The position numbers and the translations under genes are program-made. A stretch of DNA of 35,250 nucleotides from Anaerolineales bacterium (GTDB taxonomy: Bacteria; Chloroflexota; Anaerolineae; Anaerolineales; RBG-16-64-43), in the NCBI GenBank assembly GCA_016928575.1, contig JAFGKK010000032.1, forward strand, positions 1 through 35,250, written 5' to 3'. Of this stretch, positions 1 through 35,250 are shown piece after piece; positions within the stretch are counted from its first letter, which is position 1, and each line of letters starts with the position of its first letter. The notes under the pieces are model-generated. The model worked only from the letters and a program-made list of their open reading frames with translations, had not been told where the DNA came from and ran no database searches.

Positions 1-24
1 CCATAAGGTGCGGTGCTTCTTCAT
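1..24 (-). CDS. 5' end of an unidentified gene leaving the window
   Basis: On the minus strand an ATG at 24-22 opens a frame reading MKKHRTLW to the window edge. A purine-rich Shine-Dalgarno-like stretch (GGGGGAG) lies about 5 bases upstream of the ATG, which is why I call it a start. Eight residues are too few to identify the product. Lys-Lys near the N-terminus would suit either a signal peptide or a cytoplasmic protein. The direction matches the downstream birA-to-rpmF block, but the 427-base gap argues against one operon. Confidence 0.4.
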
Positions 25-451
25 AATATCTCCCCCTTGCGGCGAACCGTTGGCGCGGGTATTATAAGAAAAATCCCCCTACGCGTTGACTACTGCTGAT
101 AATTCTATATACGCGCCTTCCTTCCCGCAAGTGACAAACGTCCATGATTGTCGGATGTGAAAAAAACCGCCGTTTTTATTTGGATTATTATGGTCCGGTA
201 TGCCTAGTATTTGTAGCAATAGAAATGATCTCTCGGCCTCAACTTGTCTACCAGGGTTTTGAAAAGGGTAAAAATGGTGGTTGAGTAGACCCAGTGCTCT
301 TCCGTTGAGTATCCCCGGCCTCGCCCCGCGAAGCGGAACAGGATTCGACCGCCTTTCTCAGGACCCTGTTATTCGGGTGGTAACGATGGCAGTCCGTTCA
401 CGGTTTATCCTATGGTTATTACGGAAAATCCCATCCGTGAGAGTCCACGAC
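25..451. other. Intergenic region, no gene recognised
   Basis: This 427-base stretch separates the partial gene at 1-24 from the 3' end of birA. The part at 60-260 is AT-rich for this genome and probably holds the promoter of the leftward gene, but I could not pick a convincing -35/-10 pair. Open frames running through 281-1030 have no recognisable protein and oppose the birA frame, so I regard them as shadows. No clear intrinsic terminator follows birA. Confidence 0.5.
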
Positions 452-1252
452 CTACAGCCGGCTGTCCGCCACATGCGCCACGTCTCCCGCAAGGATCGTC
501 CGCGCCGTTCCGTCGGCGAGCCGCAGGACGAGCGCGCCCGCCTCGTCGACCGATTCCGCCGTACCCTCGAGCTCGCCCCCCGGGAGGACTATCCGCACCC
601 GCCGGCCGAGGGTCTCCAGGGCGCGCGTCCATTCCCCCCGCAAGGATCCGCCGCGCAGGATCTCCGCATAGCGCGGCTCGATCTCTCCCAGGATCGCGCG
701 CAGGAGCGCGGCCCGCGGCTGCGGCCGCCCGAGCTCGGCTTGAATGCTGGTTGCGCCGGCCGGAATTCCTTCGACGCCGTCCGGGTCGAAATTCACGTTC
801 AGCCCGATCCCGACGATCACGGCTCCCGCCGCCGGACCGTCCGGCCCCAGCTCGCACAGGATTCCGCCCGCCTTTTTCCCGCCGATCAGGATGTCGTTCG
901 GCCATTTGAGCCGCGCGGCCAAGCCGCACTCGCGGCGGATCCCTTCCATCACCCCCAGCGAAGCCGCCATCACCGGCAGCAGCGCCCGCGCCGGATCGGC
1001 CGGCGGACGCAACAACAGCGAAAACAGTAAACTGCTTCCACGCGGCGCCCGCCAGGCGCGGCCCAATCTTCCGCGGCCGGCGCGCTGAAAATCCGCGACG
1101 ACCAGCGCGCCCTCCCCCTCGCCGGCCGCGGCCAGCGCGCGGATTTCGTCGTTCGTGGATTCGCATTCGGGGAGAAAGCGCACCATCCGGCGCAGCGGCC
1201 CGCGGCCGAGGGCATTGGGATCGATGGGATCGGAGGAGGGTTGGGATGTCAT
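452..1252 (-). CDS. birA: Biotin--[acetyl-CoA-carboxylase] ligase
   Basis: Activates biotin with ATP and transfers it to the carrier lysine of biotin-dependent carboxylases such as acetyl-CoA carboxylase, in the cytoplasm. Seen in the sequence: the ATP/biotin loop GRGRLGR, the motif KWPNDI, a GIGLNVN strand, and a C-terminal SH3-like segment (about residues 215-266). There is no N-terminal helix-turn-helix, so this is the group I, non-repressor form (about 240-270 residues). It is the last gene of the fabD-fabG-Asp23-nusB line, which suits a role in lipid synthesis. The start is uncertain. The ATG at 1252 lies at the edge of an intergenic repeat, so the first few residues may be repeat-derived. 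An internal ATG at 1186 (MVRFLPECESTN) would start just before the first conserved strand. Family assignment is secure. Confidence 0.93.
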   Translation of the reverse strand: MTSQPSSDPIDPNALGRGPLRRMVRFLPECESTNDEIRALAAAGEGEGALVVADFQRAGRGRLGRAWRAPRGSSLLFSLLLRPPADPARALLPVMAASLGVMEGIRRECGLAARLKWPNDILIGGKKAGGILCELGPDGPAAGAVIVGIGLNVNFDPDGVEGIPAGATSIQAELGRPQPRAALLRAILGEIEPRYAEILRGGSLRGEWTRALETLGRRVRIVLPGGELEGTAESVDEAGALVLRLADGTARTILAGDVAHVADSRL

Positions 1253-1404
1253 TCTGCAGATGTCATCCCGAGGGGCCGCAGGCCCCGAGGGATCGGTTGC
1301 GTATCAACCCGTCATCCCGGCGCGTTTTCAGCCGGGATTCACAAGGGCCAGAATCGGAGAACCCCTGGATGCCGGCTGAGACCATGCCGGCATGACAAGC
1401 ACGG
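1253..1404. repeat. Two adjoining intergenic hairpin repeats between nusB and birA
   Basis: The gap holds two inverted-repeat units of the kind that begin with GTCATCCCG. The first, near 1264-1300, contains the stem GGGGCCGCAGGCCCC. The second, about 1312-1395, begins GTCATCCCGGC and ends GCCGGCATGAC, forming long outer arms. These look like non-coding miniature repeats. They could act as an mRNA-stabilising or attenuating structure between nusB and birA, but no T-run marks a true terminator. Confidence 0.65.
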
Positions 1405-1854
1405 TCACTTCCCCTTCGCCGCCGGCTCGGCCTGCGCCGCCCGGGCCAGCTCCTCGGCGTGGTCGGCGAGGCTTCCGAGAACGCCGTTGATGAAGCGCGG
1501 CGCGCTGTCGGAGCCGTAGAGCTTGGCCAGCTCGACCGCTTCGTTGATCGCCACCCGCACGGGCGTGAGCCCGCCGACGGCGAACTCCCACAGGGCGATG
1601 CGCAGGATGTTGCGTTCGACGATGGCGATCTGCTCCACCGGCCATTCGGGGGCGAAGCGCGCGATCCAGCGGTCTAGCCGCGCGCGGTCCTTTAAAACGC
1701 CGAAGACCAGCAAACGGGCGAACTCATGCTGGCCTTCGGGGAGCTTGCTGTCTTCTTCGCGCTGGGAAAGGACCGTTCCCGGCTCGTGGGCGGAGCAATC
1801 CAATTCGTAAAGTGCCTGCAGCGCGACGGTCCGCGCCTTGCGCCGTGCCTTCAT
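1405..1854 (-). CDS. nusB: Transcription antitermination factor NusB
   Basis: All-helical RNA-binding protein that, with NusE (ribosomal protein S10), binds boxA in rRNA leader transcripts and promotes antitermination. Seen: the N-terminal RKARTVALQALYELD helix with the basic patch used for boxA binding, and the C-terminal block with AINEAVELAKLYG and APRFINGVLG, which is diagnostic of the family. I chose the ATG at 1854 (MKARRKART): GGAGGG sits 11 bases upstream of it, whereas the GTG at 1866 directly abuts that sequence. Length is about 149 residues, normal for NusB, with a short Ala/Lys-rich tail. It lies 66 bases after the Asp23 gene on the same strand and is probably co-transcribed. An Asp23-nusB neighbourhood is also known in Firmicutes. 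Confidence 0.95.
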   Translation of the reverse strand: MKARRKARTVALQALYELDCSAHEPGTVLSQREEDSKLPEGQHEFARLLVFGVLKDRARLDRWIARFAPEWPVEQIAIVERNILRIALWEFAVGGLTPVRVAINEAVELAKLYGSDSAPRFINGVLGSLADHAEELARAAQAEPAAKGK

Positions 1855-1920
1855 GGAAACGTGCACCCTCCGGGGAGGTGCTGGGAACCCGCGCCCGCCC
1901 TTCGGAAAAACGGCGGCGCG

Positions 1921-2268
1921 CTACGCGGGGGGAGGCGCGTCGACATCCTCGATGTGAACGATGATCTCCCCCGCCTTGAGCCCGATGATCTCGCTGATCG
2001 CCCGGCTCACTTCCCGCTGGACTTTGCGCGCCACCTCGCGCACATCGACGTCGGATTGGACGACCAGGAATAGCTCGGTCGAGACCGAATCGCCCTCGGT
2101 TTCGAGCCGCACCCCGCGCGAAGCCCCCAAGCGGAACAGCTGGTTCACCCCGCCCGGCACCGGCGACATGCGCACCACTCCCGGCACGCTGAGCGCGGCC
2201 AGCTTGGCGACGGTGATCAACACGCCGGGCGCGACGAAGATCTTGCCCGAGGGGGGCGGAGAGTCCAT
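1921..2268 (-). CDS. Asp23/Gls24 family protein
   Basis: Small cytoplasmic or membrane-associated protein of the Asp23/Gls24 (DUF322) family. Members in Gram-positive bacteria coat the membrane and affect the envelope stress response; the biochemical role is not settled. Seen: a Gly/Pro-rich N-terminus, then VLITVAKLAALSVPGVVRM, the SVSTELFLVVQSDVDVREVA strands, a VQREVSRAISEIIGL helix and an EIIVHIEDVDAPPP ending, which match the family order. I chose the ATG at 2268 because GAGGTGA lies 3-9 bases upstream; a GTG at 2274 is possible. It starts 8 bases after the fabG stop, so translation is probably coupled to fabG. In many type II fatty-acid clusters acpP occupies this position; here acpP is absent. 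Confidence 0.85.
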   Translation of the reverse strand: MDSPPPSGKIFVAPGVLITVAKLAALSVPGVVRMSPVPGGVNQLFRLGASRGVRLETEGDSVSTELFLVVQSDVDVREVARKVQREVSRAISEIIGLKAGEIIVHIEDVDAPPPA

Positions 2269-2275
2269 GGTCACC

Positions 2276-3025
2276 TCACATCATCACCATGCCGCCGTCG
2301 ACGGAAAGCACGTGGCCGGTGATGTAGGCCGCCTCGTCGGCGGCGAGGAATTCGACCGCATAGGCGATCTCGTCGGTTTTGCCCCAGCGGCCGACCGGAA
2401 TCATTTTCATCAGGGATTCCTTCATCTCGGCCGGCAGGGTTTCGGTCAGCGGCGTGGGGACGAAGCCCGGCGCCACGGCGTTGACGGTGATCCCGCGCGA
2501 AGCCACCTCGCGCGCCAGGGCTTTGGTGAAGCCGATCAGCCCGGCCTTCGAAGCCGAGTAGTTGGTCTGGCCCGCTTGGCCGGCGAGGCCCGAGACCGAG
2601 GCCATGTTGACGATCCGCCCATAGCGGGCTTTCATCATCGCGCGGACGACGGCTTTGGAGCAGTTCCAGGCGCCCTTGAGGTTGATGTCGAGCACCCGAT
2701 CCCAATCGGCTTCGTCCATGCGCAGGATCAGGTTGTCGCGCGTGGTGCCGGCGTTGTTGACCAGGATGTCGATCCGGCCCATTTCCGCGAGGGCTTTCTC
2801 GATCATCTCGGCCGCGGACTTGGTCGAGGAAACGTCGACCGCCAAGCCGACCGCCTTGCGGCCGGTCGCCGCGGCGACTTCCTTGGCGGCCGTCTGGGCC
2901 TTCTCGGCCTGGATGTCGGCGATGACGATGTCGACCCCGGCTTTCGCCAGCCGGTCGACAATCGCCCGTCCGATGCTTTGGGCGCCGCCGGTCACGACGG
3001 CGACGCGATTCGGCGAAAACGTCAT
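2276..3025 (-). CDS. fabG: 3-oxoacyl-[acyl-carrier-protein] reductase
   Basis: NADPH-dependent short-chain dehydrogenase that performs the first reduction of each fatty-acid elongation cycle. Seen: the cofactor motif TGGAQSIG (12-19), NNAG (90-93), catalytic Ser143, Tyr156 and Lys160 (YSASK), the APGF segment, and the C-terminal GHVLSVDGG typical of FabG. The product is 249 residues, the family length. I set the start at 3025 because a strong CAGGAGGAGG lies just upstream. A longer frame to 3109 would run through the hairpin at 3063-3089 and adds nothing conserved. It follows fabD and precedes the Asp23 gene. Other SDR substrates cannot be excluded, but the fabD linkage strongly supports fatty-acid synthesis. 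Confidence 0.93.
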   Translation of the reverse strand: MTFSPNRVAVVTGGAQSIGRAIVDRLAKAGVDIVIADIQAEKAQTAAKEVAAATGRKAVGLAVDVSSTKSAAEMIEKALAEMGRIDILVNNAGTTRDNLILRMDEADWDRVLDINLKGAWNCSKAVVRAMMKARYGRIVNMASVSGLAGQAGQTNYSASKAGLIGFTKALAREVASRGITVNAVAPGFVPTPLTETLPAEMKESLMKMIPVGRWGKTDEIAYAVEFLAADEAAYITGHVLSVDGGMVMM

Positions 3026-3062
3026 GGTCTCCTCCTCCTGGGTTGCGGTGGGATCAGGCTGC

Positions 3063-3089
3063 TTTCCGCAGGGAGGACCCCTGCGGAAA
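3063..3089 (-). promoter_or_regulatory. Perfect 11-bp hairpin between fabD and fabG
   Basis: TTTCCGCAGGG at 3063-3073 and its exact complement at 3079-3089 surround a 5-base loop. The hairpin begins on the base next to the fabD stop codon (3090-3092). No T-run follows on the minus strand, so it is not a standard terminator. It may protect the 3' end of the fabD message or tune fabG expression. Confidence 0.6.
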
Positions 3090-4040
3090 TTATACCCCCA
3101 ACACGGCACGGATCTGCTCCGGCGTCCCGGCGGCCAGACCGCGGGCGTTCGGATCGATCCGTTTGAGCAATCCGGTGAGCACGTCCTTGCTCCCCAATTC
3201 CACGAAGGTGTCAGCCCCGAGCGCCCGCATGGCGCGCACGGATTCCGTCCACCGCACGGGCGACGTCAATTGGGCGTTGAGGTCCTCCCGCAGGGCGGAG
3301 GCGGTGCGCAGGGGCGCCGCCCCCACGTTGCCGATCACCGGGATTCGCGGGTCGGAAATCCGGGCGGCGTTCACCGCCCGGGCGAATTCCACCGCCGCGT
3401 CGCGCATCAGCGGCGAGTGCGAACCGATGCTGACGTTAAGCCGGATCGCGCGCCGGGCGCCGCGCTTCAGCGCCAGCGCCATCGCTTGCTCGAGGGCCCG
3501 GACTTCGCCGGAGATCACCGCTTGGCCGGGGCAGTTGTCGTTGGCGATGTCGACGATCCCGCCGGTTTCCCCGGCCGCCTGCCGGCAGACCTCGCCCAGC
3601 ACCGCGGCATCCAGGTTCAGGATCGCCGCCATCCCGCCCGGACGGGTGTTCCCGGCGTCGCGCATCACCCGCCCGCGCTCGCGGGCGAGTCGCACCGCGT
3701 CGGCGAATTCGATCGCGCCCGCCGCCACCAATGCGGAAAGCTCGCCCTGCGAATGGCCCGCCACACAGGCCGGCTCAAAGGGGCCGAGCCCTTCAAGCAG
3801 AACCCGCCAGGCGGCGGCCGAATGGGTCAGGTTAATGGGTTGGGTGTTGTAGGTCTCGCCCAATTCGGATTCCGGCCCCTCCCAAGCCAGCCGGGAGAGT
3901 CCTCCACCGAGGATCGAATCCATCTCTGCGAACAGGTCGCGCGCCGAGCGATGGGAATCGGCCAGGGCCTTGCCCATGCCGACGGCCTGGGAGCCCTGCC
4001 CGGGAAAAACGAACGCGGTGCGTTTGGGGTCAAGCATCAT
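3090..4040 (-). CDS. fabD: Malonyl-CoA--ACP transacylase
   Basis: Transfers malonyl groups from CoA to acyl carrier protein, supplying extender units for type II fatty-acid synthesis. Seen: FPGQGSQ near the N-terminus (12-18), the nucleophile motif GHSQGE with Ser97, an Arg-containing RERGRVM segment, SIGSHSPLM with the catalytic His, and a VELGSKDVLTGLL motif near the C-terminus. Counted from the ATG at 4040 the length is 316 residues, normal for FabD. A GTG at 4076 would add 12 residues that fall in a repeat element, so I prefer 4040 or the adjacent ATG at 4037. No good Shine-Dalgarno is visible for either. A terminator separates it from rpmF, so it needs its own promoter or readthrough. 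Confidence 0.93.
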   Translation of the reverse strand: MMLDPKRTAFVFPGQGSQAVGMGKALADSHRSARDLFAEMDSILGGGLSRLAWEGPESELGETYNTQPINLTHSAAAWRVLLEGLGPFEPACVAGHSQGELSALVAAGAIEFADAVRLARERGRVMRDAGNTRPGGMAAILNLDAAVLGEVCRQAAGETGGIVDIANDNCPGQAVISGEVRALEQAMALALKRGARRAIRLNVSIGSHSPLMRDAAVEFARAVNAARISDPRIPVIGNVGAAPLRTASALREDLNAQLTSPVRWTESVRAMRALGADTFVELGSKDVLTGLLKRIDPNARGLAAGTPEQIRAVLGV

Positions 4041-4071
4041 GGTTTTCGGTTGATGCGGGTTTGTGGAATGC

Positions 4072-4186
4072 GCCACGAATTACACGGACGGGAGACGGAT
4101 CCCGCGCAGGATGCATGCCCCCTCCTAACGCATATCCGTTTTTTCCGCAAACCCGCTCCTCATCCGTGCAATCCGTGTGTCCCTAA
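4072..4186. repeat. Imperfect inverted repeat with CACGxA/ACACGGA arms
   Basis: The left arm (CCACGAATTACACGGA, near 4073) and right arm (ATCCGTGCAATCCGTGTG, near 4167) are imperfect inverted copies separated by about 75 bases. The arms have the same style as those at 8855/9091 and 16133/16226: short near-tandem units within each arm. It occupies the gap between fabD and the rpmF terminator and is non-coding. Confidence 0.5.
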
Positions 4187-4232
4187 GGCGGTTGACATAT
4201 CAAACACGGCAACGCCCTCTTCGTTGCATGGA

Positions 4233-4263
4233 TAAAAAAAGGCCGCGGGAAAACGGCCTTTTC
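4233..4263 (-). terminator. Intrinsic terminator of rpmF
   Basis: On the minus strand the arms GAAAAGGCCG and CGGCCTTTTTTT form a GC-cored stem with an 8-base loop and end in a run of seven T. It lies just after the rpmF stop and before fabD. Confidence 0.88.
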
Positions 4264-4280
4264 TGCGGGGGCGAGACGGA

Positions 4281-4484
4281 TCATTGCTTCTTTTCGGTCT
4301 TTTTCTTTTTGGGTTCGAACACCTTGCGCCCGTCGTAGTATCCGCACTTCGGGCAGACGGTGTAGGCGGGAATTTGCGCGCCGCAATTGGCGCACCCGAC
4401 CAAACCGGGCGGCGTCAGCGCGTCATGCGCCCGGCGGCGGTCCCGGCGGCCGGAGGAATGTTTTCGTTTCGGATGTGGCGGCAT
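4281..4484 (-). CDS. rpmF: 50S ribosomal protein L32
   Basis: Small zinc-ribbon protein of the large ribosomal subunit. Seen: a basic N-terminus (PKRKHSSGRRDRRRAH), the pairs CANC (31-34) and CPKC (44-47) that bind zinc, and a Lys-rich tail. The 67-residue length and the MPPHPKRKHS start fit L32 well. It is transcribed from a clear promoter at 4553-4580 and ends at a strong terminator, so it is probably expressed largely as a single gene. Linkage of rpmF to fatty-acid genes is common in bacteria (for example rpmF-plsX-fab). Confidence 0.96.
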   Translation of the reverse strand: MPPHPKRKHSSGRRDRRRAHDALTPPGLVGCANCGAQIPAYTVCPKCGYYDGRKVFEPKKKKTEKKQ

Positions 4485-4552
4485 TTTGATTGCTCCTGAT
4501 CGTTTGTCCAGAACGCGTCCGGGAAGGCGATCGCCTCCCCGGCAACGTCGGA

Positions 4553-4580
4553 ATTATAAGTCGCTTTTGCCTCATGTCAA
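4553..4580 (-). promoter_or_regulatory. Sigma70-type promoter of rpmF
   Basis: On the minus strand TTGACA (4580-4575) and TATAAT (4558-4553) are both exact consensus hexamers with a 16-bp spacer. They lie about 70 bases upstream of the rpmF ATG. This is the strongest promoter in the window, as expected for a ribosomal protein gene. Confidence 0.85.
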
Positions 4581-5024
4581 GGAAACCGTTTCTCCCCGGT
4601 CGTTTGATGCCGCACAAAACCGATCGGCCCAAAGAGAATTTCTTTGGATCTCCTCACCCATCCCGCATCCGCCCTCCCCCCGCTTTCCCTCGCCGCCTTC
4701 GGGACAGGCGCTCGGGACGGGACGCTTAAGGACAGGCCTGCCCCTCTCCCCACTCAAATCAGGAGAGAGGCATGGAGCCAGAGGTGAGGGGATCGCGGCG
4801 GGGATGGAAAAGAGCAGGTTTTCTTTTCAGCATAGAATAAGCTGAACCGACACGATCCTTCTTTTTATATCGATTGGGCGGGGAGAGGTCGCTCGCAGGG
4901 CGGATGCGGGAGGGGCTGAGCGATGATTAGGAAAAGAGCAGGATTTATGGTGCGGGGTCAATGTGATATAGTGAACGCAGAAGAGAATTTTTCCGGCCGC
5001 ACTCTCGAACCACAGGAGGTACCG
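4581..5024. repeat. Intergenic region with a CTCACCC/GGTGAGG repeat
   Basis: Between rpmF and the lipoprotein gene lies a G/C-rich inverted repeat. It opens with CTCACCC near 4653, has an inner CCCTCTCC/GGAGAGAGG stem near 4742-4770, and closes with GAGGTGAGGGGAT near 4780. The flank GGAAAAGAGCAGG occurs at 4806-4818, again as GGAAAAGAGCAGGATTT at 4930-4946, and in reverse complement at 8914-8930. The last 80 bases, around GATATAG at 4965, may hold a weak promoter for the lipoprotein. I see no gene here. Confidence 0.55.
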
Positions 5025-5873
5025 ATGCAAAGAACAAAAAAAACCTGCCATTCCCCCCTGCTCTCCCTGTTGATCCTCCCTCTGGCCGCGTGCAGTCCGC
5101 AACCCCCCGCAAATCCGCCAACGGTCGAATCCAGTCCAACCATCGAAGCGGGGATTCCCACGCCCTCTCCGCAAGCCGCCGCGGCGGCTGCGGCGGAGAC
5201 GCCGATGCAATCCCCGACGGCCGCGGAAACTCAGGCGAACATACCGGAGATCGAGGTTCCCGACCCCGATCCGGGGACCGCCAACGTGGTCGGTCGTATT
5301 TTCTGGAACGAACAGCCGGTCACAGGTATCAGTCTGCTGATGTGCGAAACGATCGACCTGGCGGAAGGATGCCTGGGCGCCGCCTTTGAATCCCAGACGG
5401 ACGAAAACGGCGTCTACCTGTTCGCCAATGTCGCGCCCGGCGAGTACGACCTGGTGGTGGAAAGCCTGGATTTCGAGCACTGGCTCTACGTCACCGCCGG
5501 ACCGCAATCCGGCGCCGAAAAGCACCGGATCGCCGCCGATGCCACGCTGCGCCTTCCCGATTTCCATATTTTTAATTTTGACCTGGCGATGACCTCCCCC
5601 GCTGAAGACGAGGCCGTTTCCGCCGCCCGGCCGGCCCTGGCGTGGGAGGCTTACCCGTCCGCGTCGTATTACCGGGTTTTCCTGCAGGAGGAGAACGGAA
5701 CCGTCATTCTCCAGGGTGAAAAAACCGAACTCGCGACGATCGCGCCCACGGTCGACCTCAAGGCCTGCACATACCTCTGGCAGGTGGAAGCCTACAACGC
5801 CGCGGATATCAAGATCGCCGAGCACGACGGGTACGCGCGTTTCCAGGTCGTCGACCAACCGCAGTCATGTTGA
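5025..5873 (+). CDS. Secreted lipoprotein with a carboxypeptidase-regulatory-like domain
   Basis: Predicted to be exported and lipid-anchored; function unknown. Residues 1-23 form a lipoprotein signal: basic MQRTKK, a hydrophobic stretch, and the lipobox LAAC with Cys23. A flexible Pro/Ala/Thr-rich linker (about 24-85) follows. Next comes a beta-sandwich segment (about 88-165) with NVVGRIFWNEQPVTG, TDENGVYLFANVAPGEYDLVV, the pattern of carboxypeptidase-regulatory-like or prealbumin-like folds. The C-terminal part (ALAWEAYPSASYYRVFLQ, YLWQVEAYN) resembles a fibronectin III-type sandwich. I chose the ATG at 5025 because AGGAGGT lies 5-6 bases upstream and the signal peptide starts there; the frame opens earlier at 4923. 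A terminator lies at 5978. It stands alone on the plus strand. Confidence 0.75.
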   Translation: MQRTKKTCHSPLLSLLILPLAACSPQPPANPPTVESSPTIEAGIPTPSPQAAAAAAAETPMQSPTAAETQANIPEIEVPDPDPGTANVVGRIFWNEQPVTGISLLMCETIDLAEGCLGAAFESQTDENGVYLFANVAPGEYDLVVESLDFEHWLYVTAGPQSGAEKHRIAADATLRLPDFHIFNFDLAMTSPAEDEAVSAARPALAWEAYPSASYYRVFLQEENGTVILQGEKTELATIAPTVDLKACTYLWQVEAYNAADIKIAEHDGYARFQVVDQPQSC

Positions 5874-5894
5874 GCGGGCGCAGAATTCCCATCC

Positions 5895-5933
5895 GGCACG
5901 GCCCCCCCCGGGGATAAAGCCGTGCCGATGGAG
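5895..5933 (+). other. GGCACGGC/GCCGTGCC hairpin after the lipoprotein gene
   Basis: GGCACGGC and GCCGTGCC pair across a G/C-rich loop, with extra CATC/GATG pairing outside. It lacks a T-run and lies between the lipoprotein stop and the intrinsic terminator at 5978. It may be a 3' stabilising structure. Confidence 0.5.
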
Positions 5934-5977
5934 GTCCATCGGGAAATTCCCGCCAGCTTGGGTTGTTGTACACGAAC

Positions 5978-6009
5978 ACGGGCTTCCCTAAAAAGAAGCC
6001 CGTTTTTTA
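5978..6009 (+). terminator. Intrinsic terminator after the lipoprotein gene
   Basis: ACGGGCTTC (5978-5986) pairs perfectly with GAAGCCCGT (5995-6003) across an 8-base loop and is followed by TTTTTT. It lies about 105 bases after the lipoprotein stop and before the PadR operator. The rest of 5874-6236 holds no gene. Confidence 0.88.
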
Positions 6010-6149
6010 TTCCCAGTCCGAAGCTTTCCACCCTCCCGCCAGCTGCATTTTTCAGAATCCATCTCCCTCCTTGGAAGTCTCGGCGCCCCGCATTTCCATT
6101 TCTACTCCTTCCGGCCGGATCCCTCCGGGGGCCTTGAAGGTCTGATATA

Positions 6150-6185
6150 GTATATCTTATATTGGTATACCATCTTATGATATAC
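6150..6185. promoter_or_regulatory. 36-bp dyad operator, probably for the PadR regulator
   Basis: GTATATC (6150-6156) and GATATAC (6179-6185) are exact inverted copies. The 8-bp palindrome GGTATACC (6164-6171) has exactly the same centre (6167.5). The AT-rich, long-dyad form is typical of PadR operators. It lies 52 bases upstream of the coupled small-protein and padR genes, so autoregulation is the natural reading. The overlapping TATAG/TATAT sequences may include the -10 box. Confidence 0.75.
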
Positions 6186-6236
6186 TGGATTGTGTCCCAT
6201 CGCCATCCGACACCGGGCGGGAATAGGAGAACCGGC

Positions 6237-6446
6237 ATGAACCAACCGACGAAAGAACAGGGGTATGCGTTGTGCGAGGCCATCCGCAGGGAAAACCGGA
6301 GGCGGCCGCTAAGCGTTTCCGCCATGTGGTGCTGGGGCTGCACCGCCTTCACCGGCGGGGATCCGGAAAAGCGCTGCGGGGCAACCTATGCCTGCCCGCA
6401 AGTCTTGAAACGATTCGGGCGGGATACGACGGGCCGGCAGGCGTGA
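6237..6446 (+). CDS. Small cysteine-rich protein coupled to a PadR regulator
   Basis: I do not recognise this 69-residue protein. It starts MNQPTKEQG at an ATG with GGAG 8 bases upstream; the same frame is open from 6162 but that part overlaps the operator. The middle holds MWCWGCTAF (Cys-x-x-Cys), then EKRCGATYACPQVLKRF, giving four Cys in a CWGC...C...C layout that could bind a metal or form disulfides. There is no signal peptide or membrane segment. Its TGA overlaps the GTG start of the PadR gene by 4 bases (GTGA), so the two are translationally coupled and very likely act together. It could be the regulator's partner, sensor or target. Function is unknown; the coupling is what makes the gene credible. 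Confidence 0.68.
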   Translation: MNQPTKEQGYALCEAIRRENRRRPLSVSAMWCWGCTAFTGGDPEKRCGATYACPQVLKRFGRDTTGRQA

Positions 6447-6871
6447 AAACCCGCGGCCGGGACGCCGTCGGCGGGATGCTTTCGGAGTGGAAACGCGGGA
6501 TGCTTTCCTTCTGGGTGCTCGGCTTGCTGTTGTCCAAATCGCGCTATGGGCTGGAGATCCAAAGCGAGATCCAGGAAAGCACTCAGGGGCGGATCACCCT
6601 CGGCGCGAGCACGCTCTACACCCTTCTGCGGCGGCTGGAACGCAAGGGGTTCGTAAAAAGCCGGTGGGCATCCTCCCCCCAGGGCCCGCCGCGCGCCTAT
6701 TACAACCTCACGCCCGCCGGCCGCGGCGTCGTCCGCCGGTTTGCCGAGGAGATCCTCGATCCGCAAAGCCCGATCAACGCCGGTTTGGGCCGCCTGACGG
6801 CGGCGTTGTTCCGGGAGTTCGGCCGAAATCCGGGCCGGGATGAACCGCACGATCTAACTGCAGGGAAATAA
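6443..6871 (+). CDS. PadR family transcriptional regulator
   Basis: DNA-binding repressor of the PadR family. Seen: LSFWVLGLLLSKSRYGLEIQSEI, the first helices of the winged helix; GASTLYTLLRRLERKGFVKSRW, the recognition helix region; and PPRAYYNLTPAGR, the wing, all in the family's order. The C-terminal dimerisation part is short (about 45 residues), as in the small PadR-s2 subgroup. I chose the GTG at 6443, which overlaps the preceding stop; ATG codons at 6476 and 6500 are alternatives that keep the whole HTH. The product is about 142 residues. The operator at 6150-6185 suggests it represses its own two-gene operon. The ligand is unknown. Confidence 0.88.
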   Translation: MKTRGRDAVGGMLSEWKRGMLSFWVLGLLLSKSRYGLEIQSEIQESTQGRITLGASTLYTLLRRLERKGFVKSRWASSPQGPPRAYYNLTPAGRGVVRRFAEEILDPQSPINAGLGRLTAALFREFGRNPGRDEPHDLTAGK

Positions 6872-7064
6872 AAATGCCGAATTAACCAGCCGGTTGGGAA
6901 TTCGTCGGGGTTCACTTCCAGCCGGAACCGTTGCGGTTCCTGCCGCTCACGATCCTTTCGGTCCGGAAGTCTGGAACGCCGTCGTTGGGAAAAAGCAATG
7001 TTGCGGGCACGGCCGTCCGCCTGGCGAACGGGTCGGTCTCGTTCGTCTCCATCCGTTGATAGGA
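6872..7064. other. Convergent gap between padR and the tat gene
   Basis: The two genes converge here. I see no clear intrinsic terminator and no gene in either strand. Open frames on the minus strand continue from the padR antisense and have no recognisable protein. Confidence 0.4.
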
Positions 7065-7646
7065 TTAATCGGACGGGTCTTTTTCCGACGGCGGAGGCGG
7101 TGAAGGCGTGTTTGCCGATTCCCCGCGGGAATCGGAGGCGGACGGCGATGGCGGGATGGGGGAAGCGGGTGCAGACTGCGGTTTGGAAACGTCGGGGTCG
7201 GCGCCATAAGGTGAAGGCGACGCCGCACCGGACGCCTCCGGGGAGGCCGGCTTGGGCGTTCCGGCGGCGGTGCCCACTGCGGGCGGCGCCTGCCCGGCCG
7301 CGGCCGCAGACTCGGCTTGTTGCGCCGGCGGCAGTTTGGAGGCGGCGGCCGGGGGCTTGGGGTGCTTGGCGGAGCCGCCGGAAACCGGCGTATTCAGCTT
7401 CGCGTTTAAATCTTTTTCCACATCGCCCAACTCCTCGAGCTGGGCTTCCCGCGCCAGCCGGGCGGGCAAATCCTGCATCTCCTGCGAAACCTGACGCATA
7501 GATTTCCAGGCGTCGGAACGGTAAAGCCGGTTGATCCAGCGGCCGACCATCTTCCCGCCCTTGGCGAGATCCTTGGGCGAAAAGATGATCAGCGCGATCA
7601 CAAGGATCAGCAGCAGTTCCAACGGGCCGATGCCGAGCAATTCCAT
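7065..7646 (-). CDS. Twin-arginine translocase TatA/TatB-like protein
   Basis: Subunit of the twin-arginine export system that moves folded, often cofactor-bearing proteins across the cytoplasmic membrane. Seen: a single N-terminal membrane helix, MELLGIGPLELLLILVIALI, followed by the FSPKDLAKGGKMVGRW hinge and amphipathic helix. This is a variant of the usual FGP...LP hinge. A charged helical region follows to about residue 100, then a long Ala/Pro/Ser-rich, low-complexity tail to residue 193. The tail and length resemble TatB more than TatA, but I cannot separate them. I chose the ATG at 7646 because the membrane helix begins there; the open frame extends much further upstream without conserved sequence. 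No tatC is visible in the window. Confidence 0.8.
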   Translation of the reverse strand: MELLGIGPLELLLILVIALIIFSPKDLAKGGKMVGRWINRLYRSDAWKSMRQVSQEMQDLPARLAREAQLEELGDVEKDLNAKLNTPVSGGSAKHPKPPAAASKLPPAQQAESAAAAGQAPPAVGTAAGTPKPASPEASGAASPSPYGADPDVSKPQSAPASPIPPSPSASDSRGESANTPSPPPPSEKDPSD

Positions 7647-7797
7647 GGGCAGACTCCACCGGCCATTATAAAACCATAACCGCGGAAGGCCGAGATGCCG
7701 GAGATTCCCGGCGTTCCGGCGCTTTCGTTTCCTCCCGCCGGCCCGGCGAATCGTTATCGAGGTGGAAAAACAGCCGGAAGCCGGGTATCCTTGACCT

Positions 7798-8829
7798 ATG
7801 CGTAAACACATCCTTCCCGTCCTCACCCTCTTCCTGCTTTCTCCGGTCGTCGGCGAGTTGGTTTCCGGCTCGGCGCCGCCCGCGCAGTGGCTGGATCCTT
7901 CCACGTGGATCGTCATGGTCCCGCTGTACGGGGCCGGGGCGCTGCTGGCGCGCGAGCTGTTCGTCCGCTGGCGCTCCGGCTGGCTGGGCGCGGTCCTGCT
8001 CGGGTCGGCGTACGGCATCCTCGAGGAGGGAATCGACGTGATGAGCTTTTTCAACACCGCCTGGCCGGACCTCGGGGCGTCCGCCGCCTACGGCCGCTGG
8101 GCGGACGTTTCCTGGGTGTGGGCGGTCCAACTGACGGCCTACCACGCCGCCTTCAGCATTGCCATCCCGATCCTGATCGTGCATCTGATCTTCCCCAAAG
8201 CGCGCGGGGAATCCTGGCTGGGGTGTTTCGGATTGGCCGCGTTCGGAATCCTCCTGGCCGCCGTGGTCCTGACGGGCAACCTGCTGTTCCGCTCCGTTTT
8301 CAGTTATTCGCCGCCGCCGCTTCCCTATTGTGGGTCGATCGCGGCCGTCCTCGCACTTGTGTTCCTCGCCCGGCGGATCCGTCCGCCGGCGCCGGATTCC
8401 GCCCTGGAAGCGAAACCGCTGCCGCACCCCTTCCTCTATGGGCTGGCGGGATTCGGAGCGACCGTGGTCCTGTTCTACGCCGGTTGGGTGCTCACCAAAT
8501 CGGATTTTCCGCCCATTCCGACCGTCCTGATCATCCTGGCGGACGGCGCCGCCGTCGCCGGCCTGCTTGCCCGTTCCCACCGGCACGGGCGGCAATTCAC
8601 AGACACCCGCAAGCTGGCGCTGGCCATCGGCGGGCTATTGTTGTTTATCGCGCTCTCTCCGGTCATCGAACTGCAGGGAATCAACGAGGCCACCGGCGAG
8701 AACCCCGGCGGAATGGTATGCGTCGGATTGTCCGCCTTCTTCTTGTTGGCCCTATTGTCGGTCTTTGTCTGGAACCGGGAACGGCGCGCGGCCCATCCCA
8801 GGCTTACAGATACTTTCACGCGGGATTGA
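7798..8829 (+). CDS. Multi-pass membrane protein of unknown function
   Basis: I do not recognise a named family. The 343-residue product has about eight to nine hydrophobic segments spread from the N-terminus (LPVLTLFLLSPVVGELV) to near the C-terminus (VGLSAFFLLALLSVFVW), consistent with an inner-membrane protein. A GILEEGIDVMSF segment with paired acidic residues sits beside a membrane helix, and AYHAAFSIAIPILIVH carries a His within another. These could be functional, but this is weak evidence. The first ATG is used; no good Shine-Dalgarno is visible. It is divergent from the tat gene, 151 bases away, and ends before a repeat element. It may be a leaderless single gene. Confidence 0.7.
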   Translation: MRKHILPVLTLFLLSPVVGELVSGSAPPAQWLDPSTWIVMVPLYGAGALLARELFVRWRSGWLGAVLLGSAYGILEEGIDVMSFFNTAWPDLGASAAYGRWADVSWVWAVQLTAYHAAFSIAIPILIVHLIFPKARGESWLGCFGLAAFGILLAAVVLTGNLLFRSVFSYSPPPLPYCGSIAAVLALVFLARRIRPPAPDSALEAKPLPHPFLYGLAGFGATVVLFYAGWVLTKSDFPPIPTVLIILADGAAVAGLLARSHRHGRQFTDTRKLALAIGGLLLFIALSPVIELQGINEATGENPGGMVCVGLSAFFLLALLSVFVWNRERRAAHPRLTDTFTRD

Positions 8830-8854
8830 TTAAGTCTGCGTATTCACAGTAATT

Positions 8855-9091
8855 GACCGCCAAGACGCCAAGGCATACAAGTTTGTATCTACAACCTCAG
8901 TAATATTGAAAAGAAATCCTGCTCTTTTCCATCCTCGCCCCTAATCCCTGGCCCCTTCCCTCTCTCCTGACATAAGTCAGGAGAAGGGGAAGGGGTTGTG
9001 GGGGTTGGGGTTGGGTGTGAGGACAGGGCAGGGACGGGGGGCTGAGGAGATAAGCAAGTTTTACCTTTTTGCCTTGGCGTCTTGGTGGTTC
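8855..9091. repeat. Inverted-repeat element with CCAAGACGCCAAGG arms
   Basis: The left arm CCGCCAAGACGCCAAGGCA (near 8858) and right arm TGCCTTGGCGTCTTGGTGG (near 9069) are inverted copies differing at one base. Between them lie AAATCCTGCTCTTTTCC (8914-8930), which is the reverse complement of 4930-4946, and a CTCCTGACATAAGTCAGGAG hairpin near 8966-8985. This is a compound non-coding element filling the gap between two convergent genes (8830-9151). I see no gene inside. Confidence 0.7.
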
Positions 9092-9151
9092 CCTGCGGAA
9101 AACCGGATATTCACCAGATCGAAAATTCCGGGTGTGGTCCGAGGGTCGGCG

Positions 9152-9820
9152 CTAAGGCCCGAAGAACGGCTGATCCAGATCGCCGTCGTTGCTGTACCCG
9201 AATCCCTCCCAATACCCGCGGTAGTTCGGATCGTCCGAGAGCTCTATCTCGGTGACCCATTTCACCCACTTGTATCCCCACTTGTCTTCGGCGACCACTT
9301 GGAAGGGGAAGCCGCGCTCCGCCGGAAGGACCACGTCGTTCATTTTGTACGCCAGCAGGATTTGCCTGTCCCGCAGGTATTCGACCGGCAGGGACGAGGT
9401 ATAGCCGTCGGCCGCGTGGAAAATCGCAATCCGCGCCTCCGCGCGCGCCTGAGCCTCCTGCAGCAGGTCGTCGATCAACACTCCTTCCCACAGGATCGTG
9501 GCGTCCCAGCCCTCCACGCAGTACAACGTCACCACCTTGGAATACAGATCAAGCCCCAGCACTTCTTCGTACGTCAGGGACAACGGCCGATCGACCAAGC
9601 CGGTCACCTGCAGACGGTAGGTATCCAGCGAAACCGTCTGCGGCCCCAGAATGGAATTTTCCCGGAACGCCTCGATCGAGGAGAGATCCTGCCCCTGATA
9701 CTCGCGGATCTCGGCCGGCGGCAGGCGGGAGGTCATCGACAACCCGCTTTTTCCGCCGCATCCCGCCAGGAAGCCCATCCCTGCGAAGATCCCGATCCAC
9801 AAACCAAATCGTCCCTTCAT
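9152..9820 (-). CDS. Sulfite-oxidase-fold molybdopterin oxidoreductase, lipoprotein
   Basis: Molybdopterin-binding oxidoreductase of the sulfite oxidase/MsrP fold, predicted to sit outside the membrane anchored by lipid. Seen: a lipoprotein signal ending LAGC (Cys21), then SLDTYRLQVTGLVDRPLSLTYEEV, the usual entry to the fold. TLYCVEGWDAT follows, whose Cys101 matches the molybdenum-ligating Cys, then WEGVLIDDLL, a DGYTSSLPVEYL strand, PFQVVAEDKWGYKWVKWV and DPNYRGYWE near the end. At 222 residues it is the minimal core domain. The signal has no twin-Arg motif (MKGRFGLW), unusual for a molybdoenzyme, which normally uses Tat. It starts 4 bases after the stop of the cytochrome-like gene, whose last codons supply its Shine-Dalgarno. 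The substrate is unknown. Confidence 0.87.
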   Translation of the reverse strand: MKGRFGLWIGIFAGMGFLAGCGGKSGLSMTSRLPPAEIREYQGQDLSSIEAFRENSILGPQTVSLDTYRLQVTGLVDRPLSLTYEEVLGLDLYSKVVTLYCVEGWDATILWEGVLIDDLLQEAQARAEARIAIFHAADGYTSSLPVEYLRDRQILLAYKMNDVVLPAERGFPFQVVAEDKWGYKWVKWVTEIELSDDPNYRGYWEGFGYSNDGDLDQPFFGP

Positions 9821-9824
9821 TTCT

Positions 9825-10067
9825 TTATCCTTTCCGCCGGGCGTCCTTCCATCGCGCCCAAAGCGCTATTCCTACGTGCGCCGCCAGGAACGCCATCATC
9901 GGCGCCTCGGTGTAAGCATGCAGTCGCTGGGCGACGGCTTTGTTCACCAGGCCGAAGGTCAACGGGGTGACGATTCGGAAATCGGAAATCCCATAGCCTG
10001 TCAGCAACGTAAACAACAGCAAAGCCAGCCCCAACCAGCCGAAAAAACGCCCGACTCTCCTGATCAT
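9825..10067 (-). CDS. Two-helix cytochrome b-like membrane subunit
   Basis: The 80-residue product has two membrane helices, about residues 8-24 and 51-69. His50 and His64 lie on the second helix, 14 residues apart, the spacing that places two haem ligands on one helix in diheme cytochromes b. I infer that it passes electrons to or from the molybdopterin lipoprotein encoded 4 bases downstream, by analogy with the MsrP-MsrQ pair. MsrQ has six helices, so this would be a much reduced partner. I chose the ATG at 10067 (MIRRVGRFF) because GAGGTGGGA precedes it; the frame opens at 10115, but the extra 16 residues are not hydrophobic or conserved. Haem binding is not proven. Confidence 0.7.
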   Translation of the reverse strand: MIRRVGRFFGWLGLALLLFTLLTGYGISDFRIVTPLTFGLVNKAVAQRLHAYTEAPMMAFLAAHVGIALWARWKDARRKG

Positions 10068-10375
10068 TCCCACCTCGCCGTATTCCCCCGCACAAGAAAT
10101 CAACCACCCGATCATGGGTTTTTTGCAATGGATTTATCCCGCTCTCGCGGGATGATGAATAACCCGCGGCTTGCCGCGCAGTTCTTCGCATTTGCGCGCT
10201 TTGATACCGCGCAACAAGCTGCGCGGCCATTTATTTGATTTCATTATAATTTAGGTCCATTAAGTCTACATTAACATCGGGTAATAATCAGGACTTAAGA
10301 ATTTGAAATTTTTACTTGGAAAGGCGGTATTATCCGCTATGGAAACGTAAAAAAACACCGCTTCCCGTAATCCTA
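10068..10375. repeat. Cluster of three short G/C hairpins and an AT-rich leader
   Basis: Three hairpins follow one another: ATCCCGC/GCGGGAT (10136-10153), CGCGGC/GCCGCG (10065 + 100: 10165-10178) and CCGCGC/GCGCGG (10207-10226). They resemble REP-type repeats. From 10230 to 10330 the sequence becomes AT-rich and may hold promoters for the divergent cytochrome-like and GH5 genes, though I could not fix a -35/-10 pair. No gene is seen. Confidence 0.5.
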
Positions 10376-11521
10376 ATGAAACGACCGTCTGTAATCCCCA
10401 TTCTTTCCGCACTCATTCTGCCAACGTGTCTGGCCTTATCCGGCGGCGCGCCCCGGTCCACGGAACCTCCGTCGCCGGCCTCGGACACTCCCGGATTCCC
10501 GGCCACTCCGGCGGCGACCGCCGCGGCGGACACGCCGGGGCGGGAGCCGACCGGCGAGGCATGGCCGGACGCCTTCGCGATGAACGATCGAATCGGCCGC
10601 GGCGTGAATTTCGGAAACGCGCTCGAGGCGCCGAGCGAGGGCGAGTGGGGCGTCACGCTGCGGGAGGAATATTTCCAGCTGGTCAAGGACGCCGGCTTCG
10701 ACAGCATCCGCCTGCCGGTGCGTTGGAACGCGCACGCGCCGGAGGAGCCGCCGTACGCCATCGAGCCCGCCTTCTTCGAGCGGGTCGATTGGGCGGTGGA
10801 GAACGCGCTCGACCGCGGGCTGGCGGTGATCCTGGACTTCCATCATTTCACCGATTATATGGAGTGCGCCGCCTGCGAGCGCGACCGTCTGCTCGGCTTG
10901 TGGACGCAGATCGCGGCCCATTATCAAGGGCACCCGGCGGATCTGGTATTCGAAGTGCTCAACGAGCCCACCGACGCCGTCCCCGCGCCGGATTGGAACG
11001 CCGCCCTCGCCGCCGCATTGGCGGAGATCCGTAAAACCAATCCGGAGCGGATCGTCATCGCGGGCCCGGTGGATTGGAACGGAGTGTACGCGCTCGAGCG
11101 GCTGGAACTGCCGGAGGGCGACCGCCGTCTGATCGCCACCTTCCATTATTACAACCCGTTCCCCTTTACCCACCAGGGAGCCGAATGGGTCGAGGACTCC
11201 GACGCCTGGCTGGGGACGGCATGGACCGGCAGCGCGGCGGAGCGGCAGGCCGTCCGCGGCGAGTTGCGGATCGCCGCCGAGTGGGGACGGGCGCACAACC
11301 GCCCCATACTCCTCGGAGAATTCGGCGCGTACGATCGGGCGGATATGGAATCGCGCGCGCGGTGGACCGCCTTTGTCGCCCGGGAGGCGGAAGCCGCCTC
11401 CTTTTCATGGGCGTATTGGGAATTCTGCGCCGGCTTCGGCGTTTACGATCCGGCAGCCGGTCGTTGGCGGGAGCCGTTGCTCGCCGCCCTGCTGCCCGAT
11501 TCGCCGCTCCTTGCCGGATGA
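10376..11521 (+). CDS. Secreted glycoside hydrolase family 5 (endoglucanase-like)
   Basis: Retaining glycosidase with a TIM barrel, probably cleaving beta-1,4-glucan or a related polysaccharide outside the cell. Seen from the ATG at 10376: a hydrophobic signal (about 1-26), a Pro/Ala/Thr linker (about 27-60), then IGRGVNFGNALEAP, DSIRLPVRWNAHAPEE, VILDFHHF, and FEVLNEPTD with acid/base Glu197. HYYNPFPFTHQGAEW and LLGEFGAY with nucleophile Glu315 follow, then SWAYWEFCAGFGVYD. These are the standard GH5 landmarks in order, and both catalytic Glu are present. LPTC in the signal is a poor lipobox, so I favour secretion over lipid anchoring. The frame opens at 10316, but the signal peptide starts at 10376. 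Exact substrate cannot be read from the sequence. Confidence 0.9.
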   Translation: MKRPSVIPILSALILPTCLALSGGAPRSTEPPSPASDTPGFPATPAATAAADTPGREPTGEAWPDAFAMNDRIGRGVNFGNALEAPSEGEWGVTLREEYFQLVKDAGFDSIRLPVRWNAHAPEEPPYAIEPAFFERVDWAVENALDRGLAVILDFHHFTDYMECAACERDRLLGLWTQIAAHYQGHPADLVFEVLNEPTDAVPAPDWNAALAAALAEIRKTNPERIVIAGPVDWNGVYALERLELPEGDRRLIATFHYYNPFPFTHQGAEWVEDSDAWLGTAWTGSAAERQAVRGELRIAAEWGRAHNRPILLGEFGAYDRADMESRARWTAFVAREAEAASFSWAYWEFCAGFGVYDPAAGRWREPLLAALLPDSPLLAG

Positions 11522-11730
11522 GCGCCGACCGACTTCCGGACGGGTGTAACAAACCGGCCGGCGGCGCCGTTTTCCTAGTGGCCAACCCGCTTTGGAGGCG
11601 CCGGTCGCCGCCGCGGCCGCCGAAAACAGAGTTATCGGCCGAGTCGCGCGCGGCCGGACTTTTCCCGTGAATTGATAATCCAAGCGCCCGTCGGCAAGGG
11701 CGCAACGTCATCCGTCCCCGGAGGCGGCAA

Positions 11731-12513
11731 ATGGCACCCCCATCCCCGTTCCTGTCCGTTTTCGAATTGGGTCCTCAGCAAAGCGAGCATCCCGTCAAGC
11801 TGGCGACCAAGCTCACCGCAGCGGTTCTGGGCGTCCTGCTGGTAGGCGGCGGAATCGCCGCGCTCCTCGCGGCGGCGATCGGCCTCCTCCGGATGGGGGC
11901 GAAGGAAACGGCGCAAGAGCTCGCGGGCTTCTGCCTTCCGGGAATCCTCGCCCCGATCGGCCTCGGGATCGGAGGCTGGTGCTTATCCAAAGCCTGGAAT
12001 CAATGGGGGTCGGCGGTGGCGGTGTTCGACCGGGGCTTCGCGGTTTCGCGCTGGGAGGACGTGCGGCCGGTCCCCTGGGAGGATGTGACCGCGGTGTGGC
12101 AGGCCACCGCCAAGCACTCCGTCCGGGGCGTGCCCACCGGTATCAAGCATAAGTACACCGTCCAACTCGTCGACGACACCAAGTACGTATGGGACGACAA
12201 ATACCAGGATGTCGAAACGCTGGGCAGGGTGGTGCAGTCCAAAGTTTCCAATCTGCTGTATCCGAAGTACTCGGCCGCGCTGAAAGCCGGAAGCCGGTTG
12301 GAATTCGGGCCGCTCGCCCTAGATTACAACAAACTCTACTCGCGGGGGAAGGAACTGCCCTGGGACGACGTGAAATCGGTGAAAATCCAGGGCGGATTTC
12401 TTCAAATCAAAAAGGACAACGAGTGGCTGCGTTGGGCGAGCGCCGGCGTGCCCCAAATCCCCAACTTCTTTATCTTCTATGCGCTGTTGAAGGAATTCAA
12501 CCTGATCGAATAG
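11731..12513 (+). CDS. DUF6585-like membrane protein
   Basis: Function unknown. Two hydrophobic hairpin segments (about residues 23-55 and 69-88) are followed by a soluble region with two similar halves. Each half has a value-sensing type pattern: AVFDRGFAVSRWEDVRPVPWEDV and, later, LALDYNKLYSRGKELPWDDV, with a QIKKDNEWLRW strand. The repeated 'PWEDV/PWDDV' blocks look like paired PH-like or beta-rich modules, as in DUF6585 proteins common in Chloroflexota. I assign that family from memory of the pattern, so moderately. The ATG at 11731 has GGAGG 10 bases upstream. It stands alone on the plus strand between GH5 and the MerR gene. Confidence 0.7.
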   Translation: MAPPSPFLSVFELGPQQSEHPVKLATKLTAAVLGVLLVGGGIAALLAAAIGLLRMGAKETAQELAGFCLPGILAPIGLGIGGWCLSKAWNQWGSAVAVFDRGFAVSRWEDVRPVPWEDVTAVWQATAKHSVRGVPTGIKHKYTVQLVDDTKYVWDDKYQDVETLGRVVQSKVSNLLYPKYSAALKAGSRLEFGPLALDYNKLYSRGKELPWDDVKSVKIQGGFLQIKKDNEWLRWASAGVPQIPNFFIFYALLKEFNLIE

Positions 12514-12755
12514 CGTCGTTCGACCATCAGCCATCGCAAACCGTCGTCCGTGGAGCGGTCGGTTCCACCGATCACCGACGGCCGGTTCTTCCACCAAATT
12601 TTCCGGCCCGCTTAAGCCGAGGAACATTGCGTAAATCCCAATCCGCGGCGATGGCCCAGGCCGGTGGTCCGTCGTCGTTTTCCCCTCACGATTGACTCCT
12701 CTCCTCCTTAACCCGGATAATTCCATCCGTTCCGGCATCCGCCGTGAAAAAAAAC
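12514..12755. other. Intergenic region upstream of the first MerR promoter
   Basis: I see no gene and no strong terminator. A loose inverted pair (GTCGGTTCCACCGA near 12559) is present, and the segment around 12680-12740 becomes pyrimidine-rich before the MerR-type promoter at 12756. Confidence 0.4.
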
Positions 12756-12786
12756 TTGACTCTCCCCTCGCGGGAGGGTGTACAAA
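12756..12786 (+). promoter_or_regulatory. MerR-type promoter/operator A
   Basis: TTGACT (12756-12761) and TACAAA (12781-12786) are separated by 19 bp. The spacer is covered by a dyad with ACTCTCCC (12759-12766) and GGGAGGGT (12772-12779). The over-long spacer with a central dyad is the mark of promoters that MerR-family activators untwist. It lies 80 bases upstream of the MerR gene at 12867 and points at it. Confidence 0.85.
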
Positions 12787-12866
12787 TATCCGCGAGGCCT
12801 CCTTCCCGCGTTCTCCCTCCCGCTTGCGGGGAACACGAGACAAACACGAACCGTCCGGAGCAATCG

Positions 12867-13685
12867 ATGATCAAAATCGGCGATTTTTCCAAACTCAGCA
12901 TGGTCTCGGTCAAGACGCTGCGCTACTACGACGAAATGGGCTTGCTTTCGCCGATCGAGACCGACCGGTCCACCGGGTACCGCTACTACTCGCTCGACCA
13001 GCTCCCGCGGCTGAACCGGATCCTGGCGCTGAAAGATTTGGGGTTTTCGCTCGAGCAGATCCGCCAGGCGCTCGAAAGCGGAATTACGCTGGATCAATTG
13101 CGCGGAATGTTACGGCTCAAGCAGGCCGAACAGCAGCGGCTCGTGCAGGAGGAACAGGAGCGGCTAATCCGGGTGGAAGCCAGGCTGAGGCAGATAGAAA
13201 TGGAGGCCAACGTGTCGAAATACGACGTGGTGATTAAAAAAACCGAAGCCCAGAAGGCGGCGTCAATCCGCAAGATCCTCGCTTCCCCGCAGGAGATCAG
13301 CCGGCTGTTCGAAGACCTCTACGGATACCTGGAGCGGCAGGGAGTCCGCCCCACCGGCCCGTCCCATGGAATCTGGCACGATCCCGAGTACAAAGAACGG
13401 GATTTCGACGCCGAGGTCGCCGTTCCGGTCTCGCAGACCTTCCCGGCCGGCGAAGGCGTACGGCCGGCCGAGCTTCCCGCGGTCCCCGCCGCGGCCTGCA
13501 CGATCCACCAGGGCGCGTATGAAGGATTTTCGCAGGCCTACGCCGCGATCATGGGCTGGATTAACAACAACGGGTACCGGGTCGCCGGTCCGTTCCGTGA
13601 AATTTATTTGCGCGGCCCCGGCCCCCAGCCGACGGATCCCATGTCCTACGTCACCGAAATCCAGGTGCCGGTGGAGAAGGCGTAG
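12867..13685 (+). CDS. MerR regulator with GyrI-like ligand domain (paralogue A)
   Basis: Transcription activator of the BmrR/TipA type. Residues 1-70 are the winged helix: MIKIGDFSKLSMVSVKTLRYY, GLLSPIETDRSTGYRYY, LNRILALKDLGFSLEQI. About 75-112 form the dimer coiled coil (Gln/Glu/Arg-rich). From about 117 a GyrI-like effector domain runs to 272, with DAEVAVPV, CTIHQGAYEGFSQAYAAIMGWI and FREIYLRGP. The Glu in the last block aligns with the ligand-contacting Glu of this fold. I chose the ATG at 12867 because the HTH begins there; the open frame from 12744 crosses the promoter. It is preceded by operator A and is probably autoregulated. The gene is followed by a GyrI-like gene on the same strand, 128 bases on. 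Confidence 0.93.
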   Translation: MIKIGDFSKLSMVSVKTLRYYDEMGLLSPIETDRSTGYRYYSLDQLPRLNRILALKDLGFSLEQIRQALESGITLDQLRGMLRLKQAEQQRLVQEEQERLIRVEARLRQIEMEANVSKYDVVIKKTEAQKAASIRKILASPQEISRLFEDLYGYLERQGVRPTGPSHGIWHDPEYKERDFDAEVAVPVSQTFPAGEGVRPAELPAVPAAACTIHQGAYEGFSQAYAAIMGWINNNGYRVAGPFREIYLRGPGPQPTDPMSYVTEIQVPVEKA

Positions 13686-13813
13686 GTCGGCCATCTCCGG
13701 CCGCCCTTCTCACCGCTTTCCCCTTTCCCGGCATGGGTTAGGAGAGGGGGGGGGCGGCGAGGAGTATGCCAAGTATTATGGTCACCCACATCCACAATCC
13801 ATAGAGGAGCACC
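13686..13813. repeat. G/C inverted repeat between MerR A and the GyrI gene
   Basis: CCGCCC (near 13702) and GGGCGG (near 13751) bracket CTTTCCCCTTTCC and GGAGAGGGGG, a loose inverted repeat of the same G/C-rich type seen at 4653 and 16911. The Shine-Dalgarno of the next gene (GAGGAG at about 13803) lies after it. Confidence 0.45.
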
Positions 13814-14356
13814 ATGGCGAACATCTTGATGCGCTTGTTTACGGAAGATCTCGAAGGGTTCGAGCCGGAGGTCCGGGACTTGAAAGACCCGATCCGAATT
13901 CTCGGAATGGCGGCGGACACCACCATGAGCCGGATCTACCAGGACGCGCCCGCCCTAGGCAAGCGGTTCAGCGAGTTTAAAAAATCCCATCCGATACCGT
14001 CCAAAAAGGAACCCTGGGGCTTCACCGCCGTCAGCCAAGGCTTCGCGAGGGAGAGCGGCGCGTTCACCTATCTGATGGGGGATGTCGTCACCGATCTGGA
14101 TCGCGTACCCGCCGGATTGACGGGATTCGAAATTCCAGCCGGGTTGTACGCCGTGTTCCCGGTGCGCCCGAAAAACCGCTTCGCCTGGGGTTTGGCGATC
14201 GCCAACGTCAAGCGCTACGCCTACGGGAAGTGGCTGCCCCGCTCCGGATACGATCCGGCGGGGACGGTCGACGATTTCGAATACCACGACGAGCGTAGCC
14301 TGCGGAAGCGCAATCCGCAAATCGATCTGTACGTGGCCGTGCGGGCCAAGCGCTAG
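13814..14356 (+). CDS. Stand-alone GyrI-like ligand-binding protein
   Basis: A 180-residue GyrI-like (AraC effector-binding/Cass2-type) domain without a DNA-binding part. Seen: DPIRILGMAADTTMSRI (first strand and helix of the fold), the middle VPAGLTGFEIPAGLYAVFPV, typical of the second half, and DDFEYHDERSLRKRNPQIDLYVAVRAK, whose Glu/Asp motif is the usual final block. Related proteins bind drugs or other small molecules. Its start has GAGGAG 5-6 bases upstream. It lies between the MerR-GyrI gene A and a second stand-alone GyrI gene, which suggests sequestration or processing of the same ligands, but that is inference. It could be on the MerR A transcript. Confidence 0.82.
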   Translation: MANILMRLFTEDLEGFEPEVRDLKDPIRILGMAADTTMSRIYQDAPALGKRFSEFKKSHPIPSKKEPWGFTAVSQGFARESGAFTYLMGDVVTDLDRVPAGLTGFEIPAGLYAVFPVRPKNRFAWGLAIANVKRYAYGKWLPRSGYDPAGTVDDFEYHDERSLRKRNPQIDLYVAVRAKR

Positions 14357-14419
14357 AAGAAAGGGTCGGAAAAAAGGCCCGGCCGATGGTCGATTGTCGA
14401 CCGGCGATGGCTTTCTTCT
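14355..14419 (+). terminator. Possible terminator-like hairpin after the GyrI gene
   Basis: AGAAGAAAG (14355-14363) and CTTTCTTCT (14411-14419) pair perfectly, with inner GGTCGATTGTCGACC pairing. The outer right arm is pyrimidine-rich but not a clean T-run, so this may be only a weak terminator or a stabilising stem. Confidence 0.4.
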
Positions 14420-14506
14420 ACCAATTCAACTTTAACAATCCCCAAAATTCACCCCCTAATTCTGCCAGGTTCCACCGAAATATGCCGCCATCTGTCATAT
14501 ACTAGC

Positions 14507-14519
14507 CATACGATATGGC
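14507..14519. promoter_or_regulatory. CCATA-CGA-TATGG dyad upstream of the second GyrI gene
   Basis: CCATA and TATGG form a perfect 5-bp dyad spaced by CGA. A TATACT about 10 bases upstream (near 14495) may be a -10 box, which would place the dyad at the start of transcription, a usual repressor position. No good -35 is seen, so confidence is low. Confidence 0.4.
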
Positions 14520-14555
14520 CGCAATTCCATCTCAATCCCAGAAAGGAATCAGACC

Positions 14556-15014
14556 ATGTCGTACCAATGTGAGATCGTGAACCGCACCGCCCAGCCTGCG
14601 CTTTCCCTCCGCGCCCGGGGCGCGGCGAAGGACCTGCCGGCCATTTTGGGACGGTCGTACGGCGTCCTTGGCGCCTACCTCGGACGGATTGGCCAGCAGC
14701 CCGCCGGAGCGCCGTTCATCGCCTACTACAACCAGGATATGCAGAACCTGGACCTGGAAATCGGATTTCCGGTCGCCAAGAAACTGCCGGGCCAGGGCGA
14801 GATCCAAGCCGGCGAGATTCCCGGCGGCAAGGCGGCCAGCTGCATGCACGTCGGTCCGTACGACAAGATCTCGGCGGCGTACGAGGCCCTCGGGCAATGG
14901 ATGCAATCGAATGGACATCAGGGGACCGGGGTGTGCTATGAAATCTACCTGAACGACCCGCAGAAGACTCCGCCAGAGAAATTGCAGACTCAGATCCTGT
15001 TTCCGGTGAAGTAG
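14556..15014 (+). CDS. Stand-alone GyrI-like ligand-binding protein (BmrR effector type)
   Basis: A 152-residue GyrI-like domain of the SbmC/GyrI or BmrR-effector type, without HTH. Seen: the N-terminal CEIVNRTAQPALSLRARG, RSYGVLGAYL, then NLDLEIGFPVAKKLPGQG, ASCMHVGPYDKISAAYEALGQWM and CYEIYLNDPQKTPPEKLQTQI. The block CYEIYL keeps the Glu-Tyr pair that contacts ligand in this fold. The start has AGGAATCAG upstream. Compared with the C-terminal halves of the MerR paralogues it keeps the same order of blocks (DLEIGFPV matches DAEVAVPV), so it looks like a free-standing version of their sensor domain. No catalytic residue is evident. It probably binds a cationic or hydrophobic small molecule. 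Confidence 0.88.
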   Translation: MSYQCEIVNRTAQPALSLRARGAAKDLPAILGRSYGVLGAYLGRIGQQPAGAPFIAYYNQDMQNLDLEIGFPVAKKLPGQGEIQAGEIPGGKAASCMHVGPYDKISAAYEALGQWMQSNGHQGTGVCYEIYLNDPQKTPPEKLQTQILFPVK

Positions 15015-15068
15015 GGGCAGGCGGCCGTCCGCCTGTACAGGGGCGGACCTCCGCTTCGTCCTGGCCAT

Positions 15069-15122
15069 CCCCCCTAAGTTCACGTCCCCCCATTCCTTCG
15101 GAATGGGGGGACCAGAGGGGGG
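15069..15122. repeat. Nested perfect hairpin upstream of the WYL regulator
   Basis: The inner stem CCCCCCATTCC/GGAATGGGGGG (15086-15096 and 15100-15110) is perfect over 11 bp with a TTC loop. The outer arms CCCCCCT/AGGGGGG (15069-15075 and 15116-15122) extend it. It lacks a T-run and sits 22 bases before the WYL gene. Confidence 0.7.
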
Positions 15123-15143
15123 CGGGTTGAGGAGATACTGACC

Positions 15144-16184
15144 ATGGCCAACACCGCGACCCGGCTGATCACCCTGATCCTGCTCCTCCAGCGCCATCCG
15201 AACCAAAAAGCGGGCGATCTGGCGCAGAAGCTGGGCGTCTCGGTCCGCTCGCTGCACCGCTATGTCGATATGCTGGACGAGATGGGCATCCCGGTGTATT
15301 CGGAGCGCGGCCCGGGCGGGGGGTTTTCGCTGGTGCGCGGCTTCAAGATGCCTCCGCTGATCTTCACGCCGGAGGAAGCGGTGACCGTTTGTCTGGGCGC
15401 GGAGTTGGCCAAGGAAATGTGGGGCCGTTTGTATGAGGAGGCGGCCCAGGGAGCGCTGGCCAAGATCGAAAACGTCCTGCCCGACGAACAGCGCGATGAA
15501 GTCGCCTGGGCGCGCCGTTCGCTGGTGACGGCCGGACTGCATTACCCCAGCCTGGCGGAATGCGCATCGCTGCTCGAAACCCTGCGCGGCGCCATCCGCG
15601 CGCAGAAACGCGTCCGGATGTTCTACCAGGGCAGCCAGCAAACCGCGCCGATCGGGCGCGAAGTGGATCCGTACGCGCTGACCAACAGCCGGGGCTGGTG
15701 GTACGTTGTGGGTTTTTGCCGCTTGCGCGACAATGTTCGCTCGTTCCGACTCGACCGGATCCACTCCCTGGAAGTGCTGGATACGGGGTTCGAGCGCCCG
15801 GAGGATTTCGACGCGCGCCGGTACCTGATCCCGGAATCGCGGAGCGCGGCGGTCCGCGGGCGGCTGAAGTTCGCCCCCGCCGCGGCCCACCTGGTGCTCA
15901 ACAACCGGTTCTGGTGGGAAGCCGTGGAACAACGGCCGGACGGTTCGGCGCTGGCGACCTTCTCGGCGCCGGATCTGATCTGGGCGGCCTCGCTCGCGCT
16001 GAGTTACGGCCCGGCCGTCACCATCGAAGAGCCGGAAGAACTGCGCCGACTCGTAGGCGAGTGGGCAAGCGCGGTGGCGGGGTTCTATTCCGGCACCCCG
16101 GAATCCACAAAGCCCGTCCCGGAGAATCCCGCCCACGAAGAACACGAAAAAGATCCGAAGAACACAGTGCTTCCAAAAAATTAA
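15144..16184 (+). CDS. HTH-WYL transcriptional regulator
   Basis: Cytoplasmic regulator of the YafY/WYL type. Residues 1-62 form a winged helix (ATRLITLILLLQRHPNQKAGDLAQKL, SVRSLHRYVDMLDEMGIPV), with the wing GPGGGFSL. A linking region follows (about 70-140). The WYL domain, about 150-230, has GREVDPYALTNSRGWWYVVGFC and RSFRLDRIHSLEVL, and a WCX-like C-terminal part (FAPAAAHLVLNNRFWWE) extends beyond it. WYL domains bind nucleotides or other ligands. The ATG at 15144 has GAGGAGA 9 bases upstream. The last 20 or so codons overlap a repeat element (16133-16226), so the natural C-terminus has probably been replaced. It lies 129 bases after the second GyrI gene, possibly one transcript. Confidence 0.88.
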   Translation: MANTATRLITLILLLQRHPNQKAGDLAQKLGVSVRSLHRYVDMLDEMGIPVYSERGPGGGFSLVRGFKMPPLIFTPEEAVTVCLGAELAKEMWGRLYEEAAQGALAKIENVLPDEQRDEVAWARRSLVTAGLHYPSLAECASLLETLRGAIRAQKRVRMFYQGSQQTAPIGREVDPYALTNSRGWWYVVGFCRLRDNVRSFRLDRIHSLEVLDTGFERPEDFDARRYLIPESRSAAVRGRLKFAPAAAHLVLNNRFWWEAVEQRPDGSALATFSAPDLIWAASLALSYGPAVTIEEPEELRRLVGEWASAVAGFYSGTPESTKPVPENPAHEEHEKDPKNTVLPKN

Positions 16185-16226
16185 ACTCGTCGCGTTTCTC
16201 CGGTTTTGCGTTCGTGTCCTTCGCGG
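16133..16226. repeat. CCACGAAGAACACGAA inverted repeat across a gene end
   Basis: CCACGAAGAACACGAA (16133-16148) and TTCGTGTCCTTCGCGG (16211-16226) are inverted copies matching at 14 of 16 positions. The left arm encodes the HEEHEK part of the WYL regulator's tail; the right arm is non-coding. Arm style matches the elements at 4073 and 8858. Confidence 0.65.
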
Positions 16227-16264
16227 AGAGGAAAGGGAATGATGGAGAAAGGCGGACAGCGGAC

Positions 16265-16912
16265 ATGAGCATATTGAAACAACTTAATAATGAACAAGGG
16301 CACCGTCTCCTCCGCGCCGGGGAAGACGCTGGCCCGGCAGGTGCTTGGGTCGAACCGGGCCGACGCCCACTCCGAGTGCATTGATCTGGCGTCCTATCGC
16401 GCCCCCGATTCCCGCTTCCGGCACATCCGCGCCGGAGCGGCCAAAGTGGTCGAGATCGTCGCGGAGGAGCGTCCGGGCCTGGTCGCCCCGCACCCGAAGA
16501 GACTGCTGTCGGCGCTTTCCGTCCCGGAACCGCAAACCCGCTGGATGATCATCCGCACCATGGGTTTTTGCGCCCGGGCCAACACGGCGATTGCGGAAAA
16601 GTCGCTGCCCTTCGCCTAAGAATTCCTCCGCAGGAAGGAGGGGTTTTGCCTGACAAGTTCCGCTGACCTGTTCCTCGGGGATTTCGGGGCCGTATCGAAC
16701 CCGTGCGCCCGAAAAGTCTTTCCGCTCCTGGAGCAGGCGATGCGGAAGCCGATCCCCAACGAGCCGGATTGGCTGTTGGAGGCGTGCTTCAAGCTGTTTT
16801 TCCACCTGGGAAAAACCGATCAACAGAAGGTCTTGAAGTTCGCCGCCCGTTTCCGGAATGCCTCCCGGAAAAGCACGCAGCGCAGAGCGCGGATGATGCT
16901 GGAATTGAAAAC
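16265..16912 (+). pseudogene. Broken HEAT-like protein gene (frameshift plus in-frame stop)
   Basis: Read as one gene, this would encode a HEAT-like helical protein of about 215 residues. It begins MSILKQLNNEQG at 16265 in one frame. After a GGG at 16298-16300 the continuation GTVSSAPGKTLARQVL is in the next frame, so one extra base seems present. That frame runs to IAEKSLPFA and meets a TAA at 16617-16619, then continues without another stop as EFLRRKEGFC, SADLFLGDFGAVS and DWLLEACFKLFFHLGK to MMLELK. Only one codon separates the two halves of what looks like one continuous helix, as if GAA or AAA became TAA. The natural stop is lost: a palindromic element follows and the frame runs into the repair gene. 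Joining the halves is inference from fold continuity. Assembly errors are an alternative. Confidence 0.7.
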
Positions 16913-16969
16913 TCCGCCCTTCCCCTCCCCAAATCCGCAGAGTGGATCTAGGGAGGGGAAGGGCGGAGT
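16911..16969. repeat. Perfect 19-bp inverted-repeat element fusing two reading frames
   Basis: ACTCCGCCCTTCCCCTCCC (16911-16929) and its exact complement (16951-16969) surround 21 bases that themselves hold ATCC/GGAT. The element lies at the end of the HEAT-like frame and is open in that frame. It encodes a Pro/Gly/Lys-rich linker (TPPFPSPN..., REGKGG) leading in frame into the ATG at 16986. Confidence 0.85.
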
Positions 16970-16985
16970 CGAGGAGAAATCGGAC

Positions 16986-17720
16986 ATGAACTCAGCCGAC
17001 GCCGATCGGATTGGAGAATCCATCCTTCAAATGATTTTGGACGGCGAAACCGCCGGAGCACATGCGTTGCTGGCCCCGCACCTTTCGCGCCGCATTCCCT
17101 TCCGCCTGCTGGACCGGATCGGCACGCGGATCGGCGCGGGCCCGGTCCCGGCAGTGAACGGTTTTCTCGCGCGGATCGCGCGCGAAAAACCCATGGGCGG
17201 ATGGCCGCTGATCGGTTCGGCGCTGGCCGCGCAGCTGGAGGCGGACTTCGAGGGCGCGCTCGAGCGCTGCCGCGGCTTCATTGTCTTCGGCGACGCATGG
17301 TACGCCGCCGACACGCTCGCCGAGCGCGTCCCGGGCGCCGCGCTGGTGACCGACTTCAACCGGGCGCTCCCGATCCTCAAACGCTGGCGCACGGACGAAG
17401 AGCGCTGGGTGCGCAAAAGCTGCGGCGTCGCCGTCCATCTGTGGACCAAGCGCGCGCACGGAGATCCGCGCCTGCTGCCCAAGGTGAAAACGCTGCTGGC
17501 GTTTCTCGCGCCGATGTTCGGCGAAGAGGACCTCGACGCGGTCAAGGGGATCGGATGGGCGTTGAAGACGATCGGACGGTTCTATCCCGAAACCCTGACG
17601 CCCTGGCTGATCCGACAGGTCGGACGGCGGGCTTCATACCGTCCGCTGATGCTGCGGAAGGCCGTCACGTACCTCAATCCCGAAGACCGCAATATCGCCT
17701 ACCGGGCGGCCTGCCGATGA
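16986..17720 (+). CDS. DNA alkylation repair (AlkD-like) HEAT-repeat protein
   Basis: HEAT-repeat glycosylase-like protein, 244 residues from the ATG at 16986 (MNSADADRI). In this family a HEAT solenoid grips DNA and removes N3/N7-alkylated bases without base flipping. Seen: LERCRGFIVFGDAWYAADTLAE, RWRTDEERWVRKSCGVAVHLWTKR, the LLPKVKTLLAFLAPMFGEEDLDAVKGIGWALKTIG pair of helices, and RPLMLRKAVTYL near the end, which follow the AlkD helix pattern. It does not show the classic AlkD catalytic Asp/Trp set clearly, so I cannot confirm activity. The frame is open upstream through the palindrome, but the ATG at 16986 begins the natural domain. Its TGA overlaps the ATG of the radical SAM gene (ATGA), so the two are translationally coupled. 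Confidence 0.75.
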   Translation: MNSADADRIGESILQMILDGETAGAHALLAPHLSRRIPFRLLDRIGTRIGAGPVPAVNGFLARIAREKPMGGWPLIGSALAAQLEADFEGALERCRGFIVFGDAWYAADTLAERVPGAALVTDFNRALPILKRWRTDEERWVRKSCGVAVHLWTKRAHGDPRLLPKVKTLLAFLAPMFGEEDLDAVKGIGWALKTIGRFYPETLTPWLIRQVGRRASYRPLMLRKAVTYLNPEDRNIAYRAACR

Positions 17721-18892
17721 ACCTCGAATTCCGCGAGTACGAGGCGAAGAAAATTCTCAACGTGCACAAGCACGTCGACGGCGGGTGGTTCTGGGACAAG
17801 TACAGCGCCCATCCCTACATCGGCTGCCGCCACGGGTGCGAGTTCTGCTACTGCCGCGGCGGCCACTACCTCGGACAACGCGATCCGGATACGTTCAACA
17901 CGCTGATCCAGGTGAAGACCAATGCGCCGGAGCTCCTGCGCAAGGAACTCGCCCGCAGAACCCCCGACGTGATCTCCTGCGGGGATTGGCAACTCCCGGC
18001 CGAGGAGCGCTACGGCCTTTCGCGGCGGATGCTCGAGGTCGTGCTCGCGCTCGGCTTTCCGTTTCTGGCGATCGAACGCTCGCCCTTCCTGCTGCGCGAC
18101 CTCGACCTGTTGCAGGAAATCAACCGCAAATCCTGGGCCTGCGTGACCCTGAGCTTCAGCAACGTCGATCCGGCGCTCAAGCAGGCCTTCGAGCCGCACA
18201 GCCCGGGGCTCGAACCGCGGCTGGAAATGATGAAGAAAATCGCCCAGGCCGGCGTGCCCGTCGGTATGAACCTGATGCCGGTCCTTCCGTTCCTCGGCGA
18301 CGACAACGCGCATTTGGAAGCCGCCGTCCGCGCGGCGAAGGACAACGGCGCGTCGTTCGTCCTGTCCGCGGGGTTGACCATGGACGGCATCCAGGCCGAG
18401 CGGACGCTGGCCGCCGCGGTCCGGATGGATCCCGCGCAGGAAGAACGCTGGCGCCGGCTGTACGGCTGGCCGAAAGGCGGTTCGCCGAACTACGGTCCGC
18501 CGCCCGCGTATTCGCTGCGGCTCGGGCGGAAGATCCGCGATCTTTGCATGCGGTTCGACCTGCGCGACCGCATCCCGCGCTACGTCGGAGAAGGGCCGCT
18601 CGCGGCCAACAAGCGCATCGCGGAAAAGCTGTTTCTCAAGATCCACGATCTTGAGCTCGAGCCCGCCCCCCGGCATCGCATCTGGGCTTATCGCAAGGCG
18701 GCCTGGGCGGTCGACGAATTCCCGAAAAACATCGAAACGGTGTTTGCGGCGATGGGAGAAAACGGGTTGCGGTCGATCCCGGGAGTCGGCGCGGGGATCG
18801 CGCAGGAAATCGGAGCCTGGCTCTCAGCGGCCGGAAAGCATCCCTTCCCTCCTCGCCCCGCCGGACCGGCCCTTGACTCTCAGGCAACCTGA
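17717..18892 (+). CDS. Radical SAM protein, SplB-like, with C-terminal HhH motif
   Basis: Radical SAM enzyme related to spore photoproduct lyase-type proteins. Seen: GCRHGCEFCYC at 36-46, the CX3CX2C cluster motif (Cys37, 41, 44), in the context HPYIGCRHGCEFCYCR. DVISCGDWQLP and NLMPVLPFLGDDN also lie in the usual barrel positions. A helix-hairpin-helix near the C-terminus (IPGVGAGIAQEIGAWL) suggests contact with DNA. The product is 391 residues. Translation is coupled to the AlkD-like gene by ATGA, which supports a joint DNA-repair task, though the substrate is unknown. The last six residues (LDSQAT) are encoded by the MerR-type promoter B, so the natural end may be earlier. Canonical SplB also has a conserved Cys in the C-terminal part; I see none obvious after the barrel. 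Confidence 0.87.
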   Translation: MNLEFREYEAKKILNVHKHVDGGWFWDKYSAHPYIGCRHGCEFCYCRGGHYLGQRDPDTFNTLIQVKTNAPELLRKELARRTPDVISCGDWQLPAEERYGLSRRMLEVVLALGFPFLAIERSPFLLRDLDLLQEINRKSWACVTLSFSNVDPALKQAFEPHSPGLEPRLEMMKKIAQAGVPVGMNLMPVLPFLGDDNAHLEAAVRAAKDNGASFVLSAGLTMDGIQAERTLAAAVRMDPAQEERWRRLYGWPKGGSPNYGPPPAYSLRLGRKIRDLCMRFDLRDRIPRYVGEGPLAANKRIAEKLFLKIHDLELEPAPRHRIWAYRKAAWAVDEFPKNIETVFAAMGENGLRSIPGVGAGIAQEIGAWLSAAGKHPFPPRPAGPALDSQAT

Positions 18893-18903
18893 GAGATTAA
18901 GCT
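18873..18903 (+). promoter_or_regulatory. MerR-type promoter/operator B, inside the radical SAM gene end
   Basis: TTGACT (18873-18878) is followed after 19 bp by TAAGCT (18898-18903), a weak -10. The dyad CTCTCAGG (18877-18884) and CCTGAGAG (18888-18895) is perfect over 8 bp with a CAA centre, the best dyad of the four. It overlaps the last codons of the radical SAM gene and ends 29 bases before the DUF362 start. Confidence 0.8.
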
Positions 18904-18932
18904 GTTGCGATCCGCAAGGAGTCGGTTCACCC

Positions 18933-19833
18933 ATGAAAACCGTCGTGTCACTGGCGCGCAGCAAGGATCATTTCTCCGGAGTATCCCGGTCGCTTTTGCC
19001 GCTGCGCCGTGAACTGGCCCGCGCGCTGACCGGAGTGCCGGCCGTCGTGATCAAGATCAACATGGTCGTCGCCAAGACTCCCCGGTATCCGCGCTCGCCG
19101 CCACGCCGGCGGAAGCCTGCCGCGGGTTGATTGCCTGCATCCGCCCGTTCTACAAGGGGCGGATCGTGATCGCCGAAGAGCCGGCCTGGGGGAACGCCGC
19201 GGACGGGTTTGCGTTGTACGGCTATTCGGAACTGGCGGAGAAATTCCCCCCCTCGAACTCCTGGATCTCCATGCCGACGAGACTCTGGAGTTAGCCTTGG
19301 CGCCTTCGGCGGGGATCCGCGGGCTGCCCCTCAGCCGGACCCTGGCGGAAGCTCCGTTCCTGGTCTCCATCGCGCACCCGAAAACGCACGTCAACGTCGT
19401 CATGACCGGCGGAATCAAGAACGTCCTGATCGGCGCGATCCGCGGATACGCCAACCGCCGGAGGATGCATGCCGCCGGGCGCATTCATCATACGCTGGCC
19501 GCGCTCGCCCGGCACGTCTATCCGGATTTCACCGTCGTCGACGGCACCATCGGAATGCAGGGCGGCGGACCGGTGCGCGGGACGCCGATCCGATCCGGGT
19601 GGACCGTGTCCTCGTTCGATGCGCTGGCGGCGGATACCCTGGCGGCTTACCTGATGGGATTCTCCTCCCGGGATGTGGGATACCTGCATCTGATCGGCGC
19701 GGCCGGATTGGGGCGGACCTTCCCCGACGACGGCATCGAAATCCTCGGGGAAAAAACGGGGGACTGTATCCTGCCCTATACGCCGCACCGGACCTTCCCA
19801 AAGGCACGGGATTGGAAGGTCAAGCGCTCCTGA
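18933..19833 (+). pseudogene. DUF362 family gene with two frameshifts
   Basis: The protein would be a DUF362-type protein of about 300 residues. The first part (MKTVVSLARSKDHFSG to INMVVAKTP) is in one frame. Near 19080-19095 the frame shifts and continues TPAEACRGLIACIRPFYKGR, RIVIAEEPAWGN to LAEKFPP. A run of C at about 19245-19251 carries a second shift, after which ELLDLHADETLELALAPSAG follows, then PKTHVNVVMTGGIKNVLIGAIRGYANRRRMHAAGR, VDGTIGMQGGGPVRG and the end at 19833. The THVNVVMTGGIKN and DGTIGMQGGGPV blocks are DUF362 hallmarks. The homopolymer location makes sequencing error possible. The gene is immediately downstream of MerR-type promoter B, which is its likely control. Confidence 0.8.
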
Positions 19834-19875
19834 CGGCCATCCCCGTCACAAGGCGCCGAGGAAACCGACCGGGGC

Positions 19876-19906
19876 TTGACTCTCCGGCAGCCTGAGAGTG
19901 TATAGT
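19876..19906 (+). promoter_or_regulatory. MerR-type promoter/operator C
   Basis: TTGACT (19876-19881) and TATAGT (19901-19906) with a 19-bp spacer. The dyad ACTCTC (19879-19884) and GAGAGT (19894-19899) is exact, with CGG/CCT inner pairs around CAG. It ends 32 bases before the MerR start and shares the core CTCTC...GAGAG with A, B and D. Confidence 0.88.
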
Positions 19907-19938
19907 AGCGTCATCCAAGGATCGGAAGGCACCGCGAC

Positions 19939-20748
19939 ATGCTGCGCATCGGAGATTTCGCCCGCCTGGCAAGGGTATCGATTCCCAACCTGCGGCATTA
20001 CGACGACCTGGGGCTCTTCAAACCGGTCCGGATTGATCCCGCCAGCGGCTACCGGTATTACACCTTCGATCAGCTTCCGCGATTGAACCGGATCCTGGCA
20101 TATAAGGATCTCGGTTTTGCCCTCGAGCAGATCGGCGAGATGCTGGGGGAAGATATCCCCGCCGGGGAACTCCGCTCCCTGCTCCGGCTGAAGCAAACCG
20201 AACTTCAGGGCGACATCGCCGAGCGCAGCGCCCGCCTCCAGCGGCTGGAGGCCAGGCTGCGGATGATCGAAGAAGAAGGATCGGATCCATCCTATGCCGT
20301 GATGGTGAAATCCTCGGAAGAGATCCTGGTTGCTTCGGTGCGCGGGACGCTCCGGGCGCCGGAGGAGCAATCCCGTTTGTGGCAGGAGCTGTTCGGTTTC
20401 CTGGCCTGCCGGAAGATCGGTTTCGGCCCTCCGTTCATCACGATCTATCACGCCGACGAGCCGGAAGTCGACGCCGAGGTGTGCATTCCGATCCCGGAAC
20501 CGCTCGAGCCCAAAGAACGGATCCAGATCCGGCGCCTATCGGCGCACGATCGGGTGGCATACACCGTCCATCACGGCCCCTTCCGGGACATTGAGCCCGC
20601 CTACCGGGCCGTCTTCGCCTGGATCGACGCCAACGGGCGCACGACGGCCGGTCCGGTCCGCCAAGTGACGCTGAGCATCCAGCCGGAATCGTCGAAGCTC
20701 GACAGCGAAGCGGTCGCGGAAATACTAGTGCCGCTCGCCAATCCGTAG
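19939..20748 (+). CDS. MerR regulator with GyrI-like domain (paralogue C), altered ligand site
   Basis: A 269-residue MerR-GyrI activator with the same layout as the gene at 12867. The HTH has MLRIGDFARLARVSIPNLRHY, GLFKPVRIDPASGYRYY and LNRILAYKDLGFALEQI; a coiled coil follows (SARLQRLEARLRMIEEE), then the effector domain from about 115. The last block reads PVRQVTLSIQP instead of REIYL: the usual Glu and Tyr are replaced, so ligand recognition probably differs or is lost. The ATG at 19939 is preceded by GGAAGGCAC. Operator C lies upstream and probably makes the gene autoregulated. The TrmO gene follows after a terminator-like hairpin. Whether the sensor is inactive or retuned cannot be told from sequence. 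Confidence 0.93.
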   Translation: MLRIGDFARLARVSIPNLRHYDDLGLFKPVRIDPASGYRYYTFDQLPRLNRILAYKDLGFALEQIGEMLGEDIPAGELRSLLRLKQTELQGDIAERSARLQRLEARLRMIEEEGSDPSYAVMVKSSEEILVASVRGTLRAPEEQSRLWQELFGFLACRKIGFGPPFITIYHADEPEVDAEVCIPIPEPLEPKERIQIRRLSAHDRVAYTVHHGPFRDIEPAYRAVFAWIDANGRTTAGPVRQVTLSIQPESSKLDSEAVAEILVPLANP

Positions 20749-20784
20749 CAATCCGCAACCTTCCATTCCATGCATCGGCTGACG

Positions 20785-20826
20785 CCGGGTGGGCCCGCCC
20801 GGTGATGGTCAAACCATCCCATTTTT
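20785..20826 (+). terminator. Hairpin pair with T-run between MerR C and trmO
   Basis: CCGGGTGGG/CCCGCCCGG (20785-20102+700: 20785-20802) and GATGGT/ACCATC (20804-20818) follow one another, and the second is followed by CCATTTTT. This is a terminator or attenuator. The trmO Shine-Dalgarno (GGAGG) follows at once, so trmO may depend on readthrough. Confidence 0.6.
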
Positions 20827-20836
20827 CGGAGGAACC

Positions 20837-21322
20837 ATGAAACATCACATCGAACTGCATCCGATCGGCGTCGTCCGATCCGGCGACGAAGGATTCCGGA
20901 TCGAGATCGAAGAAAAATTCCGCCCGGCGCCGGCGGGGCTGGAAGGATTCGGGCACGTCACGGTCCTGTGGTGGCCGCACAAGCGCGAAACGCCCGAAGT
21001 CCGCGGCGTCATGGAAATCGACAAACCGTATCGGAAGGCGCCGGCCAAACTGGGGGTCTTCGCCACGCGCTCCGAAGCCCGCCCCAATCCGGTGCTGATC
21101 ACGACCGTCCCCCTGCTGCAGGTGGACGCGCAAAAAGGCCTGCTCCTCACACCCTACATCGACGCCGAAGACGGCTCGCCGGTCTTGGATATAAAACCGT
21201 ATCAGCCGTGCGCCGACCGCATCCGCGAAACGGTGACGCCGGAATGGTGCCGGCACTGGCCCAAGTGCGCGGAAGATTCCGCCGCCTTCGACTGGGAATC
21301 GGAATTCCTGTTTCCGCGATAG
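20837..21322 (+). CDS. trmO: tRNA t6A37 N6-methyltransferase-like protein (TrmO/TsaA/YaeB)
   Basis: SAM-dependent beta-barrel methyltransferase that adds a methyl group to N6-threonylcarbamoyladenosine at tRNA position 37 in the characterised E. coli member. Seen: the start HIELHPIGVVRSGDEGF, GLEGFGHVTVLWWPHK, the signature ATRSEARPNPVLITTV, TPYIDAEDGSPVLDIKPYQPCADRI and the C-terminal CRHWPKCAED. The motif ATRSxxRPNP is the family hallmark. The ATG at 20837 is preceded by GGAGGAACC; an ATG 48 bases upstream adds non-conserved residues. Length is 161, near the single-domain size of archaeal and bacterial homologues and shorter than E. coli TrmO (about 235). Substrate is by family only. Confidence 0.85.
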   Translation: MKHHIELHPIGVVRSGDEGFRIEIEEKFRPAPAGLEGFGHVTVLWWPHKRETPEVRGVMEIDKPYRKAPAKLGVFATRSEARPNPVLITTVPLLQVDAQKGLLLTPYIDAEDGSPVLDIKPYQPCADRIRETVTPEWCRHWPKCAEDSAAFDWESEFLFPR

Positions 21323-21782
21323 CGCGGACCGGCGTTGTTTCCGCGCCCCTTCCCGCCCCGGAACCCCGTTCCCAACCCCTCTCCCGGCTTCCCCCCTTCC
21401 CCCCCCGCCTACCCCCGCTTCCCCCGCTTCCCCCGCTTCGCGTGTGCAGGCGCGAGGGTGGTCGCCGGGAGAGGGGAAGCCGGTGTTTATCGGCGGAGTG
21501 AAGGAAGAAAAAAGCGCTTGCCACACCCAATGGAACGGCCGCGTGACCACATCGGAACACAGGATCCCGCAGAAATACTGTTTGCGAGCCCGAAGGACCT
21601 GGGCGGCCGGATGGCCGAGCGGATTGGTACTATAATGAATTACAGGGCGAGAGTTCACGGGAGTCGCGCGAGGGAACCGAAGTAAAACAGCCAAAATTCA
21701 GGGTTTTTTGAAGCACGCATCGCTCGCGCGGGCTCTCATCCCCTATCCGCATAACATTAGTCAGCCAAGGAGGAGGGACGCC
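21323..21782. repeat. Intergenic region with C-rich tandem and inverted repeats
   Basis: CCCCCGCTT is repeated exactly three times at 21412-21438. Around it, CCCCTCTCCCGGCTTCCCC near 21376 and GGGAGAGGGGAAGCCGG near 21468 form an imperfect inverted repeat. Near 21631-21636 there is TATAAT, a possible -10 of the universal stress gene, but the -35 is weak. The Shine-Dalgarno GGAGGAGGG lies 7 bases before the ATG at 21783. I see no gene; open frames at 21335-21694 are low-complexity. Confidence 0.55.
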
Positions 21783-22742
21783 ATGTTCGAGCATATTGCG
21801 ATTCCCCTCGACGGATCGCCGCTGGCGGAATGCGTTCTCCCGCATGGGATATCCTTCGCCAAGACCTTCGGCGCTCGCCTCACCATTATGCAGGTATTGG
21901 AGACAAAAGAGGAACGGGGGCTGGCCCGTGTGATCGATCCTCTGGAGTGGCGCTACCTGCAGGCGGAGGCGAAGACCTATCTGGGTGAGGTCGCCGACCG
22001 CTTGAAATCGGCCGGGGCGTCGTCCGAGCCGGTCCTGCTGGAAGGCGCGCCGGCCGAACGGGTGATCGAACATTCGCGCTCCTCGGGGGTCCGGCTGATC
22101 GCCCTCAGTTCGCACGGCCGCAGCGGGCTGAGCGGATGGAACGTCAGCAGCGTGGTCCAGAAGGTCCTGGCCCGCGCCAACGTGTCGTTCCTGCTCATCC
22201 CCGCCTATCAATCCGCCGCCGCCGAACTCGCCGGCCTGCGCTACCGGCGCATCCTGGTCCCGCTCGACGGATCCCTGAGGGCGGAGTGCGTGATTCCGGC
22301 GGTCACGACGCTGGCTGAGCGCCACGACGCCCAGCTGGTGTTCGTCCACGCGGTGCGCAAACCCGAACTGCCGAGGCGGGCCCCGCCCTCGCGCGAAGAC
22401 CAGGACCTGGCGGACGCTCTCACCGACCGCAATCGGCAGGAAGCCGGGCAATACCTGCAGGAGCTGCGCGACCGCCTTTCGCTTCCCTCGGCCGAACTGC
22501 GCCTGCTGACGAGCGACAACGTCGCCGAAACGCTCCAGCAATTCGCCGTCGACGACAATTCCGACCTGGTGGTGCTCAGCGCCCACGGATACACGGGTGG
22601 GACGCGCTGGGCGTTCGGCAGCCTCACCTCCAGCTTCATCATGTACGGCGAACGCCCGCTGCTCATCATTCAGGATCTGCCTTCGGGCACGATCCGACCC
22701 ACCACGGCGGAACTGGTGTTTCGTGAATTCGGGCATCATTAG
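21783..22742 (+). CDS. Tandem universal stress protein (UspA domain pair)
   Basis: Cytoplasmic protein with two UspA domains, usually ATP-binding and linked to stress survival. The first domain (about 1-145) begins FEHIAIPLDGSPLAECVLPHG and ends with LSSHGRSGLSGWNVSSVVQKVL, the ATP-binding G-x2-G-x9-G-S type motif. The second (about 160-310) begins YRRILVPLDGSLRAECVIPAV and ends with LSAHGYTGGTRWAFGSLTSSFI. Both are of the ATP-binding subclass. The ATG at 21783 has a strong GGAGGAGGG. It stops 24 bases before the cyclic glucan synthase gene, so the two are probably one operon. This suggests the stress protein and the glucan are produced together, for example under osmotic or envelope stress; that link is inferred. 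Confidence 0.93.
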   Translation: MFEHIAIPLDGSPLAECVLPHGISFAKTFGARLTIMQVLETKEERGLARVIDPLEWRYLQAEAKTYLGEVADRLKSAGASSEPVLLEGAPAERVIEHSRSSGVRLIALSSHGRSGLSGWNVSSVVQKVLARANVSFLLIPAYQSAAAELAGLRYRRILVPLDGSLRAECVIPAVTTLAERHDAQLVFVHAVRKPELPRRAPPSREDQDLADALTDRNRQEAGQYLQELRDRLSLPSAELRLLTSDNVAETLQQFAVDDNSDLVVLSAHGYTGGTRWAFGSLTSSFIMYGERPLLIIQDLPSGTIRPTTAELVFREFGHH

Positions 22743-22766
22743 CGGGGGCGGGAGCGAATCCTTCCA

Positions 22767-25700
22767 ATGCCATCCGGACGACCGAAAGCCGTTCCCCAAG
22801 CCTCCGCCCTGGAGAAATCCGCGCGCAACCTCGCCGCAGGTTCGGGCGCGGCGCGGAGCGGCGCCCGGCCCCTTCACCTGCGGCGGCTGGAACGCTTATC
22901 CGAACTGTTCACCCGCGCCTACGGGCGCTTCTCGCACATGGCCGAAGCGAAGCTCGAGCTTCCTTTGGCCGCCGAATGGCTGCTCGACAACTACTACCTC
23001 ATCCATCAGGCCTTGCGCGAGGTGCGGCACGACCTCCCGGCCGCGTTCTACCGCCAGCTCCCGGCGCTTTCGGATTCTCCCTCCGCTCCGCCGCGCATAT
23101 ACGCCCTGGCCCGGACTCTGACCGCCCGCGCCTCCCTGCACCAAGACCCGGAAATCATCCGCACCTTCACCGCCGCCTACCAGGAGGCGGCGCCGCTGAC
23201 GATCGGCGAGCTGTGGGCCCTGCCGGCAATGCTGCGCCTGGCGACGCTGGAACGCCTCGGCCGGGCGACGCTGACCCTGCTCGAATCCGCGCGCCAGGAA
23301 AATCCCTCCGCCCCGGAACAGCCTCCCGAGGGGGATTTCCTGCCGCCTCCGGAAGAGGGCGAGGGCGAAAGCCTGGTCTCGGACGGGGTGCTGGATCTGC
23401 GCGCGATCGACGCCGAGGACTGGAAAAAGAATTTCGAGCGCCTCAGCCTGGTGGAAAGCGTCCTCCGCCGCGATCCGGCCGGCTTGTATGCGCGGATGGA
23501 TTTCGAAACGCGCGACGCCTACCGCAAGGCGGTCGAGGACATCGCTTCCCGCACGGCCGAATCCGAAACCGCCGTGGCCGAGGCCGCGATCGCCCTCACC
23601 GAAGAGGAATGCCGCTGCCGGCAGGCGGGGATGGCCCCGCCCGCTCTGCGGAGTCCGCGCTCGCATCTGTTTTCCACCTCTCCGCGCGGCCGGACGGCCG
23701 AATCCGCCCCTCCGCCCTCCCCGCCCGATCAGAACCCGGATTCGGGGGATTCTTTTTACGCCGAAGGTTTCGCCCATGTCGGCTTCTACCTCCTCGAACG
23801 TGGCCGCGAAATGTTGGAGCGGCGTCTGCGCATAAAACCCTCAGCCGCCCGCCGGTTCCGGGTCTGGATGGGCGCGCGCATTCTACGCTTCTATCTCGGA
23901 AGCATTCTCCTCCTCAGCGCGGCGGCGTGCGCCGCCGGAGCGGTCGCCGCTGAACACTTGGGCGGGGAGCCCTGGCAGATCGCCCTGGCCGCCGTCTGCG
24001 GCCTGATCCCCTCCCTGACCATCGCCGCGGGATTGGTGCACGCGGTGGCGCCGCGGCTGATCCGGCCGCACTTCCTGCCGCGGATGGATTTCGAGGAAGG
24101 CGTCCCCGACGAATGCCGCACCCTGGTCGTCATCCCCGCCCTGCTCGAGGGGCTGGAGGGGATCCGCACTCTGCTCCGCAGCCTGGAACAGCACTACCTC
24201 AACACGCTTGACGATAACCTGTACTTCGCCCTGCTGACCGATTTCACCGACGCCCCCGCCAAAACGATGCCGGGCGACGAAGCCCTGATCGCCAGGGCGC
24301 GGCAAGGGATCCGCGCCCTGAACCGCAAGTACGGTTCCGGCGGGCGCGTTCCCTTCCACCTGCTCCACCGCGAGCGCGAGTGGAACGGACGCGAGGGGGT
24401 GTGGATGGGATGGGAGCGCAAACGCGGAAAACTGGTCGAACTCCTGCGCCTGCTCACCGGGGAGCAGGCTTCCGCCCACCGCCTGGTCGCTTCCGACGGG
24501 GAGCTCCCGCCGATCCGCTACGTGATCACGCTTGACGCGGATTCCTCATTGACGCGCGGCGGGGCGCGCCGCCTGATCGCCACGCTGGCCCACCCGCTCA
24601 ACCGGGCTCAGTTCGATCCGCAGACCGGCGAACTAACCTCCGGTTACACGGTGCTCCAGCCGCGGGTGCGCGTGTTTCCGACCAACGTCACCCGCACGCC
24701 CTTCGCGCGCCTGTTCGCCGGAGATTCGGGGTTGGACCTCTACACCCAGGCGGTCTCGGACGTGTACCAGGACCTGTTTCACGAGGGGATCTACGTCGGC
24801 AAAGGCATCCTCGACGTGCGCGCCTTCCACCGCAGCATCGAAGGGCGGATCCCCGAGAACGCTCTCCTCAGCCACGACCTGTTCGAAGGGCTCCTTGGCC
24901 GGGCCGGATTGGTGACCAGCGTGGTGCTCCTGGAGCATTTCCCGGACCACTACCTGGCCTACGCCGAGCGGGCCCACCGCTGGATACGCGGCGATTGGCA
25001 GCTCTTGCCGTGGCTGATGCCGCGGGTTCCGGCGGAAGACGGCCAGCGGGTTCCCAACTTCCTCTCGGCGTTCGACCGGTGGAAGATCTTCGACAACATC
25101 CGGCGCAGCTTGCTGTCGCCTTCGATCCTGGCGTTCCTGCTCGCAGGCTGGTTCCTGCTCCCGCCTCCTGCCCCGCTCTGGACCCTGCTGGCCCTGCTCG
25201 CGCCCGGGATATCCCTCCTGTCCGGATCGGCGCTTCATGTGCGTCTGCGCTGGGGAACCCCGTTTCCCTTTGAGAACGTGCGCCCGCTGGGGATGGACCT
25301 GGCGCGTTGGGGATTGTCGATTCTTTTTCTGCCCTTCGAGGCGCTGGCGGCCCTCGACGCCGTCGCCATAACGTTGATCCGCCTGATCGTCACCCGCCGG
25401 CATCTCCTGCAATGGACTCCGGCGGAGAGGGTTGCGCGCATCTTCCGGCGCAACGAGTCGTGGGCCGTCATCTTATGGCGGATGGCGTCCGGTCCGGCGG
25501 TTGCGGCCACGGCCGCAGTCTTGCTGTCCGTTTTCCGGCCCGGGTCCCTGCCGGCCGCGATCCTCCCGCTCGCCTCCTGGCTGATCTCCCCGTTGGCAGC
25601 CCAATGGATCAGCCGGCGGGTGGACCGCCGGCCGCCGCCGCTCTCGGCGTCCCAGCGCCGGAAACTCCGTAATCTCGCCCGGCGCACCTGGCTCTTCTAC

Positions 25701-28700
25701 GAAACCTTCGTCGGGCCGCAGGATCACTGGCTGCCGCCGGATCACTTCCAAGAGAATCCGCGCGGTTTGGCCGCTCACCGAACGTCCCCCACCAATATCG
25801 GCTTGCTGTTGCTGGCCGACTTGGCGGCCCGCGACCTCGGGTACATCAGTACGCTCGACATGATTCTGCGTTTGAACTCCACGCTCGAGACCCTGCGCGG
25901 GATGGAACGACACCGCGGGCATTTGCTGAATTGGTACGACACCCGGACGCTGGCTCCCCTTTCGCCGGGCTACGTTTCCACCGTCGACAGCGGGAATTTG
26001 GCGGCCTGCCTGATCGCGCTTTCGCAGGCCGGCCAGGAGGAGCATAGCCTTCCGATCCTGCGCGCGGAACGCTGGGAAGGCCTGATCGATTTGGCCTCGA
26101 TTCTGGCCGAAGAGCTCGAGCCGGTCGAGGAGACTCCCGGACACAAGGATCTGCGCCGGGCGGCGGACGGACTGATCCGGCGGATCAACGAAGTGAAGAG
26201 CGATTCCGACTGCTGGGTGGAACACATCCGCGGGATCGAAGCCGGCGAACTGCCGCAAATGGAGGCGTGCCTGCTGCGGCTGGTCGACGAGCGGCCGGCA
26301 TCGCTGTCGGCCGAAATCCTGGAACGGGTGCGGATCCTTGGCTCGCGCCTGCGCCACCAGCTGATGAGCATGCGGCGCGACGAGACCCTGCTGCTTCCCT
26401 GGAAGGAAGTCTTGCGCGCCGCGCCCGAGTTTTTCACCGCCGCGGAATGCCCCGCCCCCGTGCGCTCCCAGTGGCAGTCCCTTGCGGGGGCGCTGCCCTC
26501 CAACTTCAAGCTGGCGGAGTTCCCCGCCGTGTTCCAATCCGCCGCCGCGCGGCTGGACGCCCTCCACCAAACGCTGAAGGAGATGTCCGATCCGGATTCG
26601 TCCGACGCTTCTCCGCTGCGCAAAGCCCGGGAATGGTGCCGGCGGCTGGCGGAAAAAATGGAGGTGTCGACCAAGGCGCTTAAGGAAATGCAGGCGGATC
26701 TGAACGGCGTTTCCGCCCAAAGCGAACAGCTGATCGCGGAGATGGATTTCGGATTCCTGTTTTCCGCGCGGCGGCAGGTGTTGCACATCGGCTATAACCT
26801 TGAGGCCGGAAAACTGGACGACAACCATTACGACCTGCTGGCCTCGGAAGCCCGGCTGACCAGCCTGGTGGCGATCGCCAAAGGCGACGTGCCGACCGCC
26901 CACTGGCTGCATCTGGGCCGACCGCTTGTCCGGATCGGCGGATCGCTCGCCCTGCTTTCCTGGAGCGGGACGATGTTCGAATTCCTCATGCCCAACCTGC
27001 TGGCTCGGCCGTTCCCCGGCACCCTGCTCGAGCAAACCTGCCGGGCGGCAATCCGGCGTCAGATCCGATACGCCCGCGGCCTGGGCTTGCCGTGGGGGAT
27101 TTCGGAATCCGGCTTCTACGCCTTCGACGCGTCGCAAAACTACCAATACCGGGCTTTCGGAGTGCCCGGGCTGGGGTTTAAGCGCGGACTGGAAAACGAC
27201 CGGGTGATCGCCCCGTACGCCTCGATCCTCGCGTTGGATCTGGCGCCGCGCGAGGTGCTGGACAACCTGTCGCGGCTGGAACGGCTCGGGTTGACCGGCC
27301 GCTACGGTCTCTACGAGGCGCTGGATTGCACGCCGTCCCGAATCCCTAAAGGCAAATCCTGCGCGATCGTGCAATCCTACATGAGCCATCACCACGGAAT
27401 GATCCTCGCGGCGCTGGTCAACACCCTCAAAGACGGCATCCTGCTGCGCCGGTTCCACGCCGATCCGCGGATCCGGACGGTGGACATCCTCATGCAGGAG
27501 CAATCCCCGGCGGGGATTCCCCTGGCCCAACCCACGCCGCCGGTGATGGCGGCAATGCAAGCCAAGACCGTCCACATCCGCCAGAATCCCTGGCGCGTGC
27601 GGGCGCGCACCCCCGCTCCGCAGGCGCACGTTCTTTCCAACGGCCGCTATGGAATCCTGCTGACCGGCGCCGGGGCGGGGTACAGCTGGTGGAAGGACCT
27701 GGCGCTGACGCGTTGGAGCGCGGATTCCACCTGCGAAACGGGCGGGACCTGGATCTACGTCAAGGACTTCGACCGCGGCCGTGTGTTCTCCCCCACCTTT
27801 CAACCGCTGGCGGCGCCGGGCGGAGAACCCCAAGTCTTGTTCTTCCCGTTCAAGGCCGAGTATTACCGGCGCGAGCAGGGGCTGGCCTTCAAACTCGAGG
27901 TGAGCGTCGCCTGCGACGACGACGTCGAAATCCGCCACCTGACGATCACCAACCACACCGACAGCGCGCGCAGGCTGATGATCGCCTCCTGCGGCGAGGC
28001 GGTCCTCGCCCCGCCGGAAGCCGACCGCCGCCATCCGGCGTTTAACAAATTATTCGTCGAATCCGAGTTCCTCGAGGACCTAAACGCCCTGCTCCTGCGG
28101 CGCCGGCCGCGCTCGGAGCGCGAGTCGTCCGCGTTCCTCCTGCACATGCTGGTTACGCGGCCCGGCGCGCGCTTCACCCTCCTGCGCGAATGCGACCGCC
28201 GGCGGTTCCTCGGACGCGGCCGCACGGCCCGCAATCCGGCGTTCCTCGACGGGGACGAACCGCCGCCGCCGGGGCCGGACGGTGCGACGCTGGATCCGGT
28301 TTTTGTCCTCGGGCGGGACCTGCGGCTTTCTCCGCGGGCCGCCTCGCGCTCGTCGTTCGTCACCATCGCCGGAGAGAGCCGCGGCGAGGTGATCGCCCTG
28401 GCACGCCGCTATGCTTCGCTCGCGGTCCTCGACCGGGCGATCGGGCGGGCGCGCTACGACTCGGAAAACGAAATGCGCGCCTTCGGCGTGGACACGGCCG
28501 AATTGCAGACCGCCGGCCGCCTGCTTTCGGCCCTGGTCTACCCCCGCAGCCACTTCCGCGCCAGCGCCCGAATCCTCGCCAGCAACCGCAAGGGGCAGAC
28601 CGGCCTGTGGGGATTCGGCATCTCGGGCGACCACCCGATTTTGCTTCTGCACCTGAAAAACGAAGATGAGACCGCCGTCCTGCGCGACGTCCTGCGGGCG

Positions 28701-31460
28701 CACGCCTGGTGGCGGAGGCGCGGGGTCAAGATCGACGTGGTGGTGCTGACCGAAAAGGAAAGCGGCTACGCCCAGGAACTGCAGGGGAAGATCTACCGCC
28801 TGATCACAAGCATGGACAGCGGCTCCTGGATCAACCGGCGCGGCGGCATCTTTCTGCTCGCCGCGGATCAGATGACGCCGGAGGACCGGGTGCTGCTCTC
28901 CGCGGCGGCGCGGGTGATCCTCGACGGATCGCGCGGGAATCTGGCCGCCCAGCTCGGCGAAGCGCGGGGCAATCCGGCCCGCATGCCGGCCTTTCAGCCG
29001 GCGCCGCCCGCCGCCGTGGAGGAGCCCACGCCGCCGCTCGAACGCCCGGCCGGATGGCAATTCGACAACGGCATCGGCGGATTTACTCCGGACGGACGCG
29101 AATACCAGATCTTCCTGCGCGAGGGGGAGAACACTCCCCGGCCATGGATCAATGTCATCGCCAATCCGTGTTTTGGATTTCTGGCATCCGAATCCGGATT
29201 CGGATGCAGTTGGGCTGAAAACGCCTCGGAGAACCGGCTGACCTTTTGGTCGAACGATCCGGTCAGTGACGAGCCGGGCGAAGCCTGCTACCTGCGCGAC
29301 GAGGAAACCGCCGCGGTTTGGTCGCCGACGCCTCAGCCCGCTCCCGGAGGCGGACCGTATTGGATCCGGCACGGGGCCGGGTATTCGATCTACGTGCACC
29401 AGTCGCACGGCCTGCGGCAGGAAACGCGCGTCTTCGCCGCCCCCGACGCTCCGGTCAAACTGGTCGCGCTGAAATTACGCAACCTTTGGAACCGGCCGCG
29501 GCGCCTGACGGCGACCTATTACGCGCGCTGGGTGCTCGGCACCCACCCGGGCATGACTTCCCAGTACGTCATTCCCGAATACGAGCCGGGCGTCAACGCC
29601 ATCCTCGCCTCCAATCCCTACAACGCGGAGTTCGCCGAACGCTGCGCCTTCCTCGCCTCCAGCCAGCATCCGCACGGATTGACGGCCGACCGGACCGAAT
29701 TCCTCGGGCGATTCGGCGGATTGCAGAAGCCGGCGGCGCTCGGACGGATCGGCTTGGCCGGGGCCGTGCGCGCCGGATTGGATCCGTGCGCCGCGATCAT
29801 GGTCCACATCGAACTGCCGCCCGGCGGCGAACGCGAGTGCTTTTTCCTTCTCGGACAGGGCGAGAACCGCACCCGGGCGGTGCGCCTGGCGCGCAAATTC
29901 GGCGACCCGCGCCGGCTGGAGGAATTTTGGCGCGCGGCGCTCGAGCGCTGGGACAACCTGCTCGGCGCGGTCCAGGTGGAAACCCCCGACCCGGCCATCG
30001 ACCGGATGCTCAACCGCTGGCTGGTCTACCAGACGCTCTCCTGCCGGGTATGGGGCCGCTCGGCGCTCTACCAGCCCGGCGGCGGATACGGTTTCCGCGA
30101 CCAACTGCAGGACGTCTCGGCCCTGCTCCTCGCCGATCCCGCGATCGCCCGCGCCCACCTGCTCGATTCCGCGCGGCGCCAGTTCACCCAGGGAGACGTG
30201 TTGCATTGGTGGCATCCGCCCTCGGGGCGGGGCGTGCGGACCCGCATCTCCGACGACCTGCTCTGGCTGCCCTATGCCGCGGCGCATTATGTGGAGGTCA
30301 CCGGCGACGAAGCGGTTCTCGACGAGCGGGCGCCGTTCCTGGAGGCCGAGCCGCTGAAGCCGGACGAGGACGAACGCTACGCCTCGTTCGAAACTTCGCT
30401 CGAGGAGCACACGCTGCGGGAGCACTGCCGGCGGGCGATCGAGCGCGGATCCACCGCTGGGCGGCACGGATTGCCGCTGATCGGCGGCGGCGATTGGAAC
30501 GACGGCTTCAACCGGGTGGGAGCTGGAGGCGGTGGGGAAAGCGTCTGGCTAGGATGGTTCCTCCACGACGTCCTGGTCCGCTTCGCGCGGCTGAGCGAGC
30601 GCGCCGGCCGCGGCGACGAGGCCCGCGCCTGGCGCTCCCGGGCGGAAGGGTTGCGCCGGGCGGTCGAGGAAGCCGCCTGGGACGCGGACGGGGGCTGGTA
30701 CAAGCGCGCATTCTTCGACGACGGCGCCCCGATCGGCGCGCCGTCCGACGCGGAATGGCGGATCGACTCGCTCCCGCAGTCATGGGCCGTCCTCACCGGC
30801 GCCGCCGATCCGCAGCGCGCCGCGCGGGCGATGGATTCGCTGTTGGAAAACCTCGTCCGCCGCGATTCCGGATTGATCCTCTTGGCCGATCCTCCCTTCG
30901 ACGCGAGCCCGCGCGACCCGGGATACATCAAGGGGTACCCTCCCGGAGTCCGCGAAAACGGCGGCATGTACGTGCACGCGGCGATCTGGGCGGCCTGGGC
31001 GGCCCTGCGATTGGGACGCGCCGAGGAGGCGCACGCGCTGTTCGGCATGATCAACCCGATCCGGCGCGCGGATTCGCAGCAGAAGGCGGCCCTATACGAG
31101 GTGGAACCGTACGCGGTTGCGGCCGACATCTCCAACCAGCCGGGGCATGCCGGACGCGGCGGATGGACTTGGTATACCGGCTCGGCCGGCTGGCTGTACC
31201 GCCTCGGGCTGGAGGGCATCCTCGGCCTGCGGCGCTCGGGCCGGGTGCTGCAAATGGAGCCCTGCATCCCGAAGGCCTGGCGCGGATTCTCCATCCGCTG
31301 CCGCTTCGGCCGCACGATCCTGCGGATCGAAGTTCAGAATCCCGATGGGGCTTCGTGCGGCGTGCGGTCGGTGAGCTACGACGGCCAGATCATGATGACC
31401 AAAGAGATCCCCCTGCCCGACGACGGCAAGGAGCATCGCGCCGTGGTGGTGTTGGGCTGA
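22767..31460 (+). CDS. ndvB: Cyclic beta-1,2-glucan synthase (GT84 + GH94 type)
   Basis: A very large membrane enzyme of 2,897 residues. NdvB/ChvB/Cgs build cyclic beta-1,2-glucans from UDP-glucose: initiation and elongation by the GT domain, length control by the phosphorylase domain. Domains seen: an N-terminal region to about 370; membrane segments about 370-435; a GT domain about 445-800 with YVITLDADSSL near 586 and AHRWIRGDWQLLPW near 737; membrane segments about 782-950; a glucoamylase-like domain about 990-1560 with SYMSHHHGMIL near 1538; and a GH94 half from about 1600 with NRKGQTGLWGFGISGDHP near 1940, YGFRDQLQDVSALL near 2441 and GGGDWNDGFNRVG near 2575. The length equals that of rhizobial and Brucella enzymes. 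The start has GGGAG 13 bases upstream. Nothing in the frame is broken. Confidence 0.95.
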   Translation: MPSGRPKAVPQASALEKSARNLAAGSGAARSGARPLHLRRLERLSELFTRAYGRFSHMAEAKLELPLAAEWLLDNYYLIHQALREVRHDLPAAFYRQLPALSDSPSAPPRIYALARTLTARASLHQDPEIIRTFTAAYQEAAPLTIGELWALPAMLRLATLERLGRATLTLLESARQENPSAPEQPPEGDFLPPPEEGEGESLVSDGVLDLRAIDAEDWKKNFERLSLVESVLRRDPAGLYARMDFETRDAYRKAVEDIASRTAESETAVAEAAIALTEEECRCRQAGMAPPALRSPRSHLFSTSPRGRTAESAPPPSPPDQNPDSGDSFYAEGFAHVGFYLLERGREMLERRLRIKPSAARRFRVWMGARILRFYLGSILLLSAAACAAGAVAAEHLGGEPWQIALAAVCGLIPSLTIAAGLVHAVAPRLIRPHFLPRMDFEEGVPDECRTLVVIPALLEGLEGIRTLLRSLEQHYLNTLDDNLYFALLTDFTDAPAKTMPGDEALIARARQGIRALNRKYGSGGRVPFHLLHREREWNGREGVWMGWERKRGKLVELLRLLTGEQASAHRLVASDGELPPIRYVITLDADSSLTRGGARRLIATLAHPLNRAQFDPQTGELTSGYTVLQPRVRVFPTNVTRTPFARLFAGDSGLDLYTQAVSDVYQDLFHEGIYVGKGILDVRAFHRSIEGRIPENALLSHDLFEGLLGRAGLVTSVVLLEHFPDHYLAYAERAHRWIRGDWQLLPWLMPRVPAEDGQRVPNFLSAFDRWKIFDNIRRSLLSPSILAFLLAGWFLLPPPAPLWTLLALLAPGISLLSGSALHVRLRWGTPFPFENVRPLGMDLARWGLSILFLPFEALAALDAVAITLIRLIVTRRHLLQWTPAERVARIFRRNESWAVILWRMASGPAVAATAAVLLSVFRPGSLPAAILPLASWLISPLAAQWISRRVDRRPPPLSASQRRKLRNLARRTWLFYETFVGPQDHWLPPDHFQENPRGLAAHRTSPTNIGLLLLADLAARDLGYISTLDMILRLNSTLETLRGMERHRGHLLNWYDTRTLAPLSPGYVSTVDSGNLAACLIALSQAGQEEHSLPILRAERWEGLIDLASILAEELEPVEETPGHKDLRRAADGLIRRINEVKSDSDCWVEHIRGIEAGELPQMEACLLRLVDERPASLSAEILERVRILGSRLRHQLMSMRRDETLLLPWKEVLRAAPEFFTAAECPAPVRSQWQSLAGALPSNFKLAEFPAVFQSAAARLDALHQTLKEMSDPDSSDASPLRKAREWCRRLAEKMEVSTKALKEMQADLNGVSAQSEQLIAEMDFGFLFSARRQVLHIGYNLEAGKLDDNHYDLLASEARLTSLVAIAKGDVPTAHWLHLGRPLVRIGGSLALLSWSGTMFEFLMPNLLARPFPGTLLEQTCRAAIRRQIRYARGLGLPWGISESGFYAFDASQNYQYRAFGVPGLGFKRGLENDRVIAPYASILALDLAPREVLDNLSRLERLGLTGRYGLYEALDCTPSRIPKGKSCAIVQSYMSHHHGMILAALVNTLKDGILLRRFHADPRIRTVDILMQEQSPAGIPLAQPTPPVMAAMQAKTVHIRQNPWRVRARTPAPQAHVLSNGRYGILLTGAGAGYSWWKDLALTRWSADSTCETGGTWIYVKDFDRGRVFSPTFQPLAAPGGEPQVLFFPFKAEYYRREQGLAFKLEVSVACDDDVEIRHLTITNHTDSARRLMIASCGEAVLAPPEADRRHPAFNKLFVESEFLEDLNALLLRRRPRSERESSAFLLHMLVTRPGARFTLLRECDRRRFLGRGRTARNPAFLDGDEPPPPGPDGATLDPVFVLGRDLRLSPRAASRSSFVTIAGESRGEVIALARRYASLAVLDRAIGRARYDSENEMRAFGVDTAELQTAGRLLSALVYPRSHFRASARILASNRKGQTGLWGFGISGDHPILLLHLKNEDETAVLRDVLRAHAWWRRRGVKIDVVVLTEKESGYAQELQGKIYRLITSMDSGSWINRRGGIFLLAADQMTPEDRVLLSAAARVILDGSRGNLAAQLGEARGNPARMPAFQPAPPAAVEEPTPPLERPAGWQFDNGIGGFTPDGREYQIFLREGENTPRPWINVIANPCFGFLASESGFGCSWAENASENRLTFWSNDPVSDEPGEACYLRDEETAAVWSPTPQPAPGGGPYWIRHGAGYSIYVHQSHGLRQETRVFAAPDAPVKLVALKLRNLWNRPRRLTATYYARWVLGTHPGMTSQYVIPEYEPGVNAILASNPYNAEFAERCAFLASSQHPHGLTADRTEFLGRFGGLQKPAALGRIGLAGAVRAGLDPCAAIMVHIELPPGGERECFFLLGQGENRTRAVRLARKFGDPRRLEEFWRAALERWDNLLGAVQVETPDPAIDRMLNRWLVYQTLSCRVWGRSALYQPGGGYGFRDQLQDVSALLLADPAIARAHLLDSARRQFTQGDVLHWWHPPSGRGVRTRISDDLLWLPYAAAHYVEVTGDEAVLDERAPFLEAEPLKPDEDERYASFETSLEEHTLREHCRRAIERGSTAGRHGLPLIGGGDWNDGFNRVGAGGGGESVWLGWFLHDVLVRFARLSERAGRGDEARAWRSRAEGLRRAVEEAAWDADGGWYKRAFFDDGAPIGAPSDAEWRIDSLPQSWAVLTGAADPQRAARAMDSLLENLVRRDSGLILLADPPFDASPRDPGYIKGYPPGVRENGGMYVHAAIWAAWAALRLGRAEEAHALFGMINPIRRADSQQKAALYEVEPYAVAADISNQPGHAGRGGWTWYTGSAGWLYRLGLEGILGLRRSGRVLQMEPCIPKAWRGFSIRCRFGRTILRIEVQNPDGASCGVRSVSYDGQIMMTKEIPLPDDGKEHRAVVVLG

Positions 31461-31751
31461 CCGCGCATCCCGCCCGGACGGATCCCTGCCAGGGTGCTGG
31501 AAAAGGCTGTTGGCAGTGTCATTGTGAGCGATCGGAGGGAGCGAAGCAATCTCTTTCTTCCGAGAGACCGGGGGGTTGCTTCGTCGCTTCACTCACCTGG
31601 CCTCAAGTGCGGGGTTACCTCCAATAATCTCCAAAGAACCTCCATGGAATCCATATACGGCGGCCGTCGGTGGTTTTTCCAAAATATTCCATGTCATAAT
31701 AGGCGTAATTGAATTTAAAAGAACCGCACAGCCACCCGCAAGGGAGATCCC
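31461..31751. repeat. Intergenic repeat with GAAGCAATCTC/TTGCTTCGTCGCTTC arms
   Basis: The segment about 31516-31605 contains GTCATTGTGAGCG, GAGCGAAGCAATCTC and, inverted, GAGA then TTGCTTCGTCGCTTCACTCAC. This is the widespread non-coding repeat of the GTCATTGCGAGC / GAAGCAATC type. No gene is seen. Upstream of the lipoprotein start, around 31675-31715, the sequence is AT-rich and may hold its promoter. AGGGAGAT precedes the ATG at 31752. Confidence 0.6.
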
Positions 31752-32759
31752 ATGAGCCAGCACACGTCCCGATCGATCCGATGGATCCTCTTGGCCGCAT
31801 CGTTGGTGCTTGGCGGCGCCTGCATCATTGAAGCCGCCGCCGGACCCACGCCCACCCCGCAGGTGGTCGTGGGTCCCGGGGACGGCGATTCTTCAACCCG
31901 GGAATCGGACTCCGTCCCCGCCACGCCGGAAACGCCGCTTGAACTGACCGCGACCTGGACGCTCACCCCCGAACTTACCGCCACCGCGACGATCGATCAA
32001 GTGACGATGACCGCCGGGCAGGACCTGAGCTGTGTGACCGGCCCGCATTGGGTCCTCTACGAATGGGTAGCCCGGATCGAGGAGGGGGAAACCGTCACCC
32101 TGCTTGCCCGCGCCTGCCCGGAATGGGAGGAGTATTATTTCGTCCACAAAAGCAGCGGCACCCCGGCTTCGTGCTGGGCGTTCGGCGGCAGCTCGGCGAT
32201 CCATGGCGATCCATCCATCCTGCCGATCCGGGAAGCGCCGCCGCTGCCGCAGATCACCCTCACCGTCCAGAACAAGACCTATCTGCGCCTGACCAACCTT
32301 CGCATGCGCCCCAAGGACGAAACCGTCTGGGAAACCAACTTGCTCGCCGCGCACGAAATCCAGGGACAGGAGACGTACGGATTGACGATCACAGCGGGCT
32401 TTTACGACATCCGCATCATGGACTATCGCAGCGGAGTTGTGTATGAAGCCTACGATGTCCCGATCGGCGCGGAACCGAGCTCGAAGACCATCGTCCTCGA
32501 CGGCCGGTATACCGTCAACATCCACAGCGAATCGACTCTCGCGTTCTGCCAGGTCCATATCGAATCCTTCGATCACGCTTACAACGCGGATTTGACGATC
32601 CCCGGGGACGGCCGGATCTCCCCCGGAGAAGACGTAACGCTGGAAGGCCTGGGCGGAGCATATGTCATGCAGCTGTCTGCCTGCAGCGGAAGCACGGGCT
32701 CGTACGGGATAGCCGGCGCGTACATCGGCCCCGCCACGCGCACCTACACCGTCCACTGA
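31752..32759 (+). CDS. Secreted lipoprotein, paralogue 1
   Basis: Predicted lipid-anchored extracellular protein of 335 residues; function unknown. The signal (SIRWILLAASLVLGGAC) ends in a lipobox at Cys24. A Thr/Pro/Ser/Glu-rich linker (about 30-75) follows. The folded part begins TMTAGQDLSCVTGPHWVLYEWVA and shares ordered blocks with the gene at 33177: DLSC, EWVA, CWAF, IREAPPLP, NKT, LTITAGFYDI and an ending with ACSG. Four Cys (in DLSC, CWAF, FCQV and ACSG) sit at matching places in both, so two disulfides are likely. An extra Cys pair (ACPEW, ASC) occurs here. The first block, with Cys and Trp, resembles a small SH3-like surface domain; the second half is beta-rich. It is followed by a terminator. 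Confidence 0.78.
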   Translation: MSQHTSRSIRWILLAASLVLGGACIIEAAAGPTPTPQVVVGPGDGDSSTRESDSVPATPETPLELTATWTLTPELTATATIDQVTMTAGQDLSCVTGPHWVLYEWVARIEEGETVTLLARACPEWEEYYFVHKSSGTPASCWAFGGSSAIHGDPSILPIREAPPLPQITLTVQNKTYLRLTNLRMRPKDETVWETNLLAAHEIQGQETYGLTITAGFYDIRIMDYRSGVVYEAYDVPIGAEPSSKTIVLDGRYTVNIHSESTLAFCQVHIESFDHAYNADLTIPGDGRISPGEDVTLEGLGGAYVMQLSACSGSTGSYGIAGAYIGPATRTYTVH

Positions 32760-32771
32760 TCCGCGGCCTCT

Positions 32772-32823
32772 CCTCCCGGCTCCGGCCCGGGGCGGGTTTT
32801 TGGCCGTCCGGGAGGGATTTTTT
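32772..32823 (+). terminator. Terminator-like stem after paralogue 1
   Basis: CCTCCCGG (32772-32779) pairs with CCGGGAGG (32808-32815), followed by GATTTTTT. The loop is long (28 bases) and contains a GGCGGGTTTTT stretch of its own, so the exact folded form is uncertain. It lies just after the lipoprotein stop. Confidence 0.65.
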
Positions 32824-33176
32824 CCAGCCGAATAAGGAACCGATCAAACCGGAATTCTCGCTGGAACGCCGGCTTGTCTTTTCCCGTTGAGGCCGCGCAT
32901 AAGCTCGTCGGCCGAAAGCCGCATCGCGGCAGGAATACCTGTTCTGTAGTCCGAAAACCACCTCCCTCTTCGTCCATCCCCCGCGCGCTCATGGATCCGG
33001 CGAATGCGCTTTGGAAAATCTCCAGAAAATGATCCGAAATCCTGCAGACTCTGGATTCTGCCTCTTATCCGTGCCATACTGGATGCATACGGTTGCAACC
33101 CCCGGGTTTCGAAAGGGCCGAGGTTAGGCGGGACTGCAGACCCACCCGTCTCCGGATCGAACCCAAGGAGAAAAAA
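32824..33176. other. Intergenic region between the two lipoprotein genes
   Basis: About 350 bases without a recognisable gene. TTTTCC near 32820 and CATACT near 33075 are AT-rich pieces, and the sequence from 33040 to 33090 may hold the promoter of the second lipoprotein. The Shine-Dalgarno GGAGAAAAA stands directly before the ATG at 33177. No repeat of the families seen elsewhere is clear here. Confidence 0.4.
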
Positions 33177-34175
33177 ATGAAAATCCCATCTCAACTTTTT
33201 TCACGGATCCTGCTTCCCCTTGCCGCCGCGGCCTGCTTGAGCGCCTGCAATCTCACCCTGGCGACCGTCGTCCAAGGCACGCCCCAGGTGATCGTCGTCA
33301 CGGCGACTCCCCAGTCCGGGGCGGGCGAATCGCAGGGCCAGCCGCCGCCTGCGGGTCAGGAAACGGCGCCGACCATGACCCCCAGCCTGACCCTGACGCC
33401 GACCATCACACCCACCGCCACGCCCGCCCTGCCCGCCATGACCGCCGGGCAGGACCTCAGCTGCGTGGAGGGGCCGCATTGGATTTTCTATGAATGGGTG
33501 GCCAAAATCGTCGAGGGCGAAGTGGTGACCCTCACGGCTCGCTCGAGCGCGGAATGGCCGGATTATTTCTACGTCCGAAAATCCAACGGGACCGAGTGCT
33601 GGGCGTTCAGCGGCAGTTCCACCATCTCGGGCGACACGTCGACCTTGCCCGTGCGGGAGGCGCCGCCCTTGCCGGAAGTCGAGTACACGATCGAAAACAA
33701 AACCGGGCTGCCCGTGGTAAGCATCCTGATCCGTGAGAAAGACGCCGCCGCTTGGGGGGCCAACAAACTCACCGCCACGCTGGTCCCCGGCGCCACCTTC
33801 AGCCTGACCTTGACGGCCGGGTACTACGACGTCCTGGTCCAGGATTTGGCCGCCGGAAAACTCTACGAAAAATACGATTGGCCGATCGGATCCGATCCGA
33901 ATTACCGCAACATCGCCCTCGACGCCGAATTCGAATTCTATATACAAAACAACTACGCCTTCGACCTTTGCCGGCTGGACGTCAAACCGTCGGGCGGGGC
34001 GTGGAAAACGCTCCACGGCGCGGCGGACGGAAACATCACTCCGGGCAACCGCTTCACCTTTTCGCTCCTGCCGGCTTTCTACGATCTGCGGATCTGGCGT
34101 TGCTCGGGTCCGCTGATAATCGACGCCGCCAACGTCTACTTCGGACCGTCGCTTCCGGGATACAACATTCCTTAA
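33177..34175 (+). CDS. Secreted lipoprotein, paralogue 2
   Basis: A 332-residue lipoprotein that is a close relative of the gene at 31752; function unknown. The signal (SRILLPLAAAACLSAC) ends in lipobox LSAC with Cys24. The linker (TPSLTLTPTITPTATPALP) is longer in Thr/Pro repeats. The folded part then follows the first paralogue block by block: TAGQDLSCVEGPHWIFYEWVAKI, YFYVRKSNGTECWAFSGSS, LPVREAPPLPEVEYTIENKTG, LTLTAGYYDVLVQDLAAGKLYEKYDWPIGSDPN, and an ending with RCSG. The four shared Cys are in place; the extra Cys pair of paralogue 1 is not. I chose the ATG at 33177 because GGAG and the signal peptide start there. It was probably made by tandem duplication. A terminator follows at 34204. 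Confidence 0.8.
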   Translation: MKIPSQLFSRILLPLAAAACLSACNLTLATVVQGTPQVIVVTATPQSGAGESQGQPPPAGQETAPTMTPSLTLTPTITPTATPALPAMTAGQDLSCVEGPHWIFYEWVAKIVEGEVVTLTARSSAEWPDYFYVRKSNGTECWAFSGSSTISGDTSTLPVREAPPLPEVEYTIENKTGLPVVSILIREKDAAAWGANKLTATLVPGATFSLTLTAGYYDVLVQDLAAGKLYEKYDWPIGSDPNYRNIALDAEFEFYIQNNYAFDLCRLDVKPSGGAWKTLHGAADGNITPGNRFTFSLLPAFYDLRIWRCSGPLIIDAANVYFGPSLPGYNIP

Positions 34176-34203
34176 CCGTCCGATCCCCGCGCTTGACGCA
34201 CGG

Positions 34204-34256
34204 AAGCCGTCCGCCGTGACCGCGCACCTCCGGGTCATGGCAGACGGCTTTTCCTT
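34204..34256 (+). terminator. Terminator after paralogue 2
   Basis: AAGCCGTC (34204-34211) pairs with GACGGCTT (34243-34250), with an inner TGACC/GGTCA pair, followed by TTTTCCTTT. It lies 29 bases after the lipoprotein stop. Confidence 0.7.
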
Positions 34257-34433
34257 TGTCGCCCCGTCGTTTCCCCTTCCGGACGGAAGCCCATTTATCG
34301 GTAACCAACCAGAGTCGCCTCGAAAACGCGGCTGGGACCATGCCCTCGAATGCGTCTTTTGTCCGTTGGCCCCCGATCAGCGGGCTGTGCTTCTCGGGGG
34401 AGGGTAAGGGAGAGGGAGGATCGAGGAGGAGGC
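34257..34433. repeat. Intergenic G/C-rich region upstream of the third MerR promoter
   Basis: This stretch has no gene. Near 34390-34425 a purine-rich GGGGGAGGGTAAGGGAGAGG run resembles one arm of the G/C inverted repeats at 4742 and 16951. The MerR-type promoter D begins at 34434. Confidence 0.4.
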
Positions 34434-34464
34434 TTGACTCTATAGCGGCTGTAGAGAGTATATT
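34434..34464 (+). promoter_or_regulatory. MerR-type promoter/operator D
   Basis: TTGACT (34434-34439) and TATATT (34459-34464) with a 19-bp spacer. ACTCTATA (34437-34444) and TAGAGAGT (34452-34459) form the dyad, imperfect at one inner pair. It lies 53 bases upstream of the third MerR gene. A perfect CATCCGG/CCGGATG hairpin sits in the leader near 34480-34496. Confidence 0.85.
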
Positions 34465-34517
34465 GTCTGCGAAGATCTTCATCCGGGCCCCGGATGGGCC
34501 CTCCCTCGAGGAAGGCA

Positions 34518-35250
34518 ATGCTACGCATCGGAGATTTCAGCCGCATAGCCCGGGTGTCGGTTCAGACCCTTCGCTACTATGAAGCCCTCGGCCTGCTCAA
34601 ACCGGTTGAGGTCGACCGCTTCACCGGCTACCGCCATTACGCCTTCGACCAGCTTCCCCGGCTGCACCGGATCCTGGCGCTCAAGGATCTGGGCCTCTCG
34701 CTCGAGGAGATCGCCCGCCTGCTGCGGGACGAACCCTCGACGGAGCAGTTGATGGGGATGCTGCGATTGAAGGAGACGGAACTCGCGGAGCGGGTGGCCG
34801 AGGAGCTCCAGCGCCTGGAGCGGGTCCGCACCCGGCTGCGGCAACTGGACGAGGAGCAGACCATGCCAGACTACGAAGTGATCGTAAAAAAGCTCGAACC
34901 CCTGCGGGTGGCCGGTTCGCGCGGCAAGATCCCGGTTTACTCGGAGCAGTTCCCGCTGTGGCGCGAGCTCGGGACGCATCTTTCGGAAAAGAAAATCCAG
35001 CCCACCGGCGCCTGCCTGACGCTGTATTACTCCGAGGAACCCGAGATCGACGCCGAGGTATGCGAGCCGGTGGCGCGGGACTATCCGGATACCGGGAAGG
35101 TGAAGTTCCACACCCTCCCGGCGGTTAACCAGGCCGCCTGTGTCGTGCACCACGGCCCATTTGCCACCATCGGCGGCGCCTACGGATTCCTTTCGAAATG
35201 GATCGAAGCCAACGGATTCGAATGCGTCGACGCGGTGCGCGAGGTGTACC
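34518..35250 (+). CDS. MerR regulator with GyrI-like domain (paralogue D), runs off the window
   Basis: Third MerR-GyrI regulator, 3' end beyond the window (244 residues visible). HTH: MLRIGDFSRIARVSVQTLRYY, GLLKPVEVDRFTGYRHY, LHRILALKDLGLSLEEI; coiled coil (ELAERVAEELQRLERV); GyrI-like domain from about 115 with YSEEPEIDAEVCEPV, ACVVHHGPFATIGGAY and, at the edge, DAVREVY. The Glu-Val-Tyr of that last block keeps the ligand Glu and Tyr. The ATG at 34518 is preceded by GAGGAAG. Operator D precedes it. It resembles paralogues A and C in layout; A and D keep the ligand Glu, C does not. Confidence 0.92.
   Translation, partial: MLRIGDFSRIARVSVQTLRYYEALGLLKPVEVDRFTGYRHYAFDQLPRLHRILALKDLGLSLEEIARLLRDEPSTEQLMGMLRLKETELAERVAEELQRLERVRTRLRQLDEEQTMPDYEVIVKKLEPLRVAGSRGKIPVYSEQFPLWRELGTHLSEKKIQPTGACLTLYYSEEPEIDAEVCEPVARDYPDTGKVKFHTLPAVNQAACVVHHGPFATIGGAYGFLSKWIEANGFECVDAVREVY

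Follow-up and report, generated by a model that had tools for sequence, protein, structure and literature searches.

The locus comprises two adjacent genes on the reverse strand of the window, by which we mean the whole 35,250-nucleotide stretch of Anaerolineales DNA that was analyzed. The upstream gene encodes an 80-residue membrane protein and the downstream gene a 222-residue lipoprotein with a sulfite oxidase (SUOX) fold (Table 1). Only 4 nucleotides separate the two, and the AAAGGA ribosome-binding site of the lipoprotein gene sits inside the last codons of its neighbor. Given this short gap and the overlapping site, the junction suggests that the genes are very likely coupled in translation. 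The assigned start of the upstream gene, ATG 10067, is preceded by a Shine-Dalgarno-like GAGGTGG; the furthest upstream in-frame start, ATG 10115, would yield 96 residues. A missed upstream helix was rejected, as any extension with a start codon adds at most 16 residues, which is too few. There is thus no sign of the longer, multi-helix form that an earlier note on this DNA had named as counting against its reading.

Table 1. Features of the two-gene locus in the window
Feature	Position	Strand	Basis or remark
Half-size b-type cytochrome gene (type A), predicted, 80 aa, two-helix	9825..10067	-	ORF, profile and model matches
His50 codon	9918..9920	-	Putative outer-side haem ligand; invariant among 45, aligns with FdnI His155
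His64 codon	9876..9878	-	Putative inner-side haem ligand; invariant among 45, aligns with FdnI His169
Gly24 codon (helix 1)	9996..9998	-	Third invariant residue
SUOX-fold lipoprotein gene, 222 aa, extracytosolic partner	9152..9820	-	PF00174 E 2.2e-34; AF2; Foldseek
Cys21 codon	9758..9760	-	Predicted lipidated residue, lipobox LAGC; signal without twin arginine
Cys101 codon	9518..9520	-	Mo-ligand Cys position of SUOX enzymes, motif CVEGW
Gln174 codon	9299..9301	-	Stands where 30/30 SUOX-family controls have Arg
Gene junction	9821..9833	-	Cytochrome gene end AAA GGA TAA is the lipoprotein gene ribosome-binding site

The small protein contains exactly two histidines, at positions 50 and 64. Its AF2 model, built with 45 homologues (mean pLDDT 94.5), has helices at residues 2-28, 30-36 (a short one) and 43-79. 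Both histidines are located on the last of these, four turns apart and on the same face. The earlier description of two helices with a single histidine pair on one of them is therefore borne out by the reading frame and the model. Because positive residues flank both ends of the protein, its termini are probably cytosolic, which would place the loop outside and His50 nearer the outer face.

Several comparisons relate this protein to b-type cytochromes. It scores 24.1 bits (E 3.5e-5) against PF01292 (Ni_hydr_CYTB, prokaryotic cytochrome b561), below the cut-off of 30.1, and 13.9 bits against DUF4405 (PF14358), below the cut-off of 26.7. At E ≤ 0.01, these families match 34 and 25 of the 45 homologues, respectively, the best DUF4405 value being 9.8e-13. 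PF01794, the ferric-reductase type to which MsrQ belongs, has no match in the window protein and matches 3 of the 45 homologues at the same threshold. A profile of the half-cytochromes can be aligned with either half of HyaC and either half of FdnI; His50 and His64 fall on FdnI His155 and His169, which are haem ligands in the 1KQF structure. The 14-residue spacing is accordingly the one found in cytochromes b, as had been proposed. HyaC is also among the best Foldseek and VIA matches of the hairpin model (TMq 0.61-0.64, Z 7.2), a fold match that is weak by itself since the VIA list includes unrelated helical proteins at similar Z. Two profile types of half-cytochrome, A and B, are related to each other (hhalign E 3.6e-6, probability 87.5). 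Since either half of the full-length proteins matches the profile and the histidines coincide with FdnI ligands, a half-size cytochrome b is the best reading of the 80-residue protein. Such proteins are already known as a kind. The protein family arCOG04002 has been described as having two transmembrane helices and two conserved histidines, and as corresponding to roughly half of cytochrome b561 (PMC5898192). Likewise, FezC has been shown to bind haem b and was modelled as a homodimer forming DUF4405-like haem sites (PMC11334425). By analogy with FezC, a homodimer of the window protein is plausible.

The histidine pair is strongly conserved. Among 45 half-cytochrome neighbors of homologous lipoproteins, a set chosen partly by its H-x13-H motif, the only invariant columns are Gly24, His50 and His64. 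The motif is kept at all 23 loci matched by plain tblastn with the 80-residue protein, a count that includes the window itself and two loci of one genome (L002 and L004). It is also kept in 47 of 48 profile matches, the exception being locus L019. The tblastn count is the cleaner of the two, because sequences that already had the motif went into building the profiles. A chance spacing of the histidines is rejected by this conservation, and the loss of the pair in homologues, which the earlier note had held would speak against its reading, was not encountered apart from L019. H-x13-H neighbors at L044, L068 and L080 turned out to be HlyIII fragments and were removed as false positives.

It is very improbable that the small protein lacks haem and serves only to anchor the lipoprotein in the membrane or to assist its assembly. 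A search for ferrochelatase detected none in the host and in most carriers, as would be expected of a protein without haem, but the search is uninformative because a Methanosarcina control, which makes haem by another route, lacks the enzyme too. The pair of putative ligands is the most conserved feature of the protein, and the lipoprotein, being anchored by a lipid or an N-terminal helix of its own, has no evident need of a further anchor. In addition, two unrelated extracytosolic haem domains are encoded beside the pair at other loci: cytochrome b5 at L064 and DOMON at L006 and L017.

The second gene product is a lipoprotein by its lipobox and a SUOX-fold protein by sequence and structure. 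It scores 118.9 bits against PF00174 (cut-off 24), and its AF2 model (pLDDT 82) matches SorA (a sulfite dehydrogenase; E 9.6e-13), MsrP and PruR in Foldseek. It scores 50.4 bits against the MsrP model NF003767, below the NCBIfam cut-off of 207, and far below the cut-offs of the NCBIfam sulfite dehydrogenase models. Cys101 is invariant in the lipoprotein alignment and in 30 of 30 SUOX controls; conservation extends to Lys187 and to the CVE.W motif, which MsrP shares. In the SUOX family, the arginine of the G-x-P-x-R motif contacts the pterin. None of 54 lipoproteins has arginine at this site (Gln in 41, Met in 6, Glu in 4, Val in 2, Ser in 1), in contrast to all 30 controls. A twin-arginine (Tat) signal is likewise missing from the window protein, and three loose RR matches were seen in 83 loci, whereas twin arginines occur in each of the 15 SUOX controls of relatives that have an export signal.

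The half-cytochrome and the SUOX-fold lipoprotein form a real and widespread two-gene module. A scan of genome contigs recovered 164 loci related to the lipoprotein, of which 80 were kept for analysis. Carriers include Chloroflexota, Actinomycetota, Methanomicrobiales, small archaeal and bacterial bins, which may be misassigned, and others; a lineage-specific oddity was rejected in view of this spread. Of 83 loci, 52 have a half-cytochrome profile match next to the lipoprotein gene; among the 77 loci flanked by 600 bp or more on both sides, the number is 51. Further out at the same loci, 451 kb of sequence gave no match. These profiles detected no half-cytochrome nearby in the remaining 26 well-flanked loci. 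The 23 tblastn matches mentioned above also lie beside the lipoprotein gene. Gene order varies between upstream, downstream and convergent, and one genome (L008) encodes half-cytochrome and SUOX domain as a single fused protein. On the lipoprotein tree, partner type is clustered, yet 12-13 changes are needed for types A and B, and well-supported branches force at least six partner changes, with changes to ‘none found’ counted in. That the partners were exchanged so often speaks for a functional link. The coupling that had been suggested from the window alone therefore holds across genomes, as seen by the search for small neighbors of SUOX-fold genes that the earlier note recommended.

Some loci depart from the common arrangement. 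At L053, a second half-cytochrome of type C (5109-5327, reverse strand, 73 aa) lies beside the type B one. The lipoprotein homologue of L054 (4001-4648) has one in-frame stop codon. Coriobacteriia-type homologues at L034, L039, L044, L050, L079 and L080 have no half-cytochrome nearby and an FNR-type reductase gene in their neighborhood.

Whether the lipoprotein is a molybdopterin enzyme, as had been assumed, is doubtful. MoaA, MoaC and MoeA, biosynthesis markers of the molybdenum cofactor (Moco), were detected neither in the host nor in three Anaerolineae relatives that carry the module (G000, G001, G003, G151), with a genome completeness of 97% for the host and a same-genus relative, 99% for the third genome and none stated for the fourth. 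The doubt stems from these missing markers together with the lack of a Tat signal and the loss of the arginine in all 54 members; the retained Cys101 and the Moco genes of methanogen carriers stand against it. Missing Moco genes alone do not show that the protein is Mo-free. Four near-complete relatives with SUOX-family genes lack MoaC and MoeA (G029, G053, G078, G088; loci L101, L102, L107, L112), and three of them (G053, G078, G088) encode canonical Tat MsrP-like proteins. A 2018 survey of orphan molybdoproteins in genomes without the Moco pathway left open whether these are Mo-independent or served by unknown biosynthesis (PMC6147048).

An alternative that we consider possible but rather unlikely is that the lipoprotein is an ordinary MsrP-type Moco enzyme and the half-cytochrome replaces MsrQ. 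The protein would be exported unfolded and be loaded with cofactor once outside, or else neighbors or an unknown pathway would supply the cofactor. Such an enzyme would explain the conserved Cys101, Lys187 and CVE.W motif, the MsrB and MsrA genes beside some modules and the presence of MoaA/MoaC in many carriers (methanogens, Coriobacteriia), and the orphan MsrP-like proteins of relatives offer a parallel. It fits poorly with the four Anaerolineae genomes above, the absence of MoaC from 30 of 53 carriers, the missing Tat motif and an arginine that is invariant in controls and gone in every member.

The lipoprotein may instead resemble PruR, a secreted, Mo-free SUOX-fold protein in which tryptophan replaces the Mo-ligand cysteine (PMC13259868). 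As PruR shows, molybdenum is not a requirement for every exported SUOX-fold protein, though PruR itself lacks the cysteine. A PruR-like pterin or redox sensor, with the half-cytochrome feeding it or reading its redox state, would make the module one of signalling rather than catalysis. In favor of this idea, PruR structures match the lipoprotein model (TMt 0.69-0.75), and the lost arginine may be compatible with a ligand that is smaller and lacks phosphate. We nevertheless regard it as improbable: Cys101 is invariant here, and the neighbors seen, from a survey that was not a systematic search for signalling genes, are redox-repair enzymes.

At several loci, neighboring genes give a clue to function. 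In a Woesearchaeota bin (L064, 1967-6311), the pair is part of a compact oxidative-stress array on one strand, in the order rubrerythrin, glutaredoxin (assigned by eye), desulfoferrodoxin, cytochrome b5 lipoprotein, half-cytochrome, SUOX lipoprotein, MsrB, MsrA and FNR-type reductase. MsrB adjoins the lipoprotein gene at L019 and L078; at L017, genes for a ferritin-like protein, Fe-SOD and a DOMON protein lie ahead of the pair. AhpC/TSA, rubrerythrin, rubredoxin and FNR genes occur near the module in other loci. Neighbors of the Msr or ROS type occur at a minority of loci, given here as individual observations, and none was seen beside the module in the window itself. These genes fit, and point to, electron delivery for the repair of oxidative damage outside the cytosol, with methionine sulfoxide as the simplest candidate substrate. 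They make plausible the part of the earlier note that saw a counterpart of MsrP-MsrQ; the cytochrome part of that note is well supported, and the molybdopterin part is the one in doubt.

From the conserved histidine pair, the fold of each protein, the gene coupling, the neighborhood and the missing Moco markers, we propose that the module delivers electrons across the membrane to the SUOX-fold lipoprotein in the manner of MsrQ-MsrP, probably without the standard molybdenum cofactor. We consider the case for this proposal evenly balanced. Two copies of the 80-residue protein, each half of a b561/DUF4405-type cytochrome b, would pair by parallel second helices (His50-His50', His64-His64') and so bind a pair of b haems close to opposite faces of the membrane. 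Electrons would come from the cytosol or the membrane, with either the quinone pool or an NAD(P)H-flavin reductase as donor, and pass outward to the lipoprotein on the outer face. The lipoprotein would then reduce an oxidized extracytosolic substrate; methionine sulfoxide, or a similar compound formed by oxidative damage, is the most likely one. The module would work in a similar way to MsrQ-MsrP, but its cytochrome is half-sized and unrelated, and its SUOX-fold proteins form a family of their own. A broader version is advanced only tentatively: Moco-free SUOX-fold lipoproteins, fed by half-size diheme cytochromes b, may be widespread and repair oxidized methionine or similar targets outside the cytosol through the invariant cysteine or another cofactor.

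The module shares features with several known systems. Like MsrP-MsrQ, it joins a putative b-type membrane cytochrome to an extracytosolic SUOX-fold protein with the CVE.W motif in an oxidative-damage context. However, MsrQ is larger and of the ferric-reductase type, whereas the putative cytochrome here has two helices and is of the b561/DUF4405 type. MsrP carries Moco, leaves the cytosol by the Tat route and has both the invariant arginine and a C-terminal part missing here, in contrast to a lipid- or TM-anchored family that has no Tat motif and whose host here lacks Moco markers. FezC, with haem b shown and a homodimer predicted, is comparable to the dimer proposed here, but FezC and the DUF4405 cytochromes occur in ferrosome or flavinylation contexts with no SUOX partner described (PMC11334425), and the window protein falls below the DUF4405 cut-off. 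The two-helix, two-histidine half-b561 plan is shared with arCOG04002, which has a different gene context (Thermococci) and no SUOX lipoprotein mentioned in the excerpted text (PMC5898192). PruR is also small, exported and of SUOX fold, but has DcpA as partner and no cytochrome partner described (PMC13259868). HyaC and FdnI have the same helix pair with histidines 14 apart, but are full-length subunits of hydrogenase or formate dehydrogenase. A literature search, with most subscription journals outside its coverage, returned no description of the half-cytochrome/SUOX-lipoprotein pairing.

The pair recurs in anaerobic bacteria and archaea, where it may be an unrecognized extracytosolic repair system and its lipoprotein may work in a new way. 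The lipoprotein family provides a concrete case for the orphan-molybdoprotein question (PMC6147048), with sequence correlates in the lack of Tat and the lost arginine. Cultured carriers of the module include Methanocalculus taiwanensis and Methanogenium marinum. In addition, because either half of a full-length b-type cytochrome is matched by its profile, the half-cytochrome may serve as a living model for the origin of cytochrome b by duplication of a two-helix unit.

Other genes of the window were also noted. A TatA/B-like gene (PF02416; 7065-7646, reverse strand) lies near the module, and a TatA-like ORF likewise follows the lipoprotein gene in the relative G003 (L003); TatC is on another contig, C111. 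The TatA-like gene was rejected as a dedicated exporter, the lipoprotein having no Tat motif. On the forward strand, a 2897-aa ORF (22767-31460) resembles cyclic beta-glucan synthase by eye, with glycosyltransferase and phosphorylase-like parts.
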